Source: a virus. Taken from it: a stretch of DNA of 64,000 nucleotides. The position numbers and the translations under genes are program-made. Positions 1 through 64,000 of this stretch are shown here, one piece after another (within the stretch, counting starts at the first letter, position 1; every line of letters begins with the position of its first letter). Location of the stretch: positions 1-64,000 of IMG/VR virus record IMGVR_UViG_3300029908_000015; one strand, written 5' to 3'. The notes below the pieces were generated by a model. The model did no database searches. It saw only the letters and a program-made list of their open reading frames with translations, and had not been told where the DNA came from.

Positions 1-767
1 TCAAAAGTTCGTCTTATTTCATATTCAAATGATTCGATTCCATATTCTTTAATTAATTTATTAATTTGCTTGGAACTAGTAGTATAATTAAACATAAAAT
101 CTTGCAACGGAGTTAGACCTAATTTAATATTTTTAGTTCTAACTCCATAATAAACTTGGCCGGTCGGCTTAAATTTAAGTAGATATGTATATGGTCGAAT
201 TTCATTTATTTCTCTTTGATATTTCGAACTATATTGTCTACGGGTTTTAATCCGATTATCGATTACTTTTTGGATTTTCTCTTGTTTTAGTCGTTCTTTT
301 CCTCTCTTATATTTTTCCGAGCAAGCTCGTCTAATTAATTCTCGTTCAGTTTTACGACGTTCGAATTCTTCAACTCGTTCTGGGATTTGTGCTGCATTAG
401 TAACGCCTTCACCATAGGTCTCTTCCATATTTTCCATTCGATGTTCAACCATTTGCTGAACTGCTTCTGGATGAGTTTTCCAAAAATTCGATAAATTTTC
501 TGCCTGACTTGCAGATTTACATTTTTTCGATCCGCATGTATTCCAATATCCTTTTTCAAATGTATTAAACAATAAATTCTCACCGCAATCACATTTCGAT
601 GGCTCAATATTCCTAGTAATGCAATAAAATTGCTCATTAATATTACGACAATTTCTTGTATTATTCCAATTATCCAAAAATTTTCGAAGTTCCGGCCTCG
701 AATGTACTAATCTATGAAAACTTTTTGAATTATATTTTTGTACTAGCTCTTGAATTAATGAAATCAT
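1..767 (-). CDS. GIY-YIG homing endonuclease (partial, cut by left edge)
   Basis: An open frame runs without a stop from an ATG at 767 (Shine-Dalgarno AGGAGA just upstream) to the window edge, giving at least 255 residues. Around residues 193-215 there is YTYLLKFKP followed by TGQVYYGVR, which fits the GIY-YIG nuclease signature. The end of the readable part, LIKEYGIESFEYE, is typical of the same domain in phage homing enzymes. Residues ~60-85 hold two Cys pairs that may bind zinc, and YGEGVTNAAQIPE near residue 120 resembles the DNA-binding repeat of such enzymes. It lies just downstream of the major capsid gene and is probably a free-standing homing endonuclease. The catalytic Glu and C-terminus are outside the window. 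Confidence 0.8.
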   Translation of the reverse strand, partial: MISLIQELVQKYNSKSFHRLVHSRPELRKFLDNWNNTRNCRNINEQFYCITRNIEPSKCDCGENLLFNTFEKGYWNTCGSKKCKSASQAENLSNFWKTHPEAVQQMVEHRMENMEETYGEGVTNAAQIPERVEEFERRKTERELIRRACSEKYKRGKERLKQEKIQKVIDNRIKTRRQYSSKYQREINEIRPYTYLLKFKPTGQVYYGVRTKNIKLGLTPLQDFMFNYTTSSKQINKLIKEYGIESFEYEIRRTF

Positions 768-861
768 ATTTTCTCCTATATAATATATGTGTATTTATTA
801 TATTATTCATATAATACCATATAAGAGATTAAAATGCAAGATTTATTTGTGTTCGAGCAAG

Positions 862-897
862 AAAATGTCCGATAAATTTAAATTTATCGGACATTTT
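862..897 (-). terminator. Perfect hairpin after the capsid gene
   Basis: Two 18-nt arms form an uninterrupted palindrome ending in TTTT on either strand. It lies 27 nt past the major capsid stop codon, so it most likely ends the minus-strand head transcript. Confidence 0.8.
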
Positions 898-923
898 GTT
901 AGTGTAACGTTTGAAGCTGGTTA

Positions 924-2108
924 CTATGAAAAACTCAAATTTGCAACCGAAATCGAACTCAAATAATCGGCAGCATTACCCAAAGAACTAACGGAATTTG
1001 TTAGTTCAACGTATCCATATCTCGTGAGAAATGAGACCACGGGTTCGAAGGTAACTGGGTCAAGAACAACACCAGAACTCATCAAAGGAATATATGGACA
1101 GTAGAAAGCCGCTGCATCTGACTCACTTGCGCCCTTATAACCAACCAATACTGGAATTGCGTCATTTGCATAGCCGTCAACATAAATCTTCATTGAGCTA
1201 TTCAAAGTTCCTACAAATTTAGTGTTAGTTGGCGCCTCAAATGTGCCTTCAGTTGTTCTTGCGAACGCTGAAGTAGTTGCTGACTGAAGAACAGTTAGTG
1301 CCGTAGGACTTACAACTGCCCAGTTACCTGCACCTCTACGTGTTCTCTGAGCAATTAAGTTAGCTGCTCGGTTAATCATAACTGCAAGTGCCGCGTGCTC
1401 ATCGCCTACATAAGTAGCAGTACCTGAAACCAATGACTGATCAAAAGTCTGATCTGTGCCACTTAATGCGCGTAATGAACCCAAGATTTCCTGATCAATT
1501 TCAGCGGTGATTTCCTGAGCCAATGCAGCCATAATTTCGGCTTCTACATCAATACCGTGCATTGCCTGAGCGTCCTGAGCCGCTTCAAATGTCCAACGTG
1601 CAGATAGCTTACGTGACTTAGCTTCAACAGTCTGACGTAGAATCTGAACATTGATCTTGTTACCAGCCTGTCCTTCTAGGTTAGCAGTCCAATCAGCCTG
1701 TCCAGTTGTTGCACTACCAGAGTAAGCAGTTGCAATCTTGAATGGGCTTAGGGCTTCGTCGCCTGCTGTCGTGCCAGTATTCCACGGATAAGGAGCAGTA
1801 ACATTTTCAGTCTGAGCATATCGTACACGCAAAGTCTGAATCTGACCTACTGGGCCTGTCATCGGCTGTACACCAACTAACTCGTTAGCGATAACGGTTG
1901 GCATAACACGTCGAATAACCGGTAGAATTACACGATTTAATGTTGCGATATTACCGGCTGCTGTTGAGCCACTAGTTGCACTCTCAAGCAGTGATTTGCG
2001 GGTGTTCTCGAGGATTGTAGCCATAACTGTCTTACGGTTACCTTGAAGTCCTTCGAGCAGGGCATTTTTTGTGTCAGCCCAACGATTTTCCAATAATGGT
2101 GTAGCCAT
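924..2108 (-). CDS. 23: Major capsid protein, T4 gp23 family
   Basis: This 394-residue protein forms the head shell. The stretch around residues 55-100 (ATLNRVILPVIRRVMPT, then ELVGVQPMTGPVGQI) is the conserved core of T4-type gp23. T4 gp23 is 521 residues, so this is a short form. The first 42 residues contain LLE or ILE four times (ending at 7, 19, 34 and 42). This is the (I/L)-x-E pattern cut by the T4 prohead protease, and the last copy (LLE before Ser43) is the likeliest maturation site. The gene follows the scaffold gene after an 11-nt gap with a good ribosome-binding site, and ends with TAG before a strong hairpin. Confidence 0.96.
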   Translation of the reverse strand: MATPLLENRWADTKNALLEGLQGNRKTVMATILENTRKSLLESATSGSTAAGNIATLNRVILPVIRRVMPTVIANELVGVQPMTGPVGQIQTLRVRYAQTENVTAPYPWNTGTTAGDEALSPFKIATAYSGSATTGQADWTANLEGQAGNKINVQILRQTVEAKSRKLSARWTFEAAQDAQAMHGIDVEAEIMAALAQEITAEIDQEILGSLRALSGTDQTFDQSLVSGTATYVGDEHAALAVMINRAANLIAQRTRRGAGNWAVVSPTALTVLQSATTSAFARTTEGTFEAPTNTKFVGTLNSSMKIYVDGYANDAIPVLVGYKGASESDAAAFYCPYIPLMSSGVVLDPVTFEPVVSFLTRYGYVELTNSVSSLGNAADYLSSISVANLSFS

Positions 2109-2119
2109 TGTTCTTCTCC

Positions 2120-3187
2120 TTAAATATTATACCCTGCTAAACGTTTAATTGCCGTGAGGGAATCTTCATCCTGCGGTACTACGGTTTTAACAGCTTTGTC
2201 ACCAGTAGATTCACTAATCATCTGTTTTCCAGTAGTAACCTGTTTCTTATTGGTTAATACCGCTGGCAAATATTTGTCGTATGCAGATCGTAATTGCGGA
2301 GTCTGCACAGTTTCTAATAATTGGCTCATTACTGCTTTCTTACTTCTATCTAATGGTGAAAGCAATTCCGAAAGTACGGTTGCCCGCGCCGCTCGGTTAT
2401 TTAGTTTAATTAAATTCTGCTCTCTCGACTCAGCTATCTTAGTTGCCTTTGCTAACTTAGTCGTGACTTCATCTAATTTATTCTTAATTTTACGAACTTC
2501 TTTATTTTCGTTTAAATATGTTCCTGTAAATTCAGTTGCAAAGGCTTCATAGATCTTACGGCCAAAATTATTCTGCCGTGCAATCTTTAGATCACCGTGT
2601 AACTGTGTTAGTTCATGATTTAAAGTTTCGGCAACAATTTTACTTACTGCCTTACTGCTTCTTGCAATGAACTTCTGTTTTAGTGCGGCTAACTGATTCT
2701 TTGCTTCAGAAATTAACTTGACTCTTGTTTCAGCCAAGGTCTTCTTATCTTCTGCAAATTCATTAATCTCTTCTGCTAGTGAACTAAAAACAAACTTTTC
2801 TAACTTTTTCTTATGAGCTTCTGTTAATTTACGCTCTTGCGCAAACTCTGCTAGCTCTTCAGCCAAGGCACGTGTTGCAAATGCATTGAACTTTTTAGCA
2901 GCGGATTTCATTTCATTAACTGTTTTGAGTTTTAGCTTCGATACCTGATTGCGCTCTTCTTTAACCTGGGATATTTCCTTTGATAAAGTTTCGGCGACCA
3001 TTTTGTCAAGTGTCTTGACCATAACTTTTTTATCATGCTCGTAACGCTCGGCGAATTCTTCACGGGTATTAGTCCGAATTTCGGACTTCATCTCCGTTAA
3101 CTTCGCCTCCCATGCAGCATTGATGGCAGTTCGAGTCTCTTCATTTATTACTCCACTCTTAAGGAGTGATTCGAGAGCATCCAACAT
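2120..3187 (-). CDS. 22: Prohead core scaffold, T4 gp22-like
   Basis: This 355-residue, highly charged, almost wholly helical protein has long Lys/Glu-rich coiled-coil stretches. Position directly upstream of gp23 and composition match T4 gp22, the scaffold that fills the prohead and is digested by the prohead protease. It begins MLDALESLLKSG and contains several (I/L)-x-E sites. The C-terminal 80 residues (LLSPLDRSKKAVMSQLL onward) look like the conserved gp22 tail. A strong ribosome-binding site (AGGAGAT) precedes the start, and an AATAAATA element lies about 20 nt upstream. The assignment relies on synteny plus composition, because scaffold sequences diverge quickly. Confidence 0.88.
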   Translation of the reverse strand: MLDALESLLKSGVINEETRTAINAAWEAKLTEMKSEIRTNTREEFAERYEHDKKVMVKTLDKMVAETLSKEISQVKEERNQVSKLKLKTVNEMKSAAKKFNAFATRALAEELAEFAQERKLTEAHKKKLEKFVFSSLAEEINEFAEDKKTLAETRVKLISEAKNQLAALKQKFIARSSKAVSKIVAETLNHELTQLHGDLKIARQNNFGRKIYEAFATEFTGTYLNENKEVRKIKNKLDEVTTKLAKATKIAESREQNLIKLNNRAARATVLSELLSPLDRSKKAVMSQLLETVQTPQLRSAYDKYLPAVLTNKKQVTTGKQMISESTGDKAVKTVVPQDEDSLTAIKRLAGYNI

Positions 3188-3208
3188 AATTTAATCTCCT
3201 ATTGCTTT

Positions 3209-3216
3209 TATTTATT
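3209..3216 (-). promoter_or_regulatory. Possible late promoter (AATAAATA) before gp22
   Basis: This is one base from the T4 late consensus TATAAATA, on the minus strand, 22 nt upstream of the gp22 start. Its position between a hairpin and a head gene supports use. Confidence 0.45.
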
Positions 3217-3218
3217 AC

Positions 3219-3246
3219 CGGCTTAAAAATATATGTTATTAAGCCG
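3219..3246 (-). terminator. Hairpin after the first leader-tagged gene
   Basis: Eight-base-pair stem (CGGCTTAA/TTAAGCCG) 14 nt beyond the stop of the gene at 3261. It has a T-run only on its plus-strand side, so termination on the minus strand is uncertain. Confidence 0.45.
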
Positions 3247-3260
3247 ATTTTTCGTGTAAT

Positions 3261-3575
3261 TTACTCGGTATCTTCATCCCCACCTAAGTCTTCTAACTCA
3301 GCGATTGTATCTTCCATTGTGCATCCAGCTTTTCCCATGTACTCATGCTCATTACTTAAAGCCATTTTAATATTTGCATACCAATATGATTTAGCACGGG
3401 AAACAATATGATCTCCCCCAGGAATTCGCCGTACTTGATTCAATGCTTGATCAATTCTCTCTACTAGTTCGGACATTTCTTCCCAGCATTCGGATAACTC
3501 TGATAATGTTTCTCCGCCGTCAAAAGATTCCTTAACCAACTTTTTATATTTTGTTATTTCCTCGATTAAATTCAT
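3261..3575 (-). CDS. Putative internal head protein with capsid-targeting leader
   Basis: I place the start at 3575, giving MNLIEEITKYKKLVKES, because this leader recurs in five neighbouring genes. A longer frame would add six residues without matching the family. The 104-residue product is acidic, ends GGDEDTE, and its body (a helical Ser/Glu-rich segment, then HIVSRAKSYWY) matches nothing I recognise. Its leader ends in V-K-E before Ser, close to the T4 prohead-protease pattern (I/L)-x-E. It is the last leader-tagged gene before the scaffold gene, so packaging inside the head is a reasonable inference. Enzymatic function is unknown. Confidence 0.75.
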   Translation of the reverse strand: MNLIEEITKYKKLVKESFDGGETLSELSECWEEMSELVERIDQALNQVRRIPGGDHIVSRAKSYWYANIKMALSNEHEYMGKAGCTMEDTIAELEDLGGDEDTE

Positions 3576-3577
3576 TA

Positions 3578-4069
3578 TTATCTCCTGTTGCATTCATCAA
3601 TCTTTAATTTGCCTTTCTTTGAAAACGGCCCCGGTGTTACTTTTGATTCGTCGATCAATTCCCAATTTTCCTCAAAATTTTGAACTTTGTCCCAATCTTT
3701 ATTTTTAACAGCATTGCGATATTCTATTACTTCTTTTTCTGATGGAACTCGAAACTTATCCCCAGAATGACTTGTTATAATTCTTTCGCCACCGTTACCT
3801 AAAGGCATTGATCCTGTAGGTACTGATTCTTTAATCGATCCCCATTTATTTTTCTGTTTTGCACGAATGGCAAATGTAAGTTGATGCTCTTTTTTCTTAA
3901 GAACTTCTGTCTTATTTGGATTTTTCTTGCATTTAGCTAATTCGGCCTTTAACTCAGAAAGAGTATAATTTTTCCATTTACCCTCATCTTTTTTCTTGGT
4001 GGCCATCTTCTCATTCCAAGACTCGTTTAAAACATTTTGATATTTTGTTATTTCTTCAAGTAAATCCAT
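3578..4069 (-). CDS. Putative internal head protein with capsid-targeting leader
   Basis: The 163-residue product opens MDLLEEITKYQNVLNES, with L-N-E before Ser as the predicted cut site. The body is very basic (Lys-rich from residue 18 to 85), contains a second possible site (I-K-E before Ser, about residue 80), and ends CNRR. Basic, cleaved, head-gene-linked proteins resemble T4 internal proteins IPI-IPIII in general character, but I see no sequence similarity in the body. The stop lies 2 nt before the next start, so the two genes are translated together. Confidence 0.75.
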   Translation of the reverse strand: MDLLEEITKYQNVLNESWNEKMATKKKDEGKWKNYTLSELKAELAKCKKNPNKTEVLKKKEHQLTFAIRAKQKNKWGSIKESVPTGSMPLGNGGERIITSHSGDKFRVPSEKEVIEYRNAVKNKDWDKVQNFEENWELIDESKVTPGPFSKKGKLKIDECNRR

Positions 4070-4085
4070 GTTGGCTCCTCAGTTC

Positions 4086-4646
4086 TTAATCATAATACGA
4101 TGGTGTATATTTACGTGTCTTCGGTTTTTTAACCTGTCTAACTCCGTGTTTAACTAACCAATCAGCAAATTCTTTAACATTAGTAAATCCAGTAGATTTT
4201 AAATTATCTTTTCCATTCATAAACCATGCTTCTGGATTATGAGAGGAAATATCTTGTACTACTAATCTAACTGGGCTAAACAAATAAAATTCTAATTCAT
4301 CTACATCTGCCGGGCCAACCTTACTAATCGTTAAATCTGATATAACTCGAAAGACTTGTTTTTCTTTCGGATCTGTAAAATCTTTTGGATATTTCATACG
4401 CGTTTCAAGCGACGATAATTCAGCCATTTCATAATCATATTTGTTATAATAATGATCAACAGTATTTTCATCTTGAGGACCATTAAGAAATTTAATTATA
4501 ATTTTTGCATCACGTAGTGGCAATCGAATACCATACTCTTTTCCAATGGAAATCAATTCTTCCGGAGTTTTTCCTGCTAATGGCCTAGGCACCGATGATT
4601 CCAATATAACTCGTTTATAATTTTGAATTTCTTCTATTAGATTCAT
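4086..4646 (-). CDS. Putative internal head protein with capsid-targeting leader
   Basis: The 186-residue product starts MNLIEEIQNYKRVILES, with I-L-E before Ser as the predicted prohead-protease site. After the leader it has a mixed alpha/beta body with no motif I recognise and a basic, Tyr-rich tail (KKPKTRKYTPSYYD). It sits between two genes with the same leader, in the run from the prohead protease to the scaffold. Packaging in the head is inferred. Function after injection is unknown. Confidence 0.75.
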   Translation of the reverse strand: MNLIEEIQNYKRVILESSVPRPLAGKTPEELISIGKEYGIRLPLRDAKIIIKFLNGPQDENTVDHYYNKYDYEMAELSSLETRMKYPKDFTDPKEKQVFRVISDLTISKVGPADVDELEFYLFSPVRLVVQDISSHNPEAWFMNGKDNLKSTGFTNVKEFADWLVKHGVRQVKKPKTRKYTPSYYD

Positions 4647-4656
4647 AAAAAATTCC

Positions 4657-5061
4657 TTATTTAATATATTCTTTACCTTTATTTAAAATAATATTAAATT
4701 TATCTAAATATTTCTGAGCTCGCTCTGGATTATCAAAATCAAAATAAACAGGTAGATGAGTATTTCCCGTATGAATAATTTCAACTTCATTTGTTAACCG
4801 ATCATATTTTGTGATAATAAATTCCATTCCGGCGACATCCTTATCAACGCCATTAGAATATCTTGTAAATTCCGAATTGGGTGCAGTTTTACCAGGACCA
4901 CTGAAAGCCTTTTCAAATGGGTGCTCTGCAACATTTAATGGAAGATGGGTGGTATGTGTCTTAATATGCTCATTCTCTTCTTTATAGGAACGAGGAGTAA
5001 ACTCATCTTCCGATTCATTTAATATAGATCGATAATTTTGCATTTCTTCTAATAAATTCAT
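4657..5061 (-). CDS. Putative internal head protein with capsid-targeting leader
   Basis: The start is placed at 5061, giving MNLLEEMQNYRSILNES. A longer frame would add 26 residues that read through the end of the upstream gene. The 134-residue product has L-N-E before Ser as the predicted cleavage site, followed by a His-rich stretch (ENEHIKTHTTHLP) and a hydrophilic body of unknown family. The start overlaps the end of the upstream gene by about 4 bp, so translation is probably coupled. Confidence 0.74.
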   Translation of the reverse strand: MNLLEEMQNYRSILNESEDEFTPRSYKEENEHIKTHTTHLPLNVAEHPFEKAFSGPGKTAPNSEFTRYSNGVDKDVAGMEFIITKYDRLTNEVEIIHTGNTHLPVYFDFDNPERAQKYLDKFNIILNKGKEYIK

Positions 5062-5062
5062 A

Positions 5063-5794
5063 TTACCATGCCTCACGAGAATTTTCATCGTCAAATTGAC
5101 GAGCTGCTTCTTGTTTCCAACCACCGGGATCTCTATCAATCGGCTGTTGAGCTATTTCTTTTTCTAATGTAAGTCGAATAGTTTGAAGTGTGTTTATAAA
5201 CTCGATACCCATATCACTAGAAGCATCGATATGATATAGTTTACCATTAACGAACTTTAATAACTCTGGTAAACCACCATCAAGCGGCTCTTCCCAAGCC
5301 TCATTAGCCAAAGATTCTTTAAGCGTGTGTTTTAAAAATTCTTTTGAAAAACTTATTGACTCGTAATATCTATCACCATAAGCTCTCAACTTATCTGATT
5401 TTCTGCCAAATATTCCAATCTTTGCTAATCCATCATATAACTTATTTTTTTCATATGCTGCTAGAATATCACCATTGACCGCTTTTCTAAGTGCGGGAAG
5501 AATTTTTCCTATTCGTTCATATGCTACATCTGGACCATTATCGGTTATAGTTCTATAAACTACCAATTTTTCTAGCTCTAACTGAGGATTTTTAGCATGA
5601 CTAATATCTCCCCAATAACCATAGCAATCGGGGTCCTGTTCTTTAGAAATTTTAACAGCTTTCGGATATCTTTTTGTACACAAAAATATACTAGGATATT
5701 TTTTTGCTAACTCGATTGGGGTCAAGTGGGCTTTTTTAACTGCCCCTTCTATTAATATTCCTCGATAATTCTGAATTTCTTCTAATAAATTCAT
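5063..5794 (-). CDS. Putative internal head protein with capsid-targeting leader
   Basis: This 243-residue protein opens MNLLEEIQNYRGILIEG, with L-I-E before Gly as the predicted cut. It is the largest of the tagged group in the head cluster. A long helical region (residues 85-190) contains a second possible site (LKES, about 160), and the C-terminus is acidic and Arg-rich. I recognise no enzymatic motif. It immediately follows the prohead protease gene (8-nt gap), the closest possible linkage between a predicted substrate and its protease. Confidence 0.75.
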   Translation of the reverse strand: MNLLEEIQNYRGILIEGAVKKAHLTPIELAKKYPSIFLCTKRYPKAVKISKEQDPDCYGYWGDISHAKNPQLELEKLVVYRTITDNGPDVAYERIGKILPALRKAVNGDILAAYEKNKLYDGLAKIGIFGRKSDKLRAYGDRYYESISFSKEFLKHTLKESLANEAWEEPLDGGLPELLKFVNGKLYHIDASSDMGIEFINTLQTIRLTLEKEIAQQPIDRDPGGWKQEAARQFDDENSREAW

Positions 5795-5802
5795 GATTTC
5801 TC

Positions 5803-6453
5803 CTAATTTAGTTTCAATTCATTAATGAATCGAGTTAATTCTTCTTTAAGGTAGCGTTGAACTTTTGGGTTCGATTTAACTTCAGCCGCCATTTCAAAAA
5901 CATCATCACCATTTTTACGGAAGTTACGCAGGCCTTCATATACAGGGATGGGGAACGCATTCGGAGCCGATGGCTGGGCGACTACATCAACAGTAACAAT
6001 TTCAAAGTCGCTAACGTAACCACTACTCTCATTAACATTACCCGAACCGCGAGAACTAACCCCCAATTTACACCCACTCTCAAGAATAGTCTTAATAATA
6101 TTACCCATTGGGGTAGGAATAATCTTTAATTTACCGCAGCCATTTGCACCTTCCATCCACATCGAGGAAATAGAGTGACTAATACGATCTATATTAATAT
6201 TTAGACCAGTTGGATGGTCTCCTTCTCCGAAAATTGGAGCCCCCGATTCAATCAAGGTATTCATCGCCGTAACGGCTCTTTTAATTTCTGTTACCGGATA
6301 AATTCTCTGATTATAGTTTCTAACATCGCCTTGAATGAAGATTCCCTTCATATACAGATCTTTTTGCTTCTGCCCAGACGCATTAACTGATTCTGCCACT
6401 TCAGTTATCATTGTTGCGGGATTTTGATATTCAAACAACGGAATCTTATTCAT
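5803..6453 (-). CDS. 21: Prohead maturation protease, T4 gp21 family
   Basis: This 216-residue serine protease of the T4 gp21 type digests the scaffold, trims capsid proteins and removes leaders from packaged proteins during head maturation. Visible landmarks are GEGDHPTG (His region, about residue 77), DRISHSISSMW (second His, ~95), GVSSRGSG (nucleophilic Ser region, ~130) and VDVVAQPSAP near 150. Length is close to T4 gp21 (212). The start is preceded by GAGG and two tandem copies of TATAAATA. In this phage the enzyme has an unusually long list of candidate substrates, given the leaders seen on neighbouring and distant genes. Confidence 0.93.
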   Translation of the reverse strand: MNKIPLFEYQNPATMITEVAESVNASGQKQKDLYMKGIFIQGDVRNYNQRIYPVTEIKRAVTAMNTLIESGAPIFGEGDHPTGLNINIDRISHSISSMWMEGANGCGKLKIIPTPMGNIIKTILESGCKLGVSSRGSGNVNESSGYVSDFEIVTVDVVAQPSAPNAFPIPVYEGLRNFRKNGDDVFEMAAEVKSNPKVQRYLKEELTRFINELKLN

Positions 6454-6470
6454 AGTATTACCTCTATTAT

Positions 6471-6478
6471 TATTTATA
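6471..6478 (-). promoter_or_regulatory. Late promoter TATAAATA, proximal copy, before gp21
   Basis: Exact match to the T4 late promoter element, 17 nt upstream of the gp21 start codon on the minus strand. Confidence 0.7.
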
Positions 6479-6494
6479 GTATTACCTCTATTAT

Positions 6495-6502
6495 TATTTA
6501 TA
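6495..6502 (-). promoter_or_regulatory. Late promoter TATAAATA, distal copy, before gp21
   Basis: Second exact match, 24 bp upstream of the first and part of the same tandem duplication. Confidence 0.7.
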
Positions 6503-6536
6503 CAATCTTATTAATTTAACTATCGGCGCAAAAAAT

Positions 6537-6564
6537 AATGGGAAGGTAAAATACCCTTCCCATT
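6537..6564 (-). terminator. Hairpin after the acidic core protein gene
   Basis: Ten-base-pair stem (AATGGGAAGG/CCTTCCCATT) 24 nt past the stop of the gene at 6589. On the minus strand it is followed by an ATTATTTTTT stretch, as in an intrinsic terminator. It separates the acidic core gene from gp21. Confidence 0.75.
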
Positions 6565-6588
6565 TAAATTACTCGTTATCAATGTTAT

Positions 6589-7461
6589 TTAAAGAACACT
6601 TTTTTTATTTGTTCCTTCGCTATCTCCGGTTTTCTTGACAGATGGACCGGGCTTTAATCGGGCCTTGCCACCGGGTACATTAACTACATCTGGTGTAAAC
6701 TTGCCGGACGTTGGTGTTGGACGCCCCTTTTCAGGACTGCCACCCTGAGCAATATTCTTGGCAGAAATGCCCTTAACAATCTCATTCTTACCAGCAACAG
6801 GAGACTTTTTCTGTGTACTCGGCTCTTCTGTTGAATTGGCAAGACCTTTGGTTACCTTTTCTACATACTCACGGATAACACTTTCGTCTACCGGCTCTTC
6901 ATCATCTTCATCATCCAAGTCGTCTTCCTCATCTTCAGACTCAGTTTCAGTTTCGTCATCGTTATCGTCAGACTCGGTTTCAGTTTCAGTTTCGGTTTCG
7001 GTCTCATCTGAGAATTCGTCTTCATCTTCGAAGTCATCGTCGAGATCTTCGGTGTCGTCTAGATCTAGATCTTCTGCTTCGGTATCTAATGAAGCATCTT
7101 CAGACTCATCGTCACCATCCACCTGTAATTCATCAAATTCTGCCTTAAGAGCATCAAACTCGTTCTCAAGATCGGAAAGACGATCATCGACTTCGGGTGT
7201 TAGTTCTTCGTCTTCTAGATCAGAATCAGCAAGAACGTCAGATTTAAGATCATCCTGCTCGTCTCCGCCAAACTCATCTAACTCGTGGGAAGTTTCGTCT
7301 GACTCAACTTCATCAAAGTTTCTAGAAGTATCGCCGTCTAAATCTAGATCCTCATAAATTTTACGACTCTTGTCAACAACGATGCTATGAAAAAGTCGGC
7401 GAGCCTTTTTCTCATCATTTGCAACTACATATTCGATAAGTTTTTCAAACTTAGATGCCAT
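6589..7461 (-). CDS. Acidic prohead core protein, T4 gp68/gp67-like
   Basis: The start at 7461 (MASKFEKLIEYVVAND) is chosen because AAAGGAG sits 8 nt upstream. The longer frame adds 16 residues with no such site. The 290-residue protein has a conserved-looking first 40 residues (ANDEKKARRLFHSIVVDKSRKIYEDL), then about 180 residues dominated by Asp and Glu with Thr-Glu repeats, and a basic Gly/Pro/Lys tail. In T4, genes 67 and 68 lie between portal and protease and encode prohead core proteins, and the N-terminus resembles gp68. The acidic middle is much longer than in T4. Synteny makes a core role likely. Confidence 0.78.
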   Translation of the reverse strand: MASKFEKLIEYVVANDEKKARRLFHSIVVDKSRKIYEDLDLDGDTSRNFDEVESDETSHELDEFGGDEQDDLKSDVLADSDLEDEELTPEVDDRLSDLENEFDALKAEFDELQVDGDDESEDASLDTEAEDLDLDDTEDLDDDFEDEDEFSDETETETETETESDDNDDETETESEDEEDDLDDEDDEEPVDESVIREYVEKVTKGLANSTEEPSTQKKSPVAGKNEIVKGISAKNIAQGGSPEKGRPTPTSGKFTPDVVNVPGGKARLKPGPSVKKTGDSEGTNKKSVL

Positions 7462-7627
7462 TGTATTCTCCTTTAATCTAACAAACTTCTTTGATGTATT
7501 TACTTTCACTTAATATTTTTTAGGCTATAAGCGAGCTAATTTAGTATTTTCCTTAAAAAATCTAAATCCACTATAATTGTATTTACCTTCAATTTTATAA
7601 ATCCATTATATAAAAGCAGATTTGTTA

Positions 7628-8488
7628 TTACTTTTCTTTTATTTCTTTCCATTCATTAACTAACGCTTTTATTTTTTCTACATTTCCAAGAGCTCTAAAA
7701 TATCTGTTCGATAAATTACCATTAGATTTATAATTTTCTTGATTATCCCAAATACGACTTATAATCTTCTGGTTATTTTCTACGGTTACAAATGGGTGCC
7801 AAATATGAGATACAGAACTCGGTAATGTTTTATGTGGGCCGTAAAGTGTGTCCATTACCCGCATTGCGGTAACATCTTCCCCTCCCCAACCACGAAATCT
7901 TTCATCCCAGCCACCGGTAATTTTAAAAGCCTCCCTTGGCATAATTTGAAATAATGCACCATAACGATGCCCATGGACCGACCCAGACAACCCATTAAAA
8001 TCTTTAGTTATTAAAATTTCATCGGTTTCGGGCTCATGATATTTATTATTTGAATTTGTTTGTAACAATTTTTTTGATGCAGATTCATTCAATCGAAAAA
8101 ATTTTCTATATGGTATAAACCAGAGCGTATGTTTTTTCTTTCTTGCTTTTCTAATCTCCATAGCACATTTTAACACCGAATCGGTTGATATATATCCATC
8201 GGCGTCCGCAATAACAAAAATATCTCCCAATGCTCTTTTAGCAGCATAATTAACCGCACAGGCTTTTGAAAAGGGTTGGTTATTTATATTAACTTTTTCA
8301 TCGATTCCCATAATAATTTCTGCGCCCGGCAAATGAAATTTCCAATATTCATATAACCAGTTCCAATTTAGAGTTCGTTGATTAGCTGAAGGCGAAGAAT
8401 AAAATGGAACCAGAATGCTAATACCATTGCCTTTCAAGCAAAAAAATTTTGCGATAGTAAATTTAATTAGTTGGTAATTAATTTTCAT
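7628..8488 (-). CDS. GT-A glycosyltransferase (galactosyltransferase-like)
   Basis: The 286-residue protein has the GT-A layout: GISILVPFYSS near residue 22, the metal-binding ADADG at 94-98, and GGWDERFRGWGGED near 205, a motif of N-terminal galactosyltransferase-type enzymes. It should transfer a sugar from a nucleotide-sugar donor. The acceptor (DNA base, virion protein or host glycan) cannot be told. RBS AGGAAAAG precedes the start, which overlaps the stop of the upstream pyruvyl-transferase-like gene by 4 nt, so the two are coupled. Both lie inside the head-morphogenesis block, which is unusual. Confidence 0.82.
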   Translation of the reverse strand: MKINYQLIKFTIAKFFCLKGNGISILVPFYSSPSANQRTLNWNWLYEYWKFHLPGAEIIMGIDEKVNINNQPFSKACAVNYAAKRALGDIFVIADADGYISTDSVLKCAMEIRKARKKKHTLWFIPYRKFFRLNESASKKLLQTNSNNKYHEPETDEILITKDFNGLSGSVHGHRYGALFQIMPREAFKITGGWDERFRGWGGEDVTAMRVMDTLYGPHKTLPSSVSHIWHPFVTVENNQKIISRIWDNQENYKSNGNLSNRYFRALGNVEKIKALVNEWKEIKEK

Positions 8489-9249
8489 ATAACTTTTCCT
8501 AATTCTCGAAGTGCATCATAAATTGAAAATTTGACTTCTTCGACAAGAACTCTAGATGGTTCAACCATTTTTCCTAACTCAAATGGCGTTCTAATTGACG
8601 CGCTATAATCTCGAAATTTAAATAAGCCGCCTTCATTCGCCATTTTTTCGCAAAGTTCTACACGCCGTGGAATTCCGCCAAATGAATCAGCCACAATCAT
8701 TCCATGTAAAGAAGACGTAACTATTCTACGACTAGCACCGATTTCACTAATCACCTGTAACGGCGGATCTAAAGGATTAATTACCTTAATAGAAAATTTA
8801 TTTGGAATTAATTTTTTAAATCGACTAACTAATTCTGTATCTCGCCAATGAGGGACAATTCCCAAATCCCATTGTTTTTTAATTGGCTCAATTAATTCAT
8901 TTGCTAATATACCAGGATCGCCCAATGTAAAATTACCGCTAAACCCTCTAGCAGATAATGGGCCGCGCAAAGCTAAAATTTTTGCAGTTGAACCAAACGA
9001 GCCCAATCTCGAATTCTCAAATAATTTTCCCGACCCCACAATGTAACCATCCCAGTCAGGAGGAATATATTCTAAAATTGATCCGCAAACCGTAACCAAT
9101 GATCTCGAAATGGTATCTCTTTCCACTTGTTTAATATCGGCAAACCGCGAAAGAATCAACGGAGTTAACGCATCCCCAAAATTAGGCATTTTATTCCACC
9201 AAAACGCTTTAATTGAAGAGTTTGCTCTAAAAAATTTTGAAAGAATCAT
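8485..9249 (-). CDS. Polysaccharide pyruvyl transferase-family protein
   Basis: The 254-residue protein carries family landmarks in order: NFGDALTPLI near residue 23, a GSI strand at ~55, LALRGPLSARGF near 92, LGDPGIL near 110, and SSLHGMIVADSFGG near 180. In bacteria this family transfers pyruvate from phosphoenolpyruvate to sugars in surface polysaccharides, and some members act as glycosyltransferases. It is coupled to the following GT-A gene by a 4-nt overlap, suggesting that the two build one glycan. Length is shorter than typical (about 300). Confidence 0.78.
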   Translation of the reverse strand: MILSKFFRANSSIKAFWWNKMPNFGDALTPLILSRFADIKQVERDTISRSLVTVCGSILEYIPPDWDGYIVGSGKLFENSRLGSFGSTAKILALRGPLSARGFSGNFTLGDPGILANELIEPIKKQWDLGIVPHWRDTELVSRFKKLIPNKFSIKVINPLDPPLQVISEIGASRRIVTSSLHGMIVADSFGGIPRRVELCEKMANEGGLFKFRDYSASIRTPFELGKMVEPSRVLVEEVKFSIYDALRELGKVI

Positions 9250-9293
9250 CGAGTATCCACTTTTAATCTATATTTGGGAATTAGACGTGCGTT

Positions 9294-9518
9294 TTACATT
9301 ACCCCGGCGCCGGCGGCTGGAGCTCCATATTGTCGTTGAATATCTTCTAGGTTTTGCTGCATTTCAAATTTACGAACATCATCAATTTTACGCAATTGAT
9401 TAATATGGCCGAGAGTTAAACGTACCTTTCTAAGATCGTTAAGACGAGGAATTTCTTGATCATCCTGCGGATTCTCATAGCCCTTATCATATTCGCCGAA
9501 CATTTCATCTAGAATCAT
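9294..9518 (-). CDS. Small conserved head-cluster protein, unknown
   Basis: This 74-residue protein starts MILDEMFGEYDKGY, has a charged helical middle (IPRLNDLRKVRLTLGHIN) and ends in a short Ala/Gly-rich tail (APAAGAGVM). It sits next to the portal gene, the position of T4 gene 67 (a prohead core peptide). I see no convincing sequence match to gp67, so that equivalence is only positional. Confidence 0.65.
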   Translation of the reverse strand: MILDEMFGEYDKGYENPQDDQEIPRLNDLRKVRLTLGHINQLRKIDDVRKFEMQQNLEDIQRQYGAPAAGAGVM

Positions 9519-9528
9519 AAATTCACCA

Positions 9529-9858
9529 TTAATTATTATCTATTTCTTTTTTAAATCGATCAATTTCATACTGAGCATCAATTAAATTAGTTTCATCTAT
9601 TATCCAAGGATTGGAACTCATCGTAGTCCCATCAGATGCACTATTTGCCGCCTCTACTTGTTGAATCGATCCATCTATTGCTTTAAAAATTAATAATGCA
9701 GCAGAGTCTTCATATCCCGACCAATAATCAAAATAAATTATAGAATCTATTAAATCTATATCAGCGTCCGGCCAAATTTCTTTAATAGATTCTATATCGG
9801 TTAATGAAATATTTTCGGTTATTTTTCGATATTTTTGTATTTCTTCTAATAAATTCAT
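9529..9858 (-). CDS. Putative internal head protein with capsid-targeting leader
   Basis: The start at 9858 has AGGAAGG upstream and gives MNLLEEIQKYRKITEN, the leader of the gp22-gp21 genes, with I-T-E before Asn as the predicted cut. The longer frame adds eight unrelated residues. The 109-residue product is acidic after the leader (SIKEIWPDADIDLIDSI) and could be a small globular domain. It lies between portal and head-cluster genes. Function unknown. Confidence 0.75.
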   Translation of the reverse strand: MNLLEEIQKYRKITENISLTDIESIKEIWPDADIDLIDSIIYFDYWSGYEDSAALLIFKAIDGSIQQVEAANSASDGTTMSSNPWIIDETNLIDAQYEIDRFKKEIDNN

Positions 9859-9872
9859 AATCCTTCCTAAGT

Positions 9873-9880
9873 TATTTATC
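9873..9880 (-). promoter_or_regulatory. Possible late promoter GATAAATA
   Basis: Variant of the late element, same octamer as at 16223, 47385 and 51826, placed 15 nt upstream of the leader-tagged gene at 9858, with an RBS between. Confidence 0.5.
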
Positions 9881-9892
9881 AATTAATTACTA

Positions 9893-12800
9893 TTATGCTC
9901 CGGGAGTTGCTGCGGCTGAAGCTTCGGCTGTACCGGCAGTGGGAACATTCCCTCCTCCACCCATAGCGCCGGCTTCTTCCGATCCTCCGGGCATTTCGCT
10001 ACTCTCTTCACCCATACCCATATCTTCTCCTCCACCAAAAGTTTCCATGTCGCCTTCTATACCGCCTGGAGTTATACCTATATTCCTGAAATCAGATGGT
10101 TCCGACGAATATTGCTCTGGTGAAATATTTTCTTCACGCCACATTTCCTGATTTTCTAATAACTCATCTGGTTTCAATCCTAAGAATCGAGTCATTAACC
10201 AGCGTTTTGAAAAATATGGATATGCTTCTAATTGAGTGAATGTGTTAATTTTAGCCGAATCCAATTCTGCTTGACGATAACTTGCAAAATTTTGAGGAGG
10301 AGTAAATTCTAATTGAAAAATACTCGAATCAATATTAATTCCACAAAATTTTAAATACGCTTTAAACTCTACATCCAATGGGCCGCAAATAAGTTTTTGT
10401 AATCTCTGGCAATATTGATTAAATCTAAATTCTTGAATTAATGCCGTTCCCACCCTACCATCGTTTAATGTTGCGGAACTTTCCTCTGGACCGGTTGGCA
10501 AATAACTACTAGGAATACGAAGGCCACGCATCATCTTATTGTTAAAATACAAAAGATCGTTTATTTCGTTTAAATTAGAATTTTTAGTAAAAATACCAGA
10601 AGCTAACGCAAACGTGTGATAATTATGATATTTTTCATCTTTATCAATAGTTAACGTGCCCACCTGTATTGGTTCGGTTAAAAATTCAATTTTAACAATT
10701 GCGTGATTATAAAATTTAACTTCTTTTTTAAATTGCCTCCAATTCGCATATCCGATACTCTTAACCGCAGAATTAATTTGAGTAGACGTTATACGATCAT
10801 TATTCCAATTGGCTGCGTTAATATCCTTATTAATATCAAGATAATGACCTAAAATTGTTGAGTTAGAATTGATATTATTAACGACATCGACTAGTCTAAG
10901 TTTATTATTTGCTCTTAATAATCCTTGAATATAGTCGAGTATATCTTTATCACATCTAATCTTTTGTGTGACGGAAACCTTCTTTCTTGAAGCTATATAG
11001 GCCGGATCATTTTTTCTCAATCTATGTGATTCGCCAATTCGAGCATTACGAACTAAAAATTCTGGACTTTCTTTGAACTTATTCCATCCATTCATTTTGG
11101 CTGAATACCATGCAGCATAACATTCACTATCGGTTTTTAATAATTTTAGAAATTCTTCCGAGGCATTATTAATATTTTTTCTAGAAATTTCTCCTCTCGC
11201 AGCAGCTTCGCCTGGTGTTAGACTTGAAAGATATTTTTTAAGTCCGATACTATGATTTTCATGAATTTTCAGCCGTTCTTCTTCCGATCGATTAGCACAT
11301 GTAATCGTTAATGTAGCATTTCGTCGATCCATTATTTCTTTATATGTGGCAGGATCGTTCTCTCTAACCCAATTCATTTTCTCTACGGCAGCGATACATC
11401 CTAAAACTTGCGCTTCTTTCGAAAAACCATGATCGGCATGATATATACGATGATCGTTCCAACTCATCTTTACTAAATTAGTTGGGTTATTATTATATCG
11501 ATTATGATCCTTGTGATGTATAACATCCTTTTTTTCATCCTTAAAGTCATCATTATAGACAAAATCTTCTAGCGGTAATGTTTGCCCAATTAATCTATGT
11601 ACATATTCCCATTTTTTATTATCATTTTGATAAACCTGAGTATATTGGTTTTTTGCATTTTTTGAAATCACTTTATTTTGCGTATTAAACGGAATAAATC
11701 GATCACCAATAACTAAACTATTCGCTTCGACAAATCCACGACCTAATATTGGAAATTTGTGGTCCAGCGTGCTAGTTACAGTTTTCCCATTATCAAGCGT
11801 AATTTTCATTACTTTAGCAGATTCCTGTGTAACACCCGCCCATGAAACTATACCGGGCACTACATGACCAGTCGTAGGATCACAACTATACACCCAATTT
11901 TCTTTTCCGGAATTAAATTCATCTGTTAATTCAGTCAATGATAATGTTCTACCATCAAGCAAGGGAACCATAGTAGACATTTCCAAACAACCGCCGGGCA
12001 AAATCTCAACAGAACTGCCTCGCCCTGCAGCGGTTTGTGGGAAAAAGAAATCTGCATTCGGAGGAAGACCTTGATAAGAACTATCCATGAAATTTTCGTT
12101 ACCGGCTCTTCCAGGAATTCTCCGTTGATGCATCTCATTCTTAACTTTTTCCATAAACTGCATAGCCATGTGGCTAGGCATATCACCAACATCGATTTTG
12201 AAAACTCTACGTTCAGGTGCTCGTTGAACACGATAAATCAAAATTGAATCTTCTAATAGTTCTTTTTGTTTAAAAACTTTGAAAATTAATTCAAGAATAC
12301 TATTACCAAACGGCCAATTAGGATCTAATCCCTCGGTTAATGATAAATGAAGAATATTAGTTGCGTCGATACAATTCTCGTTTTGCCCATGTACAAACCG
12401 GCTACTAGAACTATTGGGACTATTCGGCATATTATAACCAGAACCTGATGAAGAATATCCTGGCCCAGATGGGACAACATTATATAGATTATTCGAAGCT
12501 ACCTGTGTTATTGTTAAATTTTGAAAATTAGGATTAATATTTCTAATTATATATTGCTCTGGCTTTTTCCCGTCACTTTCATTAACAATAACCTTAATAA
12601 CCTGATCCATTTCAACATAAAATAATTTAAACGTTTCGGGATCCCGAATAAATACTTGGTCGCCGTATTTTAAAACATTTCGAAACAATCTAAATGCCCG
12701 TTTATTAAATTCATTAAGATAATACCAAGACTGAAGTTGTTTATCAATTAATTTAGATTCAGTTTCTGTTGGAGTATCTTTATATTTAATAGTAAAGCAC

Positions 12801-13060
12801 ATATGATTTTGCTCGTCTGCTTGCGTACTAAACTCAGCCAAAATATCTAGCGCTGAATTTACCTCACTATCGCAATCCATTCCTTCCCAGCTTTGGTATC
12901 GAGAAATGCGATTTGGGCAGCCTACGTAGGACTCAGGAATCATATTCGGATATGAATTTGTAGCGATTGCATCTTCGCCTGTATTAGACTTTCGGCGATG
13001 AGTCAACGGACTATCAATACCCGATTCATTTCGTGCTAATTTGAAATATTTTTTCCACAT
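9893..13060 (-). CDS. 20: Portal protein gp20 interrupted by an intein
   Basis: The open frame encodes 1,055 residues. Removing residues 358-827 leaves about 585, near the T4 gp20 portal (524). The N-extein has portal landmarks such as YLNEFNKRAFRLFRNVLKYG and APERRVFKIDVGDMPSHMAM. The C-extein resumes with SNLNEINDLLYFNNKMMRGL, the region after the conserved ILPGG. The portal is the dodecameric DNA gate at the head vertex and nucleates head assembly. The C-terminal 90 residues are Gly/Glu/Ala-rich. An RBS (AAGGAAAT) lies about 12 nt before the start. Splicing should be needed for a working portal, because the insertion splits the conserved core. Confidence 0.95.
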   Translation of the reverse strand: MWKKYFKLARNESGIDSPLTHRRKSNTGEDAIATNSYPNMIPESYVGCPNRISRYQSWEGMDCDSEVNSALDILAEFSTQADEQNHMCFTIKYKDTPTETESKLIDKQLQSWYYLNEFNKRAFRLFRNVLKYGDQVFIRDPETFKLFYVEMDQVIKVIVNESDGKKPEQYIIRNINPNFQNLTITQVASNNLYNVVPSGPGYSSSGSGYNMPNSPNSSSSRFVHGQNENCIDATNILHLSLTEGLDPNWPFGNSILELIFKVFKQKELLEDSILIYRVQRAPERRVFKIDVGDMPSHMAMQFMEKVKNEMHQRRIPGRAGNENFMDSSYQGLPPNADFFFPQTAAGRGSSVEILPGGCLEMSTMVPLLDGRTLSLTELTDEFNSGKENWVYSCDPTTGHVVPGIVSWAGVTQESAKVMKITLDNGKTVTSTLDHKFPILGRGFVEANSLVIGDRFIPFNTQNKVISKNAKNQYTQVYQNDNKKWEYVHRLIGQTLPLEDFVYNDDFKDEKKDVIHHKDHNRYNNNPTNLVKMSWNDHRIYHADHGFSKEAQVLGCIAAVEKMNWVRENDPATYKEIMDRRNATLTITCANRSEEERLKIHENHSIGLKKYLSSLTPGEAAARGEISRKNINNASEEFLKLLKTDSECYAAWYSAKMNGWNKFKESPEFLVRNARIGESHRLRKNDPAYIASRKKVSVTQKIRCDKDILDYIQGLLRANNKLRLVDVVNNINSNSTILGHYLDINKDINAANWNNDRITSTQINSAVKSIGYANWRQFKKEVKFYNHAIVKIEFLTEPIQVGTLTIDKDEKYHNYHTFALASGIFTKNSNLNEINDLLYFNNKMMRGLRIPSSYLPTGPEESSATLNDGRVGTALIQEFRFNQYCQRLQKLICGPLDVEFKAYLKFCGINIDSSIFQLEFTPPQNFASYRQAELDSAKINTFTQLEAYPYFSKRWLMTRFLGLKPDELLENQEMWREENISPEQYSSEPSDFRNIGITPGGIEGDMETFGGGEDMGMGEESSEMPGGSEEAGAMGGGGNVPTAGTAEASAAATPGA
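10580..11989 (-). other. Intein with HNH homing endonuclease in the portal gene
   Basis: The inserted 470 residues start at Cys358 (CLEMSTMVPLLDG) and end at Asn827 (FALASGIFTKN), followed by Ser as the +1 residue. Splicing motifs are visible: block A at the start, a block-B-like TSTLDHKFPILG at ~428-440, and block F/G at the end (KYHNYHTFALASG). The usual penultimate His is replaced by Lys. The middle contains DVIHHKDHNRYNNNPTNL (512-529), an HNH endonuclease signature, so the intein is probably mobile. The insertion lies directly after the conserved ILPGG of the portal. Confidence 0.92.
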
Positions 13061-13160
13061 AATTTTAAATTATTTCCTTAAATTGCCGCGATTTTCGACA
13101 ACTTCATTAGATTAAATTAACTCCAAAATTTTCAGATTTAATCATTTTATCCTTGTATTC

Positions 13161-13168
13161 TATTTATT
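13161..13168 (-). promoter_or_regulatory. Possible late promoter (AATAAATA) before the portal gene
   Basis: One mismatch to TATAAATA, about 100 nt upstream of the portal start. The leader between holds only two tiny frames (12 and 9 codons) and no other visible gene. Confidence 0.4.
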
Positions 13169-13898
13169 AATCCTTCTGCGCGACTAACGTCATATTTTGC
13201 TCGACATATGTTCTATCTTTGGTCAGTTGCTTCTTTTGCTTCGATAATTTATTATATTGATTCCATAATGCTGTTCTTTTTGGGATGTTTTTAAATTTCA
13301 TGAACTCTGCCCATATTCTTTTTTGTTCAGCTTCTAAAGATTTAAATTTTTTCTCATCGTATTCTACATCTGTATCATATAAATCAGTTTCACCAAATAA
13401 ATCATGCTTGTCTAGACTAATAGCCTCTTTCTTTTTATCATCCCATGCAAAAACTAAAATACCAGGAATCTTTGCTAATTTTTCCCAAATTGTTTTGCCA
13501 CCTTTTGTCTGGGCATCAGTTGACCACAATGTATAATTTTTATTTTTAATAAGATATGCATACACCGTTGTTGCTAAACCAATACCTAGGTAGGGAGTAT
13601 CAACCGCGGTTTCTACAATAGAATATGATTTTCTAAGTTTAATTAATTCAATAAATCCAGCAATTTTTTTATTAACGGTATCAAAAATTTGAATCATTTG
13701 AGTTGAATGAATATTAGAAATGCCTGGCTCTTCTCTAAAATATAAATCGAAACCCGATATATTTCCTAATTTAACTTTAATTTCATTTCCATTATCATCT
13801 TCATTAAAATCTGTATAATCCCATCGATGCACTAAGGTAGTAAACATAGAGTGTTTTGCTGGCGGCGCGGATGCATATCTCAATTCATTTATTCTCAT
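13167..13898 (-). CDS. GNAT-like acetyltransferase with N-terminal M-R-I-x-E tag
   Basis: The 243-residue protein begins MRINELRYAS, the tag shared by the 42-52 kb cluster. The middle (residues ~95-150) has VDTPYLGIGLATTVYAYLI, the acetyl-CoA pyrophosphate-loop strand of GNAT N-acetyltransferases, then WSTDAQTKGGKTIWEKL, common in phage GNAT proteins. The C-terminal 80 residues are a charged coiled coil. It lies between the tape-measure and portal genes, in a late operon, overlapping neither. The I-N-E in the tag fits a prohead-protease site, so head packaging is possible. Its acetyl acceptor is unknown. Confidence 0.75.
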   Translation of the reverse strand: MRINELRYASAPPAKHSMFTTLVHRWDYTDFNEDDNGNEIKVKLGNISGFDLYFREEPGISNIHSTQMIQIFDTVNKKIAGFIELIKLRKSYSIVETAVDTPYLGIGLATTVYAYLIKNKNYTLWSTDAQTKGGKTIWEKLAKIPGILVFAWDDKKKEAISLDKHDLFGETDLYDTDVEYDEKKFKSLEAEQKRIWAEFMKFKNIPKRTALWNQYNKLSKQKKQLTKDRTYVEQNMTLVAQKD

Positions 13899-13900
13899 AA

Positions 13901-16186
13901 TTATGCCGTTTGCGACGCAATCTGGGTCGTTGCCCGAGAAGTTCTTTCGTTGTGATTATTACCAATTTTAATTTGATCTAAAATATTTGACAATATTTCT
14001 GTTTGATCATTACCGGCTGTTTGTGTTTGATTATTGTCTATGCCAATTTCCTGGGGCTTCGCGCTATTTGATGGCGCTCCCGTGGTTTCAGGCATCATAC
14101 TTCCAATAGTAGGAGCCGAAGCTGCTCCTGGCATAGAGGGCATAGCAGGCATGGATGGTTTTGAACCCGGATCCGAAACTCCGGGTAAAAACGAAGACAT
14201 CTTTTTAGTAATCCACCACATAGCTATTGCCAGTCCGGTCAATGCTGCTACTACCGCTATAACAGCAACTACAATTAACCAAAACGGTACGGTTGCTATC
14301 ATTAATGCCGCAGCTATTATACTAGAAGCAACAAAAATAATTCCGGCTATAACTAAAATGGCGGCAAAAATACCGATAATTACCGCAGACAAAATTTTAA
14401 TTAAGGTTAAATGTTCAACAACCCAGCTAGCAATTCCCACAATAGCACTAATTACGGTAAACAGTATAGCGAAAAAAACCATTATTGTTACCTTAATTTG
14501 CGCCCCATTGGCCATAACCCATGCAACAACTTCTCCCAGCGCGGCCGTTATATCCGCCAAAACATGTGTTATCGTATTTTTAAAACCTTCTGTTTGTAAT
14601 GTTTTAACGATGTCATCTATTAATGGAGCGATGACCTTCATTAATGGGTCTAACACTCGTTCAATAAAAACCGCCTCTAATTGCAAAAATTCCGCACTCC
14701 AGGAAGCCAATGATGATCGCATTTTATCACCGGATTCTTGAGTATCTCTTATTTCCTTCATTTTTTGATCAAACAGAACTTTATTAAAAACTCCATTTTT
14801 AATATAAAGATCCTGGTGTGCGAGTAATTCTCCTTGAATTTTTGCGATCGACCCTGCACTTGCGTCATCTAGCCCAGATGAAACAGCATTTAAAATTTCC
14901 TGGAAGCCGGCGCCAGACTTGATTCCAGATTCCAACATATCTCCAATTCTATTATCAACGTCGGTAGGATCATATTTTCCATTTTTCATTTTATTAGAAA
15001 TATCATCAAATGACTTACCGATTCCAGGCACGGTAGCCTGAAGTATTTGCATATCTTTAGTTAATGGCACGATTCCTAGCACATGCATTTTATAAAGTAA
15101 TGCACTAGTCGGACCCATTGTAGCATTAACTTCGGCTAATGCCATATTTTGATTTGCCAATTCGGTTGTGCTCATCTGACTCATTTTCAATTTCCAGGCG
15201 GCATCTACTTCTAATGCCTGTAATTGTTTTGCCTGCTCATCTCTAGACTGGCCTGTTAATTTTGCCATCGCATCAAATTCCGATGTTAATTGCATCGCGC
15301 TAGACGCTAATAACTGATCGCTAGCTCCGTGAGCTTTCATAGATGCGCCAAATAACGAAAGGATACCCGGCAATTCTCTTTGATAGTCGGCTAACGAAAT
15401 GCCCATATCTGTTAACTGGCCGACATATTCTTTCATAGTAATATTAGCGACGCCCGTAAAAACTCTTACGCCGTCCATAACGGTACCAAATTTTGCTAAT
15501 CCTTGCGCATTGGCTGTAATAACGGAAGAATAATCTTGCAACGCCATTCCAGCGGATGCGGCACCCACTACCATAGATACCATACTATTATTAAAACTTG
15601 CGCCGACCATATTAAGAGCATACAGCGATTTATTCCAACTATCAATTAGTGTCATTCCGGTACTTAGAATGCTCGTAAGCGTACCTAAAATAGGAATATT
15701 CGCTGTGCCATTTGCAATAGCCGATAAAAAATCACTAAGCGAGGTTTTACCATTTATAAAAGTACCAACTAATAGGCCAGCGGTATTAACAATAGAATGG
15801 AAAGCGGAAGTTACAGTTTCAATTACAGCCATTCCGGCAAATGCTTCAGAAATTCCTGCAACCATCGGGCCAAGAGTATCTAATGCAGCGGTTGTTCCTT
15901 CAATTGAATTAACCTGGCTCTCCGCTGCCTTTTTAACCTTACTGTCATCTGCCTTATTAGTATGAATTCCTAATTTTTCTTTTATTTTATTAAAATATTC
16001 ATCCATAGATTTAGCAGGGGGTGTTTTTTCTGAGGATGAGGTTGTACCGGATGGCTTATCATGTAATACATTATCAATAGATTCGAGCCGAGTTAAAATA
16101 TTTAATAGCGTTTCTTCCGATGCGATATTCTCGATTTCCGAATCATTAAGAGAATTACCACTTGATTTAATGCGAACTTGCGCCAT
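13901..16186 (-). CDS. Probable tail tape measure protein
   Basis: The 761-residue protein has a polar coiled N-terminus (to ~110), a long Ala/Gly/Met-rich helical region, and several consecutive hydrophobic segments at about 545-670 that look like membrane-spanning helices. The tail is Pro/Met/Gly-rich (residues ~680-715). This architecture and the neighbouring hub genes fit a tape measure protein, which sets tail length and is ejected into the cell envelope (T4 gp29 role). I see no clear gp29 sequence motif. An internal virion membrane protein is the main alternative. An exact TATAAATA lies 16 nt upstream. Confidence 0.65.
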   Translation of the reverse strand: MAQVRIKSSGNSLNDSEIENIASEETLLNILTRLESIDNVLHDKPSGTTSSSEKTPPAKSMDEYFNKIKEKLGIHTNKADDSKVKKAAESQVNSIEGTTAALDTLGPMVAGISEAFAGMAVIETVTSAFHSIVNTAGLLVGTFINGKTSLSDFLSAIANGTANIPILGTLTSILSTGMTLIDSWNKSLYALNMVGASFNNSMVSMVVGAASAGMALQDYSSVITANAQGLAKFGTVMDGVRVFTGVANITMKEYVGQLTDMGISLADYQRELPGILSLFGASMKAHGASDQLLASSAMQLTSEFDAMAKLTGQSRDEQAKQLQALEVDAAWKLKMSQMSTTELANQNMALAEVNATMGPTSALLYKMHVLGIVPLTKDMQILQATVPGIGKSFDDISNKMKNGKYDPTDVDNRIGDMLESGIKSGAGFQEILNAVSSGLDDASAGSIAKIQGELLAHQDLYIKNGVFNKVLFDQKMKEIRDTQESGDKMRSSLASWSAEFLQLEAVFIERVLDPLMKVIAPLIDDIVKTLQTEGFKNTITHVLADITAALGEVVAWVMANGAQIKVTIMVFFAILFTVISAIVGIASWVVEHLTLIKILSAVIIGIFAAILVIAGIIFVASSIIAAALMIATVPFWLIVVAVIAVVAALTGLAIAMWWITKKMSSFLPGVSDPGSKPSMPAMPSMPGAASAPTIGSMMPETTGAPSNSAKPQEIGIDNNQTQTAGNDQTEILSNILDQIKIGNNHNERTSRATTQIASQTA

Positions 16187-16201
16187 TTTTTCCTCTATTT
16201 G

Positions 16202-16209
16202 TATTTATA
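16202..16209 (-). promoter_or_regulatory. Late promoter TATAAATA (leftward)
   Basis: Exact match on the minus strand, 16 nt from the start at 16186, followed by an AGAGGA ribosome-binding site. It is back to back with a rightward element. Confidence 0.72.
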
Positions 16210-16222
16210 CAAAACTTTTGAA

Positions 16223-16230
16223 GATAAATA
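16223..16230 (+). promoter_or_regulatory. Late promoter GATAAATA (rightward)
   Basis: Plus-strand variant 16 nt upstream of the hub gene at 16246, with GAGAGGA between. Together with the leftward element 14 bp away it forms a divergent late promoter. Confidence 0.62.
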
Positions 16231-16245
16231 CAAGAGAGGAAACAT

Positions 16246-17202
16246 ATGGCTCAACAAATTAAAAATATTTCTGCAACTCCGCAAATTAATCCATTAGCAG
16301 CATTTTTTAGAAAACATAAACTATCATTACATCTGCCTAGTAAAGGTAAATGGTATCCCACGGGTAGTCTAACACTCGATGAGTCGGGAGGGCTTCCTAT
16401 TTTTGCAATGACAGCCGAAGATGATATTAAATTTAAAACCGGTGATGTCGCATTGTCCGGCCGTTCAACATATGATCTAATTCGTAGCTGTGCTCCGGGA
16501 ATAACACAACCCGAGCTAATACCCACAATAGATGTTGATGCAATTTTACTCGCTATAAGATTTGCAAGTTACGGAGATGATTTTGATATTGAAATTTCAG
16601 TACCGAAAACTACGTTAACTCGGAAGGTTAACGTTTCACTTTTATCATTACTTGATCAGTTACCACAACGAACAGCGACATGGGATGAAGAAATTACAAT
16701 AGAGGACGAAACTGGGCAGTCATTAAATCTTGTACTCAACCCAGTGCAATTAAAATATTTGTTTAGTACTTCCAAAAATATTCAAAATCAGAAACGAATT
16801 TTGACTAAGAATTTTGATTCAGAAGAAAATGTTAAGGACGAAGCGGCATTTTCCAATAGCATTACTAACCTAACAGATACTGCCATTGATCTTATTTGCA
16901 GTTGTATCAATTCAGTGAAAATTATCGATGCGCAATCTAAGATACTTCTTGAAATAAATAATTCTTCGCCACAAGATAAAGCACAAATTTCGCAACTAAT
17001 TAAAAATATGGATGTTGAATATTTTAATGCTATTAAAAACCATTTAGAAGAGCAAAGAAAGAAATATGCATTTGAAATTCCTATACAAAATAGTACTGCA
17101 AATGAATTACGGGCAGGTGCGCCAAAAGAATGGACCAGTGAATTAACTTTCCAAGGCAGCAATTTCTTTCCCGAGCAGCAAAAAGGCACCGTACTTAAAT
17201 GA
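16246..17202 (+). CDS. 26: Baseplate hub protein, T4 gp26/gp51 family
   Basis: The 318-residue protein contains KLSLHLPSKGKWYPTGSL near residue 28, then PIFAMTAEDDIKFKTGD and ILLAIRFASYGDDFDIEI. This succession is diagnostic for the T4 gp26-type baseplate hub protein. Its N-terminal half corresponds to the core domain, and the C-terminal half is charged and helical. It overlaps the next gene, a diverged paralogue, by 4 nt (ATGA), so the two are made together. Both are on the plus strand, opposite to nearly all other late genes here, and are served by their own late promoter. Confidence 0.85.
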   Translation: MAQQIKNISATPQINPLAAFFRKHKLSLHLPSKGKWYPTGSLTLDESGGLPIFAMTAEDDIKFKTGDVALSGRSTYDLIRSCAPGITQPELIPTIDVDAILLAIRFASYGDDFDIEISVPKTTLTRKVNVSLLSLLDQLPQRTATWDEEITIEDETGQSLNLVLNPVQLKYLFSTSKNIQNQKRILTKNFDSEENVKDEAAFSNSITNLTDTAIDLICSCINSVKIIDAQSKILLEINNSSPQDKAQISQLIKNMDVEYFNAIKNHLEEQRKKYAFEIPIQNSTANELRAGAPKEWTSELTFQGSNFFPEQQKGTVLK

Positions 17203-18215
17203 GACCACCATTTAATCAACCAAAACTTTATACCACCCTATTGAGCGAACCGCATGGTACAAACTATGCGGTTTATTCAATGGTTGCGTTAGATGAAATC
17301 ACCCGTCGAACTCCCGACGCATTATTAACCGGGGAAGCAACAAAAAAAATAATTACCCATTGCTGCCCAGACATTATCGAACCCGATAATTTATTAAGTT
17401 GCGATATTCAGCATCTATTGGCGACTATACAAATTGCTTCAACCGGCCCTAAGATAGAATTCATTGTCGCGTGCCCTAAATGCGCTAATAAAGATACGTA
17501 CGAAATTAATTTATCTTTAATGATAAACTCACTAACTGCAAAATTATGGAATGAATCATTCGAAATTCCATATGAAGACCAGAGTCTCAAAATTTTTATT
17601 CATCCGCATTCTTACAAAGAATTTAACGAGTTTTCTAAAAATGATTTTCGTTTAAAAAAGCAAATTTATCAAATTACCCAATTAGAATCTATCGACGGGT
17701 ATGAAGAAATGCTATCTTCATTGAGCACAGCCCAAAAGAATAATGTTTTAACCTATCAGTTTAATACGCTCGAAAAAATTGTTATCGACAACAATATTGT
17801 CGTTAATGAAAAACAATATTTAGAGGAATGGTTTACCCACATTGATAGACAACTTCAAAAAAAGATAACCGATTATATTGTTTCGGCTGAAAAGCAAGCA
17901 TATTTACCTGATATGAATATATCATGTCCTGCCTGCGGTAACAACTATTATTTGCCTATTGATTTAGATTTCGGAACACAATTTCGTAATAAGTTAATCG
18001 TTATGACCGAAAATGAGATTATAAGTGAAATAGAGCACATGAGTAAAGACAATAAAAAATTGTCAGATGATCTGCTTAAAATAATCTGGTATATGAGAGG
18101 ATCAATTTCATATTCAGAATCCGTCTATTTAACAATAGACGATAGAACAACAATAATGGAAATCATAAAAGAGAATATTGAAACCTCAAAAAAGTGTGGT
18201 TTTCCGGTTATCTAA
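17199..18215 (+). CDS. Baseplate hub protein paralogue with zinc-binding Cys pairs
   Basis: The 338-residue protein shares the hub core with its neighbour: VYSMVALDEITRRTPDALLT at ~25 corresponds to the MTA-x-D-E region of gp26, followed by an IQIASTG strand. It also has two Cys pairs, CPKC (~92) and CPAC (~245), likely to bind one zinc ion, a feature of several gp26/gp51 relatives. T4 uses gp26 and gp51 in building the hub, so a divided role is plausible. The start overlaps the upstream stop (ATGA), and a strong terminator follows. Confidence 0.82.
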   Translation: MRPPFNQPKLYTTLLSEPHGTNYAVYSMVALDEITRRTPDALLTGEATKKIITHCCPDIIEPDNLLSCDIQHLLATIQIASTGPKIEFIVACPKCANKDTYEINLSLMINSLTAKLWNESFEIPYEDQSLKIFIHPHSYKEFNEFSKNDFRLKKQIYQITQLESIDGYEEMLSSLSTAQKNNVLTYQFNTLEKIVIDNNIVVNEKQYLEEWFTHIDRQLQKKITDYIVSAEKQAYLPDMNISCPACGNNYYLPIDLDFGTQFRNKLIVMTENEIISEIEHMSKDNKKLSDDLLKIIWYMRGSISYSESVYLTIDDRTTIMEIIKENIETSKKCGFPVI

Positions 18216-18220
18216 AAATA

Positions 18221-18254
18221 AAAAAGCTAGCATAATTAATTATGCTAGCTTTTT
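18221..18254. terminator. Bidirectional terminator between convergent genes
   Basis: Perfect 34-nt palindrome (AAAAAGCTAGCATAATT and its complement) with T-runs on both sides, placed between the plus-strand hub gene and the convergent minus-strand gene at 18279. Confidence 0.92.
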
Positions 18255-18278
18255 AAATCTATTTAAACAAGTTCCATA

Positions 18279-18956
18279 TTACTCCGAAACGTTTTTTGGG
18301 GTATTTTTTGCCCCCTTACGTTTAGCGGGCAGAAATGCAGCGGCCTTTTCTTCCAATGATTTTGCTTCTTCAATGAGAAAATTAGCCGTTTCCATTAATT
18401 TCTGACTATTGGTATGAAGCTCGGCAATGAGATCGGTATTATTAGTCTGAACCAGCGGGCTAACTATTGGTAAACCACTAGCAGCATCGGCGGAAATTTT
18501 TAAATCCGACGCCGATTCGAGTTCATTCGGTTTCTTTTGTTCTGCCTTTTTATTAATGCCGCGGCCTGCATCAAACTGCTCAAGTTTTTGCGCCGCAGCT
18601 CCACCCTCTTCAATCTTACTCAACATATCATTTAACTCGCTAAGATAGATCTTATTCCGTGAATCGGGCTGAACGAATACCTGCTTAGTCGGACGCTTCT
18701 TAAGATGGCCCTCTGTATGCAACGTTGTGAGCAAATTTCTGCCGTCAGGTAAAACCATCTTAAAAGCCTCATCCATCAAATTTTTTGCAGCCTGGCCCGC
18801 TGCACTATTAAGAACTCGAGTGAGATGCTGCAAATAAAGTGGCGGCATCTTATCGGGATATACTACAAGGCACATATGCTCCTCGCCTGGAATTTGATGT
18901 GTCATTATGATGATGTTTTTTGCATTATCTAATCCAACATGTTTTGTAAAACTCAT
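18279..18956 (-). CDS. Conserved phage protein of unknown function
   Basis: The 225-residue protein has an ordered N-terminal half (MTHQIPGEEHMCLVVYPDKM, then a helical region to ~85) and a Lys/Glu/Ala-rich helical C-terminal half ending in a basic tail (LPAKRKGAKNT). I associate the N-terminal pattern with hypothetical proteins of large myoviruses but know no function. It is the first gene behind a perfect sigma-70 promoter, so it is expected to be an early gene with a 46-nt leader and an AGGAG ribosome-binding site. Confidence 0.75.
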   Translation of the reverse strand: MSFTKHVGLDNAKNIIIMTHQIPGEEHMCLVVYPDKMPPLYLQHLTRVLNSAAGQAAKNLMDEAFKMVLPDGRNLLTTLHTEGHLKKRPTKQVFVQPDSRNKIYLSELNDMLSKIEEGGAAAQKLEQFDAGRGINKKAEQKKPNELESASDLKISADAASGLPIVSPLVQTNNTDLIAELHTNSQKLMETANFLIEEAKSLEEKAAAFLPAKRKGAKNTPKNVSE

Positions 18957-19002
18957 TTAAATCTCCTAATATTAGTTACTTCTTGTATTCATGAATATAT
19001 TA

Positions 19003-19031
19003 ATTATATGCGGCTTGTATCGAAAAGTCAA
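19003..19031 (-). promoter_or_regulatory. Early sigma-70 promoter (TTGACT-17-TATAAT)
   Basis: Minus strand, -35 at 19026-19031, -10 at 19003-19008, spacer exactly 17. It drives the gene at 18279. Confidence 0.85.
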
Positions 19032-19132
19032 GATTTATTTTTGCATTATATCGAATCACGCTGATTTTAACAACGCCACACCCAGCATGATTATTTACAC
19101 CGAATATCTTAAATATTTTGCGAGCCACACAG

Positions 19133-19160
19133 AAAACCCCACCAATATTGGTGGGGTTTT
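19133..19160 (-). terminator. Terminator after the VWA/metallopeptidase gene
   Basis: Perfect 28-nt palindrome (AAAACCCCACCAAT and its complement) with a terminal T-run, 13 nt beyond the stop codon at 19174. Confidence 0.9.
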
Positions 19161-19173
19161 GTTTGGAAAATTT

Positions 19174-20514
19174 TTACATATTCTTTAAGTCGATATATGC
19201 GTATTCACCAAAAGGTGGAACAATGTTGGGAGTAGAAATTATCCAGGTTACATCAGTGTAAAATTCATCTCCCCAGGTATTATTTGGATAGCCATCAGTG
19301 AAAACGATTAGCCTGGTTGGAACTATTCCTTCTTCCTTAAGATAATCAAAAATACTTTCGAAGGAAGTACCGCCACCACCCATAGGTTGATAGTTGCAAA
19401 TATCTTCACCATTTTCGGAGGTAAAAGTTTGCGGATTTAATACCACGGTATCGAAGCAAAAAACTGTGATAGCATATTGAGGAAATTGTTGCATCATTCC
19501 ATTAACTTCGGAAAGAAATTGTTGAGCTTCCTTCGAATTAATCGAACCGGACTGATCGATTGCAACAACAACGTTAAGCATTTTTTCAGTGGTAAGTCCG
19601 GGAAGAATAGCTTCCAAACCCCAACCCTTACGGCAAATTCGAGTAAAACTGTAATCAGCCGGAATCATACTATCAATCTGGCATTGCAGAAGTTCTCGCC
19701 AATCCATCTTCGGGGCCGTTAAATTCTGAATTAACCGATTGATACCGGCCGGAAGAGAACCGGCTGCGCAAAGTTTTGCCGCATTGACAATATTGTCGCG
19801 CATCTCAGCTTTGATCTGATTACGCTCTTCATCGCTTAATTTAGCGGGACCGGATTTTGATGGTTTCCCATCCTGCCCGCCATCACCAGAACCGTCGCCC
19901 GTCTGGCTCGGATCTAAATGCTCATCCAACAACTTATCCAGCATTTCGTCTAGTGACATCTGACCAGATCCGCCACCCTGACCGCTGCCATTGTTTTTTT
20001 GCTGATTCTTTTGGAGGTCTTCGTATACGTCCTCACTCAGCCATCCACGATATTTAATATCGTGCAACCCGACATCCTGTTTAACTTTATGCGTGCGTCC
20101 GGTAACCGGGTCCTTTACTTCAACCTCTTCCGTTGGAAATTTTCCAACATTCGCTAGAATCAAATCGTCATTAACGACATAATCAGCGGCGCAATTATAC
20201 AATTTCCTATTTCGACCTTCATTTCGGCCTAAATGGTCAAAAACCAAATGACTGATTTCGTGAGCGAAAACAAACACGAGCTCATCGTTTGTTAAATTAT
20301 CGACGAATCGATGGTTATAATACAAATATTTTCCATCTACCGCCATCGTGGGGCACCACTCGTCAGCAGGTTGCATTTGCAGCCGCATTGCCAACGACCC
20401 GAAAAACTTCTGCGTCCAAAGCATCCCTACGCGAGCTTGAATAATCTTCTCGTGTACACGATCTTCAACCTCTTTCGAGATTGGCTCTTTTGAAATGTTT
20501 GCCTTCTTATCCAT
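19174..20514 (-). CDS. VWA-domain metallopeptidase-like protein paired with MoxR
   Basis: Start placed at 20514 (MDKKANISKE), 446 residues. HEISHLVFDHL at ~85-95 is a zinc-protease-like helix, with AADYVVNDDL following. A Gly/Ser/Asp-rich linker spans ~195-245, and a C-terminal von Willebrand A domain carries the metal site DQSGS (~310) and FTDGYP (~415). This is the layout of bacterial VWA-like proteins (DUF2201) encoded next to MoxR ATPases, as here, where a MoxR gene lies immediately upstream. The pair may act as a chaperone or remodelling machine on a host or virion target. The -10 element ends 6 nt before the ATG, which implies an almost leaderless mRNA. Confidence 0.85.
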   Translation of the reverse strand: MDKKANISKEPISKEVEDRVHEKIIQARVGMLWTQKFFGSLAMRLQMQPADEWCPTMAVDGKYLYYNHRFVDNLTNDELVFVFAHEISHLVFDHLGRNEGRNRKLYNCAADYVVNDDLILANVGKFPTEEVEVKDPVTGRTHKVKQDVGLHDIKYRGWLSEDVYEDLQKNQQKNNGSGQGGGSGQMSLDEMLDKLLDEHLDPSQTGDGSGDGGQDGKPSKSGPAKLSDEERNQIKAEMRDNIVNAAKLCAAGSLPAGINRLIQNLTAPKMDWRELLQCQIDSMIPADYSFTRICRKGWGLEAILPGLTTEKMLNVVVAIDQSGSINSKEAQQFLSEVNGMMQQFPQYAITVFCFDTVVLNPQTFTSENGEDICNYQPMGGGGTSFESIFDYLKEEGIVPTRLIVFTDGYPNNTWGDEFYTDVTWIISTPNIVPPFGEYAYIDLKNM

Positions 20515-20520
20515 GATTAA

Positions 20521-20549
20521 AGTATATTGCCTTTCCACAAAAAAGTCAA
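20521..20549 (-). promoter_or_regulatory. Early promoter (TTGACT-17-TATACT), 6 nt from ATG
   Basis: Minus strand, -35 at 20544-20549, -10 at 20521-20526. Only 6 nt separate the -10 from the start at 20514, so the transcript would begin at or next to the start codon. Confidence 0.78.
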
Positions 20550-20590
20550 GAAAATTTAAGTCCTTTAAAATCAACAGACCATTAAAATAC

Positions 20591-20654
20591 CGCCCCACGA
20601 GCGTTTATGCCATACCCAGCCACGTTCAGACCCCTTAAGGGGCGTCGTGGGGCG
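20591..20654. repeat. Nested inverted repeat downstream of the MoxR gene
   Basis: A 10-bp stem (CGCCCCACGA/TCGTGGGGCG) encloses a second palindrome (CCCCTTAAGGGG, 20631-20642). The element is GC-rich in an AT-rich setting and contains no reading frame. A structured RNA or terminator complex is possible. Confidence 0.6.
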
Positions 20655-20711
20655 TTATTTACAAAATTGCCCCTTTAAAATCAACAAGTTGCAAAGCAAC
20701 TTTTATCGTTC

Positions 20712-20755
20712 AATCAACGAGCCAAGCAGGTTTAAACCTGCTTGGCTCGTTGATT
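20712..20755 (-). terminator. 44-nt perfect palindrome after the MoxR gene
   Basis: Two 22-nt arms match completely (AATCAACGAGCCAAGCAGG plus TTT and its complement), 9 nt past the MoxR stop. There is no long T-run, so it may act as a transcript-stabilising hairpin or a terminator. Confidence 0.7.
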
Positions 20756-20763
20756 ATACCATA

Positions 20764-21975
20764 TTACCGAGTGGTTTGCAGTGCATACTTCGCAAACTTC
20801 TCAATAAACTGCGGCCAGCTCTTAAGGTTTACAAACTGATACTTTGTACCCTTAAGGGAAACGCCAAAATTAAAATTGGAAAATTCCATACGAGCCGCCA
20901 TCATTCCAATTTCCAATTCCACCTGAGTGAGAATGAAGCCGTTAAAATTATCTAGCATCTTCATCCAAGTTTTCACATCGTTGTCGTTATTCCACTTCCG
21001 ATCAGCAACCTTACGGTTCGAAACCGAAATGGATGTTCCTGTAGTAACACTATTATTCGTCCAAAATTCATTCATTTCGTACAGCATACCCACAATCAAC
21101 TGATAGTGAGCAGAAATCTCTCGAGTATTAATCGTGGTAACCTTGCCGTTAAGAATATCAGACGGCTTCGGCAATCCCTTACCAACCTTCAGGTATGCCA
21201 TAAAATCGGTGGCAGTACCCGCGCCCACAGCAGACGTCATGAATTCACGAATTTCCGTATCACTCAGCTTCTCCTCGTCGGGCTCGGTGGTAATCAACTG
21301 GCTCGCAAATTCATAGCTGCGCGGAGTAGGAAACGACTTGTCGGCGCTAGTTGGATCAAATTCATAGAGCTTATGCCGAAAAGTCGAAAGGAAGGAAACG
21401 ATATCCGGATGAATCTTGGCAGGAATAGCCCAATCAAGCCATGAATCAAAATCGGCCTTAATTTCAAAATGAAGGAACCGGTTTGACAACGGCGCCGGCA
21501 TACGGAAGGTAACACCGCGATCTGTTTCGCGATTGCCAGCGGCGAGGACGCAAACATTATCGGGCAACGTATATGTTCCAACCTTACGGTCAAGAACAAG
21601 TTGATATGCAGCGGCTTGCACCGACGGCGGAGCGCTGTTCATCTCGTCAAGGAAAAGAATGACGATTGGAAAACCGTCGCAAAATTCCTTGGTTGGTAAT
21701 TGCTCGGGAGGAGCCCAGCACATTACATTACGGCCATTTTCATCCTTTGCAGGATACGGAATGCCCTTAATGTCAGTCGGATCCATCTGGCTCAACCGAA
21801 TATCAATAACAACTCCGCCGAGTTCCTTGGCGAGCGCATTGATACCGCAGGACTTTCCGAGGCCAGGGCCACCCCAAACAAACGCGGGACGCTTAACCTT
21901 AAGGCACCGCTTGAGCCGGAGAACCAGATCAGTCATGGTAAGAGCATTAGATGTGTCAGTTCGATTTGAAACCAT
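20764..21975 (-). CDS. MoxR-family AAA+ ATPase
   Basis: The 403-residue protein has Walker A GGPGLGKS at 35-42, Walker B ILFLDEMN at ~106, and the sensor/arginine-finger region LAAGNRETDRG...PAPLSNRF at ~145-170, the MoxR/CbbQ pattern. MoxR ATPases remodel partner proteins together with VWA proteins, and the partner gene is directly downstream at 19174. Codon use and base composition look more GC-rich than surrounding genes, which may mean a separate origin. A sigma-70 promoter and an AAGGGGAT ribosome-binding site precede it, so it should be early. Confidence 0.87.
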   Translation of the reverse strand: MVSNRTDTSNALTMTDLVLRLKRCLKVKRPAFVWGGPGLGKSCGINALAKELGGVVIDIRLSQMDPTDIKGIPYPAKDENGRNVMCWAPPEQLPTKEFCDGFPIVILFLDEMNSAPPSVQAAAYQLVLDRKVGTYTLPDNVCVLAAGNRETDRGVTFRMPAPLSNRFLHFEIKADFDSWLDWAIPAKIHPDIVSFLSTFRHKLYEFDPTSADKSFPTPRSYEFASQLITTEPDEEKLSDTEIREFMTSAVGAGTATDFMAYLKVGKGLPKPSDILNGKVTTINTREISAHYQLIVGMLYEMNEFWTNNSVTTGTSISVSNRKVADRKWNNDNDVKTWMKMLDNFNGFILTQVELEIGMMAARMEFSNFNFGVSLKGTKYQFVNLKSWPQFIEKFAKYALQTTR

Positions 21976-22008
21976 TGTTTTTTAATCCCCTTCTTTTTGA
22001 CTACTATT

Positions 22009-22037
22009 ATAGTAGCAAACTTGGGTTGATATGTCAA
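22009..22037 (-). promoter_or_regulatory. Early promoter (TTGACA-17-TACTAT) for the MoxR gene
   Basis: Minus strand, -35 at 22032-22037 and -10 at 22009-22014. An alternative TATAAT 3 bp further gives a 20-bp spacer. Confidence 0.7.
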
Positions 22038-22046
22038 CCGGTAATT

Positions 22047-22157
22047 TTAACGGTTTCGCGCAATTCTTTTCAGCGTACGACGAAACTTGATCTGGTGATA
22101 CGCAATCGGACTCATTAAAATGAGTGTAAACCCGAGCGGTAGCAAGTATTGAAGCAT
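22047..22157 (-). CDS. Small membrane peptide (36 residues)
   Basis: Behind a strong AAGGAGA (9-nt spacing) and a TTGCAA-17-TATACT promoter lies a 36-codon frame, MLQYLLPLGFTLILMSPIAY then a very basic tail (HQIKFRRTLKRIARNR). One hydrophobic segment followed by Arg/Lys residues fits a single-pass inner-membrane peptide. A longer overlapping frame on the same strand would start inside the promoter, so I reject it. Function unknown. Size and early expression would suit a host-interfering peptide, but that is a guess. Confidence 0.6.
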   Translation of the reverse strand: MLQYLLPLGFTLILMSPIAYHQIKFRRTLKRIARNR

Positions 22158-22185
22158 CTTTTGCGTTCTCCTTACCAACAAATAT

Positions 22186-22214
22186 AGTATAACGCATTCA
22201 GATCAGGATTGCAA
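22186..22214 (-). promoter_or_regulatory. Early promoter (TTGCAA-17-TATACT), leftward
   Basis: -35 at 22209-22214 and -10 at 22186-22191 on the minus strand, driving the 36-codon gene at 22157. Confidence 0.65.
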
Positions 22215-22225
22215 GCATTTTTAAG

Positions 22226-22302
22226 TCCTTTATTTTCAACAAATAGTGGTAAATCCTTTGTTTTCAGTGTCAAAAATAATTGTTATCTTCTTTGTTTTCA
22301 GC
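22226..22302. repeat. Three iterated copies of TCCTTTGTTTTCAGC-like motif
   Basis: TCCTTTATTTTCAAC (22226), TCCTTTGTTTTCAGT (22254) and TTCTTTGTTTTCAGC (22288) lie in the same orientation between two divergent promoters. Related copies TCCTTTAAAATCAAC (20561) and CCCTTTAAAATCAAC (20671) flank the other side of the MoxR gene. They could be binding sites for a regulator or replication protein. Confidence 0.55.
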
Positions 22303-22323
22303 ACCCGAAAAAATTTATTTCGG

Positions 22324-22352
22324 TTGCGTTCGACATCGAAGTACGTTATACT
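22324..22352 (+). promoter_or_regulatory. Early promoter (TTGCGT-17-TATACT), rightward
   Basis: -35 at 22324-22329, -10 at 22347-22352 on the plus strand, opening the plus-strand early operon 22377-23729. Confidence 0.65.
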
Positions 22353-22376
22353 ATATTTGTTGGTAAGGAGAGCATA

Positions 22377-22703
22377 ATGACTGATCTCACATCACTAGCC
22401 GCTATTCACGCAACCGCGCTGGTCGCTGCCAAAACCGCTGAAGCCGAATTCCGTTTAAAATACGGAGAACCAGCATATTGCGGATTTGCGTGGGTTCATG
22501 TATCAGAAAAAGGTAGTACCCGACTAGGCAAGGCACTCATTGCTCTTGGCTTTCGTAAAGCCTACGGCGGTGGGTTGAACCTATGGAATCCTGGTGGAAG
22601 CGGATCGCAAAGTATGGACCTCAAAGAAGAGGGCGCGAACGCGTATGCGGCAGTTTTTCAGCAAGCCGGTATTAAGGCCTACGCAAGTTCCAGAGCCGAT
22701 TAA
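22377..22703 (+). CDS. Small conserved phage protein, unknown
   Basis: The start at 22377 has TAAGGAGA 6 nt upstream. A longer frame would run back through the promoter. The 108-residue product contains AYCGFAWVHVSEKGSTRLGK, GFRKAYGGGLNLWNP and SQSMDLKEEGANAYA, a set I recognise from many unrelated phages without a known function. It is the first gene of a plus-strand run of five more small genes, all with good ribosome-binding sites. Confidence 0.85.
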   Translation: MTDLTSLAAIHATALVAAKTAEAEFRLKYGEPAYCGFAWVHVSEKGSTRLGKALIALGFRKAYGGGLNLWNPGGSGSQSMDLKEEGANAYAAVFQQAGIKAYASSRAD

Positions 22704-22735
22704 CCTCAACACCGTTACTGTAAGGGAGTGATAAA

Positions 22736-22939
22736 ATGCAGATCGAAAAAGGACCGCTATTCGCTGGATCTCGGAGGTACGCTAAAAATATATACCGAAT
22801 CGAAAACGGCCTTTGCACCGGATGTGGCTACAGGCCATGCCGCTGTAAACTATCAGCAGGACGAAGGCGCAGCAGAGCGCAATGGAAGTTGCTCACCCCT
22901 GTAGAAGCTTTCCGTGCGCTTTGTAAGAGGCTGTCTTAA
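22736..22939 (+). CDS. Small Cys-rich basic protein
   Basis: A 67-residue product behind AAGGGAG. CTGCGYRPCRCK at 27-38 provides four Cys residues that may bind a metal, and the second half is rich in Arg. A small nucleic-acid- or protein-binding early protein is plausible. No family recognised. Confidence 0.7.
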   Translation: MQIEKGPLFAGSRRYAKNIYRIENGLCTGCGYRPCRCKLSAGRRRSRAQWKLLTPVEAFRALCKRLS

Positions 22940-23004
22940 TAATTTAATTGCTAGGCGAGATCCTATTTTCACGCCGGTATAACAAACATTTTCGGAGGAA
23001 AGCA

Positions 23005-23178
23005 ATGGCATCGAAAGCAGCAGAAAAACAACCCGATTTAAATGAGATGGTCAATGAATGGGTCGGCAGACTTTGTATCGCAATTGGCAAGGGCAACTTC
23101 CGTGACGAGGTTTCTCTCATGTTGCAATACGGAATGAACATTGGTTATGATCAGGGCCAACGTCACCCAAAAAAGTAA
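23005..23178 (+). CDS. Small early protein, unknown
   Basis: The start at 23005 follows CGGAGGAAAG. An alternative upstream start lacks such a site. The 57-residue product (MASKAAEKQPDLNEMVNEWV...) appears helical and ends in a basic tail. No family recognised. Confidence 0.7.
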   Translation: MASKAAEKQPDLNEMVNEWVGRLCIAIGKGNFRDEVSLMLQYGMNIGYDQGQRHPKK

Positions 23179-23209
23179 TCGGGTTTTCAACCTTTTTTCG
23201 GAGAAAAAT

Positions 23210-23368
23210 ATGAATTTTTCGGCATGGCTTGTGGTAGCGTCAACGTTGTTTTTTCAGGACCAAAATAAGAAGCCCAGCATTAATTCCGAGCAATATGCGG
23301 ATGCGCTTCGAAATTATTGGGATGGTATTACCGCCGAACATCAATCTCTGTTGTGGAGAAATGCATGA
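23210..23368 (+). CDS. Small early protein, unknown
   Basis: Start at 23210 behind CGGAGAAAAAT, 52 residues, beginning MNFSAWLVVASTLFFQD and ending SLLWRNA. It overlaps the next gene by 4 nt (ATGA). The N-terminus is hydrophobic, but the segment is short for a transmembrane helix. No family recognised. Confidence 0.65.
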   Translation: MNFSAWLVVASTLFFQDQNKKPSINSEQYADALRNYWDGITAEHQSLLWRNA

Positions 23369-23544
23369 TTGCAAAGCCGAATACTGTTGTTGGTGAGTTA
23401 GCCATTTGCTCCAATTGTGGGCGTGGATTGCACTGGATAGAAAAATATCGAATCTGGGTTCATCTGAGCAATGATAGCCATTATTGCACTCGGGAACCGT
23501 ACAATTTTGAACCCGAAATATCTAGCAGCGAGGAGGCAGAGTGA
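23365..23544 (+). CDS. Small protein with Cys/His residues, unknown
   Basis: Start at 23365 overlaps the previous stop and is preceded by GGAGAA. The 59-residue product has CSNCGRGLHWI near residue 15 and SHYCTREP near 38, a possible zinc site, and an acidic end (SSSEEAE). No family recognised. Confidence 0.65.
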   Translation: MIAKPNTVVGELAICSNCGRGLHWIEKYRIWVHLSNDSHYCTREPYNFEPEISSSEEAE

Positions 23545-23729
23545 AGGAATTTACAGATACCGAACGGCTTGACTGGGTGATGAACCATACGGGAGCGGAA
23601 TGGGATTTCACATGGCAAACTGAAAACCATTGGATTCGATATTTTTCAGAAAGTTATTGGCATGTCGCAGAGGGAAAAAACTATCGAGAATGTATTGATA
23701 GTATTTTAAGAGGCGAAGTAAAAAATTAA
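23541..23729 (+). CDS. Small early protein, GTG start
   Basis: The GTG at 23541 overlaps the previous stop and has GAGGAGG 5 nt upstream. The 62-residue product opens MKEFTDTERLDWVMNHTGAE, a pattern seen in small phage proteins of unknown role, and is rich in Trp and Tyr. It is the last gene of the plus-strand run and is followed by a terminator. Confidence 0.75.
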   Translation: MKEFTDTERLDWVMNHTGAEWDFTWQTENHWIRYFSESYWHVAEGKNYRECIDSILRGEVKN

Positions 23730-23749
23730 ATTTTTAAATATCTTATAGC

Positions 23750-23781
23750 AAAAAGCCCACATTTTAAAATGTGGGCTTTTT
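23750..23781. terminator. Bidirectional terminator between convergent operons
   Basis: Perfect 32-nt palindrome (AAAAAGCCCACATTTT and its complement), with T-runs on both strands, between the plus-strand early run and the minus-strand gene at 23784. Confidence 0.93.
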
Positions 23782-23783
23782 CG

Positions 23784-24437
23784 TTATGAATGACTGATTC
23801 CAGGAATGCATTGCGCTTTAAAAAATTCTCGTTCGTCATTAGCTATCGAGCTGTCTTCATACCAAGGAAGATGTTCAATTACATAGGGAAAATCTAACCT
23901 TACATGCCCGGCAGGCGGCCACTTTGCCCAGCCTGGCTCATACATTGCAAATGTAGTGTCTATTGCAGCACGCCAACAATCGCCTTCTTTAGTTCGAGTA
24001 TCCCAATACTTACCTTCACTAATTAGCATTTCTTGTTTCTTTGCATAATGCGCAGGAAGATTATCGATTCGAATAGCCGGTCCAACTTTAATAGGAGCAT
24101 ATCTATCGGCAACTTCGTTCATTTTCCTTACTAAATCTTTCGGACAATTTGCATCGGGGACAACATCGGGATCGGTAACAATATAACGAGAAGTTTGAAT
24201 CGGAGACAACCCTAAATGCCAAAATGCATCTTGACCCAAATTTTTCTTTCGATTCAAAACCAATAAATTACTTTCATCATAATATTTCAATAAGGGTTCC
24301 CAGGTCGATGCATTGTCAATCACTGCAATTTGAGTCATTCCCGCCGAATGCAACCAATCAACCAATTTTCGAAACCCACGTTCTAAATTATTAAAATTTG
24401 TAATATAAATAGGAGTTGCTTTCCAATCAGTTATCAT
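23784..24437 (-). CDS. GT-A-type glycosyltransferase-like protein
   Basis: The 217-residue protein has the N-terminal strand PIYITNFNNLERG, VIDNASTWEPLLKYY (~38-52), NLGQDAF and YIVTDPDVVPD (~84-95), where DPD occupies the metal-binding DxD position. The C-terminal half contains conserved-looking Trp residues and an acceptor-like region. It should transfer a sugar, acceptor unknown. The start overlaps the stop of the Acb1-like gene by 4 nt. Confidence 0.78.
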   Translation of the reverse strand: MITDWKATPIYITNFNNLERGFRKLVDWLHSAGMTQIAVIDNASTWEPLLKYYDESNLLVLNRKKNLGQDAFWHLGLSPIQTSRYIVTDPDVVPDANCPKDLVRKMNEVADRYAPIKVGPAIRIDNLPAHYAKKQEMLISEGKYWDTRTKEGDCWRAAIDTTFAMYEPGWAKWPPAGHVRLDFPYVIEHLPWYEDSSIANDEREFFKAQCIPGISHS

Positions 24438-24925
24438 TCACTTTCCTCAGTATATTCGAACTCTAAATCAAGCTTTTCTACTACAAAGTCATCTAATTTA
24501 ATTTTAAAATCAGGTAACGTTTTAGGAATATCTCCCTCATAATTTTTAGCAACAGAAATATGAGGAATATATTCCGCAAAATCATATGTTGCACCCATAT
24601 CTTTGGATGCATTAAAAATAGTTGTCAGCTCCGAATCTTCTAATTTTAGAACTAGCAAATGATCTTTCCCAAAAATTTCCCAACCGATAGGATTAACATT
24701 AATAGGAACTTCTGGATTAAGATTGGCTAGCTCTGGCACTGGCTTACGAGAATAAACAATAGTTACATGATATTCGCTAGGATCCACCAAATTCTCAAAA
24801 TTCTTCTCTTTTAACCAAGCCGATAATTTATTACGAGACTTATCGGATAATGTCATCTTAGCATAGGTACCCGACGTGGGTTCTTTCTGTTCCTCTTCCA
24901 TTAAAAAATCACTAAACAATTTCAT
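24434..24925 (-). CDS. acb1: Acb1-like anti-CBASS 2H phosphodiesterase
   Basis: The 163-residue protein has the two HxT/S motifs of the 2H phosphoesterase fold: EYHVTIVYS (His53) and YIPHISVA (His122). Flanking text (DPSEYHVTIVYSRK, GATYDFAEYIPHIS) closely follows T4 57B, known as Acb1, which cleaves the cyclic oligonucleotide signals of CBASS defence. Length is near that of Acb1 (about 150). The first ten residues, MKLFSDFLME, resemble the T4 internal-protein leader MKTYQEFIAE and end in L-M-E, so delivery with the DNA is possible. Anti-CBASS activity is inferred from the family. Confidence 0.86.
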   Translation of the reverse strand: MKLFSDFLMEEEQKEPTSGTYAKMTLSDKSRNKLSAWLKEKNFENLVDPSEYHVTIVYSRKPVPELANLNPEVPINVNPIGWEIFGKDHLLVLKLEDSELTTIFNASKDMGATYDFAEYIPHISVAKNYEGDIPKTLPDFKIKLDDFVVEKLDLEFEYTEESE

Positions 24926-24930
24926 ATTCG

Positions 24931-25299
24931 TTATACGTATCCTCTTGCAAAATTTTCGATATCATCCTGAAATTTAAAAAGCAAAGCAATCTGTTCATCA
25001 GCAATATATAAAATCGAATCTGTTGATTTTCCGTAAAAATAATGAGGGGAAGGCATTCGAGTTAACCCGATAAGAAGAGCGGCGGTCCATGTAATACCTA
25101 GCGGTATACTAAATTCGTAAAAGGAAATTTTGGCTTCGCGAAAACGTTCAAATCCTTTTTCACTTAATCGCATACTACTATTATTTCCAATACGATGCCA
25201 CCAAAATTTATCTTCGCCATATGGCAATTCGATGCCAGTACGGCGCAAATATCCACGATATACTTTAGCAGTCCATTCGTCTTTTGTTAATAAACTCAT
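24931..25299 (-). CDS. Conserved phage protein of unknown function
   Basis: The 122-residue product has LSEKGFERFREAKISFYEF and IPLGITWTAALLIGLTRMPSP in the middle, then YFYGKSTDSILYIADEQIA. I know similar sequences only as hypothetical proteins in T4-like phages. Predicted fold is mixed alpha/beta without catalytic motif. It overlaps the upstream PurZ-like gene end by 4 nt, so the two are coupled. Confidence 0.78.
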   Translation of the reverse strand: MSLLTKDEWTAKVYRGYLRRTGIELPYGEDKFWWHRIGNNSSMRLSEKGFERFREAKISFYEFSIPLGITWTAALLIGLTRMPSPHYFYGKSTDSILYIADEQIALLFKFQDDIENFARGYV

Positions 25300-26327
25300 A
25301 GTGATAAAGTTAATCCTACGTTAGGAGAGTATCCAATATAAGATACTGGTATTCCAAATCTATGCTCTATGTCCCAAATAAAAAATTTAGTTTTATCTGT
25401 TAAATCATCAAACCTTTTTGCATTAATATTCTCACAATCTAAATAATCAACAAAATTAATAGCTAATTTGGTTGGCCGATTAATTTCAATTGCTCTCTTT
25501 AATAATTCATAGTCAAATCGACCGACTCTTCTTAATTTTTTAGTAACCGTTGTATATTCCTTGATTGAATGAGAATACCCACTTTCCTCCTGTAGCGTTT
25601 CCCAATCAATTTCATTATATAATGGCACAGCCTGCTGACCGGCTACTCTGATTGGAAAGGTTCGAAGTACCATAACTATTTCATTTACCAATAAAGGACT
25701 AATTCCGCATTCACTGATGCATCCCGACGCAGAAGTATCTCTAGAAGTTGCTTTAGGATAAAATCCGCCGTGATAAAGTGAGAGCCCAAATCCTTGGGTG
25801 CCTTCTACCAGAATATTTTTACCATCATCGATACCTGTATTTATTTCCTTCGATGCATCAACTATAAAAGATTTAATTTCAGGAATATCTTTTGCTAATA
25901 TAATATCATTACCACGAAGAATCTTACGAGATACCGCCGCGCCAACGCCACATAATGTCGAACTAATATTAGTTCGCATATTAAGGTCATTTTCATCTCT
26001 AATATCTTGAGGCTGAATTATCATAGCATTTGCGTCGATACCAACTCGTTCTGGTCCTAATTTTAATAAATTTAATTCGGCTACCAGAACATCGATATCA
26101 ATTAAACCTCCGGACGGAATTAGCAATCTAGAGTTTAACCTAAGAATTCCGCTAGGTATTTGTCGAAGCACATGATTTACTCCATAATTATCGGTAAAAC
26201 AATGTCCCGAATTTGGGCCGCCGCACCTAACACATATATCGATATTTTCTTTTTGCGTTATGAAAGAAGAAATTTTACCTTTTCCTTCAGAGCCAAACTG
26301 ACCGCCAACAACTACCCAAACGCCCAT
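25296..26327 (-). CDS. purZ: PurZ-like adenylosuccinate synthetase
   Basis: Start at 26327 (AGGAG upstream), 343 residues, the short archaeal-type PurA/PurZ length. GGQFGSEGKGK at 8-18 is the GTP loop. Bacterial PurA has GDEGKGK with a catalytic Asp, and here that position is Ser13, as in phage PurZ. NSGH with His42 is kept. Further PurZ-like text: EGTQGFGLSLYHGGFYP, TSRD, PIRVAG and TVTKKLRRV. PurZ joins dGMP and aspartate on the way to 2-aminoadenine (dZ). The sequence supports the family and the substitution. Substrate use in this phage is inferred, and I see no datZ or mazZ in the window. Confidence 0.82.
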   Translation of the reverse strand: MGVWVVVGGQFGSEGKGKISSFITQKENIDICVRCGGPNSGHCFTDNYGVNHVLRQIPSGILRLNSRLLIPSGGLIDIDVLVAELNLLKLGPERVGIDANAMIIQPQDIRDENDLNMRTNISSTLCGVGAAVSRKILRGNDIILAKDIPEIKSFIVDASKEINTGIDDGKNILVEGTQGFGLSLYHGGFYPKATSRDTSASGCISECGISPLLVNEIVMVLRTFPIRVAGQQAVPLYNEIDWETLQEESGYSHSIKEYTTVTKKLRRVGRFDYELLKRAIEINRPTKLAINFVDYLDCENINAKRFDDLTDKTKFFIWDIEHRFGIPVSYIGYSPNVGLTLSL

Positions 26328-26328
26328 A

Positions 26329-27321
26329 TTAACTCCTAGGAAAAGCCGTTCCAAGCAACTGAGAAAAATAATTTGCCTGGTCACTAATTTTATTTAACTC
26401 ATACTTCCCACAGAATTTTAAAAAGTGAAATCCTAGCTGAGGGACCGACTTTGGTTCACACGCATCGGCTATTGTTTCAGAAATTACCGTACATATTTCA
26501 TCCGGTTGTTTAGACAAATCAACTAATCCCACATTACGGTTGTAATCATCTAACACTCGATGCTCTAGGCCCTCATGATCTGTCCAACGAGTTAACATAA
26601 AAGCATTCCAAGAAAATCCCTGTCTATTTCGATCATCAAACGCTTCTTGCATACCCACTTTATTCTTTGATCCTTTTTTACGAGCTCCCGGGTAGGCGGC
26701 GAATACATTATCTGTTACGCAACCACGCACCGCTTTCTCAAATACAGACCAGTGTGGGTCATCTGGCATTTTTGGAGAGCCGGTTTTTTTATCTTTTACA
26801 GGATTATTTTTATAATCAAAAATACCGTTAAGTGTAATAGTTTGATCCATAATACCATCATACATTGTAACATTGTCGGCGAGTAGCTGAACAAAATCTT
26901 TATCCGAACTTACAACAATATGGGCATCATCAGGATGGGACTGAATAAATCCAGCTACCAAATCATCGGCTTCTAAAATGGGATTATATAAAACAGTGCA
27001 ATTGGTACGCTCAGTTATAAACTTTTGAAAATCGGAAAACGCCGAATAAAAAATAGTGTCTAATTCTTGCTGTGCCGGCGTCGCTAGCGCTCTTTTTTCC
27101 GCGCGATTTCTTTTATATGGAGCGTAAACCGATTTCCTCCACGATTTTCCATCAAATGCAAAAATTATATGGTCGGCTTTCTGCACTCGCCATAACTTTC
27201 CCAAACTTGCGAAAATAATATGCAGACACATACCGGCAATTTCGTCAGGTGTTCCTTTAACCGTGTACTTGGACCGGTTAAATAAATGGGATGCGTCAAC
27301 AATTAAAAATGTATTCTTCAT
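26329..27321 (-). CDS. T4 RNase H-like 5'-3' exonuclease (FEN family)
   Basis: The 330-residue protein shows FEN/5'-nuclease motifs in order: FLIVDASHLFNRS (metal Asp, residue ~9), FAFDGKSWRKSVYAPYKRNR (~54-74), EADDLVAG (~117) and SSDKDFVQLL (~137). T4 RNase H removes RNA primers from Okazaki fragments (305 residues). The gene ends one base before the PurZ-like start, so it belongs to the same nucleotide/replication operon. Confidence 0.85.
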   Translation of the reverse strand: MKNTFLIVDASHLFNRSKYTVKGTPDEIAGMCLHIIFASLGKLWRVQKADHIIFAFDGKSWRKSVYAPYKRNRAEKRALATPAQQELDTIFYSAFSDFQKFITERTNCTVLYNPILEADDLVAGFIQSHPDDAHIVVSSDKDFVQLLADNVTMYDGIMDQTITLNGIFDYKNNPVKDKKTGSPKMPDDPHWSVFEKAVRGCVTDNVFAAYPGARKKGSKNKVGMQEAFDDRNRQGFSWNAFMLTRWTDHEGLEHRVLDDYNRNVGLVDLSKQPDEICTVISETIADACEPKSVPQLGFHFLKFCGKYELNKISDQANYFSQLLGTAFPRS

Positions 27322-27324
27322 TAG

Positions 27325-27810
27325 TTAGTCCTTATCTTCATAATCACCATAATACTTTTTTGCAAGACGAGCTAAAATAATAAGGGCTTGATCAAATGTG
27401 GCCGCGCCGCAATCAAGACGAATATCATGAATATGCTGCAAACATGGTTTTTCGCGACAGCCTTGCTCCCAACATTCTGCTGTCGTCCATTCCATCGGAC
27501 CAAATTCTAACCAACATTCAACATTCTTATTAAGAGATTTATCCTTATTAACAACTCGGGAATCATCTACTTTAGTATAATGAATATCGAAATTTTCTTG
27601 AATAGAATGATGGAAAACTCGATCAAATCGTTCCTGATATAATTTCGTGCCATCTGCTTTTTCAAACGCAACATATCTATTATCGCTACGAAGCCCAAGA
27701 TCCTTGACTCCAATAAGAACATCCGAACGGTATTCAACCATAAATTTCGGATGTTTGTGAAGAAACCAATATGCATCGTACGAATTTTTAATGATGTGCT
27801 TTTTACTCAT
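27325..27810 (-). CDS. Hypothetical early protein
   Basis: The 161-residue product starts MSKKHIIKNSYDAYWFLHKH and has Cys-rich segments near 115-130 (ECWEQGCREKPCLQH). It reads as a globular protein that may bind metal. No family recognised. The -10 of a sigma-70 promoter ends 6 nt before its ATG, as for the polymerase and helicase genes. The next gene (FEN) starts 4 nt after its stop. Confidence 0.72.
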   Translation of the reverse strand: MSKKHIIKNSYDAYWFLHKHPKFMVEYRSDVLIGVKDLGLRSDNRYVAFEKADGTKLYQERFDRVFHHSIQENFDIHYTKVDDSRVVNKDKSLNKNVECWLEFGPMEWTTAECWEQGCREKPCLQHIHDIRLDCGAATFDQALIILARLAKKYYGDYEDKD

Positions 27811-27816
27811 AAAATT

Positions 27817-27845
27817 ATTATATACTTTCTAACTTTAAAATTCAA
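27817..27845 (-). promoter_or_regulatory. Early promoter (TTGAAT-17-TATAAT), 6 nt from ATG
   Basis: Minus strand, -35 at 27840-27845, -10 at 27817-27822, ATG at 27810. Same geometry as the promoters at 20521, 41579 and 59908. Confidence 0.75.
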
Positions 27846-28213
27846 TAATTTTCTGATCTACCATTCTCTATTAATTTCTTTTTTATCATTCGACGTTTAT
27901 CAGGATCGGCAATTTCTTGTTCAAATTCATCTGTGAACATGCTGTAACTTATCTGTCGAAACCAAGAATCAACCATTTCTTGATCGTTATGTCCTCGATA
28001 TCCATATTTAATTAATCGAGCGATAAAAATGTCATTCCAATCCAACTCAAAAGACCCCTCAGATAAATTATCCGGGTCTATGTCGAAATGAACAATTCCA
28101 ACCCAGGGTTCTTTCGCAGCGGTTGCAGCATTTTTTTCGGCTAATAAATCTTTTGATAATTTCGCAGACCTATGTTTCTTAAATATTTTTCTTAACTTCG
28201 CACGTATTGACAT
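27842..28213 (-). CDS. Hypothetical protein
   Basis: The 123-residue product has a basic N-terminus (MSIRAKLRKIFKKHRSAKL) and an acidic second half (VHFDIDPDNLSEGSFELDW). Similar small proteins occur in T4-like genomes, but no function is known to me. It ends 2 nt before the QueE-like gene's stop-proximal neighbour in the same operon. Confidence 0.7.
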   Translation of the reverse strand: MSIRAKLRKIFKKHRSAKLSKDLLAEKNAATAAKEPWVGIVHFDIDPDNLSEGSFELDWNDIFIARLIKYGYRGHNDQEMVDSWFRQISYSMFTDEFEQEIADPDKRRMIKKKLIENGRSENY

Positions 28214-28215
28214 TT

Positions 28216-29067
28216 CTAACTACCCCATACATTTTTCCAGAGTTCAACCTGGAGTCTCGGTGAATATCTATACCCATTTGTGATCGCCAATTCAGCAACT
28301 CTTTTATTTGTTAAATTATACGTTTCGGTGGTTCCCCCGACTGGCATGACATACACCGAACCGGTAAACCCAGCATCTCGATATTCTTTCACCGCTAATT
28401 TTGCATCGTCGAAATCTTCTTCGGTCCCGACAACAAACTTCAAATATGTTCTACTACCAGGAATCATTGTATATCCTATAACTACCTTAGGTTTAATAGA
28501 TGACTCCCAGGTTTCACCTGAGCAAGGCAATTTTGCGCTAACCGAAAAAGTAGTTTCTAACTTGCTATTATTAAAGTGCCGACAAAGAGCCATTCTTAGT
28601 TCACTAGTAATTTCCATCGTACCATTCGTTTCAAAAGTGAGATGTGTTAAGCCCATATCGCGTTTAACAAATTCATCTAACAATTCTGGGTATTGTTTTT
28701 GCCAGGCCAATAATGGTTCTCCACCAGTTAAAATTAAATGGCAATCCTGATTAAATTTCCCGTTATGCAATAATAGCTGAATACGATCTGCAATTTGTGA
28801 TATCGTTTGTTCTGGACTAAAATCCTTAAATCGTGGATCCCACGACATATAGGAATCGCAGCCTGTAGAAACCAATGGAGCATCTTCATATTTTGTCAAT
28901 TGTTCGGGTAAAATTGTAAAGCGTTCTACACTTTTTTCGCCGCGCGGCATTGAGAAGCCTTCGCACTTTTTATTGCAGCCAAATACCCTTAGAAAAATTG
29001 AAGGAACCCCCTGATACATTCCTTCTCCCTGAAGCGATTCGAAAATTTCACCAACCTTAATTGCCAT
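28216..29067 (-). CDS. queE: QueE-like radical SAM enzyme (7-deazaguanine pathway)
   Basis: The 283-residue protein begins with GEIFESLQGEGMYQGVPSIF, the N-terminal signature of 7-carboxy-7-deazaguanine synthase, and has LILTGGEPLLAWQ (~125), the SAM-binding GGE strand. The cluster region reads FGCNKKCEGF: two Cys fit CxxxC, but the expected third Cys (CxxxCxxC) is Phe. A further Cys in STGCDSYMSW (~68) may replace it. QueE makes the 7-deazaguanine ring from carboxy-tetrahydropterin. Partner genes for FolE, QueD and DpdA lie at 30.7-36.4 kb. RBS AGGAG precedes the start. Confidence 0.86.
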   Translation of the reverse strand: MAIKVGEIFESLQGEGMYQGVPSIFLRVFGCNKKCEGFSMPRGEKSVERFTILPEQLTKYEDAPLVSTGCDSYMSWDPRFKDFSPEQTISQIADRIQLLLHNGKFNQDCHLILTGGEPLLAWQKQYPELLDEFVKRDMGLTHLTFETNGTMEITSELRMALCRHFNNSKLETTFSVSAKLPCSGETWESSIKPKVVIGYTMIPGSRTYLKFVVGTEEDFDDAKLAVKEYRDAGFTGSVYVMPVGGTTETYNLTNKRVAELAITNGYRYSPRLQVELWKNVWGS

Positions 29068-29074
29068 AATTCTC

Positions 29075-29605
29075 CTAATTTACATAAATCAACTTAATTT
29101 TGGTTTCATCAAACATCGAAAGTGAAATTTTAAAATCCTCACCCCATCGAGGATGATCTACGTCTGGGTTAATGCACGAAATTTCTTTAATACCGGCTTG
29201 AATAATTGCTCCTGCACAACCTTAGCAAGGAAACCAATCTAATGCAATCCCCATTCCTTCTAGCGACGTTCCGAGACGAGCTGCATTATAAATTGCATTC
29301 GTTTCGGCATGAACAGTATATTTGTATTTTAACGGACGCTCATTTCTTTCATCTATTTTCTTAATTGCTTCGAGGCGAACTGCACGCGGAATTGAACAAC
29401 CCACTTGACGTTCGCGTTCTTGTAATTTCAAGTCAAATGCCTCTCCTGAATCGTATACTCCTCTAGGAAACCCGTTATATCCAATACTAACGATTGAATT
29501 AGTAGTTGGATTGTAAATTACGGCGCCAACCTTTGAGGATGTATCTTTGCTCCACTTAGCAAAAAATGATGCAGCCTCTACAAATCTTTTATTCCAATTA
29601 ATCAT
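29075..29605 (-). pseudogene. cd: dCMP deaminase with in-frame TAA in the zinc motif
   Basis: The frame from 29605 reads as a dCMP/zinc deaminase: SKVGAVIYNP, GYNGFPRGV, and the catalytic HAETNAI (99-105). At codon 128, inside the second zinc motif, the text is WFPC-stop-GCAGAIIQAGI, where PCxxCA is expected. Reading on past TAA (29222-29224) gives 48 more residues ending IYVN and TAG at 29075, for a total of 176, close to T4 Cd (193). The truncated 127-residue form lacks a zinc ligand and should be inactive. Options are a recent nonsense mutation, readthrough, or a sequence error. Other genes use TAA normally, so code change is unlikely. Confidence 0.85.
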
Positions 29606-30660
29606 TATTTAAAAAACCTCATCATACCGTGTGAACTAAAAAACTTTGAATATGAATTATCCAAATAATTTTGGGTAGCAGATCGATCATACAATGAAAG
29701 AATAAGTCGTATTCGCTCGACTAAATTCATTCGATTTCTTTCATAAGATTTCCAATTTTCTGTCCACACAGACGGATACAAAAAATCTCGATCATGCTTA
29801 AAAATTTCTGAATAACTTAATCTATCCGGGGCAATTGGTATTGCACCTAAAATTGGTCCCTCGGATCCCATCGAAATACCCAAGGTTTCCTGCAATGCCG
29901 CGGAAAAAACAATTTTACTCTTTGCCAGCAAAGTATGATACTCATGTTTACTTAGCGGTGTATCTTGGCAAACAATAAATTTCATCTCTGGAATATATTT
30001 AGCAAGATCTCGAAAAATTTCAACTTGCTTTTCTGGTGCGATTCGATGGGGAAATAAAATAATATCTTCTTTTGGAATCGTTTGATATGGTTTTAATACA
30101 TCAACCATATATTCATAAGGATGCCCGCATCGAATAATTCTTAATGGTCCAATATCTTCACCTGTATGCGGATATGCTTTGAGGAATAAATCCTTATGAT
30201 AATTGGTTGCAAAATATACATGATCATATGCAAAAAACATGCTCTGCTCTGCATACTGAATCCATTTTTTTGGACCAATTAATCTTCCGAGAAAATCTTG
30301 AGAGTCATAATTTCCTGCATGTATCTGGGCATGAAGTGTTACTGGAATACCCAGTAATTCACTCATATATTTTACATTAATTACTGAGGGATTCCAAAAA
30401 TCAGTAAACAGAAAATGATCACCGGCTTTAATAATGCCATCACAAAACATTCTACTAATCTGTTCAAGCTGATTACTTTTCCAGGCATTTGTTCCACCGA
30501 AGTTTAAAAATGCTCCTGGAGTAGTTGCCTCTGGGATGTTAGTTGGGCCAGTTATAACCGTTACATCAAATCCTTTTGATCGAAGTAACTTTGGAATATG
30601 AACGCTCCACTGGGAAGTGTAACGATTTTCCAAACTTTCGAGTTCAACAATATATATCAT
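29605..30660 (-). CDS. GT-B glycosyltransferase (GT4-like)
   Basis: The 351-residue protein has a Rossmann-like first half and a second half with ILFPHRIAPEKQVEIFRDLA (~205) and VFSAALQETLGISMGSEGPILG (~255), the E-x7-E region that binds nucleotide-sugar in GT4 enzymes. The acceptor is unknown. Its stop shares a base with the start of the dCMP deaminase gene, and it lies among deazaguanine and dehydrogenase genes, so a role in DNA-base or surface-glycan modification is possible. Confidence 0.82.
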   Translation of the reverse strand: MIYIVELESLENRYTSQWSVHIPKLLRSKGFDVTVITGPTNIPEATTPGAFLNFGGTNAWKSNQLEQISRMFCDGIIKAGDHFLFTDFWNPSVINVKYMSELLGIPVTLHAQIHAGNYDSQDFLGRLIGPKKWIQYAEQSMFFAYDHVYFATNYHKDLFLKAYPHTGEDIGPLRIIRCGHPYEYMVDVLKPYQTIPKEDIILFPHRIAPEKQVEIFRDLAKYIPEMKFIVCQDTPLSKHEYHTLLAKSKIVFSAALQETLGISMGSEGPILGAIPIAPDRLSYSEIFKHDRDFLYPSVWTENWKSYERNRMNLVERIRLILSLYDRSATQNYLDNSYSKFFSSHGMMRFFK

Positions 30661-30668
30661 AATTAATC

Positions 30669-31121
30669 CTATTGGATAAATTCCATATGAGCGCCGTTTT
30701 CTCCATCTTCGGAAATATCAATAATTACATCTCTGCTAGGATATCTTTCCTCAATCTGAATAAACAAATCCTCACACATCATTTCACAGGATCTATAATC
30801 CAATTTAAGAATTTTATCATCATAAAAACTTTCGAGCCACTGTTTAAAAAGGATAAATTCTATATCTCGATCGTTCGAATTAACAGAAATTTGAACTTTA
30901 AAATGGAAAATATGCCGATGAGGTGAAGCAAGATAAGAAACTTTTTCTAACGCAGGATCGTCTGCTGCGGCAGGATAATAATGAATGCCAGATTTTTGGA
31001 ATGTAACCCAGATAAATTTATTTACATTTGATAATCTAAGAGCTTGATTATTCTTATTTGCTATTTTAATAGCAGATACTATTAATGCTTGTTCCTCTTC
31101 AAGAGTGTTTTTATTTACCAT
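30669..31121 (-). CDS. queD: QueD-like 6-carboxytetrahydropterin synthase homologue
   Basis: The 150-residue protein contains FQKSGIHYYPAA, then ASPHRHIFHFKVQISV (~66-82) with an HxH-type zinc pair, IEFILFKQWLESFY, LDYRSCEMM (Cys near 112) and SEDGENGAHME at the end, the pattern of phage proteins annotated as 6-pyruvoyl-tetrahydropterin synthase/QueD. Length is slightly above QueD (about 120). It is divergent, so activity is uncertain, but neighbouring FolE-, QueE- and DpdA-like genes support the pathway role. Confidence 0.72.
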   Translation of the reverse strand: MVNKNTLEEEQALIVSAIKIANKNNQALRLSNVNKFIWVTFQKSGIHYYPAAADDPALEKVSYLASPHRHIFHFKVQISVNSNDRDIEFILFKQWLESFYDDKILKLDYRSCEMMCEDLFIQIEERYPSRDVIIDISEDGENGAHMEFIQ

Positions 31122-32008
31122 TTAATATATCCTCTTCCATAATTCTTTGGCCTATTTAAGGCATCGCTGAATGCTTTCTGCCATTCACTATTACGATCAT
31201 AACAGGTAGTCCAGAATTTGTCAATGTCTAAATAATTTGATTCAATATAGAGTCTAGCCTTATGCATTGCATCTAGAAAACATGATGCTCTGGGACTAGG
31301 GTGAACCACAACAGCAGAGGCCCAATCCATTTGAGAAGTATCCATCTTTTTACCAACCGCATTAATAATCAAAGCTTCGTTATTCAAAATATTTTCCGAG
31401 GAAGTTTCATTGCCAGCTCGAATATCAATGATTATATCATAGCTATCAGAATGTCGTTCATTAAGAGTTATACCTTCCGATAGCCAAATATCTAAATTAC
31501 TATGCCCATCAATATCAATAACTCCGATATTATTATATAGTTTTAATGTCTGATAGGCAACATATGCAAGAAATCCAGTTCCTAATATTAAAATATTTTT
31601 ACTATAATAAATCTTATCCGGCATTAATGTACACGGAAATAATATCAAATTAATTCCGCACGCAACCGGTTCTAAGATGTATTTCGGCGCAGCTTCTGGA
31701 ACAAATACATATTCATTTGCACGAACGTTATAAAAATCTGAATATGCAGGCTCGCCGCGAGTCGCGACATAATCTCCAACGCTGATATCCTTTATATCCT
31801 TACCAACTTTTGTTACCTGTCCCAAACCTTCATGTCCGGACATAGTATAAGGTAAGGTAAATTTACCTTGCATCATTGCAATATCACTGCGACATATACC
31901 GGTCATTATACTTTTAACTTCAATTTGATTGCTATCTGGCTCGGGTTTATCCCAAAACATTTCTCGAAACTTATCGTCCCCATCTGTTACTAATAATCGA
32001 GTTTTCAT
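31115..32008 (-). CDS. Zinc-type alcohol dehydrogenase (MDR family)
   Basis: The 297-residue protein has GICRSDIAMMQGKF (~37) and MSGHEGLGQVTKVGKDIKDI (~56), the catalytic-zinc and GroES-like core of MDR dehydrogenases, and ILILGTGFLAYVAYQTLKL (~138), the NAD(P)-binding strand. It is somewhat short for the family (340-380), with a trimmed C-terminus. The structural-zinc Cys quartet is absent. Substrate unknown. Together with the Gfo/Idh-type gene upstream it may modify a sugar or a side chain. Confidence 0.82.
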   Translation of the reverse strand: MKTRLLVTDGDDKFREMFWDKPEPDSNQIEVKSIMTGICRSDIAMMQGKFTLPYTMSGHEGLGQVTKVGKDIKDISVGDYVATRGEPAYSDFYNVRANEYVFVPEAAPKYILEPVACGINLILFPCTLMPDKIYYSKNILILGTGFLAYVAYQTLKLYNNIGVIDIDGHSNLDIWLSEGITLNERHSDSYDIIIDIRAGNETSSENILNNEALIINAVGKKMDTSQMDWASAVVVHPSPRASCFLDAMHKARLYIESNYLDIDKFWTTCYDRNSEWQKAFSDALNRPKNYGRGYIKW

Positions 32009-32052
32009 TTATACCTTATCTAAAATCACTATTTGATTATTTTCGGCATCAT

Positions 32053-32925
32053 TTATAGCGTATGTAAAAACCTATCAATTTTATATTGGTTATACCAAAA
32101 ATCTTCATTATCAAAATTATGAAGACAATCTAAAATCATTGATTCATATGCTTCTTCTGGACAAAGACCCAATGGAAAGAAATCTTTTCCATTGAAAAAA
32201 ATACCAATTCGATCTGGTTCGTTTGTTTTCCACGCGGCATCTAAAATATATGTTTTCCCGCAAATATCGGCTACAATTTTTGCAGTATCGTCCACATCAT
32301 ATACTCCGTTTTCATTTACCGGTCCATAATCAGAACCATCGTGCGCAATAGTTTTTAAATCCCAAACCTGACGTTTAATATTCTCAACAACGGTGCAATA
32401 CTCCCAATTTGCACCGGCTAGTGCAATCATAATGCTAGCAAGATGTGGAAGAATATCCTTACTAATTCCACCAAGAGATTTTGCTTTTTCAGTAAACCAC
32501 GAACCCGGGCGAGGAACTCTATTCTTAGTTCGCCACTCGATATCTATTATCTCTGTTTTTGCCGCTCGTTCGATTAACGCCGGAATTTCTTTTCGCCACA
32601 TATTATTTTTAGTCATAGTAATTCGAGTGTTAGGATTTAATCCTACCAATCGATTCCATCGTAATTGGCTTTGCACTCCCGGCTTTTCGACGAATACAAT
32701 ATCCGTTTTAGCTGCAATTTTTTCAGCTATATCTTCATGCAAATAATTAGGAACACAAATATGGGCTATATCAAAATGCATTGTACTTGGAATCTGTTCA
32801 ACCGAAGTATAATCCGGAAACTTCAAAACATCGGGATCTACTCTAATAATAGTAGATCCCGCTCGTTCGTAAATTGGCCTATATACAGCATCGCCAAAAC
32901 CACAACCAACAATTAATATATTCAT
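32053..32925 (-). CDS. Gfo/Idh/MocA-family oxidoreductase
   Basis: The 290-residue protein starts MNILIVGCGFGDAVYRPIYE, an NAD-binding GxGxxG strand, with HICVPNYLHEDIAEKI (~55) and FVEKPG (~78), the EKP motif of the Gfo/Idh/MocA family. A conserved His is seen in KDILPHLASIM (~158). These enzymes oxidise or reduce sugars and cyclitols. It sits between FolE and the MDR dehydrogenase on the same strand. Confidence 0.85.
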   Translation of the reverse strand: MNILIVGCGFGDAVYRPIYERAGSTIIRVDPDVLKFPDYTSVEQIPSTMHFDIAHICVPNYLHEDIAEKIAAKTDIVFVEKPGVQSQLRWNRLVGLNPNTRITMTKNNMWRKEIPALIERAAKTEIIDIEWRTKNRVPRPGSWFTEKAKSLGGISKDILPHLASIMIALAGANWEYCTVVENIKRQVWDLKTIAHDGSDYGPVNENGVYDVDDTAKIVADICGKTYILDAAWKTNEPDRIGIFFNGKDFFPLGLCPEEAYESMILDCLHNFDNEDFWYNQYKIDRFLHTL

Positions 32926-32927
32926 TA

Positions 32928-33623
32928 TTAACCTTTCATAGATGCAACAATATGAAAAAATTCATCCTTTTGGGATTGTGATTCCCTGATAGAACCGCGT
33001 ACAACACTTGTTGTAAATGCGCTTTCAGCAGCCTGAACGCCGCGCTCTGTAAGACATCCATGAGATGCCTTAATTAGTACGGCTACACCCTTTGCTTCTG
33101 TAATACGTTCAATTTCATCTGCTATCTGAACCGTTAATTCTTCTTGAATAGTTGGACGATTTGAAAACCATTCCGTAATGCGATTAAATTTAGATAATCC
33201 AATTACTTTCTTACCGGGGAAAACACCGATATATGCAACACCGGTAATATTTTGGAAATGGTGGGCACAAACCGAATGAATTGCTATTGGTCCTGCTACT
33301 AATAATTGATCATATTCTTTTGCGTTCGGAAAACTAGTAACCTTAGGCTCTGGCAAATAACGCCCACTAAGAGTTTCAGTAATATACATCTTAGCCATAC
33401 GGTGAGCGGTATCTTTTGTATTATGATCGTTACGAGTATCTATTACTAGACTAGATAATACCGATTCCATTTTCCTTGCTACTTCGTCTTCTAATAAATG
33501 TAATTCGGGGGGATTGATAAATTTACTAATATTATCCGTTGATTTAAAATTTGCATTTGCTCGAGTAATACGTTCTTTAATAACCTCGGAAATACAAACC
33601 GTTCCTTCTACAATATTCTGCAT
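32928..33623 (-). CDS. folE: GTP cyclohydrolase I (FolE)
   Basis: The 231-residue protein has IHSVCAHHFQNITGVAYIG (~114), GKKVIGLSKFNRI (~137) and SHGCLTERGVQ (~190), which supply the zinc ligands Cys, His and Cys and the catalytic core of GCH-I. It converts GTP to dihydroneopterin triphosphate, first step to 7-deazaguanines (and folate). It begins behind a consensus sigma-70 promoter with an AAGGAT site and opens the deazaguanine operon. Confidence 0.93.
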   Translation of the reverse strand: MQNIVEGTVCISEVIKERITRANANFKSTDNISKFINPPELHLLEDEVARKMESVLSSLVIDTRNDHNTKDTAHRMAKMYITETLSGRYLPEPKVTSFPNAKEYDQLLVAGPIAIHSVCAHHFQNITGVAYIGVFPGKKVIGLSKFNRITEWFSNRPTIQEELTVQIADEIERITEAKGVAVLIKASHGCLTERGVQAAESAFTTSVVRGSIRESQSQKDEFFHIVASMKG

Positions 33624-33650
33624 TATTATCCTTTTTATTCGATATAATTA

Positions 33651-33679
33651 ATTATAAACCATAAAATAGTATTTGTCAA
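33651..33679 (-). promoter_or_regulatory. Consensus early promoter (TTGACA-17-TATAAT) for folE
   Basis: Both hexamers match perfectly: -35 at 33674-33679, -10 at 33651-33656, minus strand. A GTTGGC/GCCAAC hairpin (33692-33721) lies upstream, in the leader of the divergent endonuclease gene. Confidence 0.9.
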
Positions 33680-33751
33680 ACATGAATAAATAATGTTGGC
33701 CACTACGCTAAGAACGTATGCCAACTCTAAAGCCCCAAGGAGGCAATCAGC

Positions 33752-34884
33752 ATGGATATTTATTCAGACAAAACTATCAACTTCGTATTATGTTCTATGA
33801 AAATTCATCATGGAAAATATTCTTATCCTCAAACCATATTTCGAATTAACACCGAAAAAGTAATTATAACATGCCCTATACACGGAGATTTTCAGCAAAC
33901 ACCCAAGATGCATCTTAACGGTACTAACTGCCGATTATGCTCTTATAAAAATAACTCTGAAAAGTATACAAGAACAAAAGAACAATTCATTAATTTAGCC
34001 AATAAAAAACATTTGAACAAATATTCATATGATAAATCAATATATGTAGGCTGCAAAATTCCATTAATAATTACCTGCCCTATACACGGAGATTTTCAGC
34101 AACTACCGGCCAATCATTTGATAGAAAGTGGTTGTTCCTATTGTTCTCATGGTGCGGTACGGCAAATTTTATTCGAAAGGCAAATATAATTCATAAAAAA
34201 TTCTATACATATCAAGATTCGGACTGTAGGGGCAGTGAAATACCATTAACTATTACCTGTCCCATTCATGGAAATTTTAGTCAGAAACCAGTTAATCATC
34301 TTCGTGGCAGTGGTTGTCCTGTATGTGGCCGGGATCGAACTACCTGGAATTTAAATGATTTTCTATTAACAGCTAATAAATTACATAATAAATATTATTC
34401 TTATGAAAAAATTATTTGGCGCGGTGCACAAGAAAAAATTGAAATTATTTGTCCAAAGCACGGATCTTTTTACCAAAAAGCATACGGTCATATATATGGT
34501 GCCGGTTGCCCAAAATGCCATCTAAGCCACGGTGAAAGAGTAGTTGAAAAATACCTATCAGAAAATCATATAATATTTTCTGTGCAAATTAAAATTCCAG
34601 AATGACGTGACAAAAAATCGATGCCATTTGATTTCGGTATTTTTAATTCTTCAAATAAATTATTAGGACTTATCGAATATCAAGGAGGTCATCATTATCT
34701 TAAAGTTAAATGGAATAAAAACATGACAGAACTTGAGGCTGAAAGACGATTAAAGAAAGTTCAACATCATGATAAGCTAAAAATGGAATTTTGCCAGAAA
34801 AATAATATTCCATTTTTAGCTATTCACTATCAAGATAATGTTTCTGCGGTACTTTCAAAATTTATTACTCGTATAAATTATTAA
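33752..34884 (+). pseudogene. Zinc-ribbon repeat, Vsr-like homing endonuclease, broken
   Basis: Five repeats of the form H-x-K-Y-x-Y ... I-x-CPIHG-x-F-x-Q ... H-L-x-G-x-C-x-x-C (starting at 33752, 33960, 34180, 34360) are followed by a Vsr-like nuclease end (GERVVEKYL, LPFDF-like MPFDFG, IEYQGGHHY). The gene is not continuous. A single-base frameshift lies around 34155-34175, and an in-frame TGA at 34603 stands where relatives have a Cys codon in the C-R-D-K-K-S region. AAGGAGG precedes the start. It is most likely a decaying, free-standing homing endonuclease, or holds two sequence errors. Confidence 0.82.
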
Positions 34885-36382
34885 AAGATGTTAGGGAATT
34901 TTTAGTCTTTTTTCCGGTATTCCTACTAGGTGTACCGGAAAATTTTTGCCAGTATGCAGTATAGTGATCTATTAATTTCATAGCCTTACCATAATCACTG
35001 GTTGAAAAAATATCCTCGATAATGTCTTTTAAATACAGTCGATCATAGTACATCATTGGTTTATTACCTTTTGCAAGAGTTGATAATGCCGCCGGATAAA
35101 GCCCAGAGTCATATTTCTTATTGCATTCTATTACAGTCATAATATGCATATATACATTATGTGCCATTTGCAAAGCGTAACTAAACGAATCAAACGAAGT
35201 CTTTCCGATTTTGCCTAACTTATTTAGATCCGTTGGCCCGTATGAACAAATATCATGCCCGGTTAATCGAGCACTAATCGGACTGTCGATAAATTCGTCA
35301 AATATACCATCTTGTTCGAGAATATCTTTTAAGGATCGCATGTCGGTTGAATATTTTTTATCATCGATAAACGGCGCAACAAAAAAAGTCCAATCATCTT
35401 TAGATGCATCGAATAATTTATAATAAATTGTGGCAAACGTCGAAGAAAGGAACGGTGTTGCGCAATCATAACTAAGCGTTATTTTTGGATTATGATATTT
35501 GCGCAATGCTTTCTGCACATCTGTTAATAACAAACTCCATTCTAAATTGCTATTGCCTAAAAAGTGAATCCAATCGTGAATGCCGGGTTCCAAAAGGCCA
35601 TCAAATCTCTGCTGAACCAACATCTTTAGAGCTAGGTGAGGATCCGCAGATGTCTGACTACCATAGGCCCAGCCATTAAACGGAGATTCATATTGTTTCG
35701 GATCGCAATATTTCTTTACTTGCTTATACCAATCTTCTGCTTCGGCGTGTGTATTTCCCTGCAAAATATTAAGAAATTTACACGACCCGTTTCGATTTCG
35801 CATAAAATATTCGTTATTAATTTGCGTTGCCTTAACTGCGTCTGCATATGTATTAATGCCTGTTAACTTTCGAACTCGATCTTTCTTCACAATAACTGGA
35901 CTAACATCAAGTGTCATCCCGTATTGTGCTTTTAGATTGCAATCCATCCAATTCAAAACTTGTTTACGTTTTGCCCCAGCCCTAGGACAATTAGGATCTT
36001 TCCAATCGCCGGACCATTTTTCATTTCCGGATAGAATCTGAAACCCGCCACTATCGGCTAGAATAAAATCAGTTTGATCCCGCTCATATACCATCGATTC
36101 AGATTGTGCAATTTTTGTTAAATCCGTGTGCCCGGCTGAATAAAGATTATGACTATAATTAAAATAACCATTCTTTTTATCTAACCAATTTAAACCATCA
36201 ATTGATCCGTTGAATCCGACAGGAATTCTAGACGGATCAACCTCACCACGAAGATGATATTTTTGTCGTCCGATATATCGTATAAAAAATGTGCTAAGTG
36301 CAGGCAAATATAATGAATACTTCGCTAATCCGGTTTTTGGATCAAATAACTCTTTATCAATATTATGCTGTGAAAATTCCAC
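34865..36382 (-). CDS. dpdA: DpdA-like DNA 7-deazaguanine transglycosylase
   Basis: A TGT-fold protein of 505 residues. ADSGGFQ (D at residue 110) and LNILQGN are tRNA-guanine transglycosylase signatures, and LSYDCATPF (~309) corresponds to the nucleophile region D-C-V-x-P. The Cys-rich zinc site of tRNA enzymes is not visible, as in DpdA, which swaps guanine for a 7-deazaguanine in DNA. I choose the GTG at 36382 (MEFSQHNIDKEL), which overlaps the upstream stop by one base and has AGGTGG 9 nt before it. A TTG 42 nt upstream is the alternative. FolE-, QueD- and QueE-like genes are nearby. Confidence 0.85.
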   Translation of the reverse strand: MEFSQHNIDKELFDPKTGLAKYSLYLPALSTFFIRYIGRQKYHLRGEVDPSRIPVGFNGSIDGLNWLDKKNGYFNYSHNLYSAGHTDLTKIAQSESMVYERDQTDFILADSGGFQILSGNEKWSGDWKDPNCPRAGAKRKQVLNWMDCNLKAQYGMTLDVSPVIVKKDRVRKLTGINTYADAVKATQINNEYFMRNRNGSCKFLNILQGNTHAEAEDWYKQVKKYCDPKQYESPFNGWAYGSQTSADPHLALKMLVQQRFDGLLEPGIHDWIHFLGNSNLEWSLLLTDVQKALRKYHNPKITLSYDCATPFLSSTFATIYYKLFDASKDDWTFFVAPFIDDKKYSTDMRSLKDILEQDGIFDEFIDSPISARLTGHDICSYGPTDLNKLGKIGKTSFDSFSYALQMAHNVYMHIMTVIECNKKYDSGLYPAALSTLAKGNKPMMYYDRLYLKDIIEDIFSTSDYGKAMKLIDHYTAYWQKFSGTPSRNTGKKTKNSLTSFNNLYE

Positions 36383-36576
36383 TATGTTGCCACCTGTATC
36401 GGTAATACTCGAACTGTTTGCCAAAAACCACCGCCGTTATAATATGCTATATATTCTTGCTGAATTTCAACCGGTTCTAGCCAATAAACATATCGTGTTT
36501 TGGGATCGGTAATTTTTAAAAATGCAAATTTAACTTTTGACCGTACGGCTCCGTATTCAACTTCTTTCCAATGCAT
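36382..36576 (-). CDS. Small conserved protein upstream of dpdA
   Basis: The 64-residue product, MHWKEVEYGAVRSKVKFAFL..., appears beta-rich and aromatic, behind AAAGGAAAAA. Its TAG shares a G with the GTG start of the DpdA-like gene, a tight translational coupling. Function unknown. The coupling may mean a partner or regulator of the transglycosylase. Confidence 0.7.
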   Translation of the reverse strand: MHWKEVEYGAVRSKVKFAFLKITDPKTRYVYWLEPVEIQQEYIAYYNGGGFWQTVRVLPIQVAT

Positions 36577-36622
36577 ATTTTTCCTTTCTTTTAAAAGAAG
36601 GGGGATAAATCCCCCTTAATCT

Positions 36623-37354
36623 TTATTTCGCTAGCGAAAGTACTGTATATTGATGAACCGCGAGCCCAGTTGTTACCTTAATCTCCATTGCGCCGGCATC
36701 CGCAATTGAAAGCACCTTATCTCCGGTTAGACTCAAAATTGCTAACACGTTTGACAGCGGCCATTCACGGGGTGTCTTAATGGAGCCAGTAACTCCGGCG
36801 GCGAACACAAATTCACCAGTATGCGAACTATGATCGCCTAAGACAAGGCAAAGATTTCCATTTGATACAGATGCGGTAAATGTATTTGCGCTGCCTGCGG
36901 CCTGAGTCTGAAATTTCAACCGTTGAATTGCATTATCGGTTGGTACGATTGAAATATTCCAAGCAATTGCCTTACGAGTCTTAGAAGGTAACTGCTCTTC
37001 AACTACATCTCGGCTCATGAATCGATAATCGTTTCGGAAATCTCGAGATGCATTCGCAAATGAAATACCAACGGGAACATCTGTTCCATTAACCGTCTGC
37101 TTCGTTACCGTAATGAATGCGTTTTCCTTATATTCTGGAATATTTAAAATAGTATTAAGACGACCTAAATCGTGCAAACCAAAAACCCCTTCTAATTCAG
37201 GAATTGGCTGCACAAATTGTGAATTAAGAACAACCGTTTTGTCTGCGGCCATTGCATTAAGCTCGGTAGCAGTATCGGTGCCAGTAACCTTAACTAGATC
37301 AAGAAAACCTAGAGCATGGGAGTATGCGATTATTTCGCGTAGTGTGTCAATCAT
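36623..37354 (-). CDS. 45: Sliding clamp, T4 gp45-like
   Basis: Start at 37354 (MIDTLREIIAYS, with AAGGAAAAA upstream), 243 residues, close to T4 gp45 (228). The clearest landmark is GVFGLHDLGRLNTILNIPEY (~60-80), the clamp-domain helix/strand unit, with a second beta-rich half (ITTVKTGLAVHQYTVLSL-like end). The trimeric clamp tethers the polymerase and, in T4, activates late transcription. It lies next to the polymerase genes and behind a perfect consensus early promoter. Confidence 0.82.
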   Translation of the reverse strand: MIDTLREIIAYSHALGFLDLVKVTGTDTATELNAMAADKTVVLNSQFVQPIPELEGVFGLHDLGRLNTILNIPEYKENAFITVTKQTVNGTDVPVGISFANASRDFRNDYRFMSRDVVEEQLPSKTRKAIAWNISIVPTDNAIQRLKFQTQAAGSANTFTASVSNGNLCLVLGDHSSHTGEFVFAAGVTGSIKTPREWPLSNVLAILSLTGDKVLSIADAGAMEIKVTTGLAVHQYTVLSLAK

Positions 37355-37388
37355 TTTTTCCTTATGAAAATACAAAAGTTTATAATTT

Positions 37389-37417
37389 ATTATAACGTAA
37401 AGTTAGAGTAATGTCAA
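37389..37417 (-). promoter_or_regulatory. Consensus early promoter (TTGACA-17-TATAAT) for the clamp
   Basis: -35 at 37412-37417, -10 at 37389-37394 on the minus strand, 35 nt upstream of the start. Confidence 0.9.
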
Positions 37418-37428
37418 GCAATTTCAAC

Positions 37429-38637
37429 TTATTCAAAAAAATCAAAAAAGGTATTAATTTTACGAGTCCCTTCTTCTATTGCTTTCCATATTGGTAACTT
37501 TCCCAAGAGATTTTCTAACTTTTTATCTACCACCGCGGCAATCATTGCATCATTGTCAAATGGTAGTTTAGTAAACCAATCCGGTAGATGGGATTCATCT
37601 GTTGGATAAGCAACCGAAGTCATATTCAGTTGATTCTCTTTTAAAGGGCAAACCACACACTTCTGCCCATCAACGATACGAGTATGAACATTATCGTTAT
37701 TCATTTTTCTTAATGAATTCCAATTAATTGCCGCTCTGACGTGTCCAGGAACTCGATTACCTTTTCCTTGTGCAATTTGGTCCGCATAAAATGTTAGCTT
37801 GTTGACACGCTTCGGTGTACCTTGCTCATGTAATGGCAATGCTTTAAACTTATCCTTGAATATATTAATTTTTGCTGTTAAATCATCAACTGTTTTACCT
37901 TGTAGTAAATCCATTAATATTTCACTTAAAAATTTCTGGCAAACTTCCGGGGTATCACTGCGACGCAAATCTAATCCCATTGCTTTTAATTTTAAATGAT
38001 CGTCACCATAAAACTTACCATCTTTAAAATAATTAAGAATTGCATATCGTTTTTTAGTAATATATAAACCACGATAACCTACTGATTCGCAAGATGATTT
38101 AATTAATTGACCAAATTTATCCGGACAATTATACGATCTCTTCATATAATCGGCGTAAGAATCGTTAACTTGCTCTCCAATCTTCAAATATAGCTGAACT
38201 GCAATATCTCGATTCCATTCAACTTGACCTTCATCTATCATATCTTTCATCACTGGCCAAGCCGAAAATTGAGTTGAATCTGTATCCCCATAATGAATTG
38301 CTCTTCCTAGATAGTTATATTCTCCAGTTATACATTCATTAACAAACGAACTCTGATGCCTTACAATTCCCCTACCGGTTAAAGTAACCGATTGCCCTAC
38401 ACGTTTGTCAAAAAAACGAGAACTTGGTTGGAGCAGCGTTCCATATGTCGCATTGAGTAGGAGTTTTTTTGCGTGCTGCAATCCATCATAATATTCTACC
38501 TGTTTTTTAATTTCCGATATGTTTTTAGAAAAAATTTTTCCATTTCGGATTTCAAGATTATTATTTGTTATAAATTGTTTAATATCCGAGATATTTCCAT
38601 TAACAAATAACTCCCGAAGTTTTTTTACTTCCACCAT
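37429..38637 (-). CDS. 43B: DNA polymerase B, C-terminal part (gp43B)
   Basis: The 402-residue product carries polymerase motif B (KKLLLNATYGTLL, 58-70) and motif C (IHYGDTDS, 114-121) plus the thumb, matching the end of T4 gp43. Motif A and the exonuclease are in the separate frame at 39917. It starts at an ATG with AGGA 7 nt upstream that overlaps the stop of the HNH gene, so it can be made as a separate subunit. The TAA just before the ATG closes the frame upstream. It may assemble with gp43A, as in phages with split gene 43. Confidence 0.9.
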   Translation of the reverse strand: MVEVKKLRELFVNGNISDIKQFITNNNLEIRNGKIFSKNISEIKKQVEYYDGLQHAKKLLLNATYGTLLQPSSRFFDKRVGQSVTLTGRGIVRHQSSFVNECITGEYNYLGRAIHYGDTDSTQFSAWPVMKDMIDEGQVEWNRDIAVQLYLKIGEQVNDSYADYMKRSYNCPDKFGQLIKSSCESVGYRGLYITKKRYAILNYFKDGKFYGDDHLKLKAMGLDLRRSDTPEVCQKFLSEILMDLLQGKTVDDLTAKINIFKDKFKALPLHEQGTPKRVNKLTFYADQIAQGKGNRVPGHVRAAINWNSLRKMNNDNVHTRIVDGQKCVVCPLKENQLNMTSVAYPTDESHLPDWFTKLPFDNDAMIAAVVDKKLENLLGKLPIWKAIEEGTRKINTFFDFFE

Positions 38638-39818
38638 ATATGATCCTTATTATAATTATACTCAGATAATGGCATCATTACAACACCTATTTCCTTTAAT
38701 GTTTTACCACCATATATTTCCGAAAACCTAATTCGTTCAGCAAATTTCCTTTTAGTGGTGCCGGGAATAACAAAATTTAGTATTGATAAATCCCTGGGAC
38801 TATGATTTTGCAAGGCACACCGTGATTTCATATACTTTAAAAAATCACCAAGTAAAAAATAATAATTTTCAAAATTAGCAACAATTACTTTTTCCAATGA
38901 TGTGCCCGCTACTCGATAATATGTATTTGAAAAATCTTTCTTCCCGATTAATTTAAATTTTTTATCACGAATATCTAATACTCTTTTATTATTTGGATTA
39001 TTCGCAGTTGCAAACCCTTTATTTTTAAAAATTCTTCCTTCGATAAATCCTTCAGGACGTGGCGCATTTTCATTAATTCTTAAAGTTTCCCCGGTAGTAT
39101 TATTTGACACCCATCTTGATTCTGTTATATATGAATAATCGGTGTGTTTTAACCAATCGGGGTATCCCTTAACAAACCCAGGTAAAATTTCATGCATTTG
39201 TGCTACTTCTCTCGTTTTAGGATTATACTGCCATATTTTACCAGTAAAATTCCGGCTGCATAAATCCTTTGACTCTTGGGTACGCACTCTACCTGTTTGA
39301 AAAGGCTCCCACTCATCTGATTGAGATCCAATCGACATACGTAATAACTCTTTGGTTATTTTATGACGATAAATATTCGTATCCGCAAATAATTTCGACA
39401 TATAATCACGCTGTTCTTGTGTTCGCACTTTCCCGGTATTATTTTCAGATATTAGTTTTGCAAATTCTATACGAACGGCCTGATATAACCGGCAGTTAGT
39501 AATTCCTCTAGATTTTGAGACACGGCGCATCTGATTAAATGAGTAAATACAACTGCGATCACGAATTGATTTAAATAATAGATAATGTAGAAGATAATGA
39601 GCTTTAGGTTCAACAACGATAATATTCCAGGATTCATGCTTATATTCAGGAAATATCGCCACCGGCAAAATATGATGTTTCTCTACTGAACCCAAACCCG
39701 ATTTGACTAAATCCTGCGGTAAAAATTTTAGCAATTTAAAATATCGAATAAATTGTCTTTCGTTTTTAACTTTTCCGGTATTGCGAAACATATTTTCCAT
39801 GTAAAATAAATCGAACAT
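38625..39818 (-). CDS. HNH homing endonuclease between polymerase halves
   Basis: The 397-residue protein has VEKHHILPVAIFPEYKHESW at ~45-64, a classical HNH start, with NIIVVEPKAHYLLHYLLF after it. The C-terminal two thirds contain repeated phage-endonuclease elements (TGKIWQYNPKTREV, NENAPRPEGFIEGR, VIPGTTK) that probably bind DNA. It sits exactly between the two polymerase frames: 98 nt after gp43A's stop and overlapping the start of gp43B by 13 nt. RBS AGGGAT. It probably spreads the polymerase split. Confidence 0.87.
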   Translation of the reverse strand: MFDLFYMENMFRNTGKVKNERQFIRYFKLLKFLPQDLVKSGLGSVEKHHILPVAIFPEYKHESWNIIVVEPKAHYLLHYLLFKSIRDRSCIYSFNQMRRVSKSRGITNCRLYQAVRIEFAKLISENNTGKVRTQEQRDYMSKLFADTNIYRHKITKELLRMSIGSQSDEWEPFQTGRVRTQESKDLCSRNFTGKIWQYNPKTREVAQMHEILPGFVKGYPDWLKHTDYSYITESRWVSNNTTGETLRINENAPRPEGFIEGRIFKNKGFATANNPNNKRVLDIRDKKFKLIGKKDFSNTYYRVAGTSLEKVIVANFENYYFLLGDFLKYMKSRCALQNHSPRDLSILNFVIPGTTKRKFAERIRFSEIYGGKTLKEIGVVMMPLSEYNYNKDHIWWK

Positions 39819-39916
39819 TTAATAATCCCTATATAATGTTTTTATCATAGTGAACTACCGCGATTCAATGCGTTCTAACGCACGTGAAGTACACACGGGC
39901 TTGACTCGTAAAGCCA

Positions 39917-41572
39917 CTAAGAGGAAAGAGCATCAATTAAATTATCTGGTATCGTTATACCAAATGATAAATCTACAAATTCTTCTTTTTTTGCTTGTAG
40001 TTCTTTTCTTTCTGCATACCATTTAGCTAATAATCCAGGAATAATCGCTTCTTGATCATAACTAAAAATTGTTCCGTTACCACTTAGCATCCATTTCTGA
40101 TCGCTATAAAAAATGATATCATAAATCTGAGAAGCTGAAAGAGTATCACTTGTACCTGTTGATTCCCAATCAATAATAATATCTACGCCAGGTTTTCGAT
40201 CAATAACCGCCTGATATTCTAGAGTTGAAAAAACACCCTCCCACGCATGAGAATAAGTCATGCCTTTTTGTGACATTTTTTCAGCAACAAATGCCTCTGT
40301 AAGTGTGGGGCGCAACTGTCCAATAATAGTTTCTATTCCCATGTTTAATGCACGAATTGTACTAGGATATAGTGAATTAATATCAATTACACCTAGCCAT
40401 TCGTGAATTCCTACTTTTGGATCGGCTACATATGCGCCTACTGCGGCTGGCTCGTCATCGTCTTTCTGAGAACTATATTTTGGTTTATTTGGAACAATCA
40501 TACCCAAATCATGGGCTCTATTAATAATAGCCTGGTCTGTTTTGGCTACGGTTCCCATACAAGTAGGTAAAAGAGTGGTTGTATCATGGGCGACAACATT
40601 AATAAGTTCAATAAACTTTAATTTATTGTCTAACTGCTCCAATAGATTAACATCTTGCCTATTATATCTAATAAATAATTCAAAATCATTATTATATAAA
40701 TCATCTAATGAACCTTTATATTCAGTCTTACTACTTCCTAATTCATATTCAGCAATAGAATTTAATGAATATGAATGACGTTCTTCATATGTGAATTTTC
40801 GGTATAAATCCATCATATCGATATGAATCTTGCCAACTAATTCATACGTCTTAAATTCTTTACCATATTTTTCAACTACTTTAGCCTTTGGTTTTTCATT
40901 CCAGGATAATTCACATAATCTACGAGTATCATCTTTACTCATCACTCGTTGGATTCGATTAACAAGATATGGAATATCGAATCCTTCGCTATTCCATCCT
41001 GATATAACATCGCTGTCTTCTAATATATCGAGAGCGGCATTAAGCATATCAACTTCATTATCGAACACATATGTGTTCTCGAATTTATTTGCTATACTCT
41101 GCCCCTCGTCGAAAGTAATAGTTTTAGGTGGAATTGCTACAGTAATTAGTTTATTACACCAAACTAGATCAATTGTAATTGCGGTTATTTTATTAAAGGG
41201 GTCCTCGATGGGCGAGTATCCCTTATCCTTATCGAAATCAACTTCGATATCGATAAGAGCAACATGAAGATCAGGAGCGGGCTTACCTTTATAATTTTCC
41301 GATAAACATTTAAAAGTAAGATTTAAATCTGACTCCCAAATCTTTTTATCTGTACCTTTAAGGATCGCTAGTTCTTTGTAAAATTCACTAGAAGTTTTAG
41401 GGGTAATTTTTGTTAGAGGCGTATTATAAATTGATTTATAAGACCCATTCGGATCATCGATATAGAAACTATAATCGACAGGATAATTATTGAACACTCT
41501 CTTGCCATTGACTCGTTCGATAACTTCAATACGATCATTCTTACGATCTATTCTAGCTGTAATATATGACAT
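39917..41572 (-). CDS. 43A: DNA polymerase B, N-terminal part (gp43A)
   Basis: The 551-residue product has the 3'-5' exonuclease motifs (ALIDIEVDFD ~105, SGWNSEGFDIPYL ~190, YNRQDVNLLEQL ~300) and polymerase motif A (GVIDINSLYPSTI ~400). It stops after IPDNLIDALSS, just past the fingers region WYAERKELQ, and motifs B and C lie in the frame at 37429. A family B polymerase is thus encoded in two pieces of about 950 residues in total (T4 gp43 is 898). The early promoter's -10 lies 6 nt before its ATG. Confidence 0.92.
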   Translation of the reverse strand: MSYITARIDRKNDRIEVIERVNGKRVFNNYPVDYSFYIDDPNGSYKSIYNTPLTKITPKTSSEFYKELAILKGTDKKIWESDLNLTFKCLSENYKGKPAPDLHVALIDIEVDFDKDKGYSPIEDPFNKITAITIDLVWCNKLITVAIPPKTITFDEGQSIANKFENTYVFDNEVDMLNAALDILEDSDVISGWNSEGFDIPYLVNRIQRVMSKDDTRRLCELSWNEKPKAKVVEKYGKEFKTYELVGKIHIDMMDLYRKFTYEERHSYSLNSIAEYELGSSKTEYKGSLDDLYNNDFELFIRYNRQDVNLLEQLDNKLKFIELINVVAHDTTTLLPTCMGTVAKTDQAIINRAHDLGMIVPNKPKYSSQKDDDEPAAVGAYVADPKVGIHEWLGVIDINSLYPSTIRALNMGIETIIGQLRPTLTEAFVAEKMSQKGMTYSHAWEGVFSTLEYQAVIDRKPGVDIIIDWESTGTSDTLSASQIYDIIFYSDQKWMLSGNGTIFSYDQEAIIPGLLAKWYAERKELQAKKEEFVDLSFGITIPDNLIDALSS

Positions 41573-41578
41573 ATAACT

Positions 41579-41607
41579 ATTATATAACCGCTATCTATAG
41601 TTGTCAA
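41579..41607 (-). promoter_or_regulatory. Consensus early promoter (TTGACA-17-TATAAT), 6 nt from polymerase ATG
   Basis: -35 at 41602-41607, -10 at 41579-41584, minus strand. ATG at 41572 leaves room for at most a leaderless or near-leaderless transcript. Confidence 0.9.
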
Positions 41608-41611
41608 GAAA

Positions 41612-41872
41612 TTACTTTCTACCAACACTGTCTAGAATCTTTTCAAGATCATCTAAATCATCTTTCTGGGAAGCAAAATCACCTTTTTGTGCACGAGTAA
41701 TTGCACTTTTAAGTAACTTGGCAGGTATTTCCAACTCCTCTGCAATTGCTTTTACAGTGTCAGATAAACCTTCTTTTAGTGATTGAATCTCATCCTGTGT
41801 CCTAACACCGTCTGTGATCAAATCCTTTAATCTTTGAATTTCTGCTGGGCCAAAACTTGCGGGTAATGCCAT
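41612..41872 (-). CDS. Small dsDNA-binding protein, T4 DsbA-like
   Basis: The 86-residue helical protein contains VKAIAEELEIPAKLLKSAITRAQKGDF and KDDLDDLEKIL, an arrangement like T4 DsbA, a double-stranded DNA-binding protein tied to late promoters. Similar size (89 in T4). It is preceded by AAGGAG and its own early promoter, and lies upstream of the polymerase. Confidence 0.72.
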   Translation of the reverse strand: MALPASFGPAEIQRLKDLITDGVRTQDEIQSLKEGLSDTVKAIAEELEIPAKLLKSAITRAQKGDFASQKDDLDDLEKILDSVGRK

Positions 41873-41893
41873 TAGCGTTTCTCCTTATAAGTA

Positions 41894-41922
41894 ATTATAC
41901 AGCATATACGTATTATTGTGAA
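41894..41922 (-). promoter_or_regulatory. Early promoter (TTCACA-17-TATAAT) for the DsbA-like gene
   Basis: Minus strand, -35 at 41917-41922, -10 at 41894-41899. Confidence 0.72.
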
Positions 41923-41933
41923 GATATTAATTA

Positions 41934-42524
41934 TTATATTGTATAGTGGAATTTATTCGGCATATTTTTCTTAATATCAAAATCTAAAAAATTATCTAAT
42001 TGATTTTTATATTCGTCGTATGATACGGCTATATAATTTCCATGTATACATATTTCCATTGATTTTTTAAGAGCAATTTTAATATTTGTGTTATTGTATT
42101 TCAACGTCGATACAAACTCTTCGGGCGACAAATTTTCTAACTCCTGCTTCGATAATTTAAGTTCTTCATGTAAATCAGCATACCGGCAAAAGGAAAAATC
42201 AAAACCATTAATGGGAAAAATAATATAAGGGTTTCCATAATACTCAGTTGAAAAATAGTCACTTGCGCAAAAAATACTATTTGATCGTAATGCCTTAAAC
42301 CCGGCGGCACGCAACTTACTATCAATTAACTCTTGCAAATCAAGAGTAGTATCCATCGGCTTTCTATTAATAGGTGATTGACCGTTAATTATAGATTTCT
42401 CCGATTTAATTCCTCGGAACAAAACCTTATTACATGAACGAAATATTTTTAAAATATTCGAGCAGTCTGATTCGATTATATAAGAAAATTTACTAAGAGA
42501 CCCATCAAATTCTAGTAACTTCAT
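41934..42524 (-). CDS. ADP-ribosyltransferase-like paralogue 1
   Basis: Start at 42524 (AAGGAAGG upstream) gives MKLLEFDGSL, with L-L-E as a possible prohead-protease site. A 13-residue longer frame reads back into the upstream gene. The 196-residue product has the family landmarks LFRG (Arg37), SNSIFCASD (81-89), IIFPINGF (101-108) and EICIHGNY (Glu157). These correspond to the Arg, S-T-S and E-x-x elements of Arg-type ADP-ribosyltransferases such as T4 Alt. The fold is inferred from this order, not shown. Last gene of the 42-52 kb array. Confidence 0.75.
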   Translation of the reverse strand: MKLLEFDGSLSKFSYIIESDCSNILKIFRSCNKVLFRGIKSEKSIINGQSPINRKPMDTTLDLQELIDSKLRAAGFKALRSNSIFCASDYFSTEYYGNPYIIFPINGFDFSFCRYADLHEELKLSKQELENLSPEEFVSTLKYNNTNIKIALKKSMEICIHGNYIAVSYDEYKNQLDNFLDFDIKKNMPNKFHYTI

Positions 42525-42534
42525 TTTACCTTCC

Positions 42535-43392
42535 TTACTCGTCATCGTCTTGATCTTCATCACCTTGAAAAATAGGAACTTGCCCTAATAATTCTAATTG
42601 ATCTGATTTTAACCAGCAACTCGATTCACAGTCATATCCGTACGTAAATTGTGTTGCTCCATCATAACCAGCATAACTATATGACCCGAAATTATAATGA
42701 TGAATGCAATCAAAATGCTTCTGTAATTCTTGCCAAGGAAAATCTTTTTTAATCAAATCATCCGGAGACCCGTATGATTTTATTCGTTCCCATTCTGCAG
42801 GATCTAAATATGCTGAATTACCACGGCCCAATTTTTCAAAAATTTCATAAATTATTTTTGCATCATCGGTTGAATCTAATTCATAAACTACAGTGTTCGG
42901 CTTAACCTTGTATACATAACCTATTTTACTTTGCCTAGATATTCCCAAATCTCCCATTCCATAGGCTTGTATAAATTTATTCCATCCGCTTGTCCACTTA
43001 CCATTTGGTAATTTCTTAGCGGTACTTGTCCATAAAATTGCCCCAACTGGTTTATTATTTCCGGGTAATACCGGGGAGCCGCCGGCTATAACAGGAGCGC
43101 CCTCGTTTAAATTTCTAGACTCCATCGCAGTATCAATATAATTTTTCGCCCAATCGGTAAGATTCCCCTCATCGTCGTATGAATATTTTGCCCTATCTTT
43201 AAGTAAATAATCTGATCTTTCTTTTTTCGTAGTATATGATACTGATTTTCTGGGTATAAAAAGCTGAAGTGTTCCGTTAGGAGCAACCGTAGTGCCATGT
43301 TTTTTGTAATATTCTAGGGATTCTCTAGCAGCTTCTATTGGATCATATATTGCTTCAATTTTTTTCTTTTTTGCAAATTCATCTATTCTCAT
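42535..43392 (-). CDS. Leader-tagged protein of unknown function
   Basis: The 285-residue protein starts MRIDEFAKKKK (I-D-E tag). The middle holds GAILWTSTAKKLPNGKW (~118-134) then IGYVYKVKPNTVVYELDSTDD, which could be the S-T-S region and following strand of yet another transferase, but the LYRG and late E-V-x-I motifs are missing. The C-terminus is very acidic (GDEDQDDDE). It is part of the array of tagged genes and probably packaged with them. No family recognised with confidence. Confidence 0.7.
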   Translation of the reverse strand: MRIDEFAKKKKIEAIYDPIEAARESLEYYKKHGTTVAPNGTLQLFIPRKSVSYTTKKERSDYLLKDRAKYSYDDEGNLTDWAKNYIDTAMESRNLNEGAPVIAGGSPVLPGNNKPVGAILWTSTAKKLPNGKWTSGWNKFIQAYGMGDLGISRQSKIGYVYKVKPNTVVYELDSTDDAKIIYEIFEKLGRGNSAYLDPAEWERIKSYGSPDDLIKKDFPWQELQKHFDCIHHYNFGSYSYAGYDGATQFTYGYDCESSCWLKSDQLELLGQVPIFQGDEDQDDDE

Positions 43393-43458
43393 TAAAATAG
43401 CTCCATATCAATGATATATCGCAGGTAAGGCAGCGACATTCTAATAATCTATTACTCC

Positions 43459-43557
43459 ATTAAGCGGCTACAACTCGATGATTACCATCAATTAAATAAT
43501 CTTTTCTGTTCCATTATTTAACAATAATATTGTTCACGTTAAACTCATCAAATCTCA
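43459..43557 (-). pseudogene. Remnant of a tagged ParB-like gene
   Basis: An ATG at 43557, next to the upstream stop, reads MRFDEFNVNNIIVK and TAA. In the same frame it continues WNRKDYLIDGNHRVVAA and another TAA. The start has the leader tag and the continuation has the D-G-N-H-R element of ParB/sulfiredoxin-like domains. It looks like a gene worn down by two stop codons. The region to 43393 has no further readable frame. Confidence 0.55.
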
Positions 43558-43559
43558 TT

Positions 43560-44026
43560 TCATACCTCGCCTGGAATAACTAAAATTTTCGGATATGGCT
43601 CAACCCCACATATTTTAGCTGCATTTAACCGAGTGTTCCCTGCCGTTAATACTCGTTGACCATAATGTTCTATTACCATCGCCATAGGAATTGCATCGTT
43701 ATTTTCAAATCCTCTTGCAATTCTAAATGGATCTCTAACATAATCAGAATAATACAAACTTATATCTTGCATCATCTGCAAAGAACTACCATTTGTCAAT
43801 CTAGAAATTGAATTAAAATTATCGTATGACAGACGTTCAATTTTGCCCCGTAAAACCGCTAGTTTAGCATTTTTCCAGGTAGACCAGCAATTAATATCTG
43901 GTAATCCAATTACATCAGGATAATCTCTGTCATTTAAATGTTTGAGATCAAATTCTTTCCGCAACTCGGTATCATTAGGCAAACGCCAATTATCATAATG
44001 AATTTGTTTAATTTCAAAAGTCTCAT
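43560..44026 (-). pseudogene. ParB-like domain protein with a frameshift near its start
   Basis: The natural start is ATG 44026, overlapping the stop of the upstream gene (ATGA) with GGAG before it, but its frame ends after about 30 codons. One base over, the frame reads TFEIKQIHYDNWRLPND and runs to 43560 with VIEHYGQRVLTAGNTRLNAAK (~residues 115-135), a ParB/Srx-like G-N-T-R-L element. A single-base indel in the first few codons would restore M-R-x-F-E-I, the usual tag. Otherwise a TTG at 43982 would start a 140-residue protein. Decay, error or programmed shift cannot be told apart. Confidence 0.65.
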
Positions 44027-44598
44027 ATAATTACTCCAAGCCAGTCTTGAAACCAATATGTTGAAAAAGAATTATAACGAACTGCTGCATATTTTCCATG
44101 AAGGTAAACTTCTACTCCGGTATGCATAGCAAATCCTAAATCAGTATCTTTAAACTCCAAATCTTTAATAAATTTATCTGTTGACATATTTTGAATTTGA
44201 GGAACATTATATTCCATTTCTTCTGTTAAATCTCGATATTTGCAATATGTATAATCGAATCCGTTAACTGGAAAAATTACATATAAACTTCCGCCATCGG
44301 CGTATGCTATAGCATCATTCTCCCGACCCGTGCAAAAAATACTATTTGATCGTAATGCCTTAAACCCGGCCGCTTGTAACTTGTCGTCGATGGCAAATGA
44401 TAAAAATCTAGGAGTATCTCTTGGCAAACGATTTACTGGTGACTCGTCAATTAAATACTTCTCGGAACTCGCTATTCCTCGGTATAAAACTTTTCTATTC
44501 TCGCGATACAGCACCAAAATATCAGAACACTTTTCTTTAATGAAAGAAATTATTGCATCATTACCGCTTCCCGAGTTATTGATTTCTGTTAATCTCAT
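44023..44598 (-). CDS. ADP-ribosyltransferase-like paralogue 2
   Basis: The 191-residue protein begins MRLTEINNSGSGND (L-T-E tag). Family landmarks: CSDIL (24-28), VLYRG (Arg40), ALRSNSIFCTG (81-91), LYVIFPVNGF (105-114) and EVYLHGKY (Glu163). These match the Arg / S-x-F-x-T-S / E layout of Arg-specific ADP-ribosyltransferases. It overlaps the Nudix gene by 4 nt upstream and is coupled to the ParB-like gene downstream. Target unknown. Packaging in the head is inferred from the tag. Confidence 0.77.
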   Translation of the reverse strand: MRLTEINNSGSGNDAIISFIKEKCSDILVLYRENRKVLYRGIASSEKYLIDESPVNRLPRDTPRFLSFAIDDKLQAAGFKALRSNSIFCTGRENDAIAYADGGSLYVIFPVNGFDYTYCKYRDLTEEMEYNVPQIQNMSTDKFIKDLEFKDTDLGFAMHTGVEVYLHGKYAAVRYNSFSTYWFQDWLGVII

Positions 44599-45602
44599 AT
44601 CTTACCATCGCAGGCCTTAACAATGTTACTTTGACTCTTACGTCCGATCCGATAAAATTCATCGGCGGTTAACCATTTTGTTTCACTAACTTCAAAACCA
44701 GGTTTATCAAAATCTACGGGATCGGTTACTTCCCCAATAAAAATAGTCATCTCACTGGTTTCTGTATATCCTGTTATTTCACCTTTCCAACCAATCTTAA
44801 CGGTGTTAGAAATCAAATTTGAAGGTCTCAACCCGCATTCTTCGTTTGCTTCTCTAAGCCCTGCTTGCATTTCGTTTTCACCAGCATCAACATGCCCCTT
44901 TGCAATCATGGGCTTGTCCCCACCATACGACGGATCGCTGCTAATAACAAATAACATTCGAGCTACGCCGTTATTATCTCGGTAATACGGAATAAATCCG
45001 GCTTTTTTAATTTGGCTACGATCCCAAGCTTCTTCTAAGTTATTGGACATCGTACCTTTTAATTCACATTCAGCACAACAAAATTTCTGGTCAGTCGAAT
45101 GAATATTTTTAAATGTTATTCCACAAACTGGACATTTTTTATCAACTGTTTTATCCGCATTTGCAAATTCATTATACGTTAAACTTTCTTGTACAAGATC
45201 CCTCTTTTTCATTTTACGCATAAAACCATCTGGGCGATGAAGGAAAGACGAAATGAGATCTTCCTTCTTACTTCCAATATTGCCACCCTCAGCAAATGTA
45301 TTGGCGATTTCTGTAGCCGCATTAACTATATCATTCATTGTTAATTTACGAGGTTTTTTTCCTCGCAATTCTTCCCACATTAGATACATAAAATCCGAAG
45401 GATCATCATATATCTCAGCTAATACTTTTTTATTAGTCATATTAATTCTCGAACATCCCATAAATTTTGTACTTAAAATTTTTGATTTCTTGGGCTCAGC
45501 ACCTAAAATAGGGCCGAGCTCGTCAACTTTATCTTGTGGCCCGAGCCACTGAGAATTTCTATACGATTTATCAGATCCTAAAATTGTTTTTTTCTTTTTC
45601 AC
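44595..45602 (-). CDS. Nudix hydrolase with zinc-ribbon
   Basis: The 335-residue protein has a complete Nudix box from Gly236 to Leu258 (GHVDAGE ... REANEECGL). Cys pairs at 157-160 (CPVC) and 175-179 (CCAEC) form a likely zinc ribbon. The N-terminal 150 residues are basic and helical and resemble nothing I know, and VQES at ~138 could be a protease site. Nudix enzymes hydrolyse nucleoside diphosphates linked to another group, including NAD, ADP-ribose and RNA caps. Its place between two ADP-ribosyltransferase-like genes suggests ADP-ribose or NAD metabolism. Substrate is not predictable from sequence. Confidence 0.85.
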   Translation of the reverse strand: MKKKKTILGSDKSYRNSQWLGPQDKVDELGPILGAEPKKSKILSTKFMGCSRINMTNKKVLAEIYDDPSDFMYLMWEELRGKKPRKLTMNDIVNAATEIANTFAEGGNIGSKKEDLISSFLHRPDGFMRKMKKRDLVQESLTYNEFANADKTVDKKCPVCGITFKNIHSTDQKFCCAECELKGTMSNNLEEAWDRSQIKKAGFIPYYRDNNGVARMLFVISSDPSYGGDKPMIAKGHVDAGENEMQAGLREANEECGLRPSNLISNTVKIGWKGEITGYTETSEMTIFIGEVTDPVDFDKPGFEVSETKWLTADEFYRIGRKSQSNIVKACDGKI

Positions 45603-46540
45603 TATTTCACCAAACTTAAAAAGTCAAATCGTCGTCTTGCGGCTTCGTAGCAATCGTTATCTATTGCAATGTAAGCCCCATGCACCCAAACATCTTGCCC
45701 TTTACTCAACGCCCATGCTAAATCAGTATCATAAAATTCATTCACCCGCATATATTCTTCTACTATATCTGGGTTAGTTGGTTCTAAATTAATCTTTTCG
45801 GATATTTTATCAGCCTCTTCTCTAAATTCTTCAAATATAGGATATTTTTGCACCAAAATATAAAACTCTTTTAATATTTTATTTATTTTGCCGCGGATCT
45901 GATAAATCGTATGGTAATTCTGTATAATAGTACCTATAGTGTAGGCATCTTTTAAAAATTTTTTTACTTTTATATCTGAACTAGCTATCGTATTGAATTG
46001 TTTTTTATAAAATGCAGACTCTAGTATCTGGTCTATTATTAACCTATGCACATGCGTTTTTAATTCAACTAAAGGACATATATACTCTCTGGCAGTAGTC
46101 CAGGTCCATCTTTTACTATACCCAAAAGTAAATCCGTTAATAGGTAATATTAGAAAAACTCGGCCCCAGGATCCGGCATCAGAAATGCTTGAAGTGCAAA
46201 AAATACTATTACTACGCAATGCAGTAAATCCAGAAGATGACATACAATAATCTGCATACTTAACGGCCTTCGCGATTTCATCGTTAGCCAAACGCTGTTC
46301 GATACTTTTTCGTTTTGCTGGAGGATATCCCATAAAAATGGTTGATCCACCCGAAACGCCTTTTATCCCTCGATATAGATAATTATCAGATTCTTTTGCA
46401 TCTTTTAAAAATTCAGAGCAATTTTTAAAAATCCATTTTTCAATTTTGGCTAGCTCAGTCGCGGCCGAGGTATAGTTAATCGAAGAAAATGTATTCGGCT
46501 TCAGCATAGCGGGATCCGGCATTAACTCATTTATCAACAT
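45602..46540 (-). CDS. ADP-ribosyltransferase-like paralogue 3, with insertion
   Basis: The 312-residue protein starts MLINELMPDP (I-N-E tag, AGGAGT upstream). Landmarks: CSEFL (41-45), NYLYRG (Arg57), ALRSNSIFCTSS (108-119), FLILPINGF (~126-134) and DVWVHGAY (~285). Between the last two lies an extra helical region of ~110 residues not present in the smaller paralogues and partly shared with paralogue 5. In the last motif Asp replaces Glu. It shares its last base with the Nudix start. Confidence 0.76.
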   Translation of the reverse strand: MLINELMPDPAMLKPNTFSSINYTSAATELAKIEKWIFKNCSEFLKDAKESDNYLYRGIKGVSGGSTIFMGYPPAKRKSIEQRLANDEIAKAVKYADYCMSSSGFTALRSNSIFCTSSISDAGSWGRVFLILPINGFTFGYSKRWTWTTAREYICPLVELKTHVHRLIIDQILESAFYKKQFNTIASSDIKVKKFLKDAYTIGTIIQNYHTIYQIRGKINKILKEFYILVQKYPIFEEFREEADKISEKINLEPTNPDIVEEYMRVNEFYDTDLAWALSKGQDVWVHGAYIAIDNDCYEAARRRFDFLSLVK

Positions 46541-46568
46541 GTTTTACTCCTATTCCCTATATCTTGAT

Positions 46569-47207
46569 TTAGTCGAATTCTTCATTTTCTGGGTTATACT
46601 TAACCGGTAGACCCTTAAAATCATCGGCATTAATTTTGGTTTCTTCATGCTTAATAGCAACATAAGCGCCGTGAATCCAAACATCATAATGATTAATTAA
46701 TGGCCATTGCAAATTAGTATTGTATAATTCATTGTAATCTAAAAATTCTTCTACATGTTCTGCATTCATCATTCTAGGACGAATATTATATGCGCACGCA
46801 TTACAATTAGTAAAAGCCTTACTATATCCAAATGTAAATCCATTAATAGGATATATTTCATATACCTCTCCCCAAGATCTCGCCGCCCCGGTAAAAGAAT
46901 TACAAAAAATACTATTACTTCGTCGAGCCGGCCATCCCGCTAACTTGAGAAGAAAATCAACCTTCTCCGCGGCCTCTGTTGAATAATATTCAACCGTAGG
47001 TCGATTTTCCCTAGAATAGCCAATAAAAGATTCTCGGGTTTCGTTCTTAATACCGCGATATAATTTATAATCACCCGCAACAGATAAAAATTCGGAGCAA
47101 TGCTCAACAATCCAGGATTGCAATTTATCCGATTTATATCTAGCAAGAGATAATTGCTGTCCGGGTTTTAGCAAATCAACTCGATTTAAAATTTCATTTA
47201 ACCGCAT
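46569..47207 (-). CDS. ADP-ribosyltransferase-like paralogue 4
   Basis: Start at 47207 (MRLNEILNRVD, L-N-E tag, AAGAAGAG upstream), 212 residues. A 48-residue longer frame overlaps the upstream gene and lacks the tag at its start. Landmarks: CSEFL (37-41), KLYRG (Arg51), ARRSNSIFCNS (94-104), VYEIYPINGF and DVWIHGAY near 185, with Asp in place of Glu. Overlaps the small basic protein gene by 14 nt. Confidence 0.76.
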   Translation of the reverse strand: MRLNEILNRVDLLKPGQQLSLARYKSDKLQSWIVEHCSEFLSVAGDYKLYRGIKNETRESFIGYSRENRPTVEYYSTEAAEKVDFLLKLAGWPARRSNSIFCNSFTGAARSWGEVYEIYPINGFTFGYSKAFTNCNACAYNIRPRMMNAEHVEEFLDYNELYNTNLQWPLINHYDVWIHGAYVAIKHEETKINADDFKGLPVKYNPENEEFD

Positions 47208-47379
47208 TTTTTCTCTTCTTCCTATGTCGTTTAATCGGAGAATAAATTGATGAATTAGGGTCACCGCCAAAAAACTGTCCAGCCGGAGGTGTACCCATTG
47301 GGCTATTAACAGTTGATATAGATCCAGAGCTTGTTCCCCCGCTTGATCCATTTTCTCGAATTATGTCTTTTATCTTCAT
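47194..47379 (-). CDS. Small basic leader-tagged protein
   Basis: Start at 47379 gives a 61-residue protein MKIKDIIRENGSSGG..., with I-R-E before Asn as a likely cut. The rest is Gly/Ser/Pro-rich and ends in a very basic tail (KRHRKKRKNAVK), as in small DNA-condensing head peptides. GATAAATA lies 5 nt before the ATG, so the mRNA would be nearly leaderless. A 13-residue upstream extension has no support. Confidence 0.65.
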   Translation of the reverse strand: MKIKDIIRENGSSGGTSSGSISTVNSPMGTPPAGQFFGGDPNSSIYSPIKRHRKKRKNAVK

Positions 47380-47384
47380 ATTAA

Positions 47385-47392
47385 TATTTATC
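47385..47392 (-). promoter_or_regulatory. Late promoter GATAAATA adjoining the ATG at 47379
   Basis: Minus strand, sequence GATAAATATTAATATG, the same 16-mer as upstream of 51820. The short distance predicts a leaderless late transcript. Confidence 0.58.
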
Positions 47393-47819
47393 GTTTTATT
47401 GTTGAACGAAGGAACCAAGCAAATTTTTCTTGGGAATCGATTAATCCTTGCACGAAATTTTGTAACCCTAATTGATCGGGTGCCGATGCGTTAACTTCAT
47501 TAAGAACTTCTATTAATTTTTCATTATCAATCAACAATTCTTGAATCATTTCTTGCGCAGGTAAAATACCAGCAAAATCAGATAACACCGATAATCCCAT
47601 TATTTGTTGAAGACCGAGGGGAGTAAAAATATCAAGTGCTCGCATCTCTTCTCCAATCCCATCATAGGCAGTATCAACCGATTCATATATGAGTTGTAAT
47701 AATTTATGCAATTCATAAAATCTCGGGCCAGTAATATTAAAGTGTGCAATATGAACCTTAATTGTATAATGTAACACCGTAGCAGTCGCTACCGCCAGCA
47801 CTTCCTCTAAATTTTTCAT
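47388..47819 (-). CDS. Dps-like ferritin
   Basis: The 143-residue protein is a four-helix-bundle ferritin of the Dps type: HYTIKVHIAHFNITGPRFYELHKLL (~17-41) with the first ferroxidase His, then YESVDTAYDGIGEEMRAL (~45-62) with the D and E ligands. Dps binds DNA and oxidises Fe(II). It starts MKNLEEVLA, partly like the M-N-L-L-E-E leader. It lies among tagged genes, so it may be packaged to protect DNA on entry or to compact it. That is inference. Confidence 0.85.
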   Translation of the reverse strand: MKNLEEVLAVATATVLHYTIKVHIAHFNITGPRFYELHKLLQLIYESVDTAYDGIGEEMRALDIFTPLGLQQIMGLSVLSDFAGILPAQEMIQELLIDNEKLIEVLNEVNASAPDQLGLQNFVQGLIDSQEKFAWFLRSTIKR

Positions 47820-47904
47820 TTAATCTCCTATTTTGAAAATTGAATCTTCTGCTTTTCATTTAATTTAGAACTAATCTTCCAATGTTTTAATTGTATATTC
47901 GGCA

Positions 47905-48168
47905 TCATGCCAGTTGCCCATCCTTGGCATCCATAATTTTAATAACTCTGGATAATATTTCAGTTTTTATGTCAGAGTTATTCCAATCTTTATCAACAAA
48001 CAGATAAAATGGTTTCCACTTATTACCAATTATTTGCATGATTACCGTACCAATTTCCCCAAAACCTTTACAATACCCAGATAATACATACACCGAAATT
48101 TTTGAACCGTTAGTTAATTTTCCAGTCCATTTAATTTTGTTCGAATTGTTAATTTCATTTACTCGCAT
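47905..48168 (-). CDS. Small leader-tagged protein, unknown
   Basis: The 87-residue protein starts MRVNEINNSNKIKWTGKL (V-N-E tag, nearly the same first ten residues as paralogue 2). The body (SKISVYVLSGYCKGFGEIGTVIMQII) looks like a small beta-rich domain. No family recognised. Same strand and direction as the whole array. Confidence 0.7.
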   Translation of the reverse strand: MRVNEINNSNKIKWTGKLTNGSKISVYVLSGYCKGFGEIGTVIMQIIGNKWKPFYLFVDKDWNNSDIKTEILSRVIKIMDAKDGQLA

Positions 48169-48194
48169 AGTTATACTGCTTTTAAAATTTCTGA

Positions 48195-49247
48195 TTATTT
48201 CTTTAGACCAAAATATTTACATAATAATTTGTCATAATTAATTTCTAGAATATCCTGTCTAATTGCTACATAATGCCCACAAATACATACCTCATTCCTC
48301 GTTTTCATTGCTTGATCAAGATTATTAGTACGTATGTTATGATATTTTAAAAAATTATTTGATTGTTGCTTACGATCACTTGCCTGCATAATAAGTTTGT
48401 ACGCGGTTTTTATGTTGGCGGATGAAATTGAATTCAACTTATATTTTTTAGCAATCTTGCAATAGGTATCTAACGTTGTTTTAATTTTTAATAATTCTTT
48501 ATTCATGCTAGCTAAGACATCGGCTGTGTCGTAGGCATCAAAAAATCTAGCATCTGACCAATATTCTTCAATACTTTCTATTATTCTACCGTCCGTTCTT
48601 GATAGTTCGGAAAAATCTGGAAAGGCTACGGAAAAACTCCTCAATAAAGTTAATAATTTTTTAAATTCTATATTGCTATCAATTATATCATCCACAGATA
48701 TTTCCCAATCTTCATGCTTACTCCAGGTATATGAAAATCCATCACAAGGAAAAATACAAAATATATGCCCATAACCATCTGCACCCAGACTGTTACTTAT
48801 ACAAAAAATACTATTTGATCGTATTGCCTTACAACCACCAAGCGATAATAATTCATCCACATTTTTTTGAATTTTTTTCGGAGTATCCAATGGACGTCTA
48901 TTCAATCGTGAAGCACCTATAAAATAAACCGTTTTGGGATCTATATCTCGTGATCCGCGATATAATAATGAACTTGATTTTTTCATGTATCTTAAATATT
49001 CACTACAATTCTCCTCTATAAATCGGCAAACTTTTAAAAATCGAAGTTTATCTTTATCCCGCATTGATGCGGGATAAAGATTTAGCAATATTTTCTTGCT
49101 AGGCGTTAAATTTGCACTAAATAAGTCGCCTTCTACCGTTGATCCCGGTTTTAATTTCTTATAATTTTTCATAGGTAATTTACCCACTCTCTTAATCTTT
49201 TTCGTGATTTTAATCTCAGTTATCTTATTGTATGAATTAATAATCAT
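48195..49247 (-). CDS. ADP-ribosyltransferase-like paralogue 5
   Basis: Start set at 49247 (MIINSYNKITEIKITKK), overlapping the stop of the fusion gene. Two ATGs further upstream lack good sites. The 350-residue protein has I-T-E before Ile as a possible cut, a basic N-terminal region, then CSEYL (81-85), LLYRG (Arg97), AIRSNSIFCIS (141-151), FCIFPCDGFSY (~163) and NEVCICGHY near 325. A ~110-residue helical insertion precedes the last motif, as in paralogue 3. A 32-nt inverted repeat (49050-49081) lies inside the coding region before the core domain. Confidence 0.74.
   Translation of the reverse strand: MIINSYNKITEIKITKKIKRVGKLPMKNYKKLKPGSTVEGDLFSANLTPSKKILLNLYPASMRDKDKLRFLKVCRFIEENCSEYLRYMKKSSSLLYRGSRDIDPKTVYFIGASRLNRRPLDTPKKIQKNVDELLSLGGCKAIRSNSIFCISNSLGADGYGHIFCIFPCDGFSYTWSKHEDWEISVDDIIDSNIEFKKLLTLLRSFSVAFPDFSELSRTDGRIIESIEEYWSDARFFDAYDTADVLASMNKELLKIKTTLDTYCKIAKKYKLNSISSANIKTAYKLIMQASDRKQQSNNFLKYHNIRTNNLDQAMKTRNEVCICGHYVAIRQDILEINYDKLLCKYFGLKK
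49050..49081. repeat. 15-bp inverted repeat inside a coding region
   Basis: ATCTTTATCCCGCAT and its complement are separated by 2 nt. The stem includes GC-rich CCCGCAT in an AT-rich gene and would form a strong hairpin in the mRNA between the leader and the core domain of paralogue 5. Confidence 0.75.
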
Positions 49248-50841
49248 TTTTAGCAATTCTCTCATTTTTATTAACAGATTCATTAAAATCATTTGCTGCT
49301 CTCTGCCGATAATCAGTTGGCACATTAATTGTCTTCTTACCATGACAATATACGCATTTTTTCTTCTTGCCATTTATTAATGTAAATCCTTTTCCATCGC
49401 ATCGAAGGCAAGTTAGCTGCGCTTCACTTATCTCTAAACCCGGAGTATCATTGGAGTTTATTACTTCATTCATCCCAATTTTAATTATTTTATCGAGTAA
49501 GGTTTTATTATTTAATGCCACAGCTATATATTTTCCATGAATATAAACCTCAAACATTTTATTCAATGCATCGGTTAAAAAAAGATTAGTAAAACCATAT
49601 GTTTGTGTGAATTCCCTGGCCGGCATATTAATCGAATCATTAACAAATGAATTATCACTATAAGTATTGTCTTCATTAAACAAAACGTAGTGTAATCCAA
49701 ATTTTCCTGTTAAGTCAAGTGCTCTTCTACACCAGGTATATGAAAATCCATTTAAAGGAAAAATAACATATACTTTTCCGTGATTAGTCTTATCATGATC
49801 ATTACTATAATTACTGGCAATCAACTTATCCGACGTACAAAAAATACTATTTGATCGTAATGCAGTAAATCCAACTTTGGATAATGCCGAATCCAATAAT
49901 TCCGATGCTTTCTCATTTGAATCTACCGGCATACGATTTTTAACTTCTTTCCCAAATAAAATAGGTTCGACCGAATGAATACCACGATATAAAAAATCAT
50001 GATCTTTATAAATTTGCAAAATATCTGTGCAATTAGTTTTAATAAATCTAACTATTCTATCTTCTTGATTAGGCGTCATACTTTCTTTTAAACTTTTAAA
50101 ATATTCGACCTCGCCTTCATGTTTTGCGTCAGCTCTATGACTATCAAAAGTTCCGAGATTCTTACCTTTATGGGAAAGCAATCGATATTTTCCATTCTTT
50201 AATTTAACAATATGTTCGTCTAATTTTGGCGGGGATAATAATACTCGATCGAGTATTACTTTTATTTTATTAACTTTCGTAGATTTAGGGTATAACTCTT
50301 GAATGATTTGATATCTGTCTGTTTCAGAGCCGTTTGCATACATTTCACGAATCTTACTAGCAGAGCTAATATTCTGGCCAAGTATTTTATATTGTATTGC
50401 TGGAACAACTACATAATAGGCATGCTTATCAAATGTCTGCAATGGAGTAGTAGATGAAACTGGATATGGCTGCATATACGAAAGTTCCCCATTTTTCTTA
50501 ATAGGAGAACCAAGGCGATCTCGATCTTTCGATGATAAACCAAAAATTAAAACGGTATTTGCTGAATCATATTTTCCAGTTATTTCGGTAGATTTATACG
50601 GACTTACTACTTCAACAAATTTATCTTCAGGAACTCCTGCTTGCGCAGCTAAAAATCTCTTCTCTGCAAATGAAAATGGTCGCTCAGACATTTTATTTGA
50701 ACTAGCCACATATAAATCTGCCTTTGGAAATTTATTTTTAAGATAATTATATACTGCGGTATGCCCAGCCGACCATGGGTGAAATCCACCGGGAAATATG
50801 CAGAGCTCGTGATATCTAGTTTCAAATTCAGAAAGAAGCAT
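49237..50841 (-). CDS. NMNAT-like / ADP-ribosyltransferase-like / zinc-finger fusion
   Basis: The 534-residue protein has three parts. Residues 1-190: nucleotidyltransferase like NMN adenylyltransferases, with FPGGFHPWSAGH (16-27; the first His of HxGH is Ser) and ISSASKIREM (158-167). Residues 255-445: the same core as the other paralogues, FLYRG (Arg286), ALRSNSIFCTSD (328-338), VYVIFPLNGF and EVYIHGKY (Glu431). Residues 478-499: two Cys pairs (CLRC, CVYC) like a DnaJ zinc finger. It starts MLLSEFETR (L-S-E tag), and a second site L-K-E before Ser (251-254) lies between the first two domains. One chain could thus make and use NAD. Confidence 0.82.
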   Translation of the reverse strand: MLLSEFETRYHELCIFPGGFHPWSAGHTAVYNYLKNKFPKADLYVASSNKMSERPFSFAEKRFLAAQAGVPEDKFVEVVSPYKSTEITGKYDSANTVLIFGLSSKDRDRLGSPIKKNGELSYMQPYPVSSTTPLQTFDKHAYYVVVPAIQYKILGQNISSASKIREMYANGSETDRYQIIQELYPKSTKVNKIKVILDRVLLSPPKLDEHIVKLKNGKYRLLSHKGKNLGTFDSHRADAKHEGEVEYFKSLKESMTPNQEDRIVRFIKTNCTDILQIYKDHDFLYRGIHSVEPILFGKEVKNRMPVDSNEKASELLDSALSKVGFTALRSNSIFCTSDKLIASNYSNDHDKTNHGKVYVIFPLNGFSYTWCRRALDLTGKFGLHYVLFNEDNTYSDNSFVNDSINMPAREFTQTYGFTNLFLTDALNKMFEVYIHGKYIAVALNNKTLLDKIIKIGMNEVINSNDTPGLEISEAQLTCLRCDGKGFTLINGKKKKCVYCHGKKTINVPTDYRQRAANDFNESVNKNERIAKNDY

Positions 50842-50851
50842 TTATAAATCC

Positions 50852-51820
50852 TCAGTTATATTTATGAAAGAATGGCCCAAGAATAAGATCCCCTTCCTGT
50901 GAATACAATTCTTTATTAATTTGTAAAATCCATTCAGGCGCAATGTTCTTTCTTCTATAATTTTTTAAAAATAAATGTGTTTCTATCGGAATATCACCGT
51001 AAACCTGCAATACACCTAGCATTCGATGTCTACCTTCATGATCTATAACTTTAGCTGCACTTCTAAAATTTAAGTCTTCCCAGTTACTCGGAATTTGGAT
51101 ACTTAAAAATGGGCTTCCAATAGAATTACCATTTTTAATATATTCTCGCATATTATCTACCGAATCAGAAAAATGTGAGAAAGACGGTGTCAATGACAAA
51201 AATGAGCTCGGCTTCATTGCTACCCGCAACCCAAAATAATCTATATCTTCATTATTGGGAGTTGCACCGGCACCTCTCTTATTATCTATTTTAACTTCCT
51301 CAGATATATTCTTTGAAAATATTTTTGATAACTTTTTAAATGTATTTTTAACGCCCGAATCTTCGTATAATATTCCGATTCCACCCGCAACATTCCAGGA
51401 TTTAATATTATCATCCAAATCGTCGATTAATATATTACTATTCCCAACGTATTCATCTTTATTAAAAGCAAAAATAGCGGGAATACCCCCTAAACCATTC
51501 TTTTTTAACCATAACTTTTTCCCTGCTATACATTCTTCTGTATTAGGAGGGCCCACGGGACGGCTTAAAAAAATATATGGAATTTTTCTATTGTCGAACC
51601 AAGCTAATAATTTTTTTCCATTTGGCATCCATTCTAAATTTGCAAAGAATTTCTTAATGTCGCCGTTATTAATAACATTGCTCCAATACTTATTGTTCCA
51701 TCCATAGGATTCAAATTCCTCTAGCGTAAGATGATTAAAATCAGCCGCGCCCTTAGCACAATCTGCCAGACACCCATCTAGATCTATAAATACTTTGCGT
51801 TCGATTTCAGAAATTCTCAT
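50852..51820 (-). CDS. HAD phosphatase / ParB-like fusion, leader-tagged
   Basis: The 322-residue protein starts MRISEIERK (I-S-E tag). Residues 9-175 form a HAD domain: KVFIDLDGCLADC (nucleophile Asp13), IPYIFLSRPVG (~80) and NILIDDLDDNIKSW (~128), resembling 5'(3')-deoxyribonucleotidases. Residues 195-322 form a second domain with VIDHEGRHRMLGVLQVYG (~270), a G-R-H-R element seen in ParB/sulfiredoxin-like folds. Opens the tagged array downstream of a late promoter that lies 5 nt before the ATG. Confidence 0.8.
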   Translation of the reverse strand: MRISEIERKVFIDLDGCLADCAKGAADFNHLTLEEFESYGWNNKYWSNVINNGDIKKFFANLEWMPNGKKLLAWFDNRKIPYIFLSRPVGPPNTEECIAGKKLWLKKNGLGGIPAIFAFNKDEYVGNSNILIDDLDDNIKSWNVAGGIGILYEDSGVKNTFKKLSKIFSKNISEEVKIDNKRGAGATPNNEDIDYFGLRVAMKPSSFLSLTPSFSHFSDSVDNMREYIKNGNSIGSPFLSIQIPSNWEDLNFRSAAKVIDHEGRHRMLGVLQVYGDIPIETHLFLKNYRRKNIAPEWILQINKELYSQEGDLILGPFFHKYN

Positions 51821-51825
51821 ATTAA

Positions 51826-51833
51826 TATTTATC
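51826..51833 (-). promoter_or_regulatory. Late promoter GATAAATA adjoining the ATG at 51820
   Basis: Minus strand GATAAATATTAATATG, identical to that at 47385-47392. It starts the tagged gene array and implies a late, nearly leaderless transcript. Confidence 0.6.
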
Positions 51834-51855
51834 CAATAACTCGATTAGCAACAAA

Positions 51856-51890
51856 TAAAAAGCCTATCATGATTCATGATAGGCTTTTTA
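51856..51890. terminator. Bidirectional terminator
   Basis: Hairpin with 16-17-bp arms (TAAAAAGCCTATCATG and complement) with T-runs on both sides, between the small gene at 51909 and the tagged array. Confidence 0.92.
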
Positions 51891-51908
51891 TACTGTTATT
51901 TTTACTTT

Positions 51909-52109
51909 TTATCGATCAAAAATTCGAGCTAATGTACAATCAATAGCTTGAAACGCGGAAATTCGATTAATATCATTAGTGTCAGTCGAAGTTACTACAT
52001 TAATTAAACTTAATGCCATCTTTTCAGCTCGAGTTAGTTCACTGTCATTTAATGTCCCACTAGTCGGCAATACCTTAATTAACGCATCTTGTAACACGCT
52101 TTGTTCCAT
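51909..52109 (-). CDS. Small helical protein, unknown
   Basis: The 66-residue product starts MEQSVLQDALIKVLPT and seems fully helical. TAGGAGAAT precedes the ATG. It ends before the terminator. One base separates it from the glycosyltransferase gene upstream. No family recognised. Confidence 0.72.
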   Translation of the reverse strand: MEQSVLQDALIKVLPTSGTLNDSELTRAEKMALSLINVVTSTDTNDINRISAFQAIDCTLARIFDR

Positions 52110-52110
52110 A

Positions 52111-52998
52111 TTATTCTCCTATTTTAATTGGTGTAGCTTTAGTTTCAATGTATTTGGCCAAGGCCACCAAATCTGGCTTAAGAGCAAGCATGGACTCTTC
52201 GTCCTTTGTTTCATCTTGGCGAGACGCGATTCTCGGCGTCAATTGTGGGTTTGCCTCTAGAGAAAGACCCATAGATTTATATAAATTAGTTGGATCTCCC
52301 GGGAAAACAAAAGTGCCGCAATGATTTAGTCGTATAGATGGGTCAGCAAAAATTTCGCCGCCAATTGCTCTGTAACGACAACAGAAAAGCCAATCCTCGG
52401 AAAGATATTCTTTTGTATCAGGGCTAATAGAGCAATCAAATAACGCATAGCAGAATGGATTGAACTTTGGATCTAGTCCGATATTATTAGTAAACTTTGT
52501 GTGTGGATAAGATACCATCATCTTATTAAAAACTTCCCGTTTAATAAGCATGAACCCCGTACCCAAACGACTGACAGGAATTAATCCATCAACTGATTGT
52601 AATTTACCATCCGCGGCTACATTTTCAGGAGATACATTAACAACAAAATCGGTAGGGAGATTTTTCTTGCTATATAATCCGCCAACAATATCTTTATCGT
52701 ACAGCAGAAGCTTAAAAATATATTCTGGCTCAAATCCAATATCTGAATCAATAAAAAGCAGATGGGTTGCTACAGAATTCTCTAAAAACTTCGCAACGAG
52801 ATGATTACGACCGCGCGGAATTAGGCTTTCGTTAATCATAGTGTCTAGTGACAACGGTAATCCAATTTTTTGCGCATACATGAAAAATTTAATTAATGAT
52901 GTCGCGGTTTCTGTGAACATCATGCCGGCATAGCATGGCAGTGCAATTTGCAAATGCATTTTTCTAAGAGCTTCAGCTTGTTCTTGCGTAATATTCAT
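52111..52998 (-). CDS. GT-A-type glycosyltransferase
   Basis: The 295-residue protein has ESLIPRGRNHLVAKFL (~57), LLFIDSDIGFEPEYI (~80-95, DSD as the metal-binding DxD), DKDIVGGLYSKK (~101) and LGTGFMLIKREVF (~145), then SEDWLFCCRYRAIGG (~198). This is a known phage family of GT-A glycosyltransferases. The acceptor is unknown. Fourth or fifth glycosyltransferase-type gene in the window. Confidence 0.85.
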   Translation of the reverse strand: MNITQEQAEALRKMHLQIALPCYAGMMFTETATSLIKFFMYAQKIGLPLSLDTMINESLIPRGRNHLVAKFLENSVATHLLFIDSDIGFEPEYIFKLLLYDKDIVGGLYSKKNLPTDFVVNVSPENVAADGKLQSVDGLIPVSRLGTGFMLIKREVFNKMMVSYPHTKFTNNIGLDPKFNPFCYALFDCSISPDTKEYLSEDWLFCCRYRAIGGEIFADPSIRLNHCGTFVFPGDPTNLYKSMGLSLEANPQLTPRIASRQDETKDEESMLALKPDLVALAKYIETKATPIKIGE

Positions 52999-53063
52999 TC
53001 TAATCCTTTGTAAATCTAGAATTTGTTCTTAATCGCGATTTAAACCCCAGTCATATCTTTCAT

Positions 53064-53327
53064 TTAAAATTTTCTTAGCTTCGGCCCATTTTCTCTCTCA
53101 GCATCAGGAACTCCCGAAATAGAATGCCAGCTAGCGTTCCATCTAGTTGCTGTATCATACGCCGATAAACAATCCAATAGATAATTAGCCAGAATAAAAT
53201 CAGGAGTGTTAGTTGAGTTATCAATTGAAAATGTATTAAGAAGATCGGTTAGAGATCGAATTAACGAGGTTTCATTCGATTTTTCGCAGAACCCACTTGC
53301 GCAGGTATCTTTATTACAATCACACAT
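53064..53327 (-). CDS. Small protein with Cys-rich N-terminus
   Basis: The 87-residue product begins MCDCNKDTCASGFCEKS, four Cys in 13 residues that may bind metal, followed by a helical body (SLIRSLTDLLNTFS, ILANYLLDCLSAYDT). No family recognised. Lies in a group of small genes between the structural gene at 53337 and the glycosyltransferase. Confidence 0.7.
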   Translation of the reverse strand: MCDCNKDTCASGFCEKSNETSLIRSLTDLLNTFSIDNSTNTPDFILANYLLDCLSAYDTATRWNASWHSISGVPDAERENGPKLRKF

Positions 53328-53336
53328 ATAATTTTC

Positions 53337-53762
53337 CTAATAAGATAATTTTATTGACGATAGAATGCCGTCGGAAATATTTGAAACATTTGCGCGTAGC
53401 CAGGCATATTGGCCAGTAATTGTGTAAAAGGTATTTGTATTATTTGAAATAAAATTCGGTGTGCCAACAACTGATAAATTGTTATAAAATACTAGTTGCT
53501 CGTCTGAATCACCGGTAATTGTATTTGTCAAAGGAATACTTACCCAGGGACCGGAAGAAGAATCCCTGGATAAACTTGCTTCAATTACAATGTTCCCGGT
53601 AAAATTAGTAGTCTGAATTTGCATAGTTTGAAAACCACCGGCTTTTAGAGAAAGGCCAGCAGCTTTAACGGGTTCAGATATATGAGTTGGTTTTTTACTT
53701 TCATTACCAACGCCGCCGCGAAAATCTAATCCCGAAACCATTACAATTCCAAAATCTGTCAT
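53337..53762 (-). CDS. Probable virion beta-sandwich protein
   Basis: The 141-residue protein is rich in Ser, Thr and Gly with alternating strands (FQTMQIQTTNFTGNIVIEASL, TITGQYAWLRANVSNISDG), as in decoration or tail beta-sandwich domains. I recognise the style, not the family. Coupled to the upstream small gene by a 4-nt overlap. Confidence 0.65.
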   Translation of the reverse strand: MTDFGIVMVSGLDFRGGVGNESKKPTHISEPVKAAGLSLKAGGFQTMQIQTTNFTGNIVIEASLSRDSSSGPWVSIPLTNTITGDSDEQLVFYNNLSVVGTPNFISNNTNTFYTITGQYAWLRANVSNISDGILSSIKLSY

Positions 53763-53926
53763 CGACTAACTTCTACCAATATAGTTGCATCTTCTAATAG
53801 TCCCTCTACCGCGGCCTGCAATGTTTCGATCTGATCATCCGAAATCATTTCGTGAGGATCGTTATCATTATCACGAAGTATGGTCGATAAAGTAATTGTA
53901 ATGTTTTCATCTAAAATTTTTGCCAT
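53759..53926 (-). CDS. Small acidic protein, unknown
   Basis: Start at 53926 (GGAGAAATAAC upstream), 55 residues, MAKILDENITITLSTILRDN..., acidic. A 20-residue longer frame overlaps the Clp-like gene and lacks a ribosome-binding site. It overlaps the next gene by 4 nt. No family recognised. Confidence 0.7.
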   Translation of the reverse strand: MAKILDENITITLSTILRDNDNDPHEMISDDQIETLQAAVEGLLEDATILVEVSR

Positions 53927-53927
53927 G

Positions 53928-56189
53928 TTATTTCTCCTGTACCGGTTTCTTAATGGAAATAGGAAAAGTATTAATTGCTGTTCCAATTACAAGATTATTA
54001 CCCACCCAATCTAAATTAACAGTCGCTCCGTTTGGAATGATTCCGTTTAATAGTTTAACGCTAAGTGGATATCTAATTAAAGAATCAATAATACCAGAAA
54101 TCTTTCTTGCCCCATATTCATTACTCTTATTTAGCTCGAGCACATGGCTGATAAGATTTTCAGTCGCAATAATAGTTAAATTTTTATCGGTAAGCGCAGC
54201 GATTTCTGCAATTTTTGTTTGTGCGATTTTACGATAACTAAGATCGTCCAAACTATTATATTCAATCATAGCTGTAATGCGTCCTCGGATTTCAGTGAGG
54301 AAAACATTATTAATAGCCTTTGTAACTGCACTCATGCCATTTGAGTCCGGAATAAAACCTAAATTAATCTTACTCTTTTCTCGACTGCCTACATTACTAC
54401 TCATAATAATAATTGTATTTTTGCAATCGGCTGTTTTTCCACTGGCACTTGAAATAGTACCTTCATCCATCATCTGAAGAAGCAAGGTGTATAAATTTGG
54501 ATTTGCTTTTTCGATTTCGTCGAAAAGAATAACCGAATTTGGATGCTTCATTAAATCGTTGATAAGTTTGCCTTCTCCTGCATCCCCATCCCCATATCCT
54601 TTATATCCAGGGGGCGCACCGATTAATGTCGCCATTGCGTGATCTGCCTGATATTCACTCATATCGTAACGAAGTAAATGCATATTCATATACGATGCAA
54701 GTTGCTTTGCGGTGTAAGATTTACCTACGCCGCTAGGGCCGGTTAGTAAAAAACTACCAATGGGTTTAGATGGATCTCGCAACCCGGCTTGTGAAATAAT
54801 TAGGGACTCGGCAATTTTATCAATTGCATGTGTCTGATGGAAAATTTTTGAATTTAGGGTCTCTCGAATATTAAGAATATCGGCCGCGTTATTCTGATCA
54901 GTCGTCTTAACCAAAATGCCGGTACTAGTTTCGATCTCTCGAATAATATCCAATTTTGTAATACGCTTATTCTTATCTTTAGCAACCGTTTTACGGGCGC
55001 AAGCAGAATCGATCAGATCAATTGCTTTATCTGGAAGCTGCCGATCTGGCTGATAACGAACGGATAATTCGACTGCGGCTTCGATTGCATCGTCCTGAAT
55101 ACGGCATTTATGGAATTTATTAAAACTGTTCTTAACTCCTTGAAGAATTAAAATAGTTTCTGCTTTACTCGGTTCCTTTAGAGCAAGCAATCGAAACCTA
55201 CGCATAAGAGCGGTATCTTTCTTAAATGTCTGGGTATATCCATCCCATGTAGTTGCTGCAATAACTTTAATATTACCGCGACTAAGTTCAGGTTTCAACA
55301 TTGCTGAAAAGGCAACACCGGAATCATTTGAGCCGCCTCCGGAATTAATCTGTTGAGCCTCATCTATAAAAAGAATGGCATTTTTTTCATTAACTAATGC
55401 GGCTAAGACATTCTTAATCTTTTCCTCAAAATCTCCTCGGAAATGGCAACCGGCTAAAACCGATCCAACATCTAGACTATAAATAATCTTATCTTTTAAA
55501 GTACTGGGTACAATACCCGCATTAATATTACGAGCTAATCCTTCAATTAATTCCGATTTACCTACTCCAGGTTCCCCAACCACAAGTACATTATTCTTTT
55601 TCTTCTTCGACAGTGCATGTGCAATGTCAAACAATTCAATTTCCCGGCCAATTAGCACATCGGTAGTACCTTTAACTTTTTCATTTAAATTCACACAAAA
55701 TTCAGCTAATGCGGTAGTTGACTGTGTATCAGACGTTGTTAATTGATCTAGTCCGTCAATAATTTTGGAAGTAATGCCGTATTTCTCTAGAAAATAACTA
55801 GCATACGACTCCTTTTCGTTATATAACTTACGAAAAATATCACCAAAAGTTACTTCTCTGCCATATTTTGTGGCTTCGGAGTAAGCCGAAACTAAAACTT
55901 TTTGCACCGAGGCTGTAATTTGCCCAGTCATAATATTCGGCTCGTTACTGGCAATTTTATTTTGAAGTCTAGGAGTTTGTGCTTCGATAAACTTTTTGAT
56001 GGCCTCAGCCATCAAACTAACCGAAACTCCCTGATTTTCGAGATACTTCCGGACAGATGAATACGACAAACTTGCATAAAGAATATGTTCGAGAGTAATA
56101 GTTGTTTGATCTAAATTAATAGCAAGCTGAAAACTAATATCAATAAGATTCTTAATTAACGGCGATCCGTTCGAAGTAGCAGTTGGCAT
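53928..56189 (-). CDS. ClpA/ClpB-type AAA+ unfoldase
   Basis: The 753-residue protein has a Clp N-domain (1-150; ITLEHILYASLSY at ~31), a first AAA+ module with Walker A GEPGVGKS (205-212) and LFIDEAQQ, and a second with GPSGVGKS (~478), VILFDEIEKANP and GARKISGIIDSLI near the end. The ClpB middle coiled coil is short or absent, closer to ClpA/ClpC size. No ClpP gene is visible. It could remodel host or virion proteins or recruit host ClpP. An early-type promoter with an 18-bp spacer and a TATAAATG element both lie upstream. Confidence 0.88.
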   Translation of the reverse strand: MPTATSNGSPLIKNLIDISFQLAINLDQTTITLEHILYASLSYSSVRKYLENQGVSVSLMAEAIKKFIEAQTPRLQNKIASNEPNIMTGQITASVQKVLVSAYSEATKYGREVTFGDIFRKLYNEKESYASYFLEKYGITSKIIDGLDQLTTSDTQSTTALAEFCVNLNEKVKGTTDVLIGREIELFDIAHALSKKKKNNVLVVGEPGVGKSELIEGLARNINAGIVPSTLKDKIIYSLDVGSVLAGCHFRGDFEEKIKNVLAALVNEKNAILFIDEAQQINSGGGSNDSGVAFSAMLKPELSRGNIKVIAATTWDGYTQTFKKDTALMRRFRLLALKEPSKAETILILQGVKNSFNKFHKCRIQDDAIEAAVELSVRYQPDRQLPDKAIDLIDSACARKTVAKDKNKRITKLDIIREIETSTGILVKTTDQNNAADILNIRETLNSKIFHQTHAIDKIAESLIISQAGLRDPSKPIGSFLLTGPSGVGKSYTAKQLASYMNMHLLRYDMSEYQADHAMATLIGAPPGYKGYGDGDAGEGKLINDLMKHPNSVILFDEIEKANPNLYTLLLQMMDEGTISSASGKTADCKNTIIIMSSNVGSREKSKINLGFIPDSNGMSAVTKAINNVFLTEIRGRITAMIEYNSLDDLSYRKIAQTKIAEIAALTDKNLTIIATENLISHVLELNKSNEYGARKISGIIDSLIRYPLSVKLLNGIIPNGATVNLDWVGNNLVIGTAINTFPISIKKPVQEK

Positions 56190-56208
56190 AATGTCCCTTT
56201 CATTTATA

Positions 56209-56238
56209 AGTATAAAACATTATTCATACGTAAGTCAA
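56209..56238 (-). promoter_or_regulatory. Early-type promoter (TTGACT-18-TATACT) for the Clp-like gene
   Basis: Minus strand, -35 at 56233-56238, -10 at 56209-56214. A TATAAATG follows immediately, so late use is also possible. Confidence 0.6.
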
Positions 56239-56825
56239 GAGAAAAACGAAACTAACTGAATAAAAAGATCTCCTCGCAGTTTTGTTTTTCGATTGAATAA
56301 ACCAGCATCGGGTATTCGATAAATTGTTTTTGATTTACATCTTTTCGGTATCGAAATTCGGAATCGTACGCCATCGGGTCCAATTATTGTTATTTCCCCG
56401 CCTACTATACTCTTCCAAAAAGATACTCGAATTTTTTGAATTAATTTATCGGCTATTACAATAAAATCATTGGGCATTTCTACCTTAATTTTTGCTTGCA
56501 AAATAGAAAATCGATCTTCCTCTAGCTGAATATTTCGAAAACATAACGATTCTCCAGTTTTAATACCGGCAGGTATTGATAATCGAAAGGTTCGATTACC
56601 ATCATTGGACATAAAATATCGTTCACATCCTAATATAGAATCTTGTAAAGATATCGCAATTTTAATCTGAAAAATTGTATTAAGACATTTGTTATATTCA
56701 AGATTCAGCAAATTAAATTTTTCTGCGGCTAGCGGATCAGTTGGATGTAAATCTGGATGGCATTCTTTTGCCAATTTTCGATAATTAGAGTGAATTTGAT
56801 TGAAAAAGATAGAAGAGTTAGGCAT
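56235..56825 (-). CDS. DnaJ-like co-chaperone without zinc domain
   Basis: The 196-residue protein has a J-domain-type helix and loop, NYRKLAKECHPDLHPTD (14-30) with the HPD motif at 23-25, though the first helix is short or missing. The rest matches the DnaJ C-terminal substrate domains (RLSIPAGIKTGESL, VGGEITIIGPDG, RIPDAGLFN, RGDLFIQL). The G/F linker and CxxCxGxG zinc domain are absent. Its position upstream of the Clp-like unfoldase suggests a chaperone pair working with host DnaK. Confidence 0.82.
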   Translation of the reverse strand: MPNSSIFFNQIHSNYRKLAKECHPDLHPTDPLAAEKFNLLNLEYNKCLNTIFQIKIAISLQDSILGCERYFMSNDGNRTFRLSIPAGIKTGESLCFRNIQLEEDRFSILQAKIKVEMPNDFIVIADKLIQKIRVSFWKSIVGGEITIIGPDGVRFRISIPKRCKSKTIYRIPDAGLFNRKTKLRGDLFIQLVSFFS

Positions 56826-56848
56826 TATTCACCCCGTGCTAATTAGAT

Positions 56849-57301
56849 TTAAATTCGATATTGTAATTCCTTCTCAGTTTCTTGCTTAACTATAAATTTA
56901 ATAGGTGGGCATAATCCATTCCAAAATTCTGGTGTGCCATCTGGCATTTTTTTTCTTAGTGCATCATTTGTTACAATTAATTCTACTTCTCTCCAAGCCA
57001 AGCTCGATCTCGATTCATGCAGGGATAAAATTTCAAATCGAAATTTGTCTTTTCCTCTTAAGGTAATTTCTTCATTTAATGTCTTACAACTACCGGTATA
57101 TTTTTTCCAATTCGATTCATTTATTACTTTTTTTCTATTTGTTCTGTTTTTAATTTTTTTTCGGGTTGTCATAAAAAAGAATTTCTTGCCGATATATTTG
57201 CGATTGGTATCTATACATGTAATTTTATACACAAAGCCAATCCATTCAGTTGGATCAAAATTAAATGGAAATTCCCAATGTCCTATGTCTATTTTTTCCA
57301 T
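56849..57301 (-). CDS. GIY-YIG-type protein
   Basis: The 150-residue protein has WIGFVYKITCIDTNRKYIGKKFF at ~20-42 (GFVYKI and KYIGKK forming the GIY-YIG core), followed by ESNWKKYTGSCKTLNEEI and KFRFEIL, and a late Glu in AWREVELI. This matches a small phage nuclease-like family. A homing or DNA-processing role is possible. No separate DNA-binding domain is visible. Confidence 0.75.
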   Translation of the reverse strand: MEKIDIGHWEFPFNFDPTEWIGFVYKITCIDTNRKYIGKKFFFMTTRKKIKNRTNRKKVINESNWKKYTGSCKTLNEEITLRGKDKFRFEILSLHESRSSLAWREVELIVTNDALRKKMPDGTPEFWNGLCPPIKFIVKQETEKELQYRI

Positions 57302-57356
57302 ATCAATATTTAGCTGAACATACCGAAATAAGAAAATAGTTAACTATTTTATCGAA

Positions 57357-57872
57357 TTATTTACCGATTATTAAATTTTTCGCAGCTAATTTTTTATTGG
57401 AAAATATTTTCTTTTGTCTATTACGTGATTTGTAATAAGCGGCGTCTTTTAAAATTCGTTGTCGAAAAATCCATTCGTTGTCTTTTAAAAGAATAGCAAT
57501 TGAAATCGTATTTGGATTTAACTGAAATAATAGATCAGTGTCATTAAAAAAATCAATTATGTCATCTCGTAAAATTCCTATACGAAAATTTTCGGTTTTG
57601 CTATAAGAAATTATTCCCTTTTCTTTTAAACTATAATATTGTTCTATAATTGACATAAAAATATAATTGGGAATATCTTGCCAATCGCAATACAGTTTAA
57701 TTTCATTAATTGTATCAATCCAAAAATTTTTATCTATTTCATTAATTGAATTGTCGAAGTCAATTATCATATTCCAAAAATTCATTGATATATCAAAAAA
57801 TATTAAAAATAATTGTTTTTGCAATTCATTTAATTTAATAATTTCATCTTGATAATATGATACATATTTCAT
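57357..57872 (-). CDS. Hypothetical protein
   Basis: Start at 57872 (AAGGAAATATATT upstream), 171 residues, MKYVSYYQDEIIKLNEL.... A 30-residue upstream extension would translate the long inverted repeat and has no ribosome-binding site. Isoleucine- and asparagine-rich helical protein with a basic end (SRNRQKKIFSNKKLAAKN). No family recognised. Confidence 0.65.
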   Translation of the reverse strand: MKYVSYYQDEIIKLNELQKQLFLIFFDISMNFWNMIIDFDNSINEIDKNFWIDTINEIKLYCDWQDIPNYIFMSIIEQYYSLKEKGIISYSKTENFRIGILRDDIIDFFNDTDLLFQLNPNTISIAILLKDNEWIFRQRILKDAAYYKSRNRQKKIFSNKKLAAKNLIIGK

Positions 57873-58599
57873 AAATATATTTCCTTGTTTTGCTTTTCCG
57901 AGTGGTGGATGACAACACCAAGCGAAAGCGATATGCGAAGCCAGTGAACGACAGTGAAACATCTCATCAAATATTATTAAAATTTTTCACTGTCGTTCAC
58001 TGGCTTCGCTTACTGGCGCTTTCGCTATGTGCTCTCCACAAGTCCGAAAAGCGAAAATTTTAAATATTTTTGATGAATTAAAAATAAAATTATGGTTATT
58101 TTAAAGACAAAGACGCTTGGGGCGCCTCCCGTCTCTTTGGAACAACTTCCAAACTAAACTCCAATCCTTCCTATCCCGCTATATCATTAAGATCCGGCTC
58201 TTCATTTTGGGCTTCCGGGGCTTCATAGGAATTTCAGCGGTTATGCTGTACTGAAATAAGACCGTGCGGTCTATGATTGATCTGAAAAACACAACGCAAT
58301 TATTTCAAATGAGTTTAGCAATTTGAAATAACTATATCAGGATTAGGAGCATTACGCTCTCGCCTTTACCTGTCTGTCTTTGTCACTTTTCTCAAGCCAT
58401 GATAGCTATATTGATGGGGGGACCCTCCAGGTAGTACTCTACCAACGACATTGGACACTAGGAGTTGCTGGGTGTTTAAGGCCAATAACCTTTGATCTAA
58501 ATTGTAGGTATTGCTCCATATTTGCTACTCCATAAGTATTTTCCATGATTAATATACAATATAACATTGATACGTTAACTTGTCAAGACATTTTTTATT
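57873..58599. other. 0.7-kb non-coding region with many hairpins
   Basis: No convincing gene on either strand. It contains the long inverted repeat at 57921-58026, a 7-bp stem ATTTCAG/CTGAAAT (58231-58257), GACCG/CGGTC (58260-58271), an 11-bp stem TTATTTCAAAT/ATTTGAAATAA (58300-58331) and GGTAG/CTACC (58430-58443). Base composition is richer in G and C than neighbours. I find no tRNA T-arm consensus. A structured non-coding RNA or regulatory leader is possible. Confidence 0.6.
57921..58026. repeat. Long two-part inverted repeat (25 bp + 10 bp stems)
   Basis: Inner arms 57935-57959 and 57985-58009 match over 25 bp (GCGAAGCCAGTGAACGACAG plus TGAAA). Outer arms 57921-57930 and 58017-58026 match over 10 bp (AGCGAAAGCG). 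The loop is 25 nt. On the minus strand it is just upstream of the gene at 57357. Confidence 0.88.
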
Positions 58600-59901
58600 T
58601 TATTTGAAAAAATAATTTGCTTCTTCTATCTGTTCAACTGTAGCATTGGGAAAAAATAAATTTCTCATATTTTGAGCCATAGCCTTAGTTGGTAGATATA
58701 CAATATTGTTATTATATGCTCCGGTTCTTAAGGAACTACGTAAAAGACCTTGATATGAGTGAGATAGCGTATGATGCATTAAAATTTCGTCAGCATCGAA
58801 TCCGAGATCTACCATTTTTTTCTGGTACGCGGGTGGCCACCTATAAGCACCAGATTCTCCGTAATTATGTGTACCAACATAGGTGTTTAATCCCTTAACT
58901 TCAAACGGCATAAAAATAGGATTTTTAATATGGGTAAATTTATTACCTTTATTATTCTGTAACAAAATTTCGTTATCACCAATTGAATTTCCAACTAATA
59001 GATCGAATAATTCGAAATTGGTAAGAGTTGGTTCTATAAGATTTTTTGAGTTGTAGTAATTTTTACTCCATAGACTAATTTTTTCGGTCATCCATTTGAT
59101 AGTAATAGGTTGATCGTGCTTATCAAATCTTTTAGGAATTACAAACTCTTCAATTGCAATGCCTTTTAACTTAAAATAGGCTATGATTTTACTACGTTGA
59201 ATTTCTGCGCCCATTAAATAAATGTTTTCAAAACCTTCAAATATGTTGGTATTTAATTCAGCCCACATTTCGGCTTCGTAATTACCAAATTTAAAAGCTG
59301 TCAATGATGCAGTATCCGCATATATTTTCATATTGGGATTCAATATCAATTGAATAAATTTTTGGAATGGCGGGTAAATAAAATCGTCGCGAAAGCAAAG
59401 AGTTTTTAAAAATCGCTGATCTTCTTTTGAGAGACGTTTTCGCTTAATAGACGTGTACCCACCGGCATTTATTTTGCAGGTACTAATTTTTTCAATATCT
59501 GCCATTAGGTCATTACCGAATTCATAACTTGATGCATCGTCCGAATCAAAAGTAATGAAGTCAGTTGGTTCTATTTCTTCATCAACAAAAACAGTCCAAT
59601 TTTTTTTATTCGGAAAATTCAAAATATTCTTAAATGCCGCATGTGTAATAATAAGGACTTCGCATCGTAATGGTATTGTTAGATATGCATTGATTGCCTT
59701 AGTAACACCCATACTGTCATTTTCCATATAATTGATAATTTTATATGGGGTATTTCCCAATCGTTTAGCAATTTCGTATTGCAAATCGGTTGAGGGGGTT
59801 ACGAAAAGCACTCGTTTTTTGTTATTAACGAGTTCTTTAGATAAGTTAACAGCAAAATATGTTTTGCCGGCCCCGCACAACGAATTAATATATCTTATCA
59901 T
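58600..59901 (-). CDS. Helicase/ATPase-like protein
   Basis: The 433-residue protein has Walker A CGAGKTYFAV near residue 9, VLFVTPSTDLQYEI (motif Ia-like, ~31), LIITHAAF (~84) and VFVDEEIEP (~105, Walker B-like), then a large variable domain and SYQGLLRSSLRTG near 390 where an arginine-finger motif is expected. This resembles SF2 helicase-type proteins of phages. Strand separation is not proven. It is transcribed from a consensus early promoter whose -10 lies 6 nt before its ATG. Confidence 0.75.
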   Translation of the reverse strand: MIRYINSLCGAGKTYFAVNLSKELVNNKKRVLFVTPSTDLQYEIAKRLGNTPYKIINYMENDSMGVTKAINAYLTIPLRCEVLIITHAAFKNILNFPNKKNWTVFVDEEIEPTDFITFDSDDASSYEFGNDLMADIEKISTCKINAGGYTSIKRKRLSKEDQRFLKTLCFRDDFIYPPFQKFIQLILNPNMKIYADTASLTAFKFGNYEAEMWAELNTNIFEGFENIYLMGAEIQRSKIIAYFKLKGIAIEEFVIPKRFDKHDQPITIKWMTEKISLWSKNYYNSKNLIEPTLTNFELFDLLVGNSIGDNEILLQNNKGNKFTHIKNPIFMPFEVKGLNTYVGTHNYGESGAYRWPPAYQKKMVDLGFDADEILMHHTLSHSYQGLLRSSLRTGAYNNNIVYLPTKAMAQNMRNLFFPNATVEQIEEANYFFK

Positions 59902-59907
59902 CGTTTG

Positions 59908-59936
59908 ATTATAATTGATTTTATGCCGAATGTCAA
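59908..59936 (-). promoter_or_regulatory. Consensus early promoter (TTGACA-17-TATAAT), 6 nt from helicase ATG
   Basis: -35 at 59931-59936, -10 at 59908-59913, ATG at 59901 on the minus strand. It overlaps the stop of the upstream gene at 59933. Confidence 0.9.
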
Positions 59937-60496
59937 GCTATTAATTCCTTGATAAGTGCATTGAATTTTTCTTCCGCCAAGAACATACATTTTCCAGTAA
60001 TTAGTATTTCATTACCTGATGTAGTTGCCTTTAACAAATTATCCTGCCTAAATGAATATAACGAAGTAAACTCGTTGGGATCCATGTCTATAATTTTAGG
60101 TGCGTATTTTGAATATTTGCCCTGATCATAATTCGTATATAAATCTTGCATCGTTTCTGACCATGTGAACTCGAAGTTATTGAATGGGAAGGTTATGAAA
60201 ATTTTTCCATATCTATTTGCCACAGATCTTTTATTTGTGCAGAAAATACTATTCGATCGTAGAGCCTTAAATCCTGCTGCTGATAATTTTTCATCAAATA
60301 TTTTTTGTTGTTTAATAGAAAATGACATTGGGTGCCTATCGGCAACCTTAGAAATAATAAACATATTTTCTAATCGGTGTGATCCGTGATAAAGAAATTC
60401 ACCCGAAGATTTGTAGAAATCAACAATTTGAGAGCAAGATTTGCTGATAAATTTTTTAATATTATTGAGGTCTGGAGTAATTTCAAATTCTCTCAT
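59933..60496 (-). CDS. ADP-ribosyltransferase-like paralogue 6 (His variant)
   Basis: The 187-residue protein begins MREFEITPDLNN. Landmarks: CSQIV (21-25), FLYHGS (His37 where the others have Arg), ALRSNSIFCTN (78-88), FITFPFNNF (~100) and NEILITGK (Glu163). The Y-H-G-S spelling is that of the PARP-type (H-Y-E) branch of ADP-ribosyltransferases, which strengthens the fold assignment. Its ATG shares one base with the TAA of the tail-fibre gene, so it is made with a late virion protein. 9 kb away from the other paralogues. Confidence 0.77.
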   Translation of the reverse strand: MREFEITPDLNNIKKFISKSCSQIVDFYKSSGEFLYHGSHRLENMFIISKVADRHPMSFSIKQQKIFDEKLSAAGFKALRSNSIFCTNKRSVANRYGKIFITFPFNNFEFTWSETMQDLYTNYDQGKYSKYAPKIIDMDPNEFTSLYSFRQDNLLKATTSGNEILITGKCMFLAEEKFNALIKELIA

Positions 60497-62226
60497 TAAT
60501 ATCCTATTGCTATCCAGAACGCAGTTTCCCCACTACCACCGCAAATTATATTAAAATGATCGGAATCTGTTGGCGCTGCCGCCATTGGTTGGGGTACTCC
60601 TAGTGTTACACGCGGCCCGTTATCGGTAGCAACCATTCCAAAACAAGCATGGGTAAATGGGGTAGTAAAGGGAAAATTTTGTGTAGTATTATCCACAAGT
60701 GACGGAGTCGTACCCCATTGCAAGATTAGGCCACCCGGAAAATATTGATATCCATTGCCGCTAAGAGCATGAGTTAAAAATGAATTAAGATTGTAGTTAC
60801 CCCATGCTGCTAATGCCGAGCCTGCATTTATAAGCGGAGATCCTACAGAAGGTGGCGCTGCCGTAGGTAATGATATTTGGCCCGCACCTCCTTGATTAAT
60901 TACCGTAGTTCCTTGAATGTGTAAATCACTTTGCGCAGTAACTAGTGCGTCTAGAGTTGAAACACCATCTACTGAAAGTTGATTTTGTACCGTAAGAGTG
61001 CCATTAACAGTGGTGTCACCAACCGAATCAATTGTTAATAGATTAGTGCTGCCGCCAAAAGTTTGAACTACAAGAGCTTTTGGTGCGGTCGCGCCGGGCT
61101 GTATTGTTACATAACTTGCCGTTTCCGCTCCTGTAATCAGCCCGCCTAGTATAGCAGTACCCAATACAGAAAGATTTTCTGAAATTAATAATGATTCACT
61201 AATAGCAGCCGAATTTGCTACCGTTAACGGACCAATTATATTTGCACCGGTTGAATTTACATTGCCTGCTATATCAACAGTATCGTAAACTTCAATATTT
61301 TCAACATTTAAAGTATTTGGAATTATTACATTCTCACCCGTGCTATCTAATGTTAGATTAGCAGTAGCGGATAAAATACCATTTTGATTAAACAATACTT
61401 GATTATTACTGCCAGGTACAGTACTATAAAGCGAATTAGCTACAACTAAATTATTTATATACACGGTACCAGTTATATTTGCTAATTCTCCTGCAACCAA
61501 CGTGTTTCCATTAGTAGCATAAAGAACATTGCCATTGTTAACCGATAGTACTGTATTGTCATTAACATCAATAGACATGCGAAGTTGGTCATTGTCGCCA
61601 ATTGATATATCGTTGACGTTATAAATTCCGCTGCCGGTAATACCGTGCGTCGGTGAAGTGACAAAATTTATGCCGGGTCTAATATTTCCAAACCCTGCTA
61701 TACCTGGACTAATGAGATTATCTGAAGAGACAATAGCAATAAGATTATCATTAGCATATAATTCTAGATAGATAATATTACTATTAGACGCTAATGCAGT
61801 TACCACAAATCCTTCTAGCCCGGTGCCTTCACTTCCCGGAGGCCCAATTAAAATCCATTGATTAAGAGTTATATCCCATACAAAAAGTTGTTTATGTACG
61901 GTGTCAAACCATTCGTCACCTTCTAATGGATTTAATGGGGCTACCGCGCCGGTAGTAATAACACTTATTGGTTTGAAAATTGTTCCATTCCAGAACTTAA
62001 TGATATTAGAAACGCTATCGAACCAAAATTGTCCTATGAATGGATTTGGGGGAGGGGTAGAGTTTGCAAAATTTTCAGTTATTCTAACTAAATCTTCATT
62101 TAAGACCGTACCGAAACCTGGATATTTTTTTCCGATAAGAGTAAGGCCGCCATAAGCAGATACCATTTGAGAATCGGGGACGTTTGTTAAAATATTTCCA
62201 TTAGTTAAATTTACTTTATATCCCAT
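60496..62226 (-). CDS. Tail fibre protein with gp53-like tip domain
   Basis: The 576-residue protein has an N-terminal attachment region (GKKYPGFGTVLNEDLVRITE, FIGQFWFDSVSNIIKFWNGT), a long Asn/Thr/Val-rich repetitive shaft (~150-450) with repeats like LTVANSAAISESLLISENL, and a C-terminal tip, GYQYFPGGLILQWGTTPS ... FWIAIGY, which is the gp53-like receptor-binding end of many tail fibres. It probably binds the host surface. The start codon follows a small structural gene after a 9-nt gap. Confidence 0.85.
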   Translation of the reverse strand: MGYKVNLTNGNILTNVPDSQMVSAYGGLTLIGKKYPGFGTVLNEDLVRITENFANSTPPPNPFIGQFWFDSVSNIIKFWNGTIFKPISVITTGAVAPLNPLEGDEWFDTVHKQLFVWDITLNQWILIGPPGSEGTGLEGFVVTALASNSNIIYLELYANDNLIAIVSSDNLISPGIAGFGNIRPGINFVTSPTHGITGSGIYNVNDISIGDNDQLRMSIDVNDNTVLSVNNGNVLYATNGNTLVAGELANITGTVYINNLVVANSLYSTVPGSNNQVLFNQNGILSATANLTLDSTGENVIIPNTLNVENIEVYDTVDIAGNVNSTGANIIGPLTVANSAAISESLLISENLSVLGTAILGGLITGAETASYVTIQPGATAPKALVVQTFGGSTNLLTIDSVGDTTVNGTLTVQNQLSVDGVSTLDALVTAQSDLHIQGTTVINQGGAGQISLPTAAPPSVGSPLINAGSALAAWGNYNLNSFLTHALSGNGYQYFPGGLILQWGTTPSLVDNTTQNFPFTTPFTHACFGMVATDNGPRVTLGVPQPMAAAPTDSDHFNIICGGSGETAFWIAIGY

Positions 62227-62235
62227 TAGTATTCC

Positions 62236-62844
62236 TTATGCCGCGAGTGAAGATAGTGTTGATATACGAATCGTATAAGTTATGTTAAGCAGACGATTAG
62301 CGCTTTTTAAAACGGGGGTAAAGATTACATGTGTTAACAATTGCCCGGAACTACTAACGATTCCCATTTCGTCAAATGCATATTGGCTATTAATATTATT
62401 TGAATTATCAAATGCTATTTGATTAGCCGGCTCACCGTAATTTAACATACATGATATTACCATATCTGTATATGCTTTCCCGGGAACATGGTCGTACGTA
62501 ATATTATTATCTGTTGAATCGGTATCGGCTGAAAAATTATTGTTTATTATTTTGCTATACGTTTGATTATATAATGCTGCGGCTGTGCCAATAGTGTTTG
62601 GAGGATTATAGGTTATAATACCCGAACTGCTAACCGTTGTTCCGCCATTGCCGAACGCTAATGAATACACAAATCCAGTTTGACTATAGGTAGAAGCATT
62701 AAGCGGCCCACTTATGAGACTTTGTACAATAGCGACAGACATTGTTTCAAAGTTAATAGAATTTGACTTGTCAACTAAAATTTCTTTGGTTATTGGGTCG
62801 ATAATTTTAAGATGACCGCTTAAAATAATATTTTCGTTTTCCAT
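62236..62844 (-). CDS. Virion structural protein (tail/fibre region)
   Basis: The 202-residue protein is Ser/Asn/Thr-rich and beta-strand-rich, with LSGHLKIIDPITKEILVDKS near the start and VYSLAFGNGGTTVSSSG (~57). Its style and place between fibre genes point to a baseplate or fibre-associated protein. No exact family known to me. TATAAATG overlaps its ATG, which could be a late promoter or chance. Confidence 0.7.
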   Translation of the reverse strand: MENENIILSGHLKIIDPITKEILVDKSNSINFETMSVAIVQSLISGPLNASTYSQTGFVYSLAFGNGGTTVSSSGIITYNPPNTIGTAAALYNQTYSKIINNNFSADTDSTDNNITYDHVPGKAYTDMVISCMLNYGEPANQIAFDNSNNINSQYAFDEMGIVSSSGQLLTHVIFTPVLKSANRLLNITYTIRISTLSSLAA

Positions 62845-62973
62845 TTATACTCTCTGGTTAATGCATATTTTACTATTTGTTAGTATTATATTGCCGTTGT
62901 CTTTTTTTTCGATTATAATTATCTTAAGGTGTTCAACCGCAGTAATAATCGGAATTTCATTTGGCTTCATCAT
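62845..62973 (-). CDS. Small ORF between structural genes
   Basis: A 42-codon frame (MMKPNEIPIITAVEHLKIII...) fills the gap between two structural genes: it starts 4 nt after one stop and its TAA abuts the next ATG. No clear ribosome-binding site, but translation could be coupled. Function unknown. Confidence 0.5.
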   Translation of the reverse strand: MMKPNEIPIITAVEHLKIIIIEKKDNGNIILTNSKICINQRV

Positions 62974-62977
62974 ATAT

Positions 62978-64000
62978 TTATGCCGGGATAAATGCACCTT
63001 GTGAAAGCAAAAATGTCGAAATTGCAGAATTTGAATTAGCTAATGGAACATTAGCCGAATCATACCACGAGGTTGAACCCGGATTCGCGGTAACTTGTTG
63101 GGTGAACGATGCCACCACGATTTGTGAATTAGCTAAATGAACATTTGGTATACCTGTGCCGGAAGTGCCGCGCATTAATCCCGATAAAATATTACTTGTT
63201 CGATTAATATATAGATAAGTTATACATTCGCCATTTATAAAAACTTGCCCTCGAAGATTAGCCGCTAATACGGGAGTTATAAATTGATTGGTATTTTGAA
63301 CAGATATAGTTGAATCAGTTGAATTAAGATTGGCAGTTAATGTGGATACCGCATTTGCTCCTAGGCTATAATACGTAACGTCGCCAGTTAAAGTAATAAC
63401 TACATTACTATTTGCCGGTATATCAGACGGCAAAACTAAATTATTATTTTTAATGGACCAGCTAGCCGATGGAAGACTTATTCCATCGATTTGTATAGTA
63501 GCTGAGTCATTATCTAATGTACTCCATGGCACTTTATAGATAAAGGAATTTGCTGTAGTAAATTGATAAGAATCGAATGGGCCAATCGAAATGCTATCTT
63601 TGAAAATTCTATAGCCTAATAATAAGGCATTTGCGTTAAAATAAGGATTAGCTATATTAGAAATTGGAGCAGAGATATTTGATATATTTGAACTTAAATA
63701 TGAACAGTTTGCATTTTGAAAAACATCGATCTCTAGAGTATCAAAAATTTGTCCCTCTATTCGTTCTTCGGGAGCATGACTAGTCATGCTATCTACAAAT
63801 CCTCCACCGTAAATATTAATATCTTGCGCTCGGGTACCTAAAGTAGTATCCGTTGATAGACTATAAATAGAATTTTGCTCGTTTAAAGTTACTACATGCC
63901 GCGCAACCCCTTTTGTTACTCGAATATCACCGAATTTTCCTAATAATGGATTTTCCCCATTTTTGTTGGCGCCAATAGTTAATAGCGCCGGACCATTGGT
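62978..64000 (-). CDS. Large virion protein, C-terminal part (cut by right edge)
   Basis: The frame runs without a stop from the right edge to 62978, at least 340 residues. An internal ATG at 63787 is not the true start. GGGFVDSMTSHAPEERIEGQIFDTLEIDVF is the best landmark (given here in parts: FVDSMTSHAPEER, GQIFDTLEI), a pattern seen in large tail or baseplate-associated structural proteins of T4-like phages. The rest is Asn/Ser-rich beta structure. Same direction as the fibre operon. Confidence 0.75.
   Translation of the reverse strand, partial: TNGPALLTIGANKNGENPLLGKFGDIRVTKGVARHVVTLNEQNSIYSLSTDTTLGTRAQDINIYGGGFVDSMTSHAPEERIEGQIFDTLEIDVFQNANCSYLSSNISNISAPISNIANPYFNANALLLGYRIFKDSISIGPFDSYQFTTANSFIYKVPWSTLDNDSATIQIDGISLPSASWSIKNNNLVLPSDIPANSNVVITLTGDVTYYSLGANAVSTLTANLNSTDSTISVQNTNQFITPVLAANLRGQVFINGECITYLYINRTSNILSGLMRGTSGTGIPNVHLANSQIVVASFTQQVTANPGSTSWYDSANVPLANSNSAISTFLLSQGAFIPA

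Follow-up and report, generated by a model that had tools for sequence, protein, structure and literature searches.

Within the 64,000-nucleotide stretch of DNA analysed here (the window; positions 1 to 64,000 of IMG/VR record IMGVR_UViG_3300029908_000015, which is 81,184 bases long), a class 1 intein with an HNH endonuclease domain interrupts the portal gene of a phage of the T4 type; the portal is the ring by which DNA passes into the phage head. The element lies at positions 10580..11989 on the minus strand and genuinely belongs to a family of portal inteins that is widespread and little described. It is an intein of an already known kind, and what is unusual is that the portal is a hotspot for inteins. 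From its sequence, it is very probably a mobile element that would splice itself out to leave a normal portal protein and would home by means of its HNH endonuclease.

The portal protein (gp20) gene spans 9893..13060 (minus strand) and encodes a 1055-aa precursor containing the intein (PF07230 E-value 2.8e-84, PHROG 213 E-value 1.6e-87). The PF07230 (Portal_T4) match covers both exteins and identifies the host as a T4-type portal protein. The N-extein (11990..13060, minus strand; portal residues 1-357) ends in ILPGG, matches Portal_T4 over residues 53-357 and aligns with positions 7-328 of the portal HMM. The C-extein (9893..10579, minus strand; precursor residues 828-1055 plus the stop) covers profile positions 329-529. 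Other head genes are found in the neighbourhood, with a prohead protease (PF03420) at 5803-6453 and the major capsid protein Gp23 (PF07068) at 924-2108. Between the portal and protease genes, at 7628-9249, are a polysaccharide pyruvyl transferase-like gene and a family 2 glycosyltransferase gene, and a similar-looking pair was seen at 2788-4436 of locus L083, immediately downstream of its portal gene.

Translation of 10580..11989 gave exactly 470 residues, from Cys1 to Lys469-Asn470, in frame within the 1055-aa ORF as precursor residues 358-827, flanked by ILPGG before Cys1 and SNLNEI after Asn470. The exact ends were taken from the empty-site homologue L083, which reads continuously as LPGG/QNL (the slash marks the junction) and lacks exactly the intein segment, with exteins 73% and 66.5% identical to those of the window; the portal of Atu_ph07 also lacks the intein precisely. 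The first-pass annotation had placed a 470-residue HNH intein in the portal at these positions, with Cys after ILPGG and Asn before Ser, and this was correct to the base by profile matches, translation and the empty site. The intein scored 30.1 bits against TIGR01445 (intein_Nterm), above the cut-off of 24.5, and 33.7 bits (E-value 3.7e-8) against PF14890 (Intein_splicing), slightly under the cut-off of 35.8. An AlphaFold2 model with 47 family members as input had a mean pLDDT of 88.6, and its predicted HINT fold gave 32 PDB matches at E-values up to 0.001, nearly all of them inteins, with those of RecA, DnaB and DnaE at the top. PF14890 had no match elsewhere in the 81-kb record, and the family profile detected no second intein in the window.

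The N-terminal splicing segment (about residues 1-102; 11684..11989, minus strand) starts CLEMSTMVPLLDGR, matches TIGR01445 over residues 1-79 and was modelled with pLDDT mostly 92-98. It includes the block B motif T74-L-D-H77 (TxxH; 11759..11770, minus strand). The C-terminal splicing segment (about residues 426-470; 10580..10714, minus strand; pLDDT mostly 92-97) matched the family C-segment profile with a domain E-value of 7.6e-28, for a profile built with the window copy included. Within it lies the block F His458 (10616..10618, minus strand), the proposed helper of Asn cyclisation, and it is followed by Ser +1 (10577..10579, minus strand), the C-extein nucleophile. Cys1, Thr74, His77, His458, Gly465 and Asn470 were without variation in the 47 family members. 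Cys1, the block B TxxH, Asn470 and Ser +1 are features of a class 1 intein. The penultimate His that is usual, not universal, in that class is absent, and Lys469 (10583..10585, minus strand) is found instead. Class 3 was excluded for this element, since Cys1 is present and position 4 of block F is not Cys.

The endonuclease region (about residues 103-425; 10715..11683, minus strand) was recognised by PHROG HNH, and the predicted model is mostly helical beyond the HNH motif. The motif itself occupies residues 157-184 (IHHKDHNRYNNNPTNL...DH..YH; 11438..11521, minus strand; PHROG HNH E-value 3.4e-9) and retains H158, H159, N167, N171 and H180/H184 in the window copy. H158, H159 and H184 were present in 43 of the 47 relatives, and the remainder were gaps. 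Pfam HNH_3 matched at an E-value of 0.0019, with a score well below the family cut-off. In the nearest relative, L021 (N-extein 81% and C-extein 78% identical to the window), the endonuclease region is partly deleted, and L021, L070, L073 and L080 all carry HNH-deleted inteins with both splicing ends kept.

Seven relatives were returned by a first scan of IMG/VR, each with portal extein sequence adjoining the intein. A profile scan then gave 93 relatives (80 kept) and a wider profile scan 520 (80 kept); every one of the 79 ORFs read from this last set was a T4-type portal. An unusual single case was rejected on these numbers. The annotation had also held that a portal is a less common intein host; this found no support in the 79 viral ORFs, nor in the six mycobacteriophages with reported portal inteins (PMC5050341). 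Cluster C1 mycobacteriophages were the only source of portal inteins in the open-access literature searched (PMC5050341), where no description of inteins in T4-type gp20 was found; that literature leaves subscription journals largely outside and a prior report possible. In one relative (L018/L139) the portal frame ends inside the intein, giving a 524-aa ORF that is either an assembly error or a broken copy. Genes resembling free-standing homing endonucleases, judged by eye, lie directly upstream of intein-bearing portals at L005 1758-2921 and L004 36-644.

When insertion sites were mapped onto T4 gp20, the four commonest were between A316 and S317 (site d), between M328 and S329 (site b), near R338/R339 (site c), and between A353 and D354 (site a, occupied in the window). 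All four fall within the clip domain (279-358), to which the packaging ATPase attaches. Site a is in the channel loop (350-359), where the channel narrows to 28 A and is thought to touch DNA, and the T319A change in SPP1, equivalent to gp20 T349, impairs packaging (PMC4493910). Inteins occurred at no fewer than nine places in gp20, an approximate count because insertions slightly offset from sites a-d were grouped with them. The further positions were after LPGGDNLG (L116 group), before CKYGD (L042), after YLPYG(S) (L036, L050, L090), after ALxxY (L022, L050), and before TLLEDAM and STLSQQS (L090). Three inteins per gene were carried by L077, L050 and L090 among others, those of L077 inside about 40 extein residues. 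Two were carried by L022, L024, L034, L036, L042, L071, L076, L104, L116, L132, L149 and L169, and the extra intein of L036 has a LAGLIDADG domain. Given the multiple sites, the multi-intein genes and this LAGLIDADG intein, the portal has been invaded more than once. Portal inteins of L042 and L079 have an apparent Pro start, a block-F Cys (VYCM) and the end VSN/C, and are possibly class 3.

Four family members from sites a, b and d were used as queries against 50,697 phage records, in which no portal insertion at those sites was found. The only portal match, LR756508, is an unannotated metagenomic 484-kb phage whose gp20 has three inteins at positions other than these; the other matches fell in genes for a DNA polymerase and a ribonucleotide reductase, in one annotated as dCTP deaminase, and in an SP-15 gene that has a Walker A-like sequence. 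When bacterial and archaeal genomes were searched with the family profile, it found mainly GyrB and GyrA inteins, along with a few portal genes whose contigs are filed as bacterial. Across environmental phages of the T4 type, the family has invaded this one gene, the portal, again and again.

Among 118 dereplicated portal inteins at sites a-d, the penultimate residue was Lys in 84, Cys in 10 and His in 2, whereas the gyrase inteins found by the same profile had His in 75 of 75 (Fisher p = 5e-52, a value that ignores relatedness). The portal and gyrase inteins were placed apart in the tree (SH-aLRT 96 each), and the tree requires only two changes between a His and a non-His penultimate residue. 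The Lys of the window is therefore ordinary for the portal family, and the block-F His was kept in 116 of the 118. Inteins without a penultimate His are known to splice; some mycobacteriophage inteins have Gly, Lys or Ser at this position, and the block-F His is able to take over its role (Kelley et al. 2016, PMC5050341). The annotation was right that the penultimate residue is Lys, and its suggestion that Lys may slow or condition splicing was not supported: the residue is family-wide, the block-F His is retained, and in the sole tested phage case with a non-His residue, the mycobacteriophage RDF intein with a penultimate Gly, mutation to His slowed splicing (PMC5050341). We thus read the Lys as no sign of a weakened intein. 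The window copy is best seen as a typical and apparently functional intein from a portal-targeting family in which Lys is the normal penultimate residue.

Median dN/dS among pairs of relatives (Nei-Gojobori) was 0.07 for the splicing segments, 0.14 for the exteins and 0.24 for the endonuclease region; these values are rough because dS is high in many pairs. The splicing segments are on this measure under strong purifying selection. Empty portal alleles in the clade of the window include L083 and L253. Intein frequency was sampled by scanning with the N-terminal part of the portal only, because a full-length scan ranked intein-free genes first. Two of 80 portals so sampled carried an intein and 78 had no recognised intein, an approximate count because 3 of the 80 were incomplete; intein-free alleles predominate in this clade. 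The +1 residue at site a was Ser in 61 of 62 occupied genes, compared with Gln in 42, Thr in 15, Ser in 14 and others in the 80 empty genes, so the nucleophile either arrives with the intein or is selected by it. Some inteins were much closer to each other than were their portals (L155 versus L134, L142 and L152 by dN; L150 and L156 by dS), and this incongruence indicates horizontal transfer.

Under the reading we favour, the precursor would remove residues 358-827 by itself and join LPGG to SNLNEI, yielding a normal 585-aa portal subunit. The steps would be an acyl shift at Cys1, transfer to Ser +1, cyclisation of Asn470 helped by His458 in place of the penultimate His, and formation of a normal peptide bond between the exteins. 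Because the site is in the channel loop, subunits that still carry the intein should be unable to form a functional DNA channel, and splicing would precede packaging. During co-infection the HNH domain would cut intein-free portal alleles, with the break repaired from the intein copy. It is unlikely, though the most credible of the alternatives, that splicing is intact and the endonuclease no longer active, the resident intein being past its homing phase. The faster evolution of the endonuclease region and its deletion in several relatives, the nearest included, fit such a history; the window copy nevertheless keeps its HNH motif positions, and the region is still under purifying selection across the family.

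Conditional splicing of the portal intein is possible, and no finding here points toward it. An intein in which Lys469 makes splicing slow or signal-dependent, timing portal maturation to head assembly, would suit a site inside a functional channel loop and a Lys where most inteins have His, and in one phage intein the amount of precursor does change with non-His residues (PMC5050341). We nevertheless regard it as very improbable: Lys is the norm in a wide range of unrelated portals and sites, the block-F His has been retained, the non-His form of the tested phage intein was faster than its His mutant (PMC5050341), and most portal relatives have no intein, so timing does not depend on it. Only slightly less improbable is a broader proposal, that the T4-type portal is a long-standing intein niche in which a His-less family spread over the clip and channel sites and was retained because a splicing step gates portal assembly or DNA packaging, and not through selfish homing alone. 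The missing penultimate His and the stop within the intein of L018/L139 could instead mark a HINT domain that has degenerated or only cleaves and has lost the ability to ligate the portal. T4-type phages cannot do without their portal, and Cys1, TxxH, the block-F His, Asn470 and Ser +1 are conserved, with strong purifying selection on the splicing segments. A splicing-dead or cleavage-only domain is the least credible alternative, and it was rejected on the invariant catalytic residues, the Ser +1 pattern and dN/dS.

Intein surveys emphasise replication enzymes and terminases; the recurrent target here is a structural ring protein whose gene can hold as many as three inteins, in phages from the environment that are missed by culture collections. 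A portal family with Lys as its norm, beside gyrase relatives with invariant His, makes a natural test set for the last splicing step without His. Before gp20 serves as a marker gene in T4-type viromes, any portal ORF of roughly 1000 aa or longer should be screened for inteins. Elsewhere in the window, DNA polymerase B is split (37429-41572, minus strand), with the exonuclease together with the first part of the polymerase at 39917-41572, the last part at 37429-38637 and a homing-endonuclease gene (PHROG 655, E-value 7e-22) between them at 38625-39818. No Rfam intron model matched at the split gene, and no RNA families or tRNAs were found within the window.

Among known systems, the mycobacteriophage class 1 inteins, including that of the cluster C1 portal, are likewise phage inteins in packaging genes, and in some the penultimate His is replaced with the block-F His as proposed substitute (PMC5050341). 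The window intein differs from them in its T4-type gp20 host and in having Lys as the consensus, and tblastn of the window intein against the 50,697 phage records returned no Mycobacterium phage at E-values up to 0.01. The GyrB and GyrA inteins of Patescibacteria, DPANN archaea and Omnitrophota share the splicing domain of the portal inteins, and many are similar in the HNH region over about residues 1-187, but they keep the penultimate His and form their own side of the tree. They are frequent in these genomes, some of which have both, and sit at fixed sites (loci L175-L251; SAGG/C..HN/S in GyrB, QGNFG/C..HN/S in GyrA). The RtcB-type intein model NF052663 (NCBIfam) aligns with the whole window intein (E-value 7.6e-26); its host is an RtcB-family protein, and the window score is far below the model cut-off, as expected for a different host. 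TerL inteins, known from crAss-like phages (PMC7886860), Rak2 and K64-1 (PMC5259590) and Campylobacter phage IBB_35 (PMC3322345), resemble the window intein in occupying DNA-packaging proteins of large phages, but their host is the terminase, and those of Rak2 and K64-1 carry LAGLIDADG rather than HNH domains (PMC5259590).
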